Source: an uncultured Enterobacterales bacterium (GTDB lineage: Bacteria; Pseudomonadota; Gammaproteobacteria; Enterobacterales; CALYQQ01). From it: a DNA stretch of 64,000 nucleotides. The position numbers and the translations under genes were made by a program. Below, one piece after another: positions 1 to 64,000 of this stretch. Each line of letters begins with the position of its first letter. Positions within the stretch are counted from its first letter, which is position 1. The notes under the pieces are model-generated. The model had not been told where the DNA came from and did not search any database. It saw only the letters and a list, made by a program, of their open reading frames with translations. The stretch covers positions 83,405-147,404 of the forward strand of contig CALYQQ010000006.1 in NCBI GenBank assembly GCA_945288535.1, read 5' to 3'.

Positions 1-174
1 TAACATATATTCGTGCCAACGATATTCTCTTATAGGCATTGGTTTTTCATTTTTAAAATAAAGAACGAGTGCCGGTTTTATTCCATTCCAATTTTCAACA
101 ATTTCGTAACGCACTAACTGCCCGTCTTTAATAAGTCTTTTTGCTTTTGCATGGTAATTAAAATAAACGATAAC
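1..174 (-). CDS. Partial small unrecognised protein at left edge, no standard start codon
   Basis: The minus strand is open for 58 codons between a TGA at 175-177 and the window edge. The translation looks protein-like (..YHAKAKRLIKDGQLVRYE.. and ..KPMPIREYRWHEY..), with a mixed, non-AT-driven amino-acid composition. No ATG, GTG or TTG lies in frame before the conserved-looking part; the first codons are GTT ATC GTT. The 3' end lies outside the window. It could be a gene with a non-standard start or a decayed gene that lost its start. I do not recognise the family with certainty. Confidence 0.4.
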
Positions 175-686
175 TCACCCCATCAGTAAAAACGTTATTC
201 ATAAATAAAAAGAATTATGCTAGCTAATAATCTATTTAGTTATATATACTATGATTAGTTAATTTTTTACAAAAAAATATCACTATTTTGTATATTAAAA
301 TGACTAATTATGACATTCTCTAAACAATTATCACATAGGATGTATCTATCAATAAACAATCATCAATTGATTTATACTATATTTTATTTTTAATATTGAA
401 TAAAACATAATAAAAGCTTTTATATATTCATTCATGGCAAATAACCTTTTATCTATCTGGGCTAACCTTTGTCGTAGCAATTTATAATAAAATTGTCTGA
501 AATAAGAAATAAACAAAGTAATAAATAGAGAAATAAATGAATAATTAAACGGGTTATCGTAAACAATCAATAATGAAAGTTATATAATGCTTACAAATAA
601 CTGTTTTATAGGCACGCCAAAATCATATGAAGTTAGAAGCTTATACTATAACCATTTCTCTTTTCATTTATGGCATACTACATTAT
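175..686. other. AT-rich spacer, no convincing gene
   Basis: About 500 bases of very AT-rich sequence. The only ORF here, 73 aa on the minus strand at 349-570, is Ile/Tyr/Phe-rich with no recognisable motif and is probably chance. I see no clear terminator or RNA gene. Confidence 0.5.
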
Positions 687-1721
687 TTAAATTAACTCCA
701 ATTCTTTTAATGATAATTTCAAAAAGGCATAAAATATAGGTGCAAAGATGAGACCAACAACACCAAATAATGTTTCAAAAAATAACATTGCAATAAGTAA
801 TTCACAAATTCCTGCATGAATTTTACTACCAACAATTTTAGCATTTAAAATATACTCAAATTTATGAATCAAAATTAAATATAAAAGAACAATAAGTGCA
901 ACCTTAAAAGAAACGGTAAAAGCAACAAAAAACATCAAAATATTGACAATAATATTACCAATAATAGGAATTAATCCAAATATAAAAGTTGCTATCACTA
1001 AGCTTTTACTAAATGGAAGATAAATAGTAAAAATAGGTAATATAATAAATAAAAATATCGCCGTCATGGTTGCATTGAATAACGCTATCATAACTTGGGA
1101 AATTGCAACGTACTGGAATACTAAAACAAGCCTGTTTAGACAAATTTTTAAGGTTTGCGTTAATGGCGTATATTCAATGATGTTTTGCTCTTTAAGATTA
1201 CGGCGATTTTCTTGAAAACCGAATATTAACCCTATAATCATACCAATAATTAAGATAATTAATGTATGGAATATTCGTTTAATTATTGACTGTAAATAAA
1301 GAACATGCTCCTTGAGATATAGAATGATTGTATATTTTATCTCATTAATATCATCTGGTAAGTATTCTTTAATATTATCAGGTAATGTTGATGATATGCT
1401 ATCAATTATTGATTGAATATTATACATCGCCTGATTGGGATTCTTGGCCATTCCTACAAACCAACCAAATAAATAAGAAAAACCACCAATAAAGATAATA
1501 CTAATTACAATTGATAGGAGTAGAACTGATATTAATTTAGATTTATTACTAAATCTATTCATTTTACTAGATAAAAAGATATCCAATTTAAGTGTTAATG
1601 TATATGTTAATAAACCCGCTATCAATGCGGACATCAAGTGTATTTGCAATAATATGATAAAAAACAGTGAAAAAACTATCACGCAATATAACTCTAATTT
1701 TTGATTATTATTTAATAGCAT
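687..1721 (-). CDS. AI-2E family transporter (YdiK/YhhT-type permease)
   Basis: This 344-aa inner-membrane protein has hydrophobic segments near residues 10-40, 60-85 and 150-170, and several between about 200 and 335. A charged periplasmic or cytoplasmic segment lies at roughly 90-150. The C-terminal run LFGVVGLIFAPIFYAFLKL matches the Gly/Pro-rich ending of the AI-2E exporter family (TqsA, YdiK, PerM), whose members are about 340-370 aa. Family members have been linked to autoinducer-2 or small-solute export, but many have no proven substrate. It stands alone, with long AT-rich spacers on both sides. The family call is good; the substrate is unknown. Confidence 0.75.
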   Translation of the reverse strand: MLLNNNQKLELYCVIVFSLFFIILLQIHLMSALIAGLLTYTLTLKLDIFLSSKMNRFSNKSKLISVLLLSIVISIIFIGGFSYLFGWFVGMAKNPNQAMYNIQSIIDSISSTLPDNIKEYLPDDINEIKYTIILYLKEHVLYLQSIIKRIFHTLIILIIGMIIGLIFGFQENRRNLKEQNIIEYTPLTQTLKICLNRLVLVFQYVAISQVMIALFNATMTAIFLFIILPIFTIYLPFSKSLVIATFIFGLIPIIGNIIVNILMFFVAFTVSFKVALIVLLYLILIHKFEYILNAKIVGSKIHAGICELLIAMLFFETLFGVVGLIFAPIFYAFLKLSLKELELI

Positions 1722-2957
1722 TTGATGATTCCTATCATATTTTTCTTTTAATCAATATCCACTCTTGCTAATAAAACTAAGCATAGCTCTTTAATTAATA
1801 TATTAAAAGAGCATTTTCGGAAAATATTATCTTCATTAATGTAAATTATAATAGATATTAGCAAGTTAGTTTATTATAAGAATAAAAGTGTAAATTTAAT
1901 TTAACAATGTGACTTTTTGCTTATCCTTATTTATCTTTGACAACTTCTATATGAAAAATGAATACAGAAATTACTTAGTTTATATTTATTAATACACCTA
2001 TTCATTGATTAACTAATTATAATATAATTTATTACATAATCGATACAGCTTATTTTATTACGATTATGGATTACTATATTATTAATATAGTTACCTAATT
2101 TAGTACAGTCATTAATAAAAACATAAAATATTTTTATTTAATTTTTAATGATTTTATCAAAATAGTTATTTACTATTTTTAATAAATTTATTTCCAATTC
2201 ATCAAAAATAAAAATAATATTTTATAAATAATTAAAATAAATAAATTTACCGATAGCAGTAAAATTTTTAACATTATTGGTATTTTATTTTGAATAATTA
2301 AAATTTTATTTATTATTTATTTTATAAAATTTATTTTAAAAAATTTTAATAAATAAAAAGCAGTAAAAAGATTTTATAGCAGTAATGCATTATTAATAAT
2401 GTTTACATATTTTAGAAAATGTTAAAGTGTAATGAAATAGCATAGAATTGCTTAATTGTATAAAACACTTCAAAATAAACAAGTTATCTAGTTTTTGGGG
2501 TTGCTATGTATTATATGATTATTATTTAAATAAACTGTGTTTAAAAAATTAATTTTAATTACACTAATTATTTAACTAATGTAATAAATTACTATGAATT
2601 TATAGTTAACTTCATTTGAAAGTTATAAATATATTATTTAGTTAACAAATAAATTTTAAAATAACTTATGATTATTTATATTAATGCAAAAAATATATTT
2701 AGATTAAAACAGTCGATTTTATTATTATCTATTTATTTATAATAAGGTATAGAATAATATTGATTTTTTTATCACTAGCATTATTGATTGCTTTATTAAT
2801 AACATTATTTTATTTAACTTTTTGTGCTATAACTAAATTGTGAAAAAAATAAAAACAATATTTTAATTGTCTACGCCAAAATTAAGCTATATATTATCAT
2901 GTTAAATCCTCGTTTTTTATTTAGCTAGTTTAATATTCAATTGTAAGTACTATCTCT
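1722..2957. other. 1.2-kb extremely AT-rich spacer
   Basis: This stretch between the AI-2E permease and the HlyD gene is nearly all A and T, with stop codons dense in all frames. I see no gene, RNA or repeat unit. It is upstream of both divergent flanking genes, so both promoters should lie near its ends, but sites cannot be picked reliably in such composition. Confidence 0.6.
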
Positions 2958-3938
2958 ATGCGAAAAAAACCATTTTTACCCATGTTAATAACTATCGCTA
3001 TTATCGCGATCATCGTTATCTGTTACTACACTAGTCAACCTAAAACAATTTTTCTCCAAGGAGAAATTGAATCCAATCGTGTAGATGTTGCTGCTAGAGT
3101 TCAAGGAAGAGTAACGCAATTTAACGTTGATGTTGGCGATAACGTTAAGCAGGGAGATACTCTGCTTATTCTATCAAGTCCAGCATTACAGGCTCAACTT
3201 AATGCAGCAAAAGCCCAGCTTAATGTTTCCTTGGCGAGCCGGGATAATACCTATAGTACACGACCTGAAACAATTGAAGTGCAAAAGGCTCAACTTGAAA
3301 AAGCGGAGTCTGATTTAGTTTTGGCTAAATCAAGTTATGACCGTGTAAATAGTTTGGCAAAAAACGGTACTGTTTCTAAACAAAACTATGATGAATCATT
3401 TAATCAATATCAAGCTGCGATTAAAGCCCGTGATGCCGCTAAAGCGAATTTAGAATTAGCGCAAAATGGCAGTAGTCTCGAGCAAAAAAAATTAGCAGAT
3501 GCACAAGTTGAACAGGCTATTGCTTCATTATCTCAAGTAAAAACGGATGTTGATGAATTGACTTTAGTTTCACCTATTAGTGGTCAAATTACTACACGAA
3601 TTGCTGAAGTAGGCCAACTTTATAGTCCTGGAACGCCTCTTTATTCTATTATTGATTTAAATGATATTTGGTTTACTTTTAATGTTCGTGAAGATTTACT
3701 TGGTAGCCTTAAAGTCGGCGATAAATTTGATGTCGAAATTCCTGCTCTAAATAATAAAAAAGTGACAGTTAAAGTAACGGTATTAAATGCATTAGGGCAA
3801 TATGCTAATTGGCAAGCAACTAAAGCAACGGGGGATTTTGATTTAAAAACATTTGAAATGCGAGTCAAACCCATAAACAAAATAGAGGGCTTACGTCCAG
3901 GAATGAGCGTTACCACTAAGTGGAAATCCCATAACTGA
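2958..3938 (+). CDS. HlyD-family periplasmic adaptor of an ABC-2 type exporter (YhiI/YbhG-like)
   Basis: The 326-aa protein starts with a single N-terminal membrane anchor (residues about 8-25). A first lipoyl half follows (VAARVQGRVTQFNVDVGDNV), then a coiled-coil hairpin of about residues 75-195 rich in Ala, Gln and Lys. The second lipoyl half is LVSPISGQITTRIAEVGQL, and a beta-barrel domain ends the protein. This is the membrane fusion protein architecture that links an inner-membrane exporter to a TolC-type outer-membrane duct; a tolC gene lies at 38.3 kb in this window. Two ABC-2 permease genes follow on the same strand after a short gap, so it is probably the first gene of an operon. 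E. coli YhiI and YbhG are the nearest paralogue types I know. The exported substrate is unknown. Confidence 0.85.
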   Translation: MRKKPFLPMLITIAIIAIIVICYYTSQPKTIFLQGEIESNRVDVAARVQGRVTQFNVDVGDNVKQGDTLLILSSPALQAQLNAAKAQLNVSLASRDNTYSTRPETIEVQKAQLEKAESDLVLAKSSYDRVNSLAKNGTVSKQNYDESFNQYQAAIKARDAAKANLELAQNGSSLEQKKLADAQVEQAIASLSQVKTDVDELTLVSPISGQITTRIAEVGQLYSPGTPLYSIIDLNDIWFTFNVREDLLGSLKVGDKFDVEIPALNNKKVTVKVTVLNALGQYANWQATKATGDFDLKTFEMRVKPINKIEGLRPGMSVTTKWKSHN

Positions 3939-3974
3939 TTTTATTGGGATTTTTACGAATAGGAAATATTATTG

Positions 3975-5138
3975 ATGTTTCACTCATTACTTTCTGTTAT
4001 TAAATGGGAATTGAAACAAGTTGCACAACGTCGTTCGTTGTGCATATTGGTTTTCGTCTACCCAGCTTTAATAATCTTATCATTCTTATCGATGTATAAT
4101 GCTGGTATAGTCACTCGACTACCCATCGCTGTTATTGACCAAGATGTTTCAACAACATCTCGTTCACTTATCCAACAAGTAGCAGCGTCACCACAGTTAT
4201 TAGTTGCTCAACGATATCAAGATTTGACGCATGCGAAGCAAGCATTACTTCATGGGGAAATCTATGCTGTATTGTTTATCCAACCGGATTTTGAAAAAAA
4301 TATCTTAGCTAATCGTCAACCTGAAGTTATTACATTTTATAATAATCAATACATGACTGCTGGCTCGACTATTTACCGAGCGATGAGTAATGCGCTAAAA
4401 ACAGCAAATAGTCAAATTATTTTAAAAACCTTAGTACAAAAAGGCGTGGCAACGCCAGTAGCAAAAAGTCAAATGCAAACAGTACCAACTGCCTTGCATC
4501 CCTTATTTAATCCAACATTAAATTACATATATACTTTAATCAATGGCCTTATTCCAACGATCCTACAAATAATTATGATGGTCACAATGGTAAATAGTAT
4601 TACCCGTGATCGTTTCGGGTTAACTGGTTTTGAACAACCGTTTAAACTTGCTAATTGCAGTATAGTAATATTTTTATTAGGCCGCCTTACACCTTATTTC
4701 ATTTACTTTTTACTCTGTTTAGTTTGTTTTGATGCTATTTTAATATCACGATATGATTTACCCATTAATGGTCATTTAGGCTTATTGCTATTAGGAAGTA
4801 TGCTATATATTGTTACATCATTACTCTATGGTACATTTTTAGGGCTTGTTAGCCGTACAACTAATCGAGCTTATGGTAGTACAGGGTTACTTTCCTCGCC
4901 TGCCTTTGGCTTTACCGGCCTTATTTTCCCGCGCATTGCTATGAATACGTTCCCTTATATTTGGAGCGCAATATTACCACTTACCTGGTATATTCAGATA
5001 CGTCTCGATCAAACGCTAAGAGGAACAAGTGTTTTATCATCGCTAGAACCTTTTTTATATTTATTTATCCAATTTAGTATTATGTTAACGTTTGTGAGTT
5101 TAAACATGCGATCAATAAGCAGGCGGTTATCATCATGA
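3975..5138 (+). CDS. ABC-2 type transporter permease (YhhJ/YbhS-like), first copy
   Basis: The protein is about 387 aa with one N-terminal membrane helix (about residues 22-45) and a large extracytoplasmic domain (IAVIDQDVSTTSRSL.. to about residue 175). A cluster of five or so membrane helices follows to the end, the ABC2_membrane_3 architecture. The ORF track begins at a TTG at 3972. I prefer the ATG at 3975 because AGGAAA lies about 8 bases before it. It lies between the HlyD adaptor and a second permease and overlaps the latter by 4 bases (ATGA), which points to translational coupling. No nucleotide-binding protein is encoded nearby. Confidence 0.85.
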   Translation: MFHSLLSVIKWELKQVAQRRSLCILVFVYPALIILSFLSMYNAGIVTRLPIAVIDQDVSTTSRSLIQQVAASPQLLVAQRYQDLTHAKQALLHGEIYAVLFIQPDFEKNILANRQPEVITFYNNQYMTAGSTIYRAMSNALKTANSQIILKTLVQKGVATPVAKSQMQTVPTALHPLFNPTLNYIYTLINGLIPTILQIIMMVTMVNSITRDRFGLTGFEQPFKLANCSIVIFLLGRLTPYFIYFLLCLVCFDAILISRYDLPINGHLGLLLLGSMLYIVTSLLYGTFLGLVSRTTNRAYGSTGLLSSPAFGFTGLIFPRIAMNTFPYIWSAILPLTWYIQIRLDQTLRGTSVLSSLEPFLYLFIQFSIMLTFVSLNMRSISRRLSS

Positions 5139-6325
5139 TTAAATCACTACTTCTTATCGCAAAAAATGAGCTACAACGTATTTTTCGTACACCGGCTATT
5201 CTCAGTGTTATGTGTATTGGGTTGGTGATTTATTTTTTCTTTTATCCTCAACCTTATTTAAATGAATCGGCTCGTAATATACCTATTGCTGTTATTGATA
5301 AAGATCATACTCATTCAAGTCGTGAGTTAATACGCCAGCTTGATGCTAATCAATTTATTAAAATTTCATATCATATAGATGATATGGAAACCGCTAAACA
5401 ATTAATTGATAAGCGTAAAGTATATGGTATCGTGCTTATTCCAAACCGTTTTGAACAACAAATTTTGGCAGGTAAAAGTAGTGCTATTTCATATTATGGC
5501 GATGCTAGCTATATCTTGCTCTATAGTAATACCGCAACTGCCATCAATACGATAGCTAGTACGTTTGGTGCTAAAATATCGGTAATGCGCAAAATTGCTC
5601 AAGGTGTAGATCCTGTAATAGCTAATGGAAATACAACGCCATTTTCTTCCCAATTGATTAGCTTATTCAACCCACAATCAGGCTATGCAACTTATATTAT
5701 TCCTGCTGCCTTTATTTTGATCCTACATCAAACGCTTTTTATTGGGTGTATACTATGCTGTCATTTAGGACGCCAATCATCATTGGAACTCGCATTTATT
5801 CACCAGAAAAAAGATGCATTAAAATCCGCATTAATGATGATTATAGGTAAATTAATGGCTTATTTGCCTCTTTATTTAGTCTATTTTACTATTTATACTG
5901 TTGTTGCGAGTTATTGGTATAATTTACCGCGAATTGGTAGCTTTATTGACTCATTGTTATTTGCTATACCATTTATTCTCTCTGTTTCTCTTTTTGCTCG
6001 TACTTGTTCACGATTTATGAAAACCGTTGATGACATCTTTTGTATATGGTTACCTGTCAGTATGCTCATCTTCTTTTCTACAGGGTTATCATGGCCAAAA
6101 GAATTAATACCCGATATATTCCATTATATTGGTAATTTAATTCCTGCTATCCCCGCAATAATAGGATCTATTAAAATTAATCAGATGGGTGCCACATTTA
6201 GTGAATTTAGTCTTCAATATTGGCATTTATGGATATTAACTATATGCTATTTTATTATCGCATTAATAAGTGAATATTATTATCATAAGCAAGTGATAAC
6301 GGCGTCATCAACTGAAAATAGGTAA
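5135..6325 (+). CDS. ABC-2 type transporter permease (YhhJ/YbhR-like), second copy
   Basis: The 396-aa product has the same layout as its upstream neighbour: an N-terminal helix at about 20-40, an extracytoplasmic domain starting ..IPIAVIDKDHTHSSREL.., and a C-terminal helix cluster from about residue 185. The shared AVIDxD start of the periplasmic domain shows the two permeases are related paralogues and probably form a heterodimer. Its ATG overlaps the previous stop. In the E. coli yhi/yhh and ybh loci such permeases are driven by an RbbA- or YbhF-type ATPase encoded next to them; that gene is absent here. About 490 bases without a gene follow. Confidence 0.85.
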   Translation: MIKSLLLIAKNELQRIFRTPAILSVMCIGLVIYFFFYPQPYLNESARNIPIAVIDKDHTHSSRELIRQLDANQFIKISYHIDDMETAKQLIDKRKVYGIVLIPNRFEQQILAGKSSAISYYGDASYILLYSNTATAINTIASTFGAKISVMRKIAQGVDPVIANGNTTPFSSQLISLFNPQSGYATYIIPAAFILILHQTLFIGCILCCHLGRQSSLELAFIHQKKDALKSALMMIIGKLMAYLPLYLVYFTIYTVVASYWYNLPRIGSFIDSLLFAIPFILSVSLFARTCSRFMKTVDDIFCIWLPVSMLIFFSTGLSWPKELIPDIFHYIGNLIPAIPAIIGSIKINQMGATFSEFSLQYWHLWILTICYFIIALISEYYYHKQVITASSTENR

Positions 6326-6814
6326 TACATTCTATGATCATACAGTTATTTTATAACAATTTATTTAAATTAAAATAACTGTATGACGCTAAGCTATATA
6401 GTTAGTGTATTTTCTAATATAATAGTTTCTTATTATTTATAATATATTAAACATCTAAACCAAACTATTATTAATAAATTATTATTTTTTTAATTATTGA
6501 CTAAAATGATCAATATTAACGGAGTTAATTTTATTTTAAAAAATTTATTAATTTATCTGATTACACGCATTTATCAATGATTAGGCCTTTTGCAATAGCA
6601 TTAGCTTCCTTAATAAAGGAAACTATATCCTATTTTGCTCATTTATATTAATAAATTAATCATAATTATCTTATTTCATAATAAAATAATGTAAGAGATT
6701 ATCATAATTGACGGTGAAGACAGGAGCCGATATGGTCAGTGATACTGCTTTATCGCTAGGTAAAAAATCGGCAGTTTGTTTGCTTATTAGCAAGTTTTAT
6801 TGGAAATATTTAAT
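6326..6814. other. Spacer between the exporter operon and ppdC; possible 29-codon ORF
   Basis: The spacer is AT-rich and mostly featureless. Near its right end a plus-strand ORF (6732-6821, 29 codons, MVSDTALSLGKKSAV..) has a good AGGAG five bases before its ATG, but it runs into the 3' end of ppdC and has no recognised relatives. In E. coli the gene next to ppdC is recC; no recC sequence is visible here. Confidence 0.4.
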
Positions 6815-7186
6815 TTATTGATTATTGGCAATACCACAATACCACCGCTGTAATGTGGCTTGGATGCCTCTTGTTGTTGTAATACGAACTTCTACAAAAT
6901 TACATTGTTTTAATGTTGCTATTATTTGTGTTGTTATCTGCCAGCCAAGTGGCCGTATAGAAGAAGACGCAGGATAAATATCCAACAATTGTTGGGCTAA
7001 TCGCCAAGCTTGCTGCTCTTCATTATGATAACTAAAACGCCTTAGTTGTGCCTGCTGATAGTTCATTATGCCATGAAGCATAATTGTAAATAACAATAAT
7101 GCAATGAGCGTATCTATAAGCATAAAGCCTGTTTGATAATGGCTTCTACGCAATATAGACCATACAACCTTTGGTGGACAAAACAT
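6815..7186 (-). CDS. ppdC: Prepilin peptidase-dependent protein C (minor pseudopilin)
   Basis: The 123-aa protein has a basic leader of about 20 residues followed by GFMLIDTLIALLLF, a type IV pilin-like cleavage site and hydrophobic helix. The residue equivalent to Glu5 of a prepilin is Asp here. Identification rests mainly on position: it ends the ppdA-ppdB-ygdB-ppdC series next to thyA, as in E. coli. The C-terminal Cys pair (..CNFVEVRI.. and ..RWYCG..) resembles the E. coli PpdC ending. Minor pseudopilins prime assembly of type IV pilus or secretion pseudopilus fibres; the function of this set in enterics is poorly defined. It is separated from ygdB by about 60 bases. Confidence 0.75.
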   Translation of the reverse strand: MFCPPKVVWSILRRSHYQTGFMLIDTLIALLLFTIMLHGIMNYQQAQLRRFSYHNEEQQAWRLAQQLLDIYPASSSIRPLGWQITTQIIATLKQCNFVEVRITTTRGIQATLQRWYCGIANNQ

Positions 7187-7245
7187 ATCTTATAATCTCT
7201 CATTAAATGATAATATATTTTGATAGAAAATATTTAGTCTACGGT

Positions 7246-7698
7246 TTATATGCATATAGATTCACTAGATTCGGGACAAAAATCTAACCAACCTCTGGCA
7301 TGTTTTATTAAAAAAATAGATTCTTTGTTCTGCCAAGCAATAGGCAAATGTACCCAATGGTAAAAACGGATCGGATCTTCGTCAGAAGACGTTTGACTAT
7401 AACCGACTAATAACGCTTTATTATCTTGACTCGATAATTTTAAACAAGCATAAAGTTGGTGATGGTTATTTTGTAAACATCTCCAATTATTTGAGGGTTT
7501 GGGCCATGATTGAACTAATCCCCAACTTAACGACGATAATGCCTGATTTTTAGCTCTTAAAAAAACTCGTTCGTCACTGTATAGATAGAGTTGCTCTGAT
7601 AACCGTTGGTCAAGCGATATGAGTAATAACAGGCCAGTTATTTGTAATAACATAACCATTGCAATTAAACTATATCCTTGTTGTTCCTTTATTATCAC
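7246..7698 (-). CDS. ygdB: YgdB family pseudopilin-like protein
   Basis: The 150-aa product begins with a short charged leader (MIIKEQQ) and then GYSLIAMVMLLQITGLLLL, a pilin-like hydrophobic segment. It lacks the usual Glu5, as the E. coli YgdB I remember also does. The ending WLDFCPESSESICI matches the GWSDFCP...C ending of E. coli YgdB. The start overlaps the ppdB stop by 4 bases. Its role is probably as a minor component of the ppd pseudopilin set; the exact function is unknown. Confidence 0.75.
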   Translation of the reverse strand: MIIKEQQGYSLIAMVMLLQITGLLLLISLDQRLSEQLYLYSDERVFLRAKNQALSSLSWGLVQSWPKPSNNWRCLQNNHHQLYACLKLSSQDNKALLVGYSQTSSDEDPIRFYHWVHLPIAWQNKESIFLIKHARGWLDFCPESSESICI

Positions 7699-8267
7699 AT
7701 ATTTTCTCCTATTACAGTTCTAATAAGTTGATGATGGATAGCCGGAAAGCCTTGCCAATGGGCAGCTAATCGGATAGTAAAGTAGACGGCTTTGCTGAGT
7801 GGATTATTATGTTTAATCACTGAAAATTCCGTGATATTAATTTCTGTTGGATCGATTAATCGTTCCCAATCATGACTCGTACAATCGCTACTTCCTCTTT
7901 TATGTGCTAATTGCCCATTTTTCAAACGGTAAGCGAATCGATCTCTATTTGATGTCGTTAATTGCCAATAATGGTTACGCGTATAGCTATAATAAATAAT
8001 GATACAAAAAGGAATACTGTCATACGTAGACATTATTACGCCTTCCTCTCCTATGGGCAGCATAAATCCAGCACGACTTAAATCTTTTTCTAAGCTATGT
8101 GTAGCTTGATATAATACTTGTTCTAACCGAAATTGTCGGTAACTATTAATCGCGTATTTAACTAGATGCGGATAAAATGTCGTTATTGATAACAACAGTA
8201 TCGAACCGATTAATAATGCAATGACCATTTCTAGTAATGAAAAACCACATTGCTCATTTATTCGCAT
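7695..8267 (-). CDS. ppdB: Prepilin peptidase-dependent protein B (minor pseudopilin)
   Basis: The 190-aa protein has a short leader and a classic class III prepilin signal GFSLLEMVIALLIGSILLL with Glu5 present, then a soluble domain. Length is close to E. coli PpdB (187 aa), and the segments ..LEKDLSRAGF.. and ..SSDCTSHDWERLIDP.. resemble it. It overlaps ppdA by 10 bases and ygdB by 4, so the three are translated from one message. It would be processed by a prepilin peptidase (none encoded in this window) and inserted in the inner membrane. Confidence 0.82.
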   Translation of the reverse strand: MRINEQCGFSLLEMVIALLIGSILLLSITTFYPHLVKYAINSYRQFRLEQVLYQATHSLEKDLSRAGFMLPIGEEGVIMSTYDSIPFCIIIYYSYTRNHYWQLTTSNRDRFAYRLKNGQLAHKRGSSDCTSHDWERLIDPTEINITEFSVIKHNNPLSKAVYFTIRLAAHWQGFPAIHHQLIRTVIGENM

Positions 8268-8785
8268 TGTGGCACCTCCGCCATAGTGATAGCTGCCCCT
8301 TGTCGTGAGCGGAAACAGCGACGAATGCGTCCCCTAGCTGAAACAATTATTTGTATTTCACCAATACTATTACTAAGACGAATATGTCCTGTCGATGCCA
8401 TATTTCGTCGTCCATAAAAAATAATAGGTGATATAGTAGTATAATCTAAGCGTTGGAGCTCTTTTTCATTTAGATATGCACTTCGTCGAGTAACCTTCCC
8501 GATTGTTTCGCGGCCTTGTTGATGGGAAAATAACATTGCTGTTATCTGCCAATAATTTTTTATCTTTTCAATATGAATAATATAAGATTGATTATACCAA
8601 TTAGCTTGAGCCTGCACATTAATCAGAAAGCGCATTACATTTAGGCTTGCATTTTGCAAAGCCTGATGTTGGTGATGTTGGCTTATAGAATAAGTTATTA
8701 TATTTGCTGTTAATGTCATAATGACCAGCACCACTAATAATTCTAATAGACTAAAGCCGCAAGAGAGAGACGTTATTTTTTTCAT
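8258..8785 (-). CDS. ppdA: Prepilin peptidase-dependent protein A (GspH/FimT-like minor pseudopilin)
   Basis: The 175-aa product has the leader MKKITSLSCG followed by FSLLELLVVLVIM, a canonical prepilin cleavage site with Glu5 and a hydrophobic helix. The remainder is a small soluble domain with a C-terminal Cys pair (..RRCFRSR.. and ..VPQCE). It is the first gene of the ppdA-ppdB-ygdB-ppdC series, as in E. coli next to thyA. A strong hairpin between thyA and ppdA suggests the pseudopilin genes have their own promoter within 8786-8921. Confidence 0.8.
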   Translation of the reverse strand: MKKITSLSCGFSLLELLVVLVIMTLTANIITYSISQHHQHQALQNASLNVMRFLINVQAQANWYNQSYIIHIEKIKNYWQITAMLFSHQQGRETIGKVTRRSAYLNEKELQRLDYTTISPIIFYGRRNMASTGHIRLSNSIGEIQIIVSARGRIRRCFRSRQGAAITMAEVPQCE

Positions 8786-8921
8786 ATGTCTACTCTAGTT
8801 GCAAAATCATTAATGGTCTTTATTAGATAAAAAAATAGCGATTAATGACGTGAATTAATATGTATGTATGTAAAAGTAAACGTTGACAAAATAAACACGA
8901 TCACAATGATAAGATAAAAAG

Positions 8922-8951
8922 TAATTACCCCAGATTAAACTGGGGTAATTA
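8922..8951 (-). terminator. Rho-independent terminator of thyA
   Basis: TAATTACCCCAG pairs perfectly with CTGGGGTAATTA around a six-base loop. Read on the minus strand, the hairpin is followed by CTTTTTATCTT. It lies 14 bases after the thyA stop and ends the lgt-thyA transcript. Confidence 0.9.
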
Positions 8952-8964
8952 AAAAATAAACAAA

Positions 8965-9759
8965 TTAAACTGCAACAGGTGCTTTGATAGGGGGATATGG
9001 ATTATAACCCTCTATTTCGAAGTCCTCGAAATGATAATCGAAAATAGACGCTGGCTTCCGTTTTATTTTAAGTGTTGGCAATGCCATTGGTGCTCGACTC
9101 AGCTGTAAACGAGCTTGTTCTAGATGATTAAGATATAAATGTGTATCTCCGCCAGTCCAAACAAATTCACCAACGCCTAGATCACATTGTTGTGCTAGCA
9201 TATAGACTAAAAGGGAATAGCTCGCAATGTTAAAGGGTAATCCAAGGAAGACATCACATGAGCGTTGATAAAGTTGACAGGATAGTCTGCCATCTGCAAC
9301 GTAAAATTGGAATAACGCATGGCAAGGCGCAAGTGCCATTTGGTCTAATTCGCCTACATTCCATGCAGAGACAATAATACGGCGCGAATCAGGATCTTGC
9401 CTTAACTGATTAACCACATGACTAATTTGATCTATTTGCCGGCCATCCGACGTACCCCATGAACGCCATTGCTTACCATAAACAGGTCCTAAATCACCTT
9501 TTTCATCCGCCCACTCATCCCAAATTGTGACCTGGTTGTCGTTAAGCCAGTGAATATTTGTATCTCCATTGAGAAACCATAATAACTCATAAATAATTGA
9601 ACGAAGATGACATTTTTTCGTTGTGACCAGTGGAAATCCTTGTTTTAAATCAAAACGCATTTGATGACCGAATAAGGACAGTGTTCCTGTACCCGTACGA
9701 TCATTTTTTTTTGTGCCGTCCTTGAGGATCTTTTGCATAAGATCAAGATACGGTTGCAT
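8965..9759 (-). CDS. thyA: Thymidylate synthase
   Basis: The 264-aa length equals E. coli ThyA. It converts dUMP to dTMP using methylene-tetrahydrofolate in the cytoplasm. The active-site loop is [11 protein letters not shown], with the catalytic Cys near residue 146. The conserved [33 protein letters not shown] and C-terminal APVAV are all visible. It begins 7 bases after the lgt stop, so lgt and thyA are one operon, as in E. coli. It appears intact. Confidence 0.98.
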
Positions 9760-9766
9760 ATACCCT

Positions 9767-10633
9767 CTACTCTTTTACGTGTAATGAAGCTGCTTTTTTA
9801 GGCCAAAGCATCATAATAAGGCCAATAATAATCATTGGTAATGACAATAATTGTCCCATGCTTATAACACCAGCAAGTAAACCAATTTGTGCATCAGGCT
9901 CACGAAAATATTCAGTAATAAAACGGAAACTACCATAACCAATAAGGAATAATGCAGTAATACTGCCGAGACGATGAGGTTTACGTTGGTAAACATTTAA
10001 TAAAATGAACAATAGAATACCTTCAAAAAATAACTGATAAAGCTGGGAAGGATGGCGTGGTAACATGCCATGCTCCATTAATGGAGCCCACATTGGATGT
10101 TCAACGATATAACGTTGATCAGCATTTATCGCCGTAGGAAAACGCATTCCCCAACTAATATTCGTAACACGTCCCCATAATTCACCATTAATAAAGTTGC
10201 CCAACCGACCAAGACCTAAGCCAAAGGGAATTAAAGGTGCAACAAAGTCCGAAACTTGAAGAAAGCGACGATGGTTACGCCAAGCAAAAATAAACATCAT
10301 GGTTATTACACCAAGTAAACCACCATGAAACGACATCCCCCCTTGCCAAACTCGGAATAAATAGAGTGGATCAGCTAAAAATAAGGGAAAATTATAAAAT
10401 ATGACATATCCTACACGTCCACCGATGAAGACCCCGATAAAACATAGGTAAATTAAGTTTTCTACTTCTTCTTTACTCCAACCACTATTAGGCTTATTAG
10501 CTCGTTTTGTAGCTAACCACCACGCAAATAAAAAACCAAGAAGATACATTAGACCATACCAGTGTAATGCTACAGGTCCGATAGAAAAAATAACTGGGTC
10601 AAAATTTGGAAAATTTAAAAAATGAGTAATCAT
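9767..10633 (-). CDS. lgt: Prolipoprotein diacylglyceryl transferase
   Basis: The 288-aa inner-membrane enzyme (E. coli 291 aa) transfers diacylglycerol from phosphatidylglycerol to the lipobox Cys of prolipoproteins. It carries the HGGLLG segment (catalytic His region), the Lgt signature [14 protein letters not shown] near residues 142-155, and about seven membrane helices. The LemA lipoprotein at 53.2 kb would be one of its substrates. It is followed tightly by thyA. In E. coli ptsP lies between lgt and rppH; here only about 120 bases separate them. Confidence 0.97.
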
Positions 10634-10753
10634 TTCTCACCATAGTATTGTTTATTTTATTGAGTACCTACTGTTTCACAGCGTATGAGAACAGTGAACC
10701 TATTCTTTTCTAACAACGATTTTATTTACATGTAAGGCGTTATCTAAAGGCTA

Positions 10754-11287
10754 TTAATTATATCGTTTACGGCGGTTACGTCCCATCATTGTAGATCGCT
10801 TATTTGGTTCAGATAAGTTAAATACAATATGTGAAAACTCTTTCATCACTCGCCGGTAAACATCTCGTTTAAAAGAAACAACTTGTCTTACCGGATACCA
10901 ATAGCTAACCCATCGCCAATCATCGAATTCAGGAATTGGCGTTCGTTGCATATCAATAGCATCGTCACTAACATCTAATTGTAATAAAAACCATTTTTGC
11001 TTTTGCCCAATACAAACAGGTTTAATATCCCAACGCACTAATCTTTTAGGTAGTTTATAGCGTAACCAATTTCTCGTCGTTGCTAATACTTTGACATCTT
11101 TTTTTCTTAAACCTACCTCTTCAAAAAGTTCGCGATACATTGCCTGTTCCGCACTTTCGTCTTGATTGATTCCGCCCTGCGGAAACTGCCATGAGTGCTG
11201 TCCATACCGACGCGCCCATAACACTTGCCCTTGTTTGTTACAAATAATAATACCAACATTTGGGCGGTAGCCATCATTATCGATCAC
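10754..11287 (-). CDS. rppH: RNA pyrophosphohydrolase
   Basis: The 177-aa Nudix hydrolase (E. coli RppH 176 aa) removes pyrophosphate from mRNA 5' ends and so starts RNase E-dependent decay. The Nudix box is [22 protein letters not shown] at about residues 37-58. The N-terminal [15 protein letters not shown] and the [16 protein letters not shown] segment are diagnostic. The end is basic (RRKRYN). mutH lies on the other strand beyond a long noncoding spacer, as in E. coli. Confidence 0.97.
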
Positions 11288-12246
11288 CCGACTACCCCTA
11301 ATAGTTCATCTTTAATAATAAGTTAATTGTTTCATACAACGCGAACAGGGTAAACATGATAATGCAATTGCTCTGTGTTAATTTAGTGGATACAGCGTAA
11401 AATAAAGAAAACAATGAAATAAAATCTTTATATTTTAAAGCATTATTTTGAATACACCAGGTAACAAAGGTAAATATGTAGCAAAACATTTTTAATGTCG
11501 TCAAATAGAACTCATTAACTAAATGCGCATAATACCATTTATAAGGATGCCGGTGATATTGATGAATTATTGATAAACTAGCCGCGCGGTAATACTCGCA
11601 AAAGAGTAACATCATCTCTTACAGAGTTATTTTATCTTATATCATTATGACTTTTATCGTCTCATAAAATGAAATAAGCTGATTAATAGTATTTGTAAAT
11701 TTTTCATTCATTCACTTTTCCACTATTATTGTGGATAACATTGTTAGCAAACGTGTAATTATGTGTGGAAGAAATCGTAATAATACTAAAACATGGTAGA
11801 ATAATAGCCGTTAATCAATATAAATCATCATGTTACATTTTGAAGATCACTGACATACGTTTAACAATAACTCACAATTATTCTGTCTACTATCTGTTCA
11901 TAAAGAATGTTTCGCATTATATTTATTCAAAAATAGTGTGCTTCTAATACAAATAAACCAGCAAAATATCTCTATTCACAGTTATCCCAAAAAACTGTGG
12001 ATAACATAGTGTAAAAACCTGTTTATTAGTGTTGAATTTTATTTTTCCCATATTGACTTATCGTCAAAATTAATAGAAAAGGCAAGTTTTTTTCTTTAGT
12101 AATCATTATGCTGACAAATATGATGAAAAGAACGATTATCTATGCCAAGATTTACTTATCTACTTGCTCATTTTTTAACCTATTTATGTTCGTTATTTGT
12201 GATAAGCTCGATCGTTTTTTATCTAGCAATATAAAGGATCACTTTT
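11288..12246. other. Long rppH-mutH spacer with DnaA boxes; no convincing gene
   Basis: About 960 bases. Two ORFs in the track fall here: 105 aa minus at 11298-11615 and 60 aa plus at 11765-11947. Both have AT-driven composition and no recognisable motif, so I do not call them. The right half carries at least two perfect DnaA boxes and is described as a putative DARS2 element. The mutH promoter must lie near the right end. Confidence 0.6.
11730..12004. promoter_or_regulatory. Putative DARS2 (DnaA-reactivating sequence) with DnaA boxes
   Basis: Perfect DnaA boxes (TGTGGATAA, complement of TTATCCACA) occur at 11730-11738 and 11996-12004. A near-match TTATCCCAA lies at 11982-11990, facing the last box with five bases between them. 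Weaker matches are TGTTCATAA at 11895 and TGTGGAAGA at 11764. In E. coli DARS2, which promotes exchange of ADP for ATP on DnaA, lies between ygdP (rppH) and mutH, exactly this locus. DARS cores contain a head-to-head pair of DnaA boxes. I did not find convincing IHF or Fis sites by eye. Confidence 0.6.
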
Positions 12247-12933
12247 ATGCGTGTGAATTGGCAGCCTCCTGCTCCCCCTAAAACAGAAGAACAACTCATG
12301 CAACGCGCACATATTTTAGCTGGCCATACTATAGCTGAATTAGCTGAAAATGCATATTTGCCATTACCTTACGACCTAAAGCGAGACAAAGGCTGGGTCG
12401 GTATGCTATTAGAACGCTATTTGGGCGCCAATGCAGGTAGTAAACCGGAGCAAGATTTTCCTGAACTTGGTATTGAGTTAAAAACTATTCCGGTTGACCA
12501 ATCTGGTAGCCCTCTAGAAACAACATTTGTTTGTGTTGCCCCACTTACAGGAAACAGTGGTGTTAGCTGGTTAACGAGTCATGTTAGGCACAAATTACAA
12601 CGTGTTCTATGGATCCCTGTTGAAGGTACAAGGACAATTTCTTTAGGAGAACGACGAATAGGTTCACCCTTATTATGGAGCCCAACTTATGAGGAAGAAG
12701 AACAGTTACGCCGAGATTGGGAAGAATTGATGGATCTTATTGTATTAGGAAAAGTGACTTCTATTACTGCCCGTTATGGCGAAGTACTACAATTACGTCC
12801 TAAGGCAGCAAATAAACGTGTACTTACCCAGGGTATAGGTTTTAATGGAGAGCCTATTATGACGCCACCACTTGGGTTTTATTTAAAAAAGAACTTTACT
12901 TCTACCCTTTTAAAACGTTATTTTTCATGTTAA
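12247..12933 (+). CDS. mutH: DNA mismatch repair endonuclease MutH
   Basis: The 228-aa protein (E. coli 229 aa) nicks the unmethylated strand at hemimethylated GATC sites after activation by MutS and MutL. The catalytic Asp...Glu-X-Lys set is visible in [12 protein letters not shown] (residues about 70-81), preceded by [14 protein letters not shown]. An AAAGGA ribosome-binding site precedes the ATG. Its presence implies a Dam-directed repair system. It is convergent with glnE, a junction not seen in E. coli. Confidence 0.97.
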
Positions 12934-13082
12934 ATCGATAAATTTTAGCTACGATTAATTCTTTTATCGTTATCATAGAGTGAACAAAAACTAGGTGTGC
13001 TTACTTGCCTGTTCTATTGATTAACCAATATATTTTAATTAACAATTAAATATGATCTAATCAAAAGCAAATGGTAAATGCA

Positions 13083-15923
13083 TTATATCTCTAACCAGCA
13101 ATGCCAATGTTGTTTGACTAAGTTACGTATATCATTAAATTCAGTTACAGCAACTTTCTCAGGACGTTCTTGTAATGTCAGATGATGGATTTCATCACGT
13201 AAAGTTACATAAGCTGAAATCAAACTTTCAGCCTGCATGTCAGACATAATATTATAGTATGCCATCAATTCAAAAATTCGCACATTGTCTGACCAACGAG
13301 TTAATTCCGGTTGTTGATGCGCAAAGCGCAGCACTAAATATTGTGCGATAAATTCAATGTCCGTAATTCCTCCTTCATCTCTTTTTAAATCAAAATATTG
13401 TTCACGCTTCTCTGTCACTTGACCTCGCATTTTTTCGCGCATAGCAGCGACTTCCTGGCGTAGTAATATTTCTTGTCGTGGTCGGCATAAAATTTCATGA
13501 CGAAGTTGATTGAATTGGGTATATAATTGCGGATCACAATAAACCATACGTGATCGTACTAATGCTTGATGCTCCCATGTCCAAGCTTCATTACGTTGAT
13601 AATTTGCAAAAGCACTTATTGTCGTTACGAGTAATCCTGATTCACCTGATGGTCGTAAACGTGCATCAACCTCATATAACACACCAGACAAAGTCCGAAT
13701 ACTAAATAAATGGATAATTCGCTGTGTTAATCGTTGATAAAAGTGGGTTGCATTAATACTTCTATTACCATCAGTAACGCTATCCTGAGGGCTATCAATA
13801 ATAAATACTAAATCAAGATCTGAACCATAACCTAATTCAATACCCCCCAATTTACCATAAGCAACAATAGCAAATCCACGCCCTTGCCGTTGTTGAAGAT
13901 GTATAGGTTGACCATAACGTTGTATCATTTGTTGCCAAGCCATGTTTACGACAGCCTCAATAATAGCTTCAGCCAAATAGGTTAAGTGATCACTTACTTT
14001 CATCACAGGCAGGTCATCACTAATATCGGCCGCTGCAATACGCAGTAACTGTGCTTGTTTAAATTGCCGAAGAGCTTCAAGCTGTTGCTCTTCATCATCT
14101 GGAATACGAAGTAAATACTGACGAAGTTCATCTTTATACGCATCAAGCGGTAATGGTCGATATAGTGTGACTGGATCCAATAATTCATCAAGTAATATTG
14201 GATATTGTGCCAATTGCGTGGCGATCATAGGTGACGCGGCGCATAACCGAATTAAGTGAGCAAGTACTGACGGATATTCAAATAGCAGTTCTAAATAAGT
14301 TGTACGGGTGATAATACTTGAAAGTAAGTGGCATAACCGCGTTAAGATAATTGGGGCATCATGTCGCTCACAAATAAGCAAAAATAAGCGCGGCATCAGT
14401 TGATTTAAAACATGACGACCCCGCTGACCGATAGGTCGTTTTGCTATATCACGACGAAAATTTTCTATAATGATACCCATTTCTAAACAAACATTTTTAG
14501 ATAAGTTGGGCATTGCCTCGAAGAGATCTTGTTGTTCAAATTGATCAATCCATAGGCACGTATATCGCATATCCGGATAATTCTCTTCTGGTTCACAAGG
14601 ATCTTTATCGACCATATAATTAAATATGGCTCGAATATCCAGCATACGCTTATCAAGGTTTTTTTTCAGTGATGACCAATCATGAAAATCCATTCCCCAT
14701 GCTAAACGTGCTTGATCTAGCGGATCTGTTGGTAATGTTTGTGTCTGTTTATCATCAATAGCTTGCAATAAATTTTCTAAGCGACGCAAGAAAAGATAGT
14801 TCTCTCGTAATATGATAACTTGTTCATGATCCAACAGGGCTAAATGATCAATTTCATCTAATGTAGTCAATAAGGATTGCTGCTGTAATGCCTTTTCACG
14901 CCCACCTCGAATAAGTTGAAAAACCTGAACAATAAATTCTATTTCTCTTATTCCCCCCGCACCTAATTTAATATTATCATGTAAACCACGCCGACGAACT
15001 TCGCGTGCAATCATACTTTTCATATCACGTAATGATTGAATAACGCTAAAGTCAATATAACGACGAAAAACAAAAGGGCGTAAAATCTTTTGTAATTCCA
15101 AGCGATATAAATTATCAGCTTCACCAAGTATACGTGCTTTCACCATAGCATAACGTTCCCAGTCACGCCCTTGTTCCTGATAATAATCTTCAAAAGCAGA
15201 AAAATTCATGACTAATGGGCCACTATCCCCAAAAGGACGTAAGCGCATATCAACTCGATAGACAAAACCATCTACGGTTATTTGATCTAATACCTTAATA
15301 AGTTTTTGGCCTAATCGAGTAAAGAATTGGTTATTATCTAACTCTTTACGCCCACCTTGCGTTGTACCATATTCTGGATAGACAAAAATAAGATCAATAT
15401 CAGAAGAATAATTTAGTTCACTACCACCAAGTTTACCCATACCTATAATTAATAAAGGTTGTGGTATTCCTTCATGATTATAAGGTGTGCCTAAATCGCT
15501 GCTAAGTTTTTGGTATAGCCAATTTTTGCTCGCAATAATTAAACATTCCGCCAGTTCACTTAATTGGCATAAAATCTGTTGCGTAGGGTATAATTGCAAA
15601 GTTTGAGCCCAACAAATGCGAACCATAATATATTGACGAAATAGACGTAATTCACGCATTAAATCTGCTTCGGTTTGGCAAGTCTGTAAAATTATGGATA
15701 ACCACTGTTGATAATATTTTCCCTCATCAGCTTGTGGCGGTGAAGTATGAATTTTTTCTAACCAATCCGTATGACGAACCAATAATTCCCCCGCAAATCG
15801 ACTTATAGCACAAACAATCTGTGCGGCTTTACTCTCTGCATTAGGTAGTTGATCAAGTAATAATGCAGATGTCGTTTTGAGTGATACGGGCAAAGGCTTG
15901 AATACAGGCATTGGTGACAGCAT
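13083..15923 (-). CDS. glnE: Bifunctional glutamine synthetase adenylyltransferase / adenylyl-removing enzyme
   Basis: The 946-aa length equals E. coli GlnE. The enzyme adenylylates and deadenylylates glutamine synthetase under control of PII proteins. Two nucleotidyltransferase domains are visible: the N-terminal removase with [19 protein letters not shown] (about residues 170-188) and the C-terminal transferase with [16 protein letters not shown] (about 690-705). Each is followed by a GlnE helical domain. The downstream partner in E. coli, hldE, is absent. ygiF lies directly upstream on the same strand with about 30 bases between them. Confidence 0.97.
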
Positions 15924-15956
15924 AATCAGGCTCCTTTTTTCACCTTGATATCATGT

Positions 15957-17252
15957 TTAGCGTGTACGCCAAAATACCGATGTTGAAAGAGCTACTCTAA
16001 TTGCATTAGACCAATCATCTAATTTATTTTGTTGTAATTTATTTAATAATATTGACCAAGATTGGAGATATTTTTGATATTGAGACGTTGGATAATAGCC
16101 ACTAAATAAATACAAGTTAAATAATTGGCGACGTAAGAAAAGGTATTGTACGCGAAATTCCTGCTCATTTTCGATTTCACGAAAGACTTTTTTTAGTTCG
16201 CGGCCTGTACGTTCGAGCATTGTATCCGCAAAGCTTTTGAATGGCATCATAAGTTTATGTTTTGCTTTTTCATCACAAAACATTCGCCATTGTTTTAGCT
16301 GTAGATAATGTAAAAATTTTAGTTTACTTTGTAGGTATTCCTCTCGCCAAACCACATGTTCAGCTTGATCTGATTGCTGAATAAGAGACTGAACGTGTTC
16401 AAGGCATAAGCGTAAAGAATCACTTGCTTTGCGAGGTATAATACATCCCCAGACAAGCCATATCTGGCGGATTAGTGTTAAAGCAGTGAGAACTTGTTTT
16501 TTTCCGCCGTTTTGATGTTTATACCAGCATATTTCATTATGCTGCCAATGCGCTAATGCTAATTCTAATGCAGCAATAAATCCTTGTTCAACGGTGAAAT
16601 CTGATGTCACTGGTAATACCGACAAAAATGAAACCTTTAATGGTTCGGCTAAACCAATCATTTGGTAGCCTCTGAAGGCTTTACTTTGATCAAATAATTT
16701 TAATTTACCACAAGGTGCTAGTTGTTCGGCAAATGCCAATAAAGAATCAGCACTTCCTTTTATGAGTTCTAATTCAATTTCATTAATGGGTTTGTGTTGT
16801 TCACCAGATGTAATACTCCCTTGATCGTAAACCAATTCAATTTGACTATCTGCATAAACAACTAGCCAACGATGCCGGCGAAAATGTGTACTAAAAAGGA
16901 GGTGAACACCTTTGCTTAATGATTCAGGTAATTTTTCATCAGGCCATAAACTTAAGGGTAATTGTGCAATATCGGGTTTTGGTGTTTCCAGTGCAATATT
17001 GTACTCAATACGTTGAGATAATCCGCCAGTCACTTTCCCATCCGCTTTTATGGTCATTTCATACTGATTTTGATTTTGCCTTACTCTAAGTCCCATTTTA
17101 TGATGGTACAAATAGTGATCTGGCGTATCATAATACTCATTCACTAACTGTAAGGTTGATTTTTTTTCAGTTTTAAATTGAGTAAGTATATTCGGTAGGA
17201 TTTTTTCTATATTTTCACGGGCAAGTAACTTTAACTCAATTTCATTTACCAT
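15957..17252 (-). CDS. ygiF: Inorganic triphosphatase YgiF (CYTH-CHAD)
   Basis: The protein is about 431 aa. The N-terminal CYTH domain has the EIELKLLA (ExExK) motif and ..RVRQNQNQYEMTIKADG.., which bind triphosphate and metal. The C-terminal CHAD domain is helical with paired basic and aromatic residues. The family cleaves inorganic triphosphate. The ORF track starts eight codons earlier. I prefer the ATG at 17252 because GAGAAAG lies five bases before it and the E. coli protein begins at the same place (MxxEIELK). It is followed closely by glnE, as in E. coli. Confidence 0.92.
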   Translation of the reverse strand: MVNEIELKLLARENIEKILPNILTQFKTEKKSTLQLVNEYYDTPDHYLYHHKMGLRVRQNQNQYEMTIKADGKVTGGLSQRIEYNIALETPKPDIAQLPLSLWPDEKLPESLSKGVHLLFSTHFRRHRWLVVYADSQIELVYDQGSITSGEQHKPINEIELELIKGSADSLLAFAEQLAPCGKLKLFDQSKAFRGYQMIGLAEPLKVSFLSVLPVTSDFTVEQGFIAALELALAHWQHNEICWYKHQNGGKKQVLTALTLIRQIWLVWGCIIPRKASDSLRLCLEHVQSLIQQSDQAEHVVWREEYLQSKLKFLHYLQLKQWRMFCDEKAKHKLMMPFKSFADTMLERTGRELKKVFREIENEQEFRVQYLFLRRQLFNLYLFSGYYPTSQYQKYLQSWSILLNKLQQNKLDDWSNAIRVALSTSVFWRTR

Positions 17253-17737
17253 TTTAACTTTCTCAATAAATTGCAACTGACCTATAGTAAAAACAAAACC
17301 CTTTTTGTTTTTTGTTACTTATAAAAAGTGTTTTATGATTAATCTTTGTATAGTGTGTTATGTCTAATATTCTAAATCACAACGTTGTAATTATACCGTA
17401 AAATAATAACGATGTATTGACTAACCTGGCGTAAAGTTAAATCAATTAATCAAATTAACAAAGGTAAATTATCACCACAACAGTAGAATGCTTTCCTTAA
17501 TACAGAAAAAGTAAATTAATAGTGAATATCATTGATCTGCGTTATATTCAGCCTAATTAGTGCTACATTAAGGCTTTCTTCTTTTATCACAATATGCTAA
17601 AGATATATTAAATTCTAAGATATCATTGGGTTACTATGTATTAACATAAAAATAGAACCTCCTAGAAATGATTTTTACTATTGTACCTTTAAATCAAACC
17701 TTCTACTATTTTGTAATATAATTCTTATGGGAAATAA
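17253..17737. other. Divergent spacer ygiF / ygiM
   Basis: About 485 AT-rich bases between divergent genes. It should hold the promoters of ygiF-glnE and ygiM-cca. I see no RNA gene or strong hairpin. Confidence 0.5.
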
Positions 17738-18364
17738 ATGATAATGTCAAAGTACTATTTACGACTAGCAGTACTGTTCAGCTTTATTTTTTCAACTAAT
17801 GCATTAGCTGACAATAGCTATTATATATCAGAAAACTTATCCACCGTTTTACGAGCTGGTGCTTCTGACCACTTTCGTATAATAGGTAATGTTTTAGCCG
17901 GTGAAGAAGTCGTCTTAATCGATGTGAATAATGAGACCCACTATGCTCAAATTAAAACAAGCAAAGGTAAAGTAGGCTGGATTCCATTGAATATGCTAAA
18001 AAATGATATTAGCGCCCAAGCTCTTATGCCAAAATTAAAAGAACAAGTGAATTCATTAACATCTGAATTAGATACATTGAAAGCATCTATAGCAGCGACA
18101 TCTGCGAATTATCTTAAAGAATCTAATGAAAATAAATCATTAATCGATTCTCTTAAGCAAAAAAATGCCTCGCTTGTAGACACGTTAGAGCAAAATAAAG
18201 CTGAACTAAGTAAATTAGAAAAACAACTTGACGAAAAACAACTTAATATCGCCTTAAAATGGTGTTTATACGGAGGTGGTGTTGCTGGTGCAGGTTTATT
18301 TATTGGCTTGATACTCCCTTATCTGATCCCGCGACGTAAATCACGTGATCGTTGGATGAACTAA
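17738..18364 (+). CDS. ygiM: SH3-domain membrane protein YgiM
   Basis: The 208-aa product (E. coli YgiM 206 aa) has a signal peptide (residues 1-24, cleaved after NALA), a bacterial SH3 domain (about 25-95, with ..NLSTVLRAGASDHFRIIG.. and KGKVGWIPLNML), a coiled-coil segment (about 100-165), and a C-terminal membrane helix (about 170-192) ending in RRKSRDRWMN. Such proteins sit in the inner membrane with the SH3 domain in the periplasm. It precedes cca as in E. coli. An alternative ATG lies two codons downstream. Confidence 0.92.
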   Translation: MIMSKYYLRLAVLFSFIFSTNALADNSYYISENLSTVLRAGASDHFRIIGNVLAGEEVVLIDVNNETHYAQIKTSKGKVGWIPLNMLKNDISAQALMPKLKEQVNSLTSELDTLKASIAATSANYLKESNENKSLIDSLKQKNASLVDTLEQNKAELSKLEKQLDEKQLNIALKWCLYGGGVAGAGLFIGLILPYLIPRRKSRDRWMN

Positions 18365-18408
18365 TGTGATTAACTAATTTTTACAATGCAAGCCAGATGG
18401 AGATAATA

Positions 18409-19581
18409 ATGCAGATTTATTTAGTCGGTGGAGCGGTTCGTGATCGTTTACTTGGACGTGATGTTAATGAATTTGATTGGGTTGTTGTTGGTGCAACCCC
18501 AGAACTATTATTATCTCAAGGTTTTAAACAAGTTGGACGTGATTTTCCCGTATTTCTCCATCCAGACACGGGGGACGAATATGCATTGGCAAGAACCGAA
18601 CGGAAAATAGGTAAAGGGTATACTGGTTTTATGTGCTATGCCACACCAGATATTACATTAAAGCAAGATCTATTACGCCGAGATTTGACCATTAATGCAA
18701 TAGCTCAAGATCAGCATGGTCAATTAGTTGATCCTTTCAATGGTGTACGTGATTTAGAATTACGGCTATTACGTCATGTATCTACAGCGTTTCGTGAAGA
18801 TCCACTTCGTTTATTACGTGTAGCACGTTTTGCTGCACGTTATGCACATTTAGGTTTTACTATTGCTCCTGAAACATGGCACTTAATGTGTGACATGGTT
18901 AAGGCAAATGAGATTGAACACTTAACTGCTGAGCGTGTCTGGAAGGAAACAGAAAAAGCACTCAATACAGACTCTCCACATATTTATTTTCAAGTACTTT
19001 ATCAATGTGGGGCTTTGGCGATCTTATTTCCAGCATTGCTTCCATTATTTAAAAAAAGTACATCAAAATCATTACCGCACGCTCTTATGGCTCTGTTGGC
19101 AGCAAGCCAATTAAGTCAAAATATCGCTGTACGTTTTACAGCATTATATGTTAATGCTTACTCACTTTCAGATCCTTTAACCAAGCAACATATCATGACA
19201 ATGGCAGCTCATCTACGCTTGCCTATTGAGATTCGTGATTTACTTATACAGGCTGTTTATAGCCATCATGATCTCATTAATGCATTAACGCTTACCGCAG
19301 ATAAAATAATTGAATTATTTAACCGTATTGATGTTTGGCGTAAACCCCATCTTCTCTCATATTTGCTTTTAATCAGTCAGGCAAATGCCTGTGATCAATA
19401 TGGTCATCCACCCAAGCAATGGCCACAAAGTGATTATTTACAGCATGCCCTTAACCTAGCAAATACGGTCAAAGCCCAGCAAATAATAGCGAATGGCTTA
19501 ACTGGTATAGCGATCAAAAATGCAATGAATATGCACAGAATAGAAGTAATCGCCAATTGGCAAGCGTCAAACTTAAACTAA
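18409..19581 (+). CDS. cca: tRNA nucleotidyltransferase (CCA-adding) with an eroded HD domain
   Basis: The protein is about 390 aa; E. coli Cca is 412. It adds or repairs the CCA end of tRNAs. The N-terminal catalytic part is intact: IYLVGGAVRDRLLG, the carboxylate motif EFDWVVVG, RRDLTINAIAQ and EDPLRLLRVARFAARY. The C-terminal HD-phosphohydrolase part is not. The expected CHDLGKG is replaced by YVNAYSL, the HHGHGPAG segment is missing, and the later RGRTGFE motif is changed. The track begins four codons earlier; MQIYLVGG is the family start, with GGAG upstream. CCA addition is expected to remain, while the 2'-phosphatase and cyclic phosphodiesterase activities are probably lost. Confidence 0.93.
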   Translation: MQIYLVGGAVRDRLLGRDVNEFDWVVVGATPELLLSQGFKQVGRDFPVFLHPDTGDEYALARTERKIGKGYTGFMCYATPDITLKQDLLRRDLTINAIAQDQHGQLVDPFNGVRDLELRLLRHVSTAFREDPLRLLRVARFAARYAHLGFTIAPETWHLMCDMVKANEIEHLTAERVWKETEKALNTDSPHIYFQVLYQCGALAILFPALLPLFKKSTSKSLPHALMALLAASQLSQNIAVRFTALYVNAYSLSDPLTKQHIMTMAAHLRLPIEIRDLLIQAVYSHHDLINALTLTADKIIELFNRIDVWRKPHLLSYLLLISQANACDQYGHPPKQWPQSDYLQHALNLANTVKAQQIIANGLTGIAIKNAMNMHRIEVIANWQASNLN

Positions 19582-19978
19582 TCGTCTGTTTTATGGGCGA
19601 TTCTACATAAAAATAAGAATCCCAATTAAAATAATTTTATTAAATAAACAATAAATATAGCATTTGTTATATAGTCATTTTTGAATATAAATATTTTATT
19701 ATACCCTTGTCTATATTCTATATATTCATCTCGTTATTTAAGGTTAGATAGCCAATAAAACAAAATAACCAGACAAATTGGATTAGCAGAGCTTAAACAA
19801 GTATTTCAGAGAAAGCTAGTACAAAAAATCTAGAACAAAGATCGTAAAATAATGACTCAATCTATATAAATTAAAACTATACATCGAGCCATTTTATCTA
19901 GATGATAAAAGATAATTTTAAGTTAAATTATCTTATTATTTAAGCGATTTTATCATTATCAAAAGCATGAATTTTATA
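19582..19978. other. Convergent spacer cca / tamB
   Basis: About 400 AT-rich bases between the convergent cca and tamB genes. A short hairpin (GATTCT...AGAATC, 19599-19621) follows cca, and a stronger terminator for tamB lies at 19909-19934. No gene is seen. Confidence 0.6.
19909..19934 (-). terminator. Probable terminator of tamB
   Basis: AAGATAATTT pairs with AAATTATCTT around a six-base loop. On the minus strand it is followed by TTATCATC. It lies 45 bases after the tamB stop. The stem is AT-only, so strength is moderate. Confidence 0.6.
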
Positions 19979-22900
19979 TTAAAACTCAAACTGATAAAGC
20001 AAATCTAAGGTTTGGGATACACCAGATACCGCTTCAAGATAAAGATTTGACATTAATCGATAACGTAAAGTTAGAGTCGCAAGCGCATCAAATATACCCA
20101 TACCATATTTAACCTGTAAACCAGGCAAAATATAACCACTGACGACAACCTGAGAATTATCACCGACGCCTTTTGTATCCAGAGAGAGGTTTTTAACACC
20201 GAATGTCTCACCAATTTGACCGACAAGTTTACCACTCCCCGCAACACCCAGACCGATCAACATTGATGTCATCATATCTCCATCATTACCAGAGTTATCT
20301 AGTCCTTGACCTCGTAATAAATAGGATAATGCCTGTTCCTGAGACATCGCTGGATCAGAAAAAATTTCAATTTTAGGTTGTTCTGCCAATCCGGTAACCT
20401 TTATGCCAGCCGTAACATTATTTTCTGTTGAATCAGGATTTCGAATAGCTTCAATTTCTAATCGTGGCTGGGAAGGCGCACCAGCAAAAATGAGGAGTCC
20501 TTTGCGTATTAAGAGATCTTGACCATATGCCTTAAAACGTCCTTTTGGAATATCAACTTGTCCATGCAGCTCTATACCATTTTGCTCCTGTTTAACACGT
20601 AAAATACCAGTAAGATTAGCATCTAAACCAAATGCATCAATTGAAACATCAGGGCCGATTTCCAAATAAATATCTGTATTAATTTGAATTGCCTGCTTTT
20701 GTTTAGTTACAGGCTGAAGTCGTGCATCAAGTATAACTTCATCAGATGATACCGTTACAATACTCGGCGGCAGTTCTTCAATAACAACATTGGCCCAAGG
20801 CACAGTAACTTTACCCGTTAAATCAACCGATTTTGCTGTTGCGGTTACCATGATATCAGGTGAAATATCAACTTTCATAGTCGGTGATAGCGAAATACGA
20901 ATTTTATTTCCTTTTGCAGTAATATTTGCACGAAGATCGTCTGTTCTATCCCAACTCGCATTCCCATTAATGTCTAGATTACCATTTGCAGTTGAAATTT
21001 TGCCAACGAGTATCGAGCGTGAACCATTAAATTCTAAACTAACATGACTATTTTTCACTGAAACAGGCAGCGCCATAAGCCCAAGACCAAAGTTATCAAG
21101 TTTCAGTTGTCCATTAATTCTTGGGCGTACAAGATCGCCAGCCAATCGTAATTGGCCTTCTACTGTTCCATTAACTGATTCATTATGGTTTAAAATAGGC
21201 TGCAAATCCTTTAGTGATAATTGAGTTAAGGAAATACCACCAGAAATAATACGGTTTTTTTGTGGATCATTTATTTGAATGGCACCATTAAATGTACCAT
21301 TGTTGCGCAGTTTGATATTCCAGTTAAGCTTTGCTTTTTGATCTTTTAAAGTACTATCAACTGTAACTGTATCGAACTGTAACGGTAATGATGCTTGACC
21401 TACTTTTGTTTTAATACTTACGTTGTTACTACCTAATTGCAGGTTTACTTTAGGTAAGGTGTCATTTTTTTGCCAACTCGCTGCTGCACTACCCGTAAAT
21501 ATCCCCGTGAGCACCATATCTTTCTGAAGGTTATTTAGCATCACTAGATCGAAACGTTTAACTGCTAAATTGATATTACCACTAGACCCAATATCTATTG
21601 GTTTATCAAAACAAACCTCTGCATTTGCGTTTAACCAACAATGCGATGTCATTGTAAACTTTTTTTGGCTTGCTATATAATTCACTTTGCTACTTTGATT
21701 AAGTTGCCATAACCCCACCGGAGTTTTAAATTGCGTTTTTGTTAGTATTCCTTGCCAATTACCTTTGTTTCGATCAAATTTTCCGGTCAAATTCATTGAT
21801 GCCACTATGGGCTTGCCATCCGCTGTAAATGTAAACTTATGTTGTTGTTCATTACCAGTCAGATTAAGTGAAATCGTTTTATACAAAATGTCATTTTGTT
21901 GCAATCCAGTGATGGATAGCTTAGTCTGTCCAGCGATCTGAGTGGCTGAAGTAATATTTGCCAAAAGCTCTACATGATTTATCATCAATGTTTGCCAATG
22001 TAATTGATTAGCTATAATATTGGCATCAAGTTGTGGTGCCTTTTGAGTTCCTCGTAATTGTACAGAGCCATTAATATCACCATGTAGTTCCGGTAAAATA
22101 TCAGAAAGAGTAGGAGCATTGATTATTGCATTTAAGGCTATTTTTGAATTAATGCTTCCATTAACATCTGCTCTATTTTTTCCTAACTGTATAAGTAAAT
22201 TAGATATATCCCATTGACCTGCAGCATTACCTTTAATTGCACCAGAAAGTGTCAATAATTTTTGTTTTATATTCCCTTTAATTAATATAGGCGCAATAGC
22301 TAACTGCCAGTTACCCCCGTATAAACTCCCCTTTACCTGCAAATTACCATTGAGTTGTGCAGGCCATTCTGGCCACTGTTTTTCTGTCTTAATATTATCA
22401 ATAGCAAGTCCTGCTCGCCAACTTATTGCTTTTGACCACGAAATTAAGCCATTTAGTTCAAGTTTACCCTGTAATAAATTTAGCAATAATTGATTTATTT
22501 CAAATTGTTGTGTATTACCTTTACCTTTGAGCGTAATGGTTGTTGCAGGTATTTGTTTACCTGTAATAGATGATGTCAATCCTAATTTAAAATTTTCGGC
22601 ATGACCCGTTAAATTAATATTAAGTTTATCAATTTGATAGTCGATCGCGCCGCTCAAAGGCCATTTTAAGTAATTACTCGATACATTTAATGTAAGGGGT
22701 AAGCCTTTTTTTGCTAATTGCGTTTTTAAATTAATTTGAGCTCGTTGTGGCCCTGAACTATTTAGTGATAATACTAATTCAGATAATAAGCTTCCTTTAA
22801 CATGCGCTTTAATGCGTTCTCCTTTTAAACCGTCAGCATAAATATCACTGTTTAATGTCAGTTCTAAAGGCCAGGTTTTAGCTAATTGTGCCTGTCCACG

Positions 22901-23731
22901 TAGGTATATACTTCCTAATGTCGTATGAACAAGTAACTTTTCTAAATGCAAATGACTATCAACTAAACTACCAGAAAAGTTTAGTGACGTTATATTAAAT
23001 GCTTTTCCTTTGATGATAGATACCGCAACACCATCTAATTGTTGAATTGAGATATCAATAGGTAAACGGATTGCTTCTAAGTCAGATAAAACTGGCTTAT
23101 TAAAAAACGTTTTAACTTGTTCGCCGAGTGATTGTGATAACCCAGGATCTTTATTTGCTACTTCTTGCGTTGTCGACTCGGGTAAAGTGACAATGAGTTT
23201 TTCTACTCGACTAGGTAAAACATTAATCATTTTACCTTGCCAATTTGCACCACTGACAAAACGATCCAGTTTTACGCTTACCGTCTGATCAACGTTCACA
23301 TAAAGATTTGTTATATCGATTGCCTGCAAAAAAAGAGGAAAAGGCAATTGTATATTTTCAACCGGAGTCTGTTTTTCAGGTATCGATGATGGATTATCAC
23401 TAAATTGACTAGGATCAACCGTGACTTTAACATTACGCGTTATTAGATGATCTATACATAATTTGCTATGAACTATACAGGAGAAATTGGTCGATAATTT
23501 TAGTTCGCCTATTTGAACGTCTAGTCCAGGCATTACATAACGTGCATCAATAATGTTTAAATCATGTAAATCGCCTTCAACATTCGAAATAGTCAATCCC
23601 GGAACAATTCGATCTGCTTGAGTTAGTAAAAAATGTATGCCTGTTTGTGTCAATAATAAATAGGCTAGTCCGCCAAGCAAAAATAGAATCAAAAAAAGAA
23701 AAATAATACTTAATTTTTTTAATATACTCAT
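19979..23731 (-). CDS. tamB: Translocation and assembly module subunit TamB
   Basis: The 1250-aa protein (E. coli TamB 1259 aa) has an N-terminal membrane anchor (about residues 8-28), a very long region of repeated short beta segments, and a C-terminal DUF490/TamB domain ending LLYQFEF. The beta-taco fold forms a hydrophobic groove across the periplasm. TamB works with TamA in outer-membrane protein assembly and, with YhdP/YdbH-type relatives, in phospholipid transport to the outer membrane. The ATG overlaps the tamA stop by 4 bases, so expression is coupled. Confidence 0.95.
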   Translation of the reverse strand: MSILKKLSIIFLFLILFLLGGLAYLLLTQTGIHFLLTQADRIVPGLTISNVEGDLHDLNIIDARYVMPGLDVQIGELKLSTNFSCIVHSKLCIDHLITRNVKVTVDPSQFSDNPSSIPEKQTPVENIQLPFPLFLQAIDITNLYVNVDQTVSVKLDRFVSGANWQGKMINVLPSRVEKLIVTLPESTTQEVANKDPGLSQSLGEQVKTFFNKPVLSDLEAIRLPIDISIQQLDGVAVSIIKGKAFNITSLNFSGSLVDSHLHLEKLLVHTTLGSIYLRGQAQLAKTWPLELTLNSDIYADGLKGERIKAHVKGSLLSELVLSLNSSGPQRAQINLKTQLAKKGLPLTLNVSSNYLKWPLSGAIDYQIDKLNINLTGHAENFKLGLTSSITGKQIPATTITLKGKGNTQQFEINQLLLNLLQGKLELNGLISWSKAISWRAGLAIDNIKTEKQWPEWPAQLNGNLQVKGSLYGGNWQLAIAPILIKGNIKQKLLTLSGAIKGNAAGQWDISNLLIQLGKNRADVNGSINSKIALNAIINAPTLSDILPELHGDINGSVQLRGTQKAPQLDANIIANQLHWQTLMINHVELLANITSATQIAGQTKLSITGLQQNDILYKTISLNLTGNEQQHKFTFTADGKPIVASMNLTGKFDRNKGNWQGILTKTQFKTPVGLWQLNQSSKVNYIASQKKFTMTSHCWLNANAEVCFDKPIDIGSSGNINLAVKRFDLVMLNNLQKDMVLTGIFTGSAAASWQKNDTLPKVNLQLGSNNVSIKTKVGQASLPLQFDTVTVDSTLKDQKAKLNWNIKLRNNGTFNGAIQINDPQKNRIISGGISLTQLSLKDLQPILNHNESVNGTVEGQLRLAGDLVRPRINGQLKLDNFGLGLMALPVSVKNSHVSLEFNGSRSILVGKISTANGNLDINGNASWDRTDDLRANITAKGNKIRISLSPTMKVDISPDIMVTATAKSVDLTGKVTVPWANVVIEELPPSIVTVSSDEVILDARLQPVTKQKQAIQINTDIYLEIGPDVSIDAFGLDANLTGILRVKQEQNGIELHGQVDIPKGRFKAYGQDLLIRKGLLIFAGAPSQPRLEIEAIRNPDSTENNVTAGIKVTGLAEQPKIEIFSDPAMSQEQALSYLLRGQGLDNSGNDGDMMTSMLIGLGVAGSGKLVGQIGETFGVKNLSLDTKGVGDNSQVVVSGYILPGLQVKYGMGIFDALATLTLRYRLMSNLYLEAVSGVSQTLDLLYQFEF

Positions 23732-25458
23732 AGTTCAGAACCTAATCCAATATAAAATTGGATATTTTTAGTCTTATTTTTATCCTTTATCGGTTTAGCA
23801 ATATCCAATTTAATTGGTCCAATGGGTGATACCCAACGAATACCCGTACCCATACCATATTTCAGGTCATCACGGTTAAAATCATTTACAGCTTCTCCGG
23901 TATCTGCAAAAACGGCTCCCCACCATTTACCCGTAACGTTATATTGATATTCGAGCGACCCTGTTACCATTCTTGTACCACCGGTTAATTGACCTTTACT
24001 ATTGACTGGTGAAATAGACTTATATTTATAACCTCGGATACTTCTATCGCCCCCAGCAAAAAAACGCATCGAAGGTGGTACACGCTGAAAATTATTTGTT
24101 TCAATCCAACCATAACTCGCGCGAAATAAAAAACGGTGTTTTGCATACCATGTTCTAATCCACATATTTTGAGCTTGAAAAATAAAAAAATCGACATCCG
24201 AACCCATTGCAGAATTGGATACATCGATGGAGTAACGTTGACTATCACCCCATACAGGCATCAAGCCCCCACGTTGGCGAGTACGGCTTAATGTAGCTCC
24301 AGGATAAAGTAACATACTTTTTTCACTTTGATTCGCTTGGGTAAAATTATCTAATTTCCAATTCAAACTTACGGAACGTTGCCAGCTATTTGATATATTC
24401 CAAAAACGTGAAACACTTGCTACTGCCGAATTCGATAATGTATCGTTTTGATCTTCTCGCTTGTAGCCTGCTTGTAATACATAAGAGTGCTCAAGAACAT
24501 TTTTTTCAAGAGGAATTGTGTATGAAAAATCAATAGATTGTTCAGGAGCGGACAAACTGATATTCGTCTCAATACTATGGCCTCGTGCATTTAACCAAGG
24601 CTTTGTCCAGGTTGTTGTAAATCGTGTACCTACATCTGTTGAATAACCAATACCAGTAGAAACAATATTTTTATTACGACGAACCAAAACGGCATCTATT
24701 GGCAATACAGTTGTTGTTTCAACTTGCTCAAAATTAGGTGAAGCAACAACCGAAGAAAACCAATTAGTGGAAGAAAGTCGACGATTTAACTCTGATAATT
24801 GTTCTGCATCATAAGGATCCCCTTCTTTAAATGGCACAAGATTTTGTAAATATTTTTCTTGGATTTGTGAACCCCTAAAATTTACTTTACCAAATTTATA
24901 ACGAGGCCCACTATCAAATTGGATATTCCAAAAAGCCTGGTTAAGTTGTGGCGACACAGCTAGTTGATGTTGGATAAATTGTGCATTAAAATAACCTTTA
25001 TTTACTGACAAATTCGTCAGCGAACTACGAAAGTTATCATATTTGCCATGATCGAGAATATCGCCTTTATTAGGTAGCTGTTGCTGAGTTAACATGATAT
25101 AATCGCGATCCGTGGCGGCATCGCCACCAATTAAAACATTTGTTGCTTCTATATAAACTGGGTTACCAGGATTAACATGCACAACTAGTAGGGGCGCACC
25201 CGTTAGAAATTGTTGCGATTCTTCAAAGTGGATCTCTGGATGATAATATCCTTTGGCTCGTAGGCCTTTTTTAATAGCATTTATGATTTGTTGTTTTAAT
25301 TGTTGATTAATTATTTCGTCTCTAATTGATATCATTGATACCATGCCTTTTACATTTGCAGCTAAATCACCGAATAAACCTTGAACATCAATTTTTATTT
25401 CCGTTGATGGTACTACCGGTATAATAAAAGACAGCATATAGAATGGAAAATTGTACAC
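23728..25458 (-). CDS. tamA: Translocation and assembly module subunit TamA (Omp85 family)
   Basis: The 576-aa protein (E. coli TamA 577 aa) has a hydrophobic N-terminus acting as a signal peptide, three POTRA domains to about residue 260, and a 16-strand barrel. The conserved barrel motifs RFFAGGDRSIRGYKYKSISP and GSLEYQYNVTGKWWGAVFAD are present, and it ends FYIGLGSEL. TamA sits in the outer membrane and contacts TamB through its POTRA domains. The signal peptide (MYNFPFYMLSFIIPVVPS) lacks the usual positive charges, so the start could be slightly wrong. In E. coli msrA lies between ytfL and tamA; it is missing here. Confidence 0.95.
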   Translation of the reverse strand: MYNFPFYMLSFIIPVVPSTEIKIDVQGLFGDLAANVKGMVSMISIRDEIINQQLKQQIINAIKKGLRAKGYYHPEIHFEESQQFLTGAPLLVVHVNPGNPVYIEATNVLIGGDAATDRDYIMLTQQQLPNKGDILDHGKYDNFRSSLTNLSVNKGYFNAQFIQHQLAVSPQLNQAFWNIQFDSGPRYKFGKVNFRGSQIQEKYLQNLVPFKEGDPYDAEQLSELNRRLSSTNWFSSVVASPNFEQVETTTVLPIDAVLVRRNKNIVSTGIGYSTDVGTRFTTTWTKPWLNARGHSIETNISLSAPEQSIDFSYTIPLEKNVLEHSYVLQAGYKREDQNDTLSNSAVASVSRFWNISNSWQRSVSLNWKLDNFTQANQSEKSMLLYPGATLSRTRQRGGLMPVWGDSQRYSIDVSNSAMGSDVDFFIFQAQNMWIRTWYAKHRFLFRASYGWIETNNFQRVPPSMRFFAGGDRSIRGYKYKSISPVNSKGQLTGGTRMVTGSLEYQYNVTGKWWGAVFADTGEAVNDFNRDDLKYGMGTGIRWVSPIGPIKLDIAKPIKDKNKTKNIQFYIGLGSEL

Positions 25459-25936
25459 TATATCTCCTGCTCACAACGCTATTGTTTGATTCGCTATAAT
25501 GAAATAAATTTAATGATGATTAAAAATTTATTATATTAATCATAATGATAAAAATTGAGTGATTGTATATATGATCGCATTTCTGTATTAGTTAATAAAA
25601 TAGTGTTTTTTACTAAATTGCCTTCTTTATATAATGCGAGTAAATTATAAAAATGTAGAGCACCTATAAATTATCTAATAATCACTTACCAATAAATATA
25701 TTTTTATTATAAACGGAAATAAGTCATTACGTGAGATTTGGAGTAACAATAATTTATTCTTATAATTTATATTAACAAACATCATTCGACCTATTCATAA
25801 TAAAAATATAACAATCTGACACGAAACGATTAATAACTGTTATAATGCAAATTATTTTCTTATTTAAAGTTATGCTTTACTTATATAAATGACGCACTAA
25901 TAAATTCACCTTAATGGAAAACCTAGTGATTAACTT
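25459..25936. other. Divergent spacer tamA / ytfL
   Basis: About 480 AT-rich bases between divergent genes, expected to hold both promoters. No remnant of msrA, the gene found here in E. coli, is recognisable. Confidence 0.5.
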
Positions 25937-27289
25937 ATGTTAAATAGCTTATTACTCATTATTATACTAATTCTTATCAGCTCTTTTTTTTCTTTATCCG
26001 AAATGTCACTTGCTGCTTCCAGAAAACTTAAGCTAAAGCAAATGATAGATGAAGGTAATATCAACGCACAATATGTTTTAAAGTTACAAGATAATCCAGG
26101 TGTCTTTTTCACGGTAGTACAAATTGGTATTAATGCAGTCGCTATTCTTGGCGGTATTGTAGGCGACACCATGTTTTCGCCTTATATTCAGGAATATTTG
26201 ACTGATTTTGTCTCTGTTGAAACAGCAACACAAATAGGTTTTATTGTTTCATTCTCATTAGTAACAAGTTTATTTATTTTATTGGCAGATTTAATGCCCA
26301 AACGGCTTGGTATGCTTGCACCCGAGGCAATTGCTGTTCATATTGTTACGCCTATGCGTTTTTGTTTATTAATTTTTCGACCCTTAGTTTGGGTTTTTAA
26401 TGGAGTGGCAAATCTATTATTTGGCTTGTTTGGTATCTCTACAGTGCGTAAGGATGATCTCACCAGTGACGATATCCATGCTGTTTTCGAAGCGGGTGCG
26501 ATTTCAGGCGTATTACGTAAACAAGAACATGAATTAATTGAAAATGTATTCGAGTTAGATTCAAGAACTGTACCTTCGGCAATGACAATGCGTGAAGATG
26601 TTGTTTATTTTGATCTTGACGAACATGAAGATACGATTAAAGACAAAATTGCTAACCGTCCTCATTCTAAATTTCTGGTTTGTAAGGATTCTATTGATCA
26701 AGTTGTTGGTTATGTTGAATCAAAAGATCTTCTTAATCGCGTATTAAATGGTCAAACATTGACGTTAAAAGATGGTGTACAAATCCATACCGTTTTACTC
26801 ATTCCAGATACTTTAACACTTTCTGAAATGCTAGATAGTTTTAAAAGTGCCGGAGAAGATTTAGCTGTTATTCTTAATGAATATGCATTAGTCGTTGGTA
26901 TTATTACATTAAAAGATGTTATGACTACACTTATGGGGGGAATTATTAATCAAGGTGAAGAAGAACAAATTGTCTCTCGTGATGCTGATTCATGGTTGAT
27001 AGATGGTACTACGCCAATTGACGATGTAATGCGATTCCTTAATATCGATAGTTTTCCTCATGCTGAAAATTATGAAACTATTGGTGGATTTATGATGTAC
27101 ATACTACGAAAAATCCCTAAGCGTACAGATTATGTTAAACATGACCGTTATAAATTTGAAGTTGTTGATATTGATTGTAATAGAATTGATCAATTATTAG
27201 TGACTCGCATTGAAAAAACAGCCTTGTCAACCAACGAAACATCATTAGTCGCTGAAAACCATGTTGATGAAGAAAATAATAATAATTAA
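25937..27289 (+). CDS. ytfL: CNNM/CorC-type hemolysin-family membrane protein YtfL
   Basis: The 450-aa product (E. coli YtfL 447 aa) has an N-terminal DUF21/CNNM membrane domain (about residues 1-190, with ..FFSLSEMSLAASRKLKLKQM..), a pair of CBS domains (about 205-330) and a C-terminal CorC_HlyC domain (about 350-430). E. coli YtfL has been described as a polyamine (putrescine/cadaverine) exporter; related CNNM proteins transport magnesium. It acts in the inner membrane. It lies between tamA and cysQ as in E. coli and is followed by a clear terminator. Confidence 0.92.
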   Translation: MLNSLLLIIILILISSFFSLSEMSLAASRKLKLKQMIDEGNINAQYVLKLQDNPGVFFTVVQIGINAVAILGGIVGDTMFSPYIQEYLTDFVSVETATQIGFIVSFSLVTSLFILLADLMPKRLGMLAPEAIAVHIVTPMRFCLLIFRPLVWVFNGVANLLFGLFGISTVRKDDLTSDDIHAVFEAGAISGVLRKQEHELIENVFELDSRTVPSAMTMREDVVYFDLDEHEDTIKDKIANRPHSKFLVCKDSIDQVVGYVESKDLLNRVLNGQTLTLKDGVQIHTVLLIPDTLTLSEMLDSFKSAGEDLAVILNEYALVVGIITLKDVMTTLMGGIINQGEEEQIVSRDADSWLIDGTTPIDDVMRFLNIDSFPHAENYETIGGFMMYILRKIPKRTDYVKHDRYKFEVVDIDCNRIDQLLVTRIEKTALSTNETSLVAENHVDEENNNN

Positions 27290-27638
27290 CTTTTCTAAAA
27301 CTTTATTCTTAATCAAACAGAATCAGTTACAATACTGATTTTGTTTTCGGTACGTAATAATATGTTTTATTATCTTGTACATAAGTATTTCACTGTATAT
27401 AGCATGAATTAAAGATATCATTACCTATACTGTTCTCATCATAATATCTTTTCTAATAATCTTTTATTTTTATGGCAAGTCGTTTAAATAACAATGATTT
27501 TTTTAGTTAAGCCATAATTAATTTCATTTATTAGCTCTATTACTGCTTTTTGTTTAATGAATAATCCCTTTACTAGTAAGTATATTGATAATCACTTTAT
27601 CTTTTTAAGGTTCTTAATTAATTATCATCTCTGTCTAT
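27290..27638. other. Convergent spacer ytfL / cysQ
   Basis: About 350 AT-rich bases. It contains the ytfL terminator near its left end and nothing else I can support. Confidence 0.6.
27315..27347 (+). terminator. Rho-independent terminator of ytfL
   Basis: AAACAGAATCAGT pairs with ACTGATTTTGTTT (one G-U pair) around a TACAAT loop; the T-rich 3' arm serves as the U tract. It lies about 25 bases after the ytfL stop. Confidence 0.85.
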
Positions 27639-28448
27639 TTATGATACGGCTCTATAAGGGGTAAGTTTTTTGATTAAATCGACTGTCGCTACGCAGTATT
27701 TAGGATTAAGCAGTGACTCAACAGGCTGATAACATAGTGGTAAACCTTGCCAGTTTGTTACCATACCTCCTGCAGCACAAACAATTGCTTGACCTGCTGC
27801 AGTATCCCAAATCGAAGTTGGATGAAATTGAGGATAAACTTGAGCAACACCTTCAGCAATAAGGCAAAATTTAAGGGAAGATCCCATACGTTGATGTTGA
27901 TAATGTCCTAATCGATGTAAATAAGGCGCCATATAAGGATCTGTTCCAACTTTACTTGTGACTACATTTATAGGATCATTTTTATCAAGGCAGACAATCG
28001 TTTGGCGTTTATTATCGTACATTTTCCAAGCTAATTTATGGTGTGGTCGATTTTCCGCTGCATAAAGTGTATCAAATACAGGTGCATAAATTACGCCTAA
28101 CTCAGCAATTCCTTGATTAATCAACGCAATATTAACAGTAAATTCCTCTCCATTATTAATAAATTCACGTGTACCATCTAACGGATCAATTAACCAATAA
28201 CGCTGCCAATGACGACGAATTGACCAGGGAACGGGATCTTCCTCTGATAATAGTGGAATTTCTGGGGTAAGCTGCATTAACTTTTTGCTAATAATCTGAT
28301 GCGCCTGTATATCAGCAATCGTCACTGGCGACTTATCCGCTTTAATATGAATATTAAGCGGTTTAGTTTGTTGATAATATGTCATAATTCGTTCACCGGC
28401 TTCACGCGCGATTAAACTTATCTCATTGATCAAAATGGCGCACTCCAT
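27639..28448 (-). CDS. cysQ: 3'(2'),5'-bisphosphate nucleotidase CysQ
   Basis: The 269-aa product (E. coli CysQ 246 aa) removes the 3'-phosphate of PAP, the by-product of sulfate assimilation and phosphopantetheine transfer. Inositol-monophosphatase-family motifs are visible: the metal-binding SEEDP, DPLDGTREF, and the C-terminal WDTAAGQAIVCAAGG. It is cytoplasmic or peripheral to the inner membrane. It has about 20 extra residues relative to E. coli. ftsP lies upstream on the same strand with about 30 bases between them. Confidence 0.95.
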   Translation of the reverse strand: MECAILINEISLIAREAGERIMTYYQQTKPLNIHIKADKSPVTIADIQAHQIISKKLMQLTPEIPLLSEEDPVPWSIRRHWQRYWLIDPLDGTREFINNGEEFTVNIALINQGIAELGVIYAPVFDTLYAAENRPHHKLAWKMYDNKRQTIVCLDKNDPINVVTSKVGTDPYMAPYLHRLGHYQHQRMGSSLKFCLIAEGVAQVYPQFHPTSIWDTAAGQAIVCAAGGMVTNWQGLPLCYQPVESLLNPKYCVATVDLIKKLTPYRAVS

Positions 28449-28479
28449 ATATAAATTGACTCAATTGATTAATTATATG

Positions 28480-29886
28480 TTATGAACTACTAATTTCCAG
28501 TTGCCCAATTGCTCCTCTATCCGCATACTCAAGTGTTTGACTACCAAACAAGAATGGATATTTCTCAGTAGAAAACTGGATAAATCTGACTAATAATTCA
28601 ATTTGGCCATTCACCCATACGGTATCCTTCCAACCAGCATCATCTGCTGTAGGTAAGTTACCATTACGACTTTTTACTAAAAAGATCGCACCCTGGATAT
28701 AAAAAGATTGCGGTTTTTCTGCTTGAATAATCCAAGTTTCTATACTGCCTATTTTGACTTTTATATCAATACGCTTGTTATCCCAAACAGCACCATTAAT
28801 CGCAGCTGGATAATTTAATTTTATTACTCTAGTTCGCACATTCGTAAATTCAGGTAGTGCATGTATTTTATGAAACGCTGCGGGAAGTGGTTCAGCCACA
28901 CGATTACTATTTGCCAGTGTTATTAACGTAATGACTTTATTAGAAATGAGTTTGTTTGACCTTTCAAAAGGGATACCGAGTCGTCCCATTAACATAACTT
29001 GGTTATTTGTTATTAATGAAACTTGCTTATTCGCTATCATTTTAATTAATATTTCACGCCGTTCTCCAGGTGCGAGCGATACTTGATCAACAATAAGAGG
29101 TTTTTCAAGTATTCCTTGGTCACTCGCTATTATAACAAAAGCCTCATTAGTATTTAGTTTTAATTTATAACGACGCGCATTAGAAGCATTTAATAAACGT
29201 AATCTTACCCAACCGGCAGGTACCGTAATGTGTGGATTAAATACACCATTCGTTAATAATGCTTCACCTGTAAAACCTTCATCTTCTGGGTTATAAACTA
29301 ATTCATTAGTAAAGGTAAAATGCTTATCCTGAATAATAACAGGAATATCATCAATACCATAATTCTGGGGAAATAATTGCTGTATAGGATCATCATCACT
29401 AATAATACACATTCCAGCCAAACCATTATAAACTTGTTTACCCATTAAACCAGGGGTACTGGCGTGATACCAACAGGTCGTTGCAGGTTGACGAATAGGA
29501 AAAACAGGTGACCAATCTGATTGTGGTGTCATAATGCGATTCACATTACCTATGATACTTGCAGGTACATTTAATCCACTAAATGTTAAAGAAATAGGCT
29601 GATCCAGCTGATTACTGCAAATAATTTTTGTATAGTCACCTCTATTAATACGAATAGTAGGACCTAAATATAAGCCATTAAATCCCCATACTGTCAAATG
29701 CTCTCCAGGAAAGAACTGCCATTGACAACGTTGTAAAGACAAAAATAAAGGTTGTCCACGCGTTGATTCTAATAAAGGGGGAATAGGTAAAGAACTATTT
29801 TGTTTAGCATAACTTTTTACTGGTAGTAATCCACTAATACATGAAAGGCCAAACGCCTTGAGTAACTGGCGTCGACTCAGTGACAT
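28480..29886 (-). CDS. ftsP: Cell division protein FtsP (SufI), cupredoxin-like
   Basis: The 468-aa product (E. coli FtsP 470 aa) has a twin-arginine signal SRRQLLKAFGLSC followed by a hydrophobic stretch and SYA cleavage site. Three cupredoxin domains follow, as in multicopper oxidases, but without their copper ligands. FtsP is exported folded by the Tat system and protects the divisome under stress. Conserved segments include WGFNGLYLGPTIRI, CWYHASTPGLMGKQVYNGLAG and LRLLNASNARRY. It lies downstream of plsC, as in E. coli. Confidence 0.95.
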   Translation of the reverse strand: MSLSRRQLLKAFGLSCISGLLPVKSYAKQNSSLPIPPLLESTRGQPLFLSLQRCQWQFFPGEHLTVWGFNGLYLGPTIRINRGDYTKIICSNQLDQPISLTFSGLNVPASIIGNVNRIMTPQSDWSPVFPIRQPATTCWYHASTPGLMGKQVYNGLAGMCIISDDDPIQQLFPQNYGIDDIPVIIQDKHFTFTNELVYNPEDEGFTGEALLTNGVFNPHITVPAGWVRLRLLNASNARRYKLKLNTNEAFVIIASDQGILEKPLIVDQVSLAPGERREILIKMIANKQVSLITNNQVMLMGRLGIPFERSNKLISNKVITLITLANSNRVAEPLPAAFHKIHALPEFTNVRTRVIKLNYPAAINGAVWDNKRIDIKVKIGSIETWIIQAEKPQSFYIQGAIFLVKSRNGNLPTADDAGWKDTVWVNGQIELLVRFIQFSTEKYPFLFGSQTLEYADRGAIGQLEISSS

Positions 29887-30069
29887 AAAATCTCCTTATA
29901 ATAAAGCCGCTCACTCAATTTAACTATTTTTCTCTAATTAGAATAAAACATAATTAACTATTTATTATGTCAGCATTAACACTCATAAAGTAGCCGTTCC
30001 TCTTTAAGTAAACTCACTTATTAAGATGGCTACACAAAATGGTTTAAGGGGAACTGATACCTTTTTGTC

Positions 30070-30819
30070 TTATATATGATGCTGTTTTTGCATTACAGCC
30101 TCACGTTCTTTCACTTCTTTGTCAAGTTCAGCGATTTTTTCGATCATTATATCGCGACAGTATTCAGATAACTCCCGAATATTATCTTTATGATATGCAG
30201 ATGTATCAATAGGTGGTAGCATTTCTACAATAACCCACCCGTTCGACCAACGATTTAAATTTATTTTGTTTGATGTTGTTGAAACACAAATAGGCACAAT
30301 AGGTACACCTGTAGCAATGGCAGTATGAAATGCTCCTGTTTTAAATGGCATTAAACCGCGACCACGACTACGTGTACCTTCAGGGAACATCCAAATAGAA
30401 AGATCGCGTGCTTTCATTTGCTCAACTATTTGCGCAATCGTACCATGTGATTTTGCTCGATTATTACGATCAATTAAGATATTACCTGTTAGCCAATACA
30501 ATGGGCCAAAAAAAGGTATCCATACTAAACTGCGTTTGCCAACGGTTACCGTTCCTAGCTGTACTGCACCTGCGGCAGTGATTAAATCATAATTATTCTG
30601 ATGATTAGCAATATAGACACAATTACCTAAATGGGCCGCATTATCTGGTAATCGTGTTTCTACTTTCAATCCAAATAAAGGTGCGAGTTTTGCAAATAAC
30701 CGACCAAATACATATGCATGACGTGGATTTCTTGGGCTAAATAAACAATAAATTGATCCCAAAATACAAATTATTAAACATAAAGGTAGTAATATAATAA
30801 CCCGCAAGAAAAATAGCAT
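30070..30819 (-). CDS. plsC: 1-acyl-sn-glycerol-3-phosphate acyltransferase
   Basis: The protein is about 249 aa (E. coli PlsC 245 aa) and makes phosphatidic acid from lysophosphatidic acid at the inner membrane. The catalytic HX4D motif is NHQNNYD, and the substrate-binding motif is FPEGTRSRGRG. An N-terminal hydrophobic anchor runs to about residue 25. The track starts 19 codons earlier. I choose the ATG at 30819 because AAGAGG lies seven bases before it and MLFFLRVI aligns with the E. coli start. It lies between parC and ftsP. Confidence 0.95.
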   Translation of the reverse strand: MLFFLRVIILLPLCLIICILGSIYCLFSPRNPRHAYVFGRLFAKLAPLFGLKVETRLPDNAAHLGNCVYIANHQNNYDLITAAGAVQLGTVTVGKRSLVWIPFFGPLYWLTGNILIDRNNRAKSHGTIAQIVEQMKARDLSIWMFPEGTRSRGRGLMPFKTGAFHTAIATGVPIVPICVSTTSNKINLNRWSNGWVIVEMLPPIDTSAYHKDNIRELSEYCRDIMIEKIAELDKEVKEREAVMQKQHHI

Positions 30820-30937
30820 AAAAAAGCCTCTTGTATTCATTATTATGCAGTATACGCACTTGCTAAACAATAACAATACATCATTACAATATTAGCTATA
30901 TCCTTATTAAAACACGAAATAAGCCTAGTTTAAGAAA

Positions 30938-30964
30938 ACGCCACTATAATTCAATTAGTGGCGT
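30938..30964 (-). terminator. Rho-independent terminator of parC
   Basis: ACGCCACTA pairs perfectly with TAGTGGCGT around a nine-base loop. On the minus strand it is followed by TTTCTTAAAC. It lies about 45 bases after the parC stop and separates parC from plsC. Confidence 0.88.
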
Positions 30965-31010
30965 AAATAGTAATATGGTCAGCATAACCCACATTCAACT
31001 ACTTTGTTAA

Positions 31011-33281
31011 TTATGTTTGTGAATGAGTAATTCCAGATGGTAGATTGATCTCAATTTTATCAATTCGCTGTAATCCTCTTGGTAAAAGATTACCTTTTCG
31101 GCCTCGTGTAGATTTATATTTTTCTAACTCTGCAGGCCGTAAAGTTAGTTTACGCTTACCAACAAATAATGTTATGGATGCTTCTGCTGATAGTAATGTT
31201 AGCCAGGCTATACTGTCAGAACCATCAGCCAGTTGTGGCGGTAAAATTGAAATAATCTTGTTTCCTTTACCTTTTGATAAAACAGGCAACTCCATGACTG
31301 GAAATAATAACATTCGTCCAGACTGGGTAATAGATAATAATAGGGAGTCATTGTTATCTATTAATAGTGGTGATAAAAGTGTACTATGCTGTGGTAATGT
31401 TAATATACTTTTACCATTCCGATTACGGGCTATAAGATCATTAAATTTACAAATAAATCCATAGCCTGCATTAGACGCCATCAATAATTGCTGCTCCTCT
31501 TTCTCCATTAGCATATATTCAATTTTAGCTCCTGGTGGTAAGGATAGTTTACCTGTTAAGGGTTCACCTTGACCTCTGGCAGAAGGTAAACTTGTAGGAT
31601 CTAATGCATAACTACGTCCTGTTGAATCAATAAAAACCACGGGTTGATTTGTTTTACCACGAACGGCAGCTTTAAACATATCACCAGCTTTATAATTAAG
31701 ACCTTTTGGATCAATATCATGCCCTTTCGCGCTTCTTATCCATCCCATTTCGGATAAAATAACAGTCACAGGTTCTGAGGGCACAAGATCATTTTCACTG
31801 ATCATTTTGGCTTCTTCACGTTCTTTTAATGGCGAACGACGAGGATCTCCAAATACCTTAGCATCTGCTTGTAATTCTTTTTTAATGAGATTTTTTAATT
31901 TCTTCTCAGAAGAAAGTAATTCTTCCAATAAAGAACGCTCTTTTGCTAATTTACTTTGCTCCGCTCGAATATTCACTTCTTCAAGCTTTGCTAACTGTTT
32001 CAATTTTAACTCAAGAATAGACTCGGCTTGCGTCTCTGATAATGAAAAACGGCTAATTAACTCTTTCTTAGGGTTATTCTCATAACGAATAAGATTAATA
32101 ACCTCATCGAGGTTCATAAAAGCAATTAACATTCCTTCCAGGATTGTCAAACGCTTAATAATTTTATCGAGACGATAAGACAATCGACGAGTTACGGTTT
32201 GTCGACGATATATCAACCACTCAGTAAGCAATTCGACTAAGCCTTTAACAGCAGGACGACCATCTAATCCTAACATATTTAGATTAATTCGATAGCTTTT
32301 TTCTAAATCGGTTGTAGCAAATAAATGACTCATCATTTGATTAACATCTATACGATTAGACCGAGGGATCAATACTAAACGTGTAGGATTTTCATGATCA
32401 GATTCATCACGTAAATCCTCGATCATAGGCAATTTTTTTGCCTTCATTTGATTAGCAATTTGCTCAATTATTTTGGCACCAGAAACCTGATGTGGTAATG
32501 CCGTGATTACAATTTCTCCCTCTTCTTTACGCCAAATAGCACGCATTCTTATTGAGCCTTTACCCAATTTGTAAATTTTTTTAATTTCATTGTGAGGCGT
32601 AATAATTTCGGCTTCCGTAGGATAATCAGGACCTTGAATACATGTCATTAACTGATCGAGATTAGAATCTGGCTTTTCCAATAACATTATTGCGGCTTTT
32701 GTGACCTCATCTAAATTATGTGGAGGAATGTCCGTTGCCATACCAACGGCTATACCAGTAGTACCATTCAATAATATATTGGGCAACCTCGCGGGCAATG
32801 CTTTTGGTTCTTGAACAGAACCATCAAAATTAGGTATATAATCAACGGTTCCTTGCCCTAATTCATCTAATAATAAGTCAGCATAACGAGATAAACGTGA
32901 TTCTGTATAGCGCATTGCAGCAAATGACTTAGGATCATCAGGCGATCCCCAGTTACCTTGGCCATCAACCAACGGGTAACGATACGAAAAAGGTTGTGCC
33001 ATCAATACCATTGCTTCGTAACACGCGCTATCACCATGAGGGTGATATTTACCTAATACATCTCCTACCGTGCGAGCAGATTTTTTATGTTTCGCATTTG
33101 CATCTAAGTTCAATTCTGACATAGCATAAATAATGCGACGTTGTACGGGTTTTAGTCCATCACCAATAAAAGGTAGCGCACGATCCATGATGACGTACAT
33201 CGAATAATTAAGATAAGCATTTTCAGTGAACTGACGTAACGCTACACGCTCAATATTGTCATCTTGAGTCATATCACTCAT
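31011..33281 (-). CDS. parC: DNA topoisomerase IV subunit A
   Basis: The 756-aa product (E. coli ParC 752 aa) breaks and rejoins DNA to decatenate daughter chromosomes. The winged-helix breakage domain carries the active-site Tyr in [10 protein letters not shown]. The quinolone-determining region reads [12 protein letters not shown], with Ser80 and Glu84 equivalents unchanged, so there is no sign of target-site resistance here. A coiled coil and beta-pinwheel C-terminal domain follow. It lies 70 bases after parE on the same strand; in E. coli the two genes are a few genes apart. Confidence 0.98.
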
Positions 33282-33351
33282 AACCTATTTTTTCTCACTT
33301 AACATTAGTAAAATATGTAAATATCGTCACTGGATAATAAATTGGAAATAA

Positions 33352-35265
<1,914 letters not shown>

Positions 35266-35332
35266 TTAAATCTGATGAAAATCATTCCTCATTATACTAT
35301 GTTTAATTCGGAAAATCAGACTATTAGGATGA

Positions 35333-35914
35333 TTATGTTGTGGTAATACCAAGAAAATCGATTATCTGCGCACAATAATAATCAAAACCAACAAAACTAT
35401 GGTTACCACCGGACTCAATAGTTTGACGACATGATGCATAATATGCAATAGCCTGACGATAATCTAAAATTTCATCACCTGTCTGTTGTAATAACCAAAT
35501 TAAATCAGGCGATTCAAGCTCATCAATTTGCATGACTTTTAAATCATGAAGATGTTGTAGTTGTAAAATATTTTGTTGGCCTGTATAAGGATTTTCATTG
35601 GTACCAATATAATCGAGCAATAAATCATAAGGTTTAACAACGGGGTTAATTACCACGGCTGGTAACATAAAGCATTGTGAAAGCCAAGTTGCATAGTAAC
35701 CACCAAGTGACGCACTGACGATCCCTAATGATTGTCCTGAGTGTTCCAGAACAATTTGCTCAATTAAATCAGCAACATCAGCTGGATAAAGTGGCAATTT
35801 AGGAACAATCATATTTACGTTAGGATGATATTTAGTTAAATAGTTTCGCAATATTGTTGCTTTTGTTGATCGAGGAGAACTATTAAACCCATGTAAATAT
35901 AATATGTTATTCAT
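35333..35914 (-). CDS. yqiA: Esterase YqiA
   Basis: The 193-aa product matches the E. coli length. It is a small alpha/beta hydrolase with [14 protein letters not shown] near the N-terminus, the nucleophile elbow [10 protein letters not shown] with catalytic Ser, and a late [10 protein letters not shown] supplying the His. E. coli YqiA cleaves acyl-CoA and ester substrates in vitro. Its ATG shares one base with the cpdA stop (TAATG), so translation is coupled. It sits in the nudF-yqiB-cpdA-yqiA-parE series. Confidence 0.94.
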
Positions 35915-36741
35915 TAATATCCCTCTGAATCCATATCGGGCTGAAAAGTATTATCTACTAATCGATAAACGGTTGTTTGAATAGAGCCATTTGGCCGTAA
36001 CTCTATCTCTCGCCAACCAGGGGCCTGAAAATCTAGTGCAAAATGTGTACTATGAGGTTTAAATTGAACACAAGTAGAAGGTGAAGATAAAACACGTCGC
36101 CCATTCCATGGTAAATCTAGTTCCTGGTGAATATGACCACATAATATTGTTGCTGCTAGTGGATGGCGATTAAGAACATTATCAAGCATATGTGAATTCC
36201 TTAAGCGGTGTTGATCAAGCCAGTGACATCCAGATACAATAGGATGATGATGTAGCAAAACGACAGTATGACGGTGAGCGTATTTTGTTAATTGATTATC
36301 TAACCACTCTAATTGATAATCACTTAGTTCACCATAAGCGGAATCATTTACCTGGCTATCAAGAAGAATCAAATACCAATGCTCACCTAATAAAACATGT
36401 TTTGATTGTACGATACCATGATCATTAAACACATCAATCATCGCAGGTTGAAAATCATGATTTCCAGGCAACCATACACATGGTATAGACAATTTTGAGA
36501 TCCCTTCTGCAAAATGTTGATATGCTCGTATTGAATGATCTTGTGCTAAATCCCCTGTTGCAACAATTAAATCATAAGGCTTTGCCTGCATCATTAATAT
36601 CTTTAAAACAGCATGATAACTTTGATAAGTATTAATACCGAGTAAAGTGCCATTTACTTGTTCAAATAAATGGGAATCAGTTAGTTGTAAGATCCGCATT
36701 GTTGCGTTATTTATCGCTGTAATTTGCAAAAGGCTTTCCAA
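35914..36741 (-). CDS. cpdA: 3',5'-cyclic-AMP phosphodiesterase
   Basis: The 275-aa product equals E. coli CpdA in length. It hydrolyses cAMP and so lowers CRP activity. Metallophosphoesterase motifs are visible: [39 protein letters not shown] and [10 protein letters not shown]. The C-terminus DMDSEGY matches the E. coli ending. It lies in the same-strand series after yqiB. Confidence 0.96.
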
Positions 36742-36797
36742 ATAATGTCCTTTAATTCTTATTAACTAGTAAGTAACCTCTAATATCATAAATTAAT

Positions 36798-37238
36798 TTA
36801 TTGAACCTTAACTAAACCATATTTAAAACAATAAGTTAGCCAATTTGCAAGAAAATAATTTATTTGATGTTTTTCATCACGTTGATGCAAATGTTTATTA
36901 GGATAATCGTATTTCGCTTTAAACCGCGATATTTGTTGGCTTGCACAGACTTCAGCGATTAATGCATCATGATAAAGTCTCACAATAAGTTCCGGTAAGT
37001 GCCAATAACTTATTCTTGGTGCTATTTGTTGTATCTTAATTAATGTTGTATAACGTGTTTGTTCTTCAATACTCAGCTGGTATTCGTTTAGTCCAATTTG
37101 ATATACAATTATCTGGCCTATTTGACGTTGCCGAGGAAGAAGTCTATATAATTGCGCGTAATTTACTTCATACAACCGCATCATAGCCGGAAAATCAGGA
37201 ATATATTTTTTTATCCTGTGTTTTTCAGTTAGTGCCAT
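36798..37238 (-). CDS. yqiB: DUF1249 family protein YqiB
   Basis: The 146-aa product (E. coli YqiB 140 aa) has the family pattern [22 protein letters not shown] near the N-terminus, ..[20 protein letters not shown].. in the centre, and [23 protein letters not shown] near the end. It is cytoplasmic and of unknown function. Its place between nudF and cpdA is the E. coli order. Confidence 0.93.
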
Positions 37239-37348
37239 CTAACAGTTATCCCCCTTTTACATCGGCTTAACCAAATAAGTTATATTATTTATTAATTATC
37301 TTACCGTATGTCAAAAAAAATTCATTCTTATTGAGCATAAGAACATTT

Positions 37349-37999
37349 TTATTTGTTATTAAGATCGTCATTTTCGAGCCAAGCTCGACGAACTTCTTGT
37401 AAATGCAACTGTAGCCACTGTATAGCAATTATTGAGGCTGCATTATCAATGATACCTTGTTCAACCCAATGAAATGCTTGCTGCCTATCCACGACATGAA
37501 CTCGGATATCTTCATTCTCTTGAGCTAATCCGTGTATGCCGCCAGCAATGGAAGCATCGACTTCCCCAATATAAATAGTTAAACGCTCACTTGTTCCACC
37601 AGGGCTTGCTAAATAACTCATAATTTGTCGACAACGTCCAACATTTAGTCCAGCTTCTTCAGCTGCTTCACGTCGACAAACGTGTTCAATTTCCTCTCCT
37701 GGTTCAATCATGCCTGCAATTAACTCTAATAACCATGGTGTCTTACTTGTTTCTTGTGCCGCAATTCTTATTTGTTCAATTAAAACAAGTTGATCTCGTT
37801 TAACATCATAAGGTAATAATACAGCAGCATGGCCACGTTCAAATACTTCTCGTGAAATAATATCACTCATACCACCATTAAATAATCGGTGACGAAACCG
37901 ATATAATATTAAAGAAAAAAAACCTTTATATAACGGTCTTTTTTCAATAAACTCTATATCTTCCTTTCCAAAGGATACAGGCAACTTTTTATCAGGCAT
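37349..37999 (-). CDS. nudF: ADP-ribose pyrophosphatase
   Basis: The 216-aa Nudix hydrolase (E. coli NudF 209 aa) splits ADP-ribose to AMP and ribose 5-phosphate. The Nudix box is GMIEPGEEIEHVCRREAAEEAG at about residues 97-118. SYLASPGGTSERLTIYIGEVD follows and is typical of this subfamily. It is the first gene of the nudF-yqiB-cpdA-yqiA-parE series and is divergent from tolC, as in E. coli. Confidence 0.95.
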   Translation of the reverse strand: MPDKKLPVSFGKEDIEFIEKRPLYKGFFSLILYRFRHRLFNGGMSDIISREVFERGHAAVLLPYDVKRDQLVLIEQIRIAAQETSKTPWLLELIAGMIEPGEEIEHVCRREAAEEAGLNVGRCRQIMSYLASPGGTSERLTIYIGEVDASIAGGIHGLAQENEDIRVHVVDRQQAFHWVEQGIIDNAASIIAIQWLQLHLQEVRRAWLENDDLNNK

Positions 38000-38336
38000 T
38001 GTTTACTCCTTATATTATTAATTAATAAGTTATAATATAAATAATCGCGTGATAACAAAGCGATATTAGCTAACAATAATAAACCTATTATGCCGTAGGC
38101 CTATATAAATCTATATAACTCGCTTTGTGTATTGCTATTACAATTAATAAGTATAGTCGCCCCATGATTAGGGAAAAAACGACGCATGTTATACATACTC
38201 AAATGTAATTTTTATGTAAATATAATCTAATGGCACATAATGCTACCTTTTCTATTAAATTAGCTCTGCTATAATCAGCCGGTTATATTTACTTTTACTT
38301 AATGCAGAATGATAACTGCTGGACAAAGGATTACTC
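38000..38336. other. Divergent spacer nudF / tolC
   Basis: About 340 bases that hold the promoters of the nudF series and tolC. An extended -10 for tolC is annotated separately. I could not confirm a marbox or PhoP site by eye. Confidence 0.55.
38267..38275 (+). promoter_or_regulatory. Extended -10 promoter element of tolC
   Basis: TGCTATAAT is a perfect extended -10 (TGnTATAAT) about 60 bases before the tolC ATG. No good -35 hexamer lies 17 bases upstream, as allowed for extended -10 promoters. AAAGGA precedes the ATG. Confidence 0.6.
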
Positions 38337-39692
38337 ATGAAGAAACTGCTTTCTCTCCTGATCAGCTTAAGCCTTGGTGGTTTTACAATAAGTGCACAAG
38401 CTGAAAATTTGTTGCAGGTATATCAACAAGCCAGAAGTAATAATCCCGAATTATTTAAATCCGCTGCTGATCGCGATGTTGCCTATGAAAAAATCAACTA
38501 TAGTCGTGGTTCATTACTTCCATTTCTCGGGTTAAGCGGTAGTTATACGATAAACCGTGGTTTCCGTGGCTCTGATGATAATATTGGCACAAACGCTACT
38601 CGTGGTGGTGTGTCTCTGAAACAATCTATTTTCAATATGGCTAATTGGTTTCAATTATCAGTTGCCGAACAAAATGCAGCAATTGCCGATATTGCTTATA
38701 ATTTAGATGAACAAACATTAATGCTGAATTCCGCAACAGCTTATTTCCAGGTATTGCGTGCAATAGATGCATTAAGTCAAATTAGTGCACAAAAGTCCGC
38801 AATAGGGCAGCAACTTGAGCAAACTAAACAACGCTTTAAAGTGGGTTTAGTTGCAATAACTGACGTTCATAATGCGCAAGCTGAGTACGACAATACATTG
38901 GCTCAAGAAGTTATTGCTAAAAATAATCTTGATAATGCTACAGAAGCATTACGTGAAATTACTGGCGTAACCTACGATCAACTTAATTCACTTGATACCA
39001 AACGCTTTAAAATGGTTAATTCGCCAGAAATTGATGGCTTATTAACGCAAGCTGAAAAAAGTAATTTAACCTTGATTAAAGCTCGATTGAATCAAGAAAT
39101 GGCTAAGAAAAACATTAGACTTGCACAATCTGGTCATTTGCCAACCCTCGCTCTCGATGCATCAGCAAGTGTCGGTGATACCGATCAAAAAGGAAGCGAA
39201 AATCGCTATCGTGGTAATACGACAAAATCAGGATCCAGAAGTATTGGTCTAACACTTGATGTTCCCGTTTTTACGGGAGGGCAAACGAGTTCTCAAGTTA
39301 AACAAGCACAATTTTCTTATGTCGGCGCAAGTCAGCAAACAGAAGGTGCCTATCGTTTAATGGTTAAAAATGTACGTTCTTCCCATAATAATATTGCAGC
39401 ATCAATAAGTACTGTTCATGCTTATTCACAATCGGTTATATCAGCAGAAAGCTCTCTAAAAGCAACAAATGCTGGCTATAGTGTTGGTACACGTACAATT
39501 GTTGATGTATTGAACGCTACAACAGCTTTATATAGTGCTAGAACGAATCTTTCTAATGCACGTTATGACTATTTAATAAACCAACTTAATCTAAATTATT
39601 CATTAGGAACATTGAGTGAAAATGATATAGCCCTTTTAAATGATGATTTAGGTAAACCTATTTCGACATTAGTATCACTACTACCAAACTGA
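38337..39692 (+). CDS. tolC: Outer membrane channel TolC, short C-terminus
   Basis: The 451-aa precursor (E. coli 493) has a cleaved signal peptide (1-22, ending SAQA before ENLLQVYQQA). Two repeats of the outer membrane efflux protein fold follow, forming the trimeric barrel and tunnel. Motifs GLVAITDVHNAQAEYD and AGYSVGTRTIVDVLNAT are conserved. It ends about 40 residues earlier than E. coli TolC, just after LNDDLGKPIST; the missing part is the disordered tail, so function should remain. It can serve the HlyD/ABC-2 cluster at 3 kb and other efflux pumps. Confidence 0.96.
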   Translation: MKKLLSLLISLSLGGFTISAQAENLLQVYQQARSNNPELFKSAADRDVAYEKINYSRGSLLPFLGLSGSYTINRGFRGSDDNIGTNATRGGVSLKQSIFNMANWFQLSVAEQNAAIADIAYNLDEQTLMLNSATAYFQVLRAIDALSQISAQKSAIGQQLEQTKQRFKVGLVAITDVHNAQAEYDNTLAQEVIAKNNLDNATEALREITGVTYDQLNSLDTKRFKMVNSPEIDGLLTQAEKSNLTLIKARLNQEMAKKNIRLAQSGHLPTLALDASASVGDTDQKGSENRYRGNTTKSGSRSIGLTLDVPVFTGGQTSSQVKQAQFSYVGASQQTEGAYRLMVKNVRSSHNNIAASISTVHAYSQSVISAESSLKATNAGYSVGTRTIVDVLNATTALYSARTNLSNARYDYLINQLNLNYSLGTLSENDIALLNDDLGKPISTLVSLLPN

Positions 39693-40682
39693 TTATATAG
39701 ATTAAGCTGATTAGCAATATATATTCTCATCGATTAAGCCCATAACAACTCTGTATGGGTTTAATCATTTAAACGACAATAAAGCAAACAGCATCTCTAT
39801 TTTTAGCTACTTATACATTATTTAGACCTGCTGTATTATGTACTGCGCTAGTTTATCGATCATCTCATATCATCGGACAGCATTTCATTGCATTTTAGTT
39901 TTAAACGTAGTGCAACATGCATTTCTCAAAATATACCTCAATAAATAACACATAATTATCATTTTTTAACATTACTTATTTAATAATAAAATCAATGCGT
40001 TATATTAGTTAGTTACAACTACACTATTTTACAAGATAAAATTTTGTTACAGTGTTAAAATTAAACATATTGTTTTATTTAACTTAAATTAAAATCTAAA
40101 TAGAGTAATTATTTTTTAAGTTTCATCATTATGCTTGTCAGTATGCTAAAATCATCATTTAACACGATATTATATATAGTATATGATTAAGAAAATCTAT
40201 GTAGCCAAAGTATTAGAAATATGAAAATAGGTTGACTTTAGTTACATATAATATTAAGTAAATATATTGCTTTTCATTTTTTTATAAATGAAAATAAAAA
40301 TTTATTAAAACATTATAATGTTATAACGAAATATTATTTTGAGTATTTTAATGAAGAATTTGTCTACATTAATAGATATTGATAAATGTTGACTAAGATT
40401 TATCACTACATTCTACATAGAAGCTAATTTTTAGCTATGTAAAGTTAATCACATTGATATCATGGAGAAAATTTTTATTAAGATGTATATATTTAGTAAT
40501 TACTTCTATCTATTGGATAACAAATCTACTATTTGATATACACTTAAAGCACTAAAATATAATAAGTAATTAATTCTTATTAAATCAATATTATATTAAT
40601 TATCTATAGAACAACTAAACTAAATGTTATTTTATCAATAAGATAATTTTTTAACGTTTGGCTTATTAAGTAGGAATTTTAG
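39693..40682. other. About 1 kb AT-rich spacer after tolC
   Basis: In E. coli ygiB and ygiC follow tolC; neither is present. The first 70 bases hold the tolC terminator. The rest has dense stops in all frames and extreme AT content from about 39950 on. No gene or RNA is supported. Confidence 0.6.
39733..39765 (+). terminator. Probable terminator of tolC
   Basis: ATTAAGCCCATA pairs with TATGGGTTTAAT (one G-U) around a nine-base loop, 41 bases after the tolC stop. The following CATTTAAA is a weak U tract. Confidence 0.75.
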
Positions 40683-41360
40683 ATGGAAGTAATACAACAA
40701 CTCTGGTTTGCATTATGGCATCAGGATATCGCCATGTTAACCACCCCTACATTAATATGGACATTTTATGGCATCCTTTTTCTGATTATTCTGCTTGAAA
40801 ATAGTTTATTACCGGCCGCTTTTTTACCTGGAGATAGTTTGCTTATCTTTGTAGGTGTATTAAGTGCAAAAGATGCATTGAATTACCCTTTAGCAATTTT
40901 CATTTTAACGATTGCCGCAAGTTTGGGTAGTTGGTTAGGATTTATTCAAGGTCGTTGGCTCAGTAATACAAAAATCATTAAACATTGGCTTGGCCATATA
41001 CCAGAACATTACCATCAACGTGCACATACTCTTTTTCACAGGCATGGTTTAGCAGCCTTATTTATTGGTCGCTTTATTGGCTTTGTAAGAACACTATTAC
41101 CCCCACTGATAGGTCTTTCAGGTTTAAATAATCGTCGTTTTATCTTTTTTAATACGATGAGCGCATTTTTATGGATTACAACACTGATCACTGCAGGTTT
41201 TACGTTGGGGCAGACAACATTATTTTATAAATATCAAGAAGATTTGACGCGTTTATTACTTCTTATTCCAATTGCTTTATTATTTTTTGGCCTCGTTTGT
41301 TCGCTTTTTTTTATTATCAAAAAAAAGCGTCGCCATTTAACAAAAAAAATGGATAACTAA
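40683..41360 (+). CDS. yqjA: DedA family membrane protein YqjA
   Basis: The 225-aa product (E. coli YqjA 220 aa) has the DedA features LLENSLLPAAFLPGDSLLI, the conserved FIGRFIGFVRTLLPPLIGLSGL and about five membrane helices. DedA proteins act in lipid carrier recycling and proton-dependent envelope homeostasis; E. coli YqjA is needed for alkaline pH and drug tolerance together with YghB. It ends with a strong terminator. In E. coli yqjB and yqjC follow; here the next genes are yqjD-yqjE-yqjK. Confidence 0.95.
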   Translation: MEVIQQLWFALWHQDIAMLTTPTLIWTFYGILFLIILLENSLLPAAFLPGDSLLIFVGVLSAKDALNYPLAIFILTIAASLGSWLGFIQGRWLSNTKIIKHWLGHIPEHYHQRAHTLFHRHGLAALFIGRFIGFVRTLLPPLIGLSGLNNRRFIFFNTMSAFLWITTLITAGFTLGQTTLFYKYQEDLTRLLLLIPIALLFFGLVCSLFFIIKKKRRHLTKKMDN

Positions 41361-41375
41361 ATAAATAATTACTTT

Positions 41376-41401
41376 ATCGGCTTATTTTAGAATAAGCCGA
41401 T
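41376..41401 (+). terminator. Rho-independent terminator of yqjA
   Basis: ATCGGCTTATT pairs perfectly with AATAAGCCGAT around a TTAG loop, followed by TATTTTG. It lies 16 bases after the yqjA stop. Confidence 0.9.
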
Positions 41402-41591
41402 TATTTTGCTGAGTGTATTTTTGGCTTTCTTTGTAATCATTTGAAATAAAAAAAATGGGTTATCATCCTACTGAAAAATAATAAAATCCGTTACCTTTAT
41501 TAAAGTAAAGTTAGTTTAATAGCTTTAATAGCGTTAATAATTAGGTTATTTTAGCTAAAATATTATTTATAAATAATGGAGGTGTTTTATT

Positions 41592-41903
41592 ATGCCACAA
41601 TCAAATGCGAACCAAACAGATCTACTAAAACAACAGCTTGAATCCCTTGCTAATAGCCTGGAAGAAGTTTTATCTTCGTCATCAGATAAACCTGAAGAAG
41701 AAGTTAATAAGATTAAGGAAAAAGCCGAAAAAATATTAAAAGATTCTCGTAAGAAAATGGAACAAGCTAGCGATAAAATTGTGGAACACACAAAAGATAT
41801 GGCTGACTGTGCAGATAAATTTGTTCATGAAAAGCCATGGCATAGTGTTCTTGCTGGTACTGCTATTGGTTTTGTTATTGGTATGATATTAACTCGTCGC
41901 TAA
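41592..41903 (+). CDS. yqjD: DUF883/ElaB family ribosome-associated membrane protein YqjD
   Basis: The 103-aa product (E. coli YqjD 101 aa) has a long amphipathic, charged helix (about residues 8-75, with SLEEVLSSSSDKPEEEVNKI) and one C-terminal membrane helix in HEKPWHSVLAGTAIGFVIGM, ending TRR. Family members tether stationary-phase ribosomes to the inner membrane. GGAGG lies about nine bases before the ATG. It is followed after two bases by yqjE. Confidence 0.93.
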   Translation: MPQSNANQTDLLKQQLESLANSLEEVLSSSSDKPEEEVNKIKEKAEKILKDSRKKMEQASDKIVEHTKDMADCADKFVHEKPWHSVLAGTAIGFVIGMILTRR

Positions 41904-41905
41904 TT

Positions 41906-42307
41906 ATGACAAAATATCAGGATCGAAAAGGCCCAGGACAAGGTATCTTCAATATAATCCATAGAATTGGCTATTTGTTAATGGATGCCGCGCAATCACG
42001 AGTAAAATTAGCAACGCTCGAATTGGAAGAGCAACGTACGTTGTTCTTTCAACTATTTATCGCTGCTGGATTAGCTCTTTTATTTGTTATGTTTGCTCTC
42101 ATGACATTACTCGTACTATTGTGTTGGGTGATCCCCTCTGATTATCGCTTGATTGCATTAGTTATAACTATTGTTTTGCTATTTATATTGTCGATAACTT
42201 GTATCATTTTTGTCATAAAGAAAACCAAAAATACGCCTTTCTTACCAGAAACACGTCGACAGTTATATCTTGATAGTCAATCATTAAAGAATATAGCGGA
42301 TGATTAA
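41906..42307 (+). CDS. yqjE: Phage holin-like membrane protein YqjE
   Basis: The 133-aa product (E. coli YqjE 134 aa) has an amphipathic N-terminal part (..AAQSRVKLATLELEEQRT..) and two membrane helices (about residues 50-75 and 80-105), the DUF1469 pattern. Function is unknown; it is co-expressed with yqjD and yqjK in E. coli. It starts directly after yqjD and overlaps yqjK by 8 bases. Confidence 0.92.
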   Translation: MTKYQDRKGPGQGIFNIIHRIGYLLMDAAQSRVKLATLELEEQRTLFFQLFIAAGLALLFVMFALMTLLVLLCWVIPSDYRLIALVITIVLLFILSITCIIFVIKKTKNTPFLPETRRQLYLDSQSLKNIADD

Positions 42308-42593
42308 AAAACAAAAAACCCGTCAAGAAATGGATAATATCAAGCAGCAATTGTTGCTTGATATTTATAGACAACGAGACAAAATTAGTACAACATCTCA
42401 ACAATGGCTTGATCAAACCCAACATATTGATTCAGGTTGGATGCTATTAAACCGTATACCAAAACAGGTTTATGCTATGATAGGTATTGTGGCCTTGGTT
42501 ACACTTAATCGAAATAAGCAAAATGCAGTGACAATGTTTCGAAATGGATTAAAATGGTGGGGTTCTTTACGTTTATTTAAAAAATTTTTATGA
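42300..42593 (+). CDS. yqjK: YqjK family protein
   Basis: The 97-aa product (E. coli YqjK 99 aa) is basic, with a coiled N-terminal half (..QQLLLDIYRQRDKISTTSQQW..) and a weak hydrophobic segment (YAMIGIVALVTL). It overlaps yqjE and is the last gene of the yqjDEK operon. Identification is mainly by position and size. Confidence 0.85.
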   Translation: MIKKQKTRQEMDNIKQQLLLDIYRQRDKISTTSQQWLDQTQHIDSGWMLLNRIPKQVYAMIGIVALVTLNRNKQNAVTMFRNGLKWWGSLRLFKKFL

Positions 42594-42825
42594 CTCAATA
42601 TGAGTGGGATTATTTATATAGTTTTAAATGAAAAAGGTAAAAAATAATAGAACATGATTTACTATTCTTATTTATATTTGTTACTAATGTAAAACATAAA
42701 AGTAGATAGTGATACCATGTTCTTATAGTTCTATTTTTTGGTGTTACCAAATAGAGTGCTTATATAAAAACCAATTTGTGAAAAATAGCCAACTTGTTAA
42801 GTTAAAGATCATTTTACCTTTTAAG

Positions 42826-43935
42826 TTAGTTTTGCTCCATTTGACGACAATCTAACCAGGAAATATCAGTATTATTAACTTTCTTATAGATAAAAGGCAC
42901 CACAAATTTAGCTTTATCATGAATATCGTGAAATAAAATAATACCTTTTCGCCATAATAACATTAATGTTAAAACACGATCAGCAACTTGTTTGGTTGTA
43001 ATTTTAGTATTCCAGTCTTGAGAATCAATATTCCATAATATGACACTTAATTTATTTTGTTTAAAAAAATCACTGCTATTTGCTTTACGCATACCATAAG
43101 GGGGGCGAAATGCGGGAAAATAATGCGGACCAAAAACAGTAGCCAAGAAATTATGTGTACGTGTAATTGATTCTTGCCACTCATTCCACGCTGTATGTGA
43201 TTTATGTAACCAACCATGTGATGACACGCACTGGTCTTTATATAGTTTAACCAGATCACTTACTCTTTGATATCGTAGACGTTGTTGTGTTTTTTCACCT
43301 AATAGAAAGAATAATGAATGAAGATTGTATTTTTTAATCGTATGAAGAAGTTGATCAGTTGATCCCTCTAATGGACTTGGTCCATCATCAAATGAAAAAA
43401 TAAATTGCCCGTCCTGAAACTCTGATCCATTCTTTTCAATTGAAGAAAAAAGTCGAATTTCACTCGTTATTCTTGGAAAAATCGCAGCTAAACGTAATTG
43501 TTCATAAAGGTAATTATGATAAAATTGGCGTCGCTCTGGATCTATAGCTGTTTTTTTGGTCAATTTTTTTAGTTGCTCGACTGATTTCATTGGCTGACAA
43601 TCAATACCACAACTTTTAAGTGCTTGCTGATAATTATCTAGTAATTTACGCCAAAAACTTTGTCGAACAATATCAATGGAGACCATATTAATTTGTTCTA
43701 ATTTTAAATCAAGTAAATCGACAAGTTGTTTTAGAGTATAGTTTTCACTTTCCAATAGGGAATGAGAAAATGCTAGAATTTCTGCACGAGACATTTCATC
43801 AAAACTAACTTGATTATTAAACTCACTTTGTCTTAATTTACTTCGATCAATGATAGCAATACGTTTCGGTTCACTCGCATAACTCATTGAAATCAACAAA
43901 ATAAATAGCACGATAAATGTAAGTATTCGGTTCAT
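42826..43935 (-). CDS. Secreted polysaccharide deacetylase (NodB domain)
   Basis: The 369-aa product has a signal peptide (residues 1-20, cleaved near SYA-SE), an N-terminal helical region of about 150 residues and a C-terminal carbohydrate esterase 4 domain. Its motifs are FSFDDGPSP (catalytic Asp and metal Asp), SHGWLHKSH (metal His pair), FRPPYG, LWNIDSQDW and ILFHDI. It should act in the periplasm on N-acetylated glycans such as peptidoglycan or poly-GlcNAc. The target is not clear. The N-terminal domain is not one I recognise, and no glycan synthesis genes lie nearby. It is convergent with yqjK. Confidence 0.85.
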   Translation of the reverse strand: MNRILTFIVLFILLISMSYASEPKRIAIIDRSKLRQSEFNNQVSFDEMSRAEILAFSHSLLESENYTLKQLVDLLDLKLEQINMVSIDIVRQSFWRKLLDNYQQALKSCGIDCQPMKSVEQLKKLTKKTAIDPERRQFYHNYLYEQLRLAAIFPRITSEIRLFSSIEKNGSEFQDGQFIFSFDDGPSPLEGSTDQLLHTIKKYNLHSLFFLLGEKTQQRLRYQRVSDLVKLYKDQCVSSHGWLHKSHTAWNEWQESITRTHNFLATVFGPHYFPAFRPPYGMRKANSSDFFKQNKLSVILWNIDSQDWNTKITTKQVADRVLTLMLLWRKGIILFHDIHDKAKFVVPFIYKKVNNTDISWLDCRQMEQN

Positions 43936-44289
43936 CCATTATTTTCCATCAAAAAATAGTCTATCCAACCATTGATATTAGATAATTTTTTTATTCCAGT
44001 TTCACATGCTGCTTTATTAAATTATTAATTATAGTAAATTGTATTTTCTTCTTAATGTAATTTTATTATCAAAATCTTTATTTTATTTTACTAAACACCC
44101 TTGTTTTTCAATAAATGACTTTTATCATTCTAATTTATCTCTAAATTGATTAGATTAGTTTTAGTATTTATTTCAATACGTTAATTTTAATATATTCTAT
44201 TTTATCATTTTAGGCTATTCATAATTAATATTACATATAACAAGAATAGTAAAGCCAGTATCTATAAAAATAATTTATGAGGAAAACAT
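43936..44289. other. Divergent spacer deacetylase / hcp
   Basis: About 350 AT-rich bases with both promoters. I looked for FNR (TTGAT-N4-ATCAA) and NsrR-like palindromes upstream of hcp and found only half-matches (TTGATTAGATTAG). AGGAAAA precedes the hcp ATG. Confidence 0.5.
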
Positions 44290-45933
44290 ATGGTTATGTT
44301 TTGTTATCAATGCCAGGAAACAACTAATAGTCAAGCCTGTACATCTACAGGTGTATGTGGAAAAAACCCTGATACAGCGGCTATTCAAGATTTACTTCTC
44401 TATGTCACAAATGGGATTTGTATTTATAACATTGAATTACAAAAACAAAATAAACGTGCCTACAATGCAGACAAGTTTGTTATTGATGCATTATTTATGA
44501 CGATTACAAATGCCAATTTTAATTTTGAACAACTTAGCCATAAAATTACTGAAGGGCTTACAATTAAAATGGCTTTGGCAAAGCAGATAAATTCAGAATT
44601 AACCCATTGGCCTGAAGAGTGTTTGTGGTTTGGTGAAAAACAGGATTATTTAACTAAAGCATTGACCGTAGGTGTAGTAAAAAATGAGCATTCTGATATT
44701 CAATCATTAAAAGAAATGATTCGTTATGGAATAAAAGGTATTGCTGCTTACCTGTATCATGCTATACAACTTGATGTAAAAGATGATGCTATTATACTTT
44801 TCATACAGTCTGCTTTAGCTCAAATGACTCAAAAGACTCTTTCTATTGATGAATTATTTGCCCTCGTTTTAGAAACAGGTAACTACGGTATACAAGCCAT
44901 GGCTTTACTAGATAAAGCAAATACCGATCATTTTGGCCAACCTGAATTAACAAACGTGACACTAGCAGTAGGTAAACAACCAGGTATTCTTGTAAGCGGT
45001 CATGACTTACTTGACCTTGAAGAATTACTTCAGCAAACCGAAGGAACAGGTATCGATATTTATACGCATAGTGAAATGCTACCAGCACATTATTATCCTG
45101 CATTAAAACGTTATCCACATTTAATTGGTAATTATGGTGGGGCATGGTGGCAACAAAAAAAGGACTTTAACACATTTAATGGTCCTATTCTTTTTACAAC
45201 TAATTGTATTGTTCCACCTAGTAATAAGGCGAACTATCGTAATAAATTATTTACGACAGGAGCGACAGGATTAACAGATTCGATATATATTCCTGAACGT
45301 CGCGATGGAAAACCAAAAGACTTTTCATCTATTATTAATGTCGCTAAGCAATGCCACCCTCCCTTGCCGATCGAGCAAGGATCAATAACCGGTGGTTTTG
45401 CCCATCACCAATTATTGCTATTAAAAGATAAAATTGTTAATGCCGTAAAATCTGGCAAAATTCGTAAATTTGTTGTTATGGCAGGTTGCGATGGGCGAAT
45501 GAAAAATAGGCATTATTATACTGAATTTGCGCAAGCATTGACAAAAGATACCATAATATTAACTGCTGGTTGTGCTAAGTACCGCTATAACAAATTAGAT
45601 TTAGGTAATATTGACGGTATTCCACGCATTTTGGATGCTGGGCAATGTAATGATTGTTACTCCTTAGTCGTACTTGCCCTTGAGCTAAAAAAAGCATTTA
45701 ATCTGGAGGATGTTAATCAATTACCTATTATATTTAATATTGCCTGGTATGAACAAAAAGCCATTATTGTGCTCTTAGCACTTCTTTATTTGGGGATAAA
45801 AAACATTCATTTGGGGCCAACTTTACCTGCCTTTTTATCTGAAAATATATTGGCTATTCTTACGGATAAATTTGGTATAACAAGTATTTCAAGTGTAGAA
45901 AACGATATGGCTATTTTTTTCAGAGAAGTATAA
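44290..45933 (+). CDS. hcp: Hydroxylamine reductase / hybrid cluster protein, class I cysteine spacing
   Basis: The 547-aa cytoplasmic protein reduces hydroxylamine or nitric oxide and can serve as an S-nitrosylase under anaerobic conditions. The N-terminal cluster motif is CYQCQETTNSQACTSTGVCG, C-X2-C-X8-C-X5-C. This is the [4Fe-4S] class I spacing of anaerobes; E. coli Hcp has C-X2-C-X11-C-X6-C. The hybrid-cluster ligands are present: SGHD, HSEMLPAH, TTNCIVPP, AGCDGRM, TAGCAKYR, AGQCNDCYS and WYEQKA. The internal ATG at 44296 (MFCYQC) is the usual family start. No hcr reductase gene is adjacent. It ends with a strong hairpin. Confidence 0.94.
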   Translation: MVMFCYQCQETTNSQACTSTGVCGKNPDTAAIQDLLLYVTNGICIYNIELQKQNKRAYNADKFVIDALFMTITNANFNFEQLSHKITEGLTIKMALAKQINSELTHWPEECLWFGEKQDYLTKALTVGVVKNEHSDIQSLKEMIRYGIKGIAAYLYHAIQLDVKDDAIILFIQSALAQMTQKTLSIDELFALVLETGNYGIQAMALLDKANTDHFGQPELTNVTLAVGKQPGILVSGHDLLDLEELLQQTEGTGIDIYTHSEMLPAHYYPALKRYPHLIGNYGGAWWQQKKDFNTFNGPILFTTNCIVPPSNKANYRNKLFTTGATGLTDSIYIPERRDGKPKDFSSIINVAKQCHPPLPIEQGSITGGFAHHQLLLLKDKIVNAVKSGKIRKFVVMAGCDGRMKNRHYYTEFAQALTKDTIILTAGCAKYRYNKLDLGNIDGIPRILDAGQCNDCYSLVVLALELKKAFNLEDVNQLPIIFNIAWYEQKAIIVLLALLYLGIKNIHLGPTLPAFLSENILAILTDKFGITSISSVENDMAIFFREV

Positions 45934-46246
45934 TGCTTAAATAATTTTCATGATTAGAGTAGGCTGGATAACATATCCAGCCTATAAAAATAATTATGAT
46001 TAATATACAACAATATATGAAGAAAAATAATCTTTATATTTTTCATACTGTATTTTATTTTTTAATCTCATAAGCTGAAAAATAATAAATTTTATTATAT
46101 ATAATGACACTAAAATAAAAAAATTTATTGTCAAGTGAACTTATTTACTACCTGATAACAAACAAACCAAATAATAAAGATAATTATCAGTAAGTTACAA
46201 AAAGACGTGTTTAATCTATCCGATTTAACTTCTCTTAATTAGCTAA
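45934..46246. other. Convergent spacer hcp / 430-aa ORF
   Basis: About 310 AT-rich bases; it holds the hcp terminator and nothing else that I can support. Confidence 0.55.
45960..45984 (+). terminator. Hairpin terminator of hcp
   Basis: TAGGCTGGATA pairs with TATCCAGCCTA around ACA, about 27 bases after the hcp stop. There is no clear U tract after it (TAAAAATAATT), so it may work as a 3' stabiliser. Confidence 0.75.
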
Positions 46247-47539
46247 TTAAATTTGTAACTTAGCAGTAAGCGAATCATATAATCCATGTTGGACTAATAA
46301 CTCATCAAACTTTGCCGTTGGTATAATAAGTGTATTGCGCATATTAATAATTAATTCTTCAAAATTATAACTTCCTGTAATATAGTCATTTTTACCAGCA
46401 GAAGAGATGATTTTTTCTACATGCTTCGGCTTGAAATATCTAATATAAGCATAATATTTTACCATCCACTCATTTGAATATTCATATGAAGGTGACTGAG
46501 CATAAAAATCAACAATTCTATCGAGAAATATTGGATTTAATGATTTGGCACCACCTGAAATAATAGAAGTTAGCTCTTCATCAGTAAGGGAACCAATGCG
46601 ATATTCGATATCCTTTTTAAGTGGTCCATAAGATAGTAACCACTTGACCAATTTCACATTATTTATAGGTAAATTCCTAACATAATTGGCTACTTTTTTT
46701 CTAGAGGTGTCATCAAAAAATGGCCAAATTTTAGGACTATAAGAGACGAGATAAAGAATTTGCTCGACATTTTGGTCCTTAATTGTTGCCGCTATCTTAG
46801 GCAGCTCTACCTGTAATATTCTATGCGATATCCGTTTATACAACTCTATTGTTGTATTAAATATAATGTAATAGCGTATTTTTTGCTGAAAAGTTAGTTC
46901 ATACGAAATACATTTCTCTATCAAATAAGTAAAAAACTCTTTAAATAAACTGTCCCGAGCATGTGCTAAAACACTGTCTTTCAAAAAATAGATAATTTGC
47001 TCTTTATTTGTAGGAAAAGCTTGGCTTTCTATGTAGTTTATTAATAAGTCAAGTTCGCCTTTACCATAATAGGCAGGATGTTGCAATAAGTGTGTTATAG
47101 CTGAAACGATATGAACTTTTACTAACTCACTTGTAGGTTCAAATATCTCATCACCAGGATTAAGAAGGGGCTTTATGCACCGTTTTTTGTCCTGTTGTAA
47201 ACGCATTAAATCAATGCTATCTGCATAAGAAATTAATTCAAACCGATCACGTGCAATAGTAATAAAATCTTTTTCAAGACAAGCAAACTCAACGGTATCA
47301 CTTATATCTGCTTTCTTCTCAATACTTGCAATTAATTTACCTGCTGTCGCCTCGCCTGCCACGGCAAGTTCTTTTAATTTATCAAATAAATCAAAGGTTA
47401 CAGCTGCCCAAATAGATAAAATGGCCGCCCGAAAGGCCCCTGCCTGATAACATTGAATCGCTTCCTGAATATACTGTTTTGCGTATTTATTACGACATTT
47501 AGACAGTAACTTATCCAGATCTTCTAATGGCAAAGCCAT
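46247..47539 (-). CDS. Unrecognised 430-aa soluble protein, possible HEPN-like N-terminal domain
   Basis: I do not recognise this protein with certainty. It is soluble, helix-rich and has no signal peptide or membrane segment. The N-terminal 120 residues (..QEAIQCYQAGAFRAAILSIWAA.. then ..DLFDKLKELAVAGEA..) resemble the helical domain of HEPN-type proteins found in defence loci. Where such proteins have an RxxxxH motif near RCxHP, this one reads DKKRCIKP, so any RNase motif would be lost. The segment ..EPTSELVKVHIVSAITHLLQHP.. follows. The rest is a long helical region. It stands alone between long AT spacers, which fits an acquired gene. AGGAGA lies just before the ATG. Confidence 0.6.
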   Translation of the reverse strand: MALPLEDLDKLLSKCRNKYAKQYIQEAIQCYQAGAFRAAILSIWAAVTFDLFDKLKELAVAGEATAGKLIASIEKKADISDTVEFACLEKDFITIARDRFELISYADSIDLMRLQQDKKRCIKPLLNPGDEIFEPTSELVKVHIVSAITHLLQHPAYYGKGELDLLINYIESQAFPTNKEQIIYFLKDSVLAHARDSLFKEFFTYLIEKCISYELTFQQKIRYYIIFNTTIELYKRISHRILQVELPKIAATIKDQNVEQILYLVSYSPKIWPFFDDTSRKKVANYVRNLPINNVKLVKWLLSYGPLKKDIEYRIGSLTDEELTSIISGGAKSLNPIFLDRIVDFYAQSPSYEYSNEWMVKYYAYIRYFKPKHVEKIISSAGKNDYITGSYNFEELIINMRNTLIIPTAKFDELLVQHGLYDSLTAKLQI

Positions 47540-48455
47540 AATGTCTCCTACCTGAAAAACAACAGATTCCTTTTTAGCTAAAACTAAGTAACTACTGTTA
47601 TTTCAAAAAAGTGTTCTGAATTAATTTCTATCAGACATAATAAAATAATCCTAAGATAATTAGGCATATAAAAATCTTATAGAATACATACCCAAAAAAT
47701 TTTTGATATTATAATAGTTTCCAACATGTTTTTTCTGAAAACATTAAGCTGAAAGTACACGTTCTACGTTGTTAATATGACTCCACTAAATAATAAAAAT
47801 TTCAATCAATAAAAACAATCTATTTTTTCTTTTTAAGATCAAAATTTAAAATAAAAATTATAAATAATGTTGTAACTTTTTTATCTTATTAAAATTTTAA
47901 AAAAATAGCAAAACTTTATTTTATTTCATTAAATATGAAAAAATTTTTCATAGGTATTATAAAATTTATCATACTATTTTATAATTAGTTGTCATTAAAA
48001 AATATACTTAATCTATAGATAAAAAATAATGTTTATTATTATAGTTATTTTTATATATTTATATATTAATTGAAGAATTATGCATAATAATAAAACATAA
48101 GCCAATTTAAATGCTGTATCAAAGCAATTTTTCCATTTTTATCTAGTAATATAGGATAAAACCGTGATACAGTAGTGCATTACTATTAATTTATCTCTCA
48201 ATTATTATATGCAATTTATCATTTATTTGTTATAAATTGCTTAAATATAATATTATCTATTGATAAAGAATAATTAATAATTATATGACTTATCAGTATT
48301 CTACTTACTCTTCCTGGCGTTATTTAATATATTTTTAAATTAACTATCTATTAGTACATCATAAGAAGTAAACACTACTATTGAATAATAGTAGTGTTCC
48401 TATGATGTTTTATTTCTCTAATCTTATTAATACTATTTAAAGAAATGGCTCTGTA
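47540..48455. other. 0.9-kb AT-rich spacer with nested hairpin
   Basis: Between the 430-aa ORF and dcuA. Most of it is extremely AT-rich with no ORF. The right end carries the nested hairpin after dcuA. No RNA gene or transposon remnant is recognisable. Confidence 0.55.
48356..48408 (-). terminator. Nested inverted repeat, probable dcuA terminator
   Basis: AACACTACTATT pairs perfectly with AATAGTAGTGTT around GAAT (48371-48398). An outer arm ACATCATA pairs with TATGATGT. On the plus strand it is followed by TTTATTTCT, and on the minus strand by ACTAATAG, so it may stop plus-strand readthrough too. It lies about 50 bases after the dcuA stop. Confidence 0.7.
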
Positions 48456-49769
48456 TCAAAGCACAATTTCGCCCCAAATAAAACCAAAACAAACTGATAA
48501 TATAATGGTTAATACCCCTGGAATAATAAATGGATGATCAAATACATATTTACCGATACGAGTAGATCCAGTATCATCCATTTCGACAGCCACAAGTAAT
48601 GTTGGATATGTCGGTAAAATAAATAAAGCCGATACTGCTGCAAATGAGGCGACTAATGTCACAGGCGTTGCAGTCAAACTAATGGCTAGTGGCATTAAAG
48701 CTCGAGCAGTAGCTGCCTGAGAATAAAGAAGCATTGATGCAAAAAATAATGCAACAGCTAATAGCCATGGATTAGCTTCAAGAACACTATCGGCTAATGC
48801 TTTAATTGCTGTTTCATGTGCCGATACAAAAGTAGCTCCTAACCAAGCTACACCTAAAATACAAACACATGCACTCATTCCAGATTTAAATGTTGGTGCA
48901 TTGAGAACTTCTGCAGGTTCTATCTTACATAATAAAGAAATAGCCGTTGCCGCAGTTAACATAAATACAATTATGGCTTGGTCACGTGTTAGTACAATAT
49001 GTTGTTTATTAATCCAGCCAATTTTATCACTAATCAATGTCGCATAAAGGGTTACCGCGACGATTGCGATCAAAAAAATAACTACAGAACACTTAGCATA
49101 AGGTTTTATTTGCATATTACTGACACCACGCATGCTTATTAACCCATTGGCTAAACGCTCTTGATAGACAGGATCATCTTTTAGTTCTTTACCTAATGTA
49201 TTCGTAATAAAAGAAGTGATAATAACTGCTAGTAATGTTGTTGGAATACAGACCATTAAAATATCAATATAGCCAACCCCCAGTGGCTCCATTACTCCCG
49301 CAAAAAATACTACGGCCGCAGATATTGGTGAAGCCGTAATCGCTACTTGCGAAGCAACAACTGCGATGGAAAGTGGACGAGAGGGTCTAATACCTTGTTC
49401 TTTAGCTACTTCTGCAATGACAGGCAATGTAGAAAAAGCTGTATGTCCGGTACCTGCCATTATTGTCATAAAATAGGTAATAATTGGGGAAATATAGGTG
49501 ATGTATTTTGGATGTTTACGTAATAAACGTTCAGTAATTACTACTAAATAATCAACGCCACCTGCAACTTGCATTGCACCTATTGCCGCAATCACTGACA
49601 TAATAATTAAAATAACGTCAATTGGTACACTACCAGGCGTGACACCTGTCATTGCTAAAACGAGAACTCCTAGCCCCCCCGCAAATCCTATGCCAATACT
49701 TCCTAGGCGTGAACCTAAGAAAATGGCAGTTAACACAATTAATAATTGTCCAACTATCATCCAGTCCAT
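48456..49769 (-). CDS. dcuA: Anaerobic C4-dicarboxylate transporter DcuA
   Basis: The 437-aa inner-membrane protein (E. coli DcuA 433 aa) exchanges fumarate, malate or aspartate for succinate during anaerobic growth. It matches DcuA rather than DcuB in IGIGFAGGLGVLVLA, ITASPISAAVVF, GMSACVCILGVAWLG and ILPTYPTLLVAVEMDDTGSTRIGKYVF. It has about ten membrane helices. It is directly downstream of aspA with about 50 bases between them, the E. coli aspA-dcuA arrangement: aspartate taken up is deaminated to fumarate. Confidence 0.94.
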   Translation of the reverse strand: MDWMIVGQLLIVLTAIFLGSRLGSIGIGFAGGLGVLVLAMTGVTPGSVPIDVILIIMSVIAAIGAMQVAGGVDYLVVITERLLRKHPKYITYISPIITYFMTIMAGTGHTAFSTLPVIAEVAKEQGIRPSRPLSIAVVASQVAITASPISAAVVFFAGVMEPLGVGYIDILMVCIPTTLLAVIITSFITNTLGKELKDDPVYQERLANGLISMRGVSNMQIKPYAKCSVVIFLIAIVAVTLYATLISDKIGWINKQHIVLTRDQAIIVFMLTAATAISLLCKIEPAEVLNAPTFKSGMSACVCILGVAWLGATFVSAHETAIKALADSVLEANPWLLAVALFFASMLLYSQAATARALMPLAISLTATPVTLVASFAAVSALFILPTYPTLLVAVEMDDTGSTRIGKYVFDHPFIIPGVLTIILSVCFGFIWGEIVL

Positions 49770-49820
49770 ATAATTTCCTATTTATTAATGGTTAATATAT
49801 TATTTATTGAATATTACACA

Positions 49821-51224
49821 TTATTTTTTTACTAAATGAGGATGGATCAAATTATCAAAGGAAAAAATTTCATTCCATTTTTCTTGTGAAATTAACTGTT
49901 TTTCCTGTACGACAATTTGATAAATAGATTTATTTTGTTGATAACCTTCACGGGCAATTTCAGCACACTGTTTATAACCTAATATTGGATTTAATAGAGT
50001 TACAATACCTAATGAATTCATGACCATTTCTTCAGTTCGCTCTTTATTAGCGGTAATACCTTTGATGCAATTATTAGTAAGACTTTTAACTGCGTTTTGC
50101 ATTGCACTAATTGAACTAAATAATGCATAACTAATCACCGGCTCCATTACATTGAGTTGTAACTGACCTGCTGAAGCGGCTAATGTGACTGTGAGATCCA
50201 TTCCAATAACAAAAAATGCTGTTTGATTAACAACTTCAGGAATAACGGGATTAACTTTTCCAGGCATAATTGATGATCCTGGTTGTAGTTGTGGTAAATT
50301 AATTTCATTCAATCCACTACGTGGTCCAGATGCAAGTATCCTTAAATCATTGCAGATCTTAGTTAATTTTGCAGCTGTCCTTTTCACAACACCTGAAAGT
50401 TGTACGTAGGCACCTGTATCTGATGTGGCTTCAACCAAATCCTGAGCCAGAACGAAATCAATACCTGTCAAATCTTTTAAATATCTGGTAGCTAATTCTG
50501 GATAACCTACTGGTGCATTAACTGATGTACCTATCGCTGTTGCGCCTAAATTTACTTCTCGTAATAAATGGCAAGATTCCTCAATACGCTGGATCTCTTC
50601 ACCTATTGTTGTCGCAAAACCATGAAACTCATCTCCCATCGACATCGGCACAGCGTCTTGTAAATGTGTCCTTCCCATTTTCAAAATAGCAGCAAACTCT
50701 TCCCCTTTGTTATATAAAGCCTGCTGTAATTCTTGTAATGTATCAATATAAGACGATAACCGCATAATCAATGCTAATCGGAAGGCTGTAGGATATACAT
50801 CATTGGTTGATTGAGAACAATTGACATGATCATTTGGGCTAATCGTCGTATAGTCACCTTTCGGTTTACCTAACATTTCTAATGCAATATTAGCAATAAC
50901 TTCATTTGCGTTCATGTTAGTAGAGGTACCCGCACCTCCTTGAATAAAATCTGTCACAAATTGATCAATAAATTCGCCTGCAATCAAGCGGTCACACGCT
51001 TTAATAATAGCATCAGCGATACTAGCATCTAATACACCAATGTCTCTATTAGCCATTGCCGCAGCTTTTTTAACATAGGCTAAACTTTTAACCATTTTAG
51101 GTTCACGAGACATGGGTAAACCCGTAATATAAAAATTTTCTTTTCCTCTAACTGTTTGAACTCCATAGTAAACATCATCAGGTAATTTACGCTCGCCTAA
51201 AAAATCTTTCTCAATTCTGCTCAT
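49821..51224 (-). CDS. aspA: Aspartate ammonia-lyase
   Basis: The 467-aa product (E. coli AspA 478 aa) converts aspartate to fumarate and ammonia. The fumarase/aspartase signature is GSSIMPGKVNPV (about residues 318-329). GAGTSTNMNANEVIANIALE, SPNDHVNCSQSTND and GRTHLQDAVPMSMGDEFHG are also present. It is cytoplasmic and leads the aspA-dcuA operon. The C-terminus (..NLIHPHLVKK) is a little shorter than in E. coli. FNR or CRP sites could not be confirmed upstream. Confidence 0.96.
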   Translation of the reverse strand: MSRIEKDFLGERKLPDDVYYGVQTVRGKENFYITGLPMSREPKMVKSLAYVKKAAAMANRDIGVLDASIADAIIKACDRLIAGEFIDQFVTDFIQGGAGTSTNMNANEVIANIALEMLGKPKGDYTTISPNDHVNCSQSTNDVYPTAFRLALIMRLSSYIDTLQELQQALYNKGEEFAAILKMGRTHLQDAVPMSMGDEFHGFATTIGEEIQRIEESCHLLREVNLGATAIGTSVNAPVGYPELATRYLKDLTGIDFVLAQDLVEATSDTGAYVQLSGVVKRTAAKLTKICNDLRILASGPRSGLNEINLPQLQPGSSIMPGKVNPVIPEVVNQTAFFVIGMDLTVTLAASAGQLQLNVMEPVISYALFSSISAMQNAVKSLTNNCIKGITANKERTEEMVMNSLGIVTLLNPILGYKQCAEIAREGYQQNKSIYQIVVQEKQLISQEKWNEIFSFDNLIHPHLVKK

Positions 51225-52031
51225 TATAAAACCTTATATTTATCAATTAATTTATTATTTAACCTTTTTATTTTACTGTTACTATATCATTTAGTGATAA
51301 ATACGCATCTTTTTATTACCTATAAAATTTGTAATTTAGTTAATACTCTATGATAAGCAAGTTACTATAATAAGAAAAAAGAATAATGATAATTGCATCA
51401 TTAATATTACTACTATTTATAATACTGTCATTTAATAGGATCTCTTATTTAAAAAAGAATATATGTAATTATCTATGATTAAATTTTGTAAATACTAAAG
51501 AAAATTTTATCAAATAACATAGCTATTTTCGATGGTAACGTAAAAGAAAATAAATACATTAACCTTATATTTATCTATTTAATTTAGTAAGTTATATAAA
51601 TTAAAAATAAATTACTTTATTTAATAAATTCATTGTTAACTATTTTAACTTGCTTTATATTTCCATATTTATCTAAAATAGTTAATAATATTATTAATAT
51701 TTCAATATTTTTTAATTAAATTATTATAATTAAAACAAAAAAAATAAAAAATTATTTTAAATGATAATGTTAGTATATGATAAATTTTATTATGATATAA
51801 TTATCATTTAATAATTATTCTATTATTTTAATTAATATTCTATAATCACATTAATATTAATAATGTTGATTAAATTATTATCTTAAAATATTTTCAATAT
51901 AAAGCAAAAAAGGAATAACATTTATTGGAATGGTATAATATTTACTACTAACTTATATAACATATTATAATAACACATTTATTTATTATAAGAATTTAAA
52001 AATAAAATGGATGCATAGGAAAAAATAGCTG
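51225..52031. other. 0.8-kb extremely AT-rich spacer
   Basis: Divergent spacer between aspA and the 321-aa membrane protein. It is almost all A and T with stops in all frames. A small palindrome-like ATCATTTAGTGAT lies near 51286, but I cannot assign it. Confidence 0.55.
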
Positions 52032-52997
52032 ATGGAGAAAAAATTATTTAAACTTTCTTTAATATGTTCAATATTATATTTGTTACTATCACTTGTTTTT
52101 TCTGTAATAATACACTATTGGAAATATTTAAAGGAAAGTAATGTTCGTATCAGTATTAAGAACTGCATTTCTCTTTTTCAGTTAACATCTCTTATTGATG
52201 TAACACTCGTATTTTCACTTACTTTCTTTTTGTCTTTAGGTCTAAATAATAGACAACCTCAGTACATAAAACATGGATTATTTTTTAAGTGTATTTTATT
52301 TATATTTTTTTACTTAATTCTTGACTATTTATGTACTTACTTTGTAATTAATAATTTTGATATCTATCTTCACAATAAACTTTATTATACAAATGACTTT
52401 TTAAATTACATTATAAGAGTATTATATTTCTTTTTTAATATAATTGTTTTATTTATTACTATGTTAATTTGTTTTTATTGTTTATTTTTCAAAATAGGTA
52501 TTAAATTTACACATATTTATATTGATAACGATATTATAAAAAAAATAAATGCTTTAAGTTATAGTTTGTTAACTTCTGCTATTTTATTAAATTACATTAG
52601 TATTAATTTTTATAGTCATTCAATTAACTTAGCTGATATTATTAAGAATTTTTTATATGAGTCAACATTACTAAGCGTGGCTGCTTATTTATTCTTTTTT
52701 GTGAACATTATAATTTTTAATTTGATTGCTATAAGTAATTTACCGTTTAAACTTACCCAGTTTTACCCTAAAAATATTTTATTTGGTTCATTGTTAAGTA
52801 CGTTTATTATAATTGCAATTAATGATCCTTTGATTACAATATTATTACCCAAACTTTATACTTATTCTTTAGATTCTTCCCCCTCAATTTTTATTGTGGC
52901 AAGTCTATTCTGCCTTATAATATTTTGGATAATTCTATTCCTTCCTTTCTTTAGCTGTAGCTTTTCAATTCGTTATTTTTTTGCTAAATTGACATAA
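52032..52997 (+). CDS. Unrecognised multi-pass membrane protein
   Basis: The 321-aa ORF encodes about eight or nine hydrophobic helices separated by short loops, rich in Ile, Leu, Phe, Asn and Tyr. No family motif is recognised. A plausible start context (GGAAAAAATAGCTG before ATG) and a long uninterrupted frame in DNA full of stop codons argue that it is real. Its DNA is even more AT-rich than the housekeeping genes. The LemA gene follows about 160 bases later on the same strand, so they may be linked. Confidence 0.6.
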   Translation: MEKKLFKLSLICSILYLLLSLVFSVIIHYWKYLKESNVRISIKNCISLFQLTSLIDVTLVFSLTFFLSLGLNNRQPQYIKHGLFFKCILFIFFYLILDYLCTYFVINNFDIYLHNKLYYTNDFLNYIIRVLYFFFNIIVLFITMLICFYCLFFKIGIKFTHIYIDNDIIKKINALSYSLLTSAILLNYISINFYSHSINLADIIKNFLYESTLLSVAAYLFFFVNIIIFNLIAISNLPFKLTQFYPKNILFGSLLSTFIIIAINDPLITILLPKLYTYSLDSSPSIFIVASLFCLIIFWIILFLPFFSCSFSIRYFFAKLT

Positions 52998-53158
52998 TGT
53001 TAAAATATTAAATAATATATTAATAAATTAGAAAATTATTGTTACCGGTATGATGTAAGCAAAAATAACTTTCTTATAATAATTTTGTCTTAGTTTATGT
53101 GAGGTATATGCTACTATTAATTTGTTAATTTTATTATTTAACCTATTAGGATATAAAG

Positions 53159-53785
53159 ATGAAATCAGTCGCTATGCATAACGTAATACTCGTAATCATA
53201 CGCACTTGTGCTTTACTCTTTTTTATATTAAATCTTTCAGGATGTGGCTACAATGACATACAGTCTGCAGATGAAAATATTAAAGCAGCATTAAATGAAG
53301 TTTTAAATCAGTATCAACGCCGTAGTGATTTAGTCCCACAATTGGTTAATGTAGTTAAGGGTTATGCTAATCATGAATCCGAAGTACTTACGGCTGTTAC
53401 TCGAGCCAGAGCAAGTGTAGCGCAAGTTTCAGTAGCAACATCAGCTAACTCTGCAAATTCCGAACAATTGGTGAAATATCAACAAGCACAACAACAACTT
53501 GATAATGCATTATCTCGACTCCTTGCCGTAAGTGAGCGTTATCCAGAATTAAAAGCAGACACCTTATTTCGTGATTTAATGGTTCAGTTAGAAGGAACAG
53601 AAAATCGTATTGCGGTTGCCAGAGGACGCTATGTTAAGGCTATTCAAGAATATAATACACTAATTAGACAATTTCCCGAAATGATTACTGCTAAAGTACT
53701 TGGTTATAAACCACAAGAAAATGCAATTTTAACAATTAATAATGTTAATTTATCAGCACCCGAAGTTAATTTTAATAAACCTTAA
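53159..53785 (+). CDS. LemA family lipoprotein
   Basis: The 208-aa product has a hydrophobic N-terminal segment ending in the lipobox LSGC, with Cys29 as the acylation site. The LemA domain follows: ..ALNEVLNQYQRRSDLVPQLVNVVKGYANHE.. and ..YPELKADTLFRDLMVQLEGTENRIAVARGRY.., ending with the family-typical YNTLIRQFP. LemA proteins are coiled, membrane-tethered and of unclear function. They are usually encoded next to TPM-domain (YgcG-like) proteins, which are not visible here. A GGATATAAAG motif precedes the ATG. Lgt from this window would modify it. Confidence 0.9.
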   Translation: MKSVAMHNVILVIIRTCALLFFILNLSGCGYNDIQSADENIKAALNEVLNQYQRRSDLVPQLVNVVKGYANHESEVLTAVTRARASVAQVSVATSANSANSEQLVKYQQAQQQLDNALSRLLAVSERYPELKADTLFRDLMVQLEGTENRIAVARGRYVKAIQEYNTLIRQFPEMITAKVLGYKPQENAILTINNVNLSAPEVNFNKP

Positions 53786-54185
53786 ACTTAATAAGACATA
53801 AACTGAATAAGTAGGTTAATTTTTATTATTATATTATTGCTATTTTTAATTTATTTTATCAATACTATATATTTATATCTTATAAAATAGTACTATTAAT
53901 ACTAGCTGTTTTAATATATTAATTTTGTTAACTTAACTAATATAACAATAATTTTATAAAATAAAAACATTATATATAGATTAATTAAATTAATAATAGT
54001 AATCAGCTTTTACTTAAAAATAAAAATTTATTATTTCTATTAACTATATATATCTCACTTATGCTTAACATCTGTAGTAATCCTAAAGAAAAACTCGATC
54101 CATTTTTAATAAAATTATTAAACATTAAACAAATATTTATTTTAGTTACAGGGACCCCTTCTTCCTATAAAAAAATAGTTCTTAT
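53786..54185. other. Spacer after the LemA gene
   Basis: About 400 AT-rich bases. No TPM-domain gene or recognisable relic of one is seen. Confidence 0.5.
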
Positions 54186-54452
54186 TTGTATAAAGGGCCT
54201 TGCAGTAAATTATTTCTTTATCAGAAACGAATAATTACTTTACTCAAAAATGCTAAAATCATAATTCAGCAACAATGGGATGATGACCAAAAAAAAGCCG
54301 GCTGTATTAATTATGGTTATTTAACAACAAATAATCAAATATTAGCATGGCAAATTGATTTACTTGGTAGTGTATTTATTAAAAATAATGAATATACAAC
54401 TTATTTACAATTGAATGGTGATATTGACGAAGGTGCTGGATACGCTAATTAG
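54186..54452 (+). pseudogene. Small ORF, possibly a truncated gene remnant
   Basis: An 88-codon frame that opens only from a TTG, or from a TAA-bounded stretch at 54171; no ATG is available. The C-terminal two thirds look protein-like (..IIQQQWDDDQKKAGCINYGYL.. then ..AWQIDLLGSVFI..). I do not recognise the family. The missing start and lack of a ribosome-binding site suggest the 3' remnant of a larger gene, though a TTG start is possible. Confidence 0.35.
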
Positions 54453-54799
54453 TCTACTATAATTTGTAGTACGTTAATTTTAGGTATTACTCTTTTAGTT
54501 TTAATAAGGCTTAGCATCTTACATATTTATAGCTATATAGTATGTCTTTGTTACATCCATGATAGCTCTCTTTAATTAAGACGATTAAACTATGAAGATG
54601 TAATTACTTTTTTATATTGATAATAACAATATAGCCATATTTATAGATATGTTTAAAATAACATTGCTTCTATAAGTAGATATACCCTCTTATTATCTTT
54701 ATCGATAAAAGAGGGAGTAAATAAACTATAATATTTTGATAAATAATGATATTCTCTGATTTATCTTATAAAGAATGATTGATCAATTAATAAATTTAA
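54453..54799. other. Spacer before ssb (3' side)
   Basis: About 350 AT-rich bases with one clear hairpin at 54685-54715. No gene is seen. Confidence 0.5.
54685..54715. terminator. Hairpin between the small ORF and ssb, orientation unclear
   Basis: CCCTCTT...TTATC pairs with GATAA...AAGAGGG with one bulge. It lies about 85 bases after the ssb stop (minus strand). No U tract follows on either strand, so a terminator role is tentative. Confidence 0.5.
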
Positions 54800-55300
54800 T
54801 CAAAATGGAATATCATCATCAAAATCTATTGGGGGTTCATTCATTGCCTGAGGTTTAACGGGCGTCGCTACCGGTTTAGCCGTAGGTACACTTTGTGGTT
54901 GAGATGGTTGTCCCCAATTTCCACCCGTTGCCATACCAGCATGTTCACTACCGCGACCACCTAACATCTGCAATGTACCACCAATATTGACAACGACTTC
55001 CGTAGTATAACGATCTTGGCCGCTTTGATCTTGCCACTTGCGTGTTTGCAATGAACCTTCAATATAAACTTGTGAGCCTTTCTTTAGATATTCACCAGCA
55101 ATTTCGGCAAGTTTGCCAAAAATGACCACCCTATGCCACTCTGTTTTTTCTTTTAATTCATTGGTTTGTTTATCCCGCCAACTTTCTGATGTTGCCAAAG
55201 TGATATTAGCTATTGCACCTCCATTTGGCATATAACGGATTTCGGGATCTTGCCCTAGATACCCAATAAGAATAACTTTATTTATACCTCTGCTTGCCAT
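54800..55300 (-). CDS. ssb: Single-stranded DNA-binding protein
   Basis: The protein is about 166 aa (E. coli SSB 178 aa). The OB fold starts [23 protein letters not shown] and includes [22 protein letters not shown] short Gly/Gln/Pro linker follows, then the partner-binding tail DFDDDIPF. The track starts 22 codons earlier. I choose the ATG at 55300 because AGGAGAAG precedes it and the protein sequence matches the family start. It is divergent from uvrA with a LexA box between them, as in E. coli. Confidence 0.97.
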
Positions 55301-55441
55301 TATCACTTCTCCTGCATTTTCTTGATAAAATAAATTCTGATTATGCAATTGTAACATGACAATCACAGAACAACATTATGTGTTCTTAACTCAATATACC
55401 TCTAACAATATGTCATTGTATACATACTTTGCAATTAAATG

Positions 55442-55457
55442 CTGTATATTCATTCAG
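55442..55457. promoter_or_regulatory. LexA (SOS) box of the uvrA / ssb intergenic region
   Basis: CTGTATATTCATTCAG fits CTG-N10-CAG and, as I remember it, equals the E. coli uvrA-ssb SOS box. It lies about 75 bases before the uvrA ATG. Its conservation indicates SOS control of at least uvrA. Confidence 0.92.
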
Positions 55458-55533
55458 TTTTTTTTATGCAATAATCAAGGATCTCTATCTATAGTATAGC
55501 TATTAACCTGTTTAACCTAACGAAGAGTAACTC

Positions 55534-58365
55534 ATGGATAAGATTGAAGTTCGTGGTGCACGCACCCATAATCTAAAGAATATTAATCTGACAATTCCGC
55601 GTGATAAACTCATTGTGATCACTGGACTTTCCGGCTCAGGTAAATCCTCATTAGCATTTGATACACTTTATGCAGAAGGGCAACGCCGATATGTTGAATC
55701 ACTTTCAGCCTATGCTCGCCAATTTTTGTCACTGATGGAAAAACCTGATGTTGATCATATAGAAGGTTTGTCACCTGCAATTTCCATTGAGCAAAAATCG
55801 ACATCGCATAATCCTCGCTCAACCGTGGGGACTATTACTGAAATTCATGACTATCTTCGTTTGTTATTCGCACGCGTTGGTGAACCTTATTGTCCACATC
55901 ACCATGTTCCGTTAGCCGCACAAACAGTAAGTCAAATGGTGGATAATATCTTATCTTTACAAAGCACAAGCAGAATGATGTTATTAGCACCAATCATCCG
56001 CGAACGTAAAGGTGAACATACTAAATTACTTGATAATTTGGCTGCTCAAGGTTATATAAGAGCAAGAATAGATGGAGAAGTATGTGATTTGTCTGATCCT
56101 CCAACATTAGAATTACAAAAAAAACACACTATTGAAGTAGTAGTCGATCGTTTTAAAGTTAGGGAGGATATCGCCCAGCGATTAGCGGAGTCTCTTGAAA
56201 CAACATTAGCGCTATCTGGTGGTATTGCTATTATTGCTGATATGGATAATCCTAATGCTGAAGAACTTTTATTTTCTGCAAATTTTGCTTGTCCTATATG
56301 TGGTTACAGTATGCCAGAACTTGAACCGCGATTATTTTCATTTAATAATCCAGCAGGGGCGTGTCCAGAATGCGATGGGCTAGGTATTCAACAATTTTTT
56401 GATCCTGCTCGTGTTATTCAAAATGAGGACATTTCTCTTGCTGGCGGAGCTATACGTGGTTGGGACCGCCGTCATTTTTACTATTTTCAAATGTTAGAAT
56501 CGCTAGCTGAACACTATCATTTTGATATCGAGGCACCGTTCAATACATTACCCGAGAAAATTCGCAAAATTATTCTTAATGGTTCAGCAAAGGAACAAAT
56601 TGAGTTTAAATATGCTAATGATCGAGGTGATATTGCTATTCGTCGCCACTCTTTTGAAGGTATTCTCAATAATATGGCTCGTCGCTATAAAGAAACAGAT
56701 TCAGTAGCGGTAAGAGAAGAATTAGCGAAATACATTAGCAATCGTCCTTGCATACTATGCCAAGGAACACGTCTACGTGAAGAAGCGCGTAACGTATTTA
56801 TTGAAAAAACAAATTTACCTAAAATATCTGAATTAAGTATTGGAGAAGCACTTAATTTCTTTCATCAGTTATCACTTGATGGCCAACGTGCTCAAATTGC
56901 GGAGAAGATCCTGAAAGAAATTGGTGATAGGCTACAATTTTTGGTTAATGTAGGATTAAATTATTTATCTTTATCGCGTTCAGCAGAAACACTATCTGGT
57001 GGTGAAGCGCAACGAATTAGACTAGCCAGCCAGATTGGCGCTGGACTTGTTGGCGTAATGTATGTGCTTGATGAACCCTCTATTGGATTACATCAACGTG
57101 ATAATGAACGATTATTAGCAACATTAATTCATTTACGGGATTTAGGTAATACAGTAATTGTTGTTGAACATGATGAAGATGCTATCCTAGCCGCAGATCA
57201 TATTATTGATATAGGTCCTGGCGCTGGTGTACACGGAGGTCATATTGTTGCTGAAGGTAATATTATTAGCATTATGAATAATCCTAACTCACTAACAGGT
57301 CGTTATTTATCTGGAAAACAAAAAATTGTCGTTCCTAAACAACGTACACCAATTGATAAAAACAAAATTCTGACATTAGAAGGTGCTAGTGGTAATAATC
57401 TGAAAAATGTAACACTTACTATCCCTGTTGGATTATTTACATGTATTACAGGCGTTTCTGGATCAGGTAAATCAACATTAATTAATGATACGTTATTTCC
57501 AATTGCACAACAGCGCTTAAATGGGGCAAATGCAAATACTATAGCACCTTATAAAAGCATTAATGGTCTAGAGCATTTCGATAAAGTTATTGATATTGAT
57601 CAAAGCCCAATAGGTAGAACTCCTCGTTCGAATCCGGCAACTTATACAGGCATTTTTACGCCTATCCGTGAGTTATTTGCCGGCGTCCCCGAAGCAAGAG
57701 CACGTGGCTATACACCTGGCCGGTTTAGCTTCAATGTTCGTGGTGGTCGTTGTGAAGCATGTCAAGGTGATGGCATGATTAAAGTTGAGATGCATTTTTT
57801 ACCTGACATTTATGTTCCCTGTGACCAATGTAAAGGTAAGCGCTACAATAGAGAAACATTGGAAATTAAATATAAAGGTAAAAGCATTAGTGAATGTCTC
57901 GATATGACCATTGAAGATGCGCGTAACTTTTTTGAAGCGATTCCTTCCTTATCAAGAAAATTACAAACGCTCATTGATGTTGGTTTGTCTTATATCAAAT
58001 TAGGACAATCAGCTACTACCCTTTCGGGAGGTGAAGCACAACGGGTAAAATTGTCTCGCGAATTATCGAAACGTAGTACAGGACAAACATTATACATCCT
58101 TGATGAACCGACAACTGGGTTACATTTTGCCGATATCCAACAATTGCTTGATGTGCTTCATCAATTGCGTGATCAAGGTAATACGATTGTAGTTATTGAA
58201 CATAATTTAGATGTGATAAAAACGGCTGACTGGTTAGTTGATCTAGGACCAGAAGGTGGAAGTGGTGGTGGTGAGATTATTGCTGAAGGAACACCAGAGC
58301 ACGTGGTTAAATGTAAAAAATCTTATACAGGAAAATTCCTTGCGCCTATGTTGACTAAGGAATAA
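55534..58365 (+). CDS. uvrA: UvrABC excinuclease subunit A
   Basis: The 943-aa product (E. coli UvrA 940 aa) recognises bulky DNA damage and loads UvrB. It has two ABC ATPase units: Walker [10 protein letters not shown] near residue 31 and GVSGSGKST near 640, with signatures [12 protein letters not shown] and [12 protein letters not shown]. Zinc-binding Cys sets lie in [18 protein letters not shown] and [18 protein letters not shown]. It is divergent from ssb and under the shared LexA box. Confidence 0.98.
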
Positions 58366-58470
58366 ACATCCTTACTCCGTCTTTATTTTTACGAAGCCAG
58401 AGAATTTATCATTTATAGCGACTATACTTTTTTGAAAACTGCTATAATGAATGCCATACTAAAAAATAAA

Positions 58471-58512
58471 ACTAATACCCTGATAAAAAGATCTTATGAT
58501 CAGGGCATTAGT
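58471..58512 (-). terminator. Terminator between uvrA and the LysR gene
   Basis: ACTAATACCCTGAT pairs with ATCAGGGCATTAGT (one mismatch). On the minus strand it is followed by TTTATTTTTT, so it ends the LysR transcript about 30 bases after its stop; it may also stop uvrA readthrough. Confidence 0.88.
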
Positions 58513-58540
58513 TATATCTGATGAAAATGAGAGATAGTGT

Positions 58541-59458
58541 TTAAAGTAAAAGTTTACTACTCTCTTCGCACAATAATTTAATCATTTTTTCTACTACAGG
58601 TGAGGCTACTCTGGCTTTTAATCGTGATATTGTCAATTTACGGTTATACACCATCTCAACTATAGGTATCTCAATCAAATTTTTTTGTTTTACTTCTATA
58701 CTACTTAAACTCTTTCTTGGCATAAAACCCAGTAATTGTGTTCGTTCTATTATTTTCGGTACTAATCGAAATGATTGTGTTTCAATTTGAACTTTTGGTT
58801 TTGATAAGCCTAAACTAATAAAATTATGATCAATCCACTGGCGAGCAACGGATAATTTATTAGGTAATGTCCAATGATAAGGTAATAAATCTTCTAATGT
58901 AAGTTGTCTTTGTTGCGTAATTTCTAATAATGGGTGATTTGCATGCGCGACAATAACCATTGGATCATCACTAATTGGATACGTAATAATATTTTCATTA
59001 GGTTTTGATGCAGTAGAAATAATAAGATCAACTTGTTGTCCCAATAACATCTCTATTAAAGCATCAGGAACATCTGAAAATAATTGAATATTTACATTTG
59101 GATTATTTTCAAGAAATTTACCACAAGCAGCTGGAATAATATATTCAGCTACACTAGGTAAGCAACCGATACGTACTTGTCCAATAGAACCTTGAACAAA
59201 ATTACGTATATCTTTTTCTGTTTGCTCAACAGCTAAGCTAAGCTGTTTAACTTTAGTTAAAAGAGCTTCACCAACTGCAGTTAAATGAACGCCACGCCCA
59301 TCACGAATAAATAATGGTGCACCAATATTTTCTTCTAACCGTTGCAAACATTTACTTAATGCCGGTTGAGAGCGCGATAAACGTTCTGATGCTAATGCTA
59401 AGCTGCCTTCTTGAGTAATAATCTCAAAGTATCTTAGATCTCTGAGGTTTAAATTCAT
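58541..59458 (-). CDS. LysR-type transcriptional regulator
   Basis: The 305-aa product has the N-terminal winged helix-turn-helix (about residues 1-60, with ..SLALASERLSRSQPALSKCLQRLEENIGAPLF..) and a substrate-binding domain from about 90 (..GQVRIGCLPSVAEYIIPAA.., ..LIEMLLGQQVDLIIST..). The effector and targets are not evident. In E. coli this place between uvrA and yjbQ holds yjbR. The nearest gene upstream is not divergent and close, so no target can be inferred from context. Confidence 0.9.
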   Translation of the reverse strand: MNLNLRDLRYFEIITQEGSLALASERLSRSQPALSKCLQRLEENIGAPLFIRDGRGVHLTAVGEALLTKVKQLSLAVEQTEKDIRNFVQGSIGQVRIGCLPSVAEYIIPAACGKFLENNPNVNIQLFSDVPDALIEMLLGQQVDLIISTASKPNENIITYPISDDPMVIVAHANHPLLEITQQRQLTLEDLLPYHWTLPNKLSVARQWIDHNFISLGLSKPKVQIETQSFRLVPKIIERTQLLGFMPRKSLSSIEVKQKNLIEIPIVEMVYNRKLTISRLKARVASPVVEKMIKLLCEESSKLLL

Positions 59459-59814
59459 TTTTATTATCTTATAATTATCAACACAATATTTTATATTTTA
59501 CACAAAATAAGAAATAAATCACTTAAAATATACAATAATACTCTATTTAAATAATAAAAGAGTAAATAGATAATGTATCAGGGAATAAAACAGAATGAAA
59601 ATAGTATAATTTAAAAGTATATTTTATATATGAAATATCTGTTAATCATCTTCTATTATATAAATAGCAAAAACATTATCCTTAAAAAAATAATTAGTTA
59701 TTTAATATAGGATAAATTATTATTTATCGTTAATATAGAGAATATTAATATAATGGATCCTGATCGATTAATATTGCTTGCGTAGTAATAACTATTAAAA
59801 ATGAATAAGCTCAT
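59459..59814. other. Spacer LysR gene / yjbQ
   Basis: About 355 AT-rich bases upstream of the LysR gene and downstream of yjbQ. It should hold the LysR promoter. No RNA or relic of yjbR is seen. Confidence 0.5.
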
Positions 59815-60237
59815 TTATAATAACTCACCTTGCAATGTTGCTATAACACTCCTTTTACCTCCATGATAGCGATGCTCACCTAACCATATTCCTTGCCAAA
59901 TACCTAAAGAGAGTTGCCCATCTGAGATAGGTAAGAGTAATGAACAGCCCAGGATTGACGACTTAATATGAGCTGGCATATCATCTTCTCCTTCATAATT
60001 ATGTATCCAATTATACTGCTCAGGCACTAATTTTAAAAAATAGCGTTCTATATCCGTTCTAACTGATTTATCACAATTTTCATTTAAGAGTAATGATGCT
60101 GAAGTATGTTTCAATAGTAGATGAAGTAATCCATATTTTATTAATGCTATTTGCGGTATTGCTTGTATTATTTCTTGAGTAATTAAATGAAATCCACGTT
60201 GTTTTTCAGCTAATTTAATCTGTTGTTGATACCACAT
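59815..60237 (-). CDS. yjbQ: UPF0047 family protein YjbQ
   Basis: The 140-aa product (E. coli YjbQ 138 aa) has the family motifs [16 protein letters not shown] with its metal-binding His, and the ending [22 protein letters not shown]. coli YjbQ has weak thiamin phosphate synthase activity; the true role is unknown. It lies downstream of alr on the same strand; E. coli has tyrB and aphA between them. Confidence 0.93.
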
Positions 60238-60459
60238 AATATTATCTCCTATTTTCTATAGAAAATGATAGACAGGATGTTAAGCGTCATTCTATAAATA
60301 AGAAACATTTTATTATGTTATCGTGCCCTAAAATAATAGGGATCCAAATTCCTTTATATGTAAACTAATCATTGAGTTGATATTATTATTTACCCTACTG
60401 AATAAAAGAATAATAGCCCAATAAGTATTGTTATTCATATAACGCATCATACGTTATAT

Positions 60460-61557
60460 TTAGTTAATATAATTATATTTTATGCGCGATGTGAGCCGAG
60501 TAATGAGCTCATAAGCACTTAATCCAGAATAAGAAGCAACACGTTCAATGGGTAACTGCTTACCCCATAATATCACTTCATCACCTATTTTATCTGTGGC
60601 ATTTGGTCCTAAATCAATACAAATCATATCCATAGAAACTCGACCAACAAGTGGAACTTGACGACCATTTACCATAATGGGTGTTCCTGAACATGCTGAA
60701 CGGGGATAACCATCACCGTAGCCAAAAGCAACAACACCTATACACGTATCACGTTCACTTAACCATGTTGCACCATAGCCAATAGGTTCTCCTTTCTTAT
60801 GCTGGCGAACAGCAATTAAACATGATTTTAATGTCATCGCAGGTTGTAATCCAAATGTTTCACCATTAATGCCGTCGATAGGTGATATACCATATAAAAT
60901 AATACCTGGACGGATCATCTGGTAATAAGATTGTGGCCATTTAAGTATTCCGGCAGAGGCTGCAATTGATTTCAAGCCTGGTTTATTTTTAGTAAATGCG
61001 CTAAATTTAGCTAATTGCTGTGCTGTTGGTACACCATCTTCTTCATCTGCTCGACTAAAATGGCTGATTATATTTACAGGTTGTCGAACATTTAGTGATT
61101 TAGTTAAGCGTTGATATGCTTGTGCTTGTTGCTCCTCAATAAAACCTAATCGATGCATCCCCGTATCGAGTTTTATCCAAACATCAATAGGATGAGGTAA
61201 ATTAGCCTGTTCGATATCACTAATTTGTTGTTCACAATGGATAACAATAGAAAGTTGGTCTACTGATACAGTAAATAATTCATCAATTGAATAAACACCT
61301 TCAAGCAATAAAATCGGTTTTTCGATACCGGCATCACGTAATACAATAGCTTCACTCAGTCTAGATACACCAAATCCATAAGCAAGATCTTCAAGTGTTT
61401 TAGCAACCTCAAGTAAACCATGACCATATGCATGAGCTTTAATGATTGCTAAAGCAGCCTGATCCGGTGCTAGTGCTTGTATCATTTGAAAATTATGCCG
61501 TAATGCTTGACGATCTACTTCTGCGGTTGCAATCGTTAAACCTGTACCACTGATCAT
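60460..61557 (-). CDS. alr: Alanine racemase
   Basis: The protein is about 365 aa and interconverts L- and D-alanine for peptidoglycan. The PLP-lysine motif reads [10 protein letters not shown], where most relatives have KANAYGHG. The fold includes [34 protein letters not shown], the catalytic Tyr segment GYGATW and [13 protein letters not shown]. The track starts six codons earlier; both starts are weak. I prefer 61557 because GGGAAAA precedes it and it is nearer the family length. It lies about 130 bases downstream of dnaB on the same strand, as in E. coli. Confidence 0.95.
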
Positions 61558-61702
61558 TTTTCCCATCAGCTCCATTATTTAATAAAAAGGATCATAATAG
61601 ATCGATTTTGCCTGATAAAATCATATCCTGCTAGGGTATATTAGAGAATTGTTTTTGATAATTAAGAAAAATAATTAATTAATTTGCATAACCCGTAATG
61701 CA

Positions 61703-63115
61703 TTATTCTTCGTCGCTATACTGTGGGCCGGCATAATTATCAAATCGTGACCAATGTCCATGGAATGTTAGTTTTACTGATCCTATAGGGCCATTACGTT
61801 GTTTACCTAAAATAATTTCGGCAACTCCTTTTCGATCGCTGTTTTCATTATAAACTTCATCACGATAAATAAACATAATCACATCGGCATCTTGCTCAAT
61901 AGAGCCTGATTCACGTAGATCAGAATTAACTGGACGCTTATCAGATCGCTGTTCCAAACTACGATTTAATTGAGAAAGTGCGACAACGGGTACTTGTAAC
62001 TCTTTTGCCAATGCTTTCAGTGATCGTGATATTTCAGCTATCTCTAGTGTTCGATTATCCGACAGCGATGGAACACGCATTAACTGTAAATAGTCGATCA
62101 TAATCAAACTTAACCCATTGTGTTCACGGAATAATCGTCTGGCTCGTGAACGAACTTCTGTCGGTGTTAGTCCTGCTGAATCATCAATATACATATTACG
62201 TTTTTCTAATAAAATGCCCATGGTACTAGAAATACGCGCCCAATCTTCATCGTCTAACTGACCTGTTCTAATTTTGGTTTGATCAACATGAGATAATGAT
62301 GCCAACATACGCATCATAATTTGTTCACAAGGCATTTCAAGACTAAATATTAATACCGGTTTTTCTTCTGTCATAGCAGCATTTTCACACAAATTCATGG
62401 CAAATGTTGTTTTTCCCATAGAAGGACGAGCTGCAACAATAATTAAATCAGATCGTTGTAAACCTGCTGTTTTCTTATCAAGATCAGTAAAACCTGTTGA
62501 AACCCCGATAACACCATCATGAGGACGTTTAAATAACTCTTCAATTCGAGTAACGGTATCTTCAAGGATTTTATCTATTCCTTTAGGACCTTCATCTTTA
62601 TTAGCGCGACTTTCAGCAATTTGAAATACTCTGCTTTCAGCTAAATCCAACAGATCCTCACTGCTACGCCCTTGTGGATCAAAGCCAGCATCCGCTATTT
62701 CATTTGCTACTAAAATCATCTCTCGCACAACGGCTCGTTCACGCACAATATCTGCATAAGCATTAATATTAGCAGCACTCGGTGTATTTTTAGATAATTC
62801 AGCAAGATAGGCAAATCCACCGACATTGTCTAATTCGCCCTTTTGTTCCAATGATTCAGATAACGTAATTAAATCAATAGGCTTATTCTGTTCAAGTAAA
62901 AATTGCATTTCATTGAAAACAAGGCGATGAGATTGGCTATAAAAATCATTACTCGTCACCCGCTCAGAAACAGTATCCCAGCGCTCATTATCTAGCATAA
63001 GACCACCTAAAACAGATTGTTCCGCTTCTAGAGAGTGCGGGGGAATTTTAATTCGTTCTAGTTGTTTATCGTGACTTGGTTTCGTCTTTTGCTGCGTACT
63101 TTTCTTTATAGCCAT
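61703..63115 (-). CDS. dnaB: Replicative DNA helicase DnaB
   Basis: The protein is about 470 aa (E. coli DnaB 471 aa). The N-terminal domain begins around ..IPPHSLEAEQSVLGGLMLDNERW... The RecA-like motor has Walker A ARPSMGKTTFAMN and Walker B LIMIDYLQLM, and the end is FDNYAGPQYSDEE. The track starts 34 codons earlier in low-complexity sequence. The ATG at 63115 (MAIKKST..) agrees with the family. No intein is present. The gene runs into alr as in E. coli. Confidence 0.97.
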   Translation of the reverse strand: MAIKKSTQQKTKPSHDKQLERIKIPPHSLEAEQSVLGGLMLDNERWDTVSERVTSNDFYSQSHRLVFNEMQFLLEQNKPIDLITLSESLEQKGELDNVGGFAYLAELSKNTPSAANINAYADIVRERAVVREMILVANEIADAGFDPQGRSSEDLLDLAESRVFQIAESRANKDEGPKGIDKILEDTVTRIEELFKRPHDGVIGVSTGFTDLDKKTAGLQRSDLIIVAARPSMGKTTFAMNLCENAAMTEEKPVLIFSLEMPCEQIMMRMLASLSHVDQTKIRTGQLDDEDWARISSTMGILLEKRNMYIDDSAGLTPTEVRSRARRLFREHNGLSLIMIDYLQLMRVPSLSDNRTLEIAEISRSLKALAKELQVPVVALSQLNRSLEQRSDKRPVNSDLRESGSIEQDADVIMFIYRDEVYNENSDRKGVAEIILGKQRNGPIGSVKLTFHGHWSRFDNYAGPQYSDEE

Positions 63116-63554
63116 TGGATGAATTGTTCTTATCAGTAAAATTAATCTAATACAATAATATTTAAGTATAAATGAATGAGTTAGTATAAGCGATGGATAA
63201 CTACCCAAAATATGCAATAAACATATTATCTAATAAATTTAATAAAAAAAGATACAATCGTAAAAAAGTATCCAATATCGTTGATGTTGTAGTATATACA
63301 GGCTTACAGACTTAGATCATTAAATACAGCTTTAAGTTATAATTTATTACGATCTAGTATAACGACATTCATTTCTAATTATATTATTTTGATAAATATC
63401 ACCATGATCGATTTCCTAAGAAAGGATTTTATTGTTTGTCAACAAATTAGCTATCTTACATTAAATAACATGTTAGCGTGGCTAGGAAGTAAAAGACTCG
63501 CACATATAACTGTCTAATACATAACAATAGATTAATTCTAAATAAAAAGTAGTC

Positions 63555-63783
63555 TACTCTAAAGCAACCTTAAAATAACAAAAAGTTGACACGTTTGTAG
63601 CACGTTCTGGGCGTAATATTTTATAATGTAAGCGATTAGCTTTGGTATCTATGTAAAATTCGATGTTTTTATTAGGAAATTTATCTCTCCTAACGCTGAT
63701 TCAATGTCCAATACATAGTGTCGTTTAATAACATAAAAGGCGATTTCTTCCCATGAGGATAACTTTAGATACGATACCTTCTC
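63555..63783 (-). pseudogene. Frameshifted coding relic, family unknown
   Basis: On the minus strand two adjoining frames each look protein-coding. One begins after a TGA and reads ..LKLSSWEEIAFYVIKRHY.. then ..LDIESALGEI... The other continues ..FPNKNIEFYIDTKANRLH.. then ..YKILRPERATNV.. to a TAG. They join cleanly if one base is gained or lost near 63674. No start codon is apparent. I do not recognise the family. A decayed gene is the best reading. Confidence 0.45.
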
Positions 63784-63946
63784 TCAGAGATCATAATGTT
63801 TAACTAAATTCTATAATGGATAAAAAAGAATAATTCTTTGTTTTCTAATTTTCGCTATAGACTAAATCCGTTCTTACTATTTGATATGATTTCTCTATTT
63901 TTTATAGATACAATAAGGTACCATTAGTTTAATAAAAATAAAGAAA

Positions 63947-64000
<54 letters not shown>

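Follow-up and report, generated by a model that had tools for sequence, protein, structure and literature searches.

A central question raised by the 959-bp spacer between rppH (ygdP) and mutH is whether a reduced, AT-rich Enterobacterales genome (29 contigs, 2.52 Mb) retains there the DnaA reactivation site DARS2, which in Escherichia coli lies in the same spacer. In E. coli DARS2, boxes I and II bring ADP-DnaA molecules together head-to-head, whereupon ADP is lost; box III and DiaA assist this loss, the site depends on IHF (IBS1-2) and Fis (FBS2-3), and ATP-DnaA bound to box V and the weak boxes beside it provides a feedback by displacing Fis (PMC4245941, PMC8682772, PMC10380432). An initial annotation of the window, by which we mean the whole stretch of 64,000 nucleotides analysed, had placed a putative DARS2 at 11730-12004 on account of two perfect DnaA boxes and a facing near-match in a long noncoding spacer. 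Both perfect boxes (TTATCCACA, 11730-11738 and 11996-12004, minus strand) are indeed present, and near-matches face each of them: CTATTCACA (11972-11980, 8/9) and TTATCCCAA (7/9) precede the right box and TTTTCCACT the left one. An ORF of 105 aa within the spacer (11298-11615) was rejected as a gene, being probably spurious and having no Pfam match. The surrounding gene order at 9767-17276, with names taken from translations, differs from that of E. coli in that ptsP is absent between lgt and rppH and that glnE and a ygiF-like gene lie downstream of mutH. The organism could not be placed with a tree of MutH and RppH (support 0.335).

Table. Features of the rppH-mutH spacer and related sites elsewhere in the genome (window positions unless a contig is given; offsets are from the start of the core)
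Feature	Position	Strand	Sequence	Remarks
rppH (ygdP), flanking gene	10754-11287	-		NUDIX, PF00293
DARS2 core, boxes I/II/III	11716-11750	.		9-5-9-3-9 layout, as in E. coli (L119:1844-1878) and 84/84 relatives
DnaA box I	11716-11724	+	TTTTCCACT	8/9; outside the initially annotated interval
DnaA box II	11730-11738	-	TTATCCACA	9/9; faces box I head-to-head across a 5-bp spacer
DnaA box III position	11742-11750	-	TTGCTAACA	6/9, eroded; 3 bp past box II
IHF-site candidate, counterpart of E. coli IBS2	11823-11835	-	TAACATGATGATT	1 mismatch to TAAnnnnTTGATW
Fis-consensus match, candidate	11885-11899	.	GTCTACTATCTGTTC	0 mismatches to GnnYAnnnnnTRnnC
Fis-like match	11914-11928	.	GCATTATATTTATTC	1 mismatch; adjoins box V remnant
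Degenerate DnaA box V	11923-11931	+	TTATTCAAA	offset 207
Right-hand cluster	11982-12027	.		31/35 conserved columns
Cluster box	11982-11990	+	TTATCCCAA	7/9
Cluster box II'	11996-12004	-	TTATCCACA	perfect
Cluster box	12008-12016	-	TTTTACACT	
Cluster flank	12018-12027		CCTGTTTATT	
mutH, flanking gene	12247-12933	+		PF02976
DARS1-like core	C2:138343-138367 (L136)		TTATCCACT, TTATCCACA, TAATTCACA	~430 bp upstream of uvrB
datA-like DnaA-box pair, downstream of queG	C6:81086-81255 (L137:5087-5256)			2.2 kb left of window

The spacer was compared with those of 84 relatives, comprising 80 named Enterobacterales genomes, three genomes of other families and E. coli. A column was counted as conserved when it was the same in at least 85% of the relatives, and expected counts were derived from base composition. 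The E. coli core was located with the published core-deletion primers (PMC4585315) and the double box TTCTTCACAactCTATCCACA known from ChIP-seq (PMC11317965). These primers and the alignment place the window core at 11716-11750 and rule out the box at 11996-12004 as a member of it. The initially annotated interval thus contains box II and a box of the right-hand cluster but misses box I, the site beginning at about 11716, 14 bp further left; likewise, the two perfect boxes that had been taken as one site are both real, but the second belongs to the right-hand cluster and not to the core.

From left to right, the core consists of TTTTCCACT, 5 bp, TGTGGATAA (box II), 3 bp and TGTTAGCAA (box III position), and the head-to-head arrangement of boxes I and II (8/9 and 9/9) has the same spacing as in E. 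coli and all 84 relatives. Box I scores 8/9 in every relative and its ninth base is never A, neither in the window nor in any relative scored, most of which carry TTATTCAC followed by T, C or G. Box II scores 7-9/9 among the relatives, mostly 8/9 as in E. coli, and is perfect in only two of them, whereas it is perfect in the window. The core block retains 20/28 conserved columns, compared to 8.3 expected; box II retains 7/7 and box III 5/7. The box III score of 6/9 is the lowest among the 85 spacers, relatives showing 7-9/9 and E. coli 8/9. A shifted box III (TGTGGAAGA, 11764-11772, 8/9) was considered and rejected as no better than chance. Box III is required for full in vitro activity of E. 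coli DARS2 (PMC4585315), and its poor score here weighs against the assignment.

Could such matches arise by chance in an AT-rich spacer? The density of single boxes would allow it: the window contains six copies of TTATNCACA (5.4 expected), and TTATCCACA occurs 47 times genome-wide, compared to 49 for the reversed control, with no enrichment. Perfect-box density, which the initial annotation had offered for comparison with unrelated spacers, equals the background in both window and genome counts and was therefore discarded as evidence, but close pairs are informative. Four pairs of TTATCCACA at most 300 bp apart exist in the whole genome (0.26 expected, P ~1.5e-4), and they fall only at replication loci, namely the mioC-mnmG spacer (oriC), the dnaA promoter, the region downstream of queG (datA-like) and the DARS2 spacer. 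Furthermore, a search of the 2.52 Mb genome with the core pattern YCAC-6N-TGTGGATAW-3N-TGT gave two exact matches (~0.005 expected), the window core and C2:138343, of which only the latter, upstream of uvrB, is independent because the window core was already known when the pattern was written. Together with geometry, synteny and column conservation, these counts make a chance origin of the site scarcely conceivable.

The match upstream of uvrB aligns with the E. coli bioD-uvrB spacer, which is the DARS1 locus, and all three of its boxes are intact. No bioD adjoins it; the ORF on its other side resembles a Cof-type phosphatase. The window site has the core box geometry of E. coli DARS1 in common, but differs from it in lying at the DARS2 locus and in having a DARS2-specific IHF candidate and right-hand cluster.

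Beyond the core, the order core, IHF site (here a candidate), Fis region, box V (here a remnant) and right-hand cluster is that of E. coli DARS2. The IHF candidate starts 107 bp from the core start, compared to 109 bp for E. coli IBS2 (L119:1953-1965, minus strand), which has the same orientation and likewise one mismatch. About 0.6 one-mismatch sites are expected by chance in the searched interval. The site is IBS2-like, and all three conserved columns of the IHF block are retained. A consensus search between the core and the Fis region of the window found no IBS1-like site. In E. coli, the gap between IBS1 and IBS2 as located here is 3 bp, in agreement with PMC4245941.

FBS2-3 are essential in E. 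coli DARS2 (PMC4245941). The perfect Fis-consensus match of the window can be regarded only as a candidate because it does not coincide exactly in position with FBS2-3 of E. coli. To the left of box V, 4 of 7 conserved columns in the Fis region are retained, which is not significant and weighs against the assignment (P ~0.08, column P values being guides only, since the relatives share ancestry and the columns are not independent). A complete loss of the Fis module is not claimed, as Fis consensus matches persist. GATC is absent from the Fis region and right-hand cluster, unlike in E. coli, and the window spacer is ~270 bp longer than the E. coli spacer, on the rppH side.

Box V, taken in E. 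coli as the perfect TTATCCACA at L119:2055 with numbering as we understand the published text, is a perfect TTATCCACA at 210-213 from the core start in 83 of the 84 relatives. No intact box V is found at this place in the window, where the degenerate TTATTCAAA stands instead, with 7/10 conserved columns of the block retained. The spacings of the IBS and box V are altered by 2-4 bp in the window, which was counted against a DARS2 assignment. In E. coli, spacing shifts of 5 bp impair DARS2. Box V and the neighbouring low-affinity boxes, which mediate negative feedback, are conserved in only part of the species according to PMC8682772, and this feedback element is dispensable for activity in E. 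coli (PMC4245941). A conserved element, GTCAAGGCTGTAAATGGAAACAGT, lies between box V and the right-hand cluster in E. coli (L119:2118-2143) and in relatives; in the window, the GTCAAG-CTGTAAAT element retains 7/21 columns, which is the chance level. An annotated E. coli gene, ygdT (L119:2039-2185), overlaps box V and extends into the right cluster of DARS2, but may not be a real gene because it has no Pfam match.

Of all modules of the site, the right-hand cluster is the best preserved, with 31 of 35 conserved columns retained compared to 9.9 expected, and its layout (TTATCCCAA, TTATCCACA and TTTTACACT, 9-5-9-3-9) is a copy of the core layout. It was found in the spacers of all 84 relatives at a near-fixed distance from the core start, 316 bp in 69 of them, 314-318 bp in 83 and 296 bp in one; that box II' scores 9/9 in 84/84 relatives is by construction, as TTATCC-7N-CTGTGGATAA was required of the cluster. 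The distance in the window is 266 bp, compared to 316 bp in E. coli, and with box V at 207 this implies that the stretch from box V to the cluster is shorter by ~50 bp. The E. coli counterpart (L119:2150-2194), with the CCTGTTTATT flank shared by the window, shows 213-fold DnaA enrichment by in vivo ChIP-seq, among the strongest peaks, compared to 199-fold and 78-fold at the two peaks attributed to the double box of the core (PMC11317965). The strength of this binding and the conservation of the cluster would fit a site that now serves mainly to bind DnaA through 11982-12027, for titration or transcription control, rather than nucleotide exchange. We consider this quite improbable, since it leaves the retained box I-II core and the IHF candidate unexplained and nothing in the analysis indicates that the site influences how mutH or rppH is expressed. 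On a plasmid, E. coli DARS2 remains active when its right half is removed (PMC4245941). In the main text of the DARS2 papers cited, we found no reason given for the conservation of this cluster. The role of a module so strongly conserved and yet dispensable in E. coli plasmid assays is thus a testable question.

Core and right-hand cluster are both present in all 84 relatives scored, including Photorhabdus, Xenorhabdus, Proteus, Morganella, Sodalis, Serratia, Yersinia and others, and the window shares both modules with them while having neither the perfect box V nor the cluster distance that almost all of them show. DARS2 homologs were previously reported in several such groups (PMC8682772, PMC4245941). 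Upstream of mutH in one small genome (G041, 1.1 Mb; L022), the DARS2 core was not found, the best boxes I and II scoring 13/18, and DARS2 seems to have been lost there; it is present in another genome of the same family (G017).

Collectively, position, the geometry of boxes I and II, the distance of the IHF candidate, the right-hand cluster and the presence of genes for DnaA, Fis, IHF and Hda make it very likely that the window site is an ortholog of E. coli DARS2, in a divergent form of this known control site. The identity originally proposed is supported: neither of the two observations that the initial annotation named as refuting it was made, since boxes I and II and the right-hand cluster align across 84 spacers and close pairs of perfect boxes fall only at oriC, the dnaA promoter, the datA-like site and this spacer. 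The genome encodes Fis (98 aa), IHF-alpha, IHF-beta, HU, SeqA, Hda and DnaA. By analogy with E. coli, boxes I and II would each carry an ADP-DnaA monomer, the two meeting head-to-head, IHF would bend the DNA, Fis would assist, although the dependence on Fis is uncertain here, and ADP would be released; apo-DnaA would then depart and rebind ATP, and the level of ATP-DnaA would be raised ahead of the next initiation. Because boxes III and V are eroded, DnaA binding at the core of this copy is probably less tight, and negative feedback by ATP-DnaA weaker, than in E. coli DARS2.

The same erosion could indicate a decaying remnant, in which the exchange activity of the core is gone or very weak and DnaA reactivation is carried by the DARS1 upstream of uvrB. 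The poor box III, the degenerate box V, the ~50 missing bp and the GTCAAG-CTGTAAAT element at chance level would all fit such a remnant, as would the DARS1-like core with its three intact boxes. On the other hand, boxes I and II, which are essential in E. coli, are retained, box II even in perfect form, and the IHF candidate stands at a nearly unchanged distance, so that we regard decay as possible but rather unlikely.

The DARS2 ortholog is also close to a second, probable DnaA-binding locus. The pair of boxes downstream of queG has a spacing of 161 bp, compared to 162 bp for the pair at the E. coli datA locus (queG to tRNA-Gly genes), and its double box, TTATAAACAgagTTATCCACA, agrees with the one known from datA of E. 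coli, TTGTAAACAgagTTATCCACA (the latter from PMC11317965), for which reasons it is named datA-like here. Similar pairs, 165 bp apart, exist in two other genomes. The tRNA-Gly genes that adjoin E. coli datA do not adjoin the pair in the window genome. It shares a contig with the DARS2 core (C6:95120), at a distance of only 14 kb, whereas the E. coli map positions of datA (94.6 min) and DARS2 (64.0 min) differ by ~30 min (PMC4585315). A check of the contig sequence between the two loci found no long, nearly identical repeats of the kind that would hint at a misjoin, which makes misassembly a less likely cause of this closeness. The arrangement is not unique to this genome, the distance between mutH and queG being 7-170 kb in several other families too, and it need not disturb function, given that initiation stayed near normal in E. 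coli when datA was relocated near DARS2 or vice versa (PMC5010248).

It is tempting to speculate, though we hold it unlikely, that DARS2 has been rewired here, with the ATP-DnaA/Fis feedback lost (box V, perhaps FBS2-3) and the site leaning on a strengthened box II and the right-hand triad, 14 kb from its antagonist datA; if so, activating and inactivating sites would be copied almost together. More generally, the sites described here suggest that a reduced, AT-rich Enterobacterales genome has kept DnaA reactivation sites where E. coli has DARS1 and DARS2. The DARS2 copy, in which boxes I and II, the IHF candidate and the right-hand cluster are kept and boxes III and V are eroded, may serve as a natural experiment on which parts of DARS2 matter.
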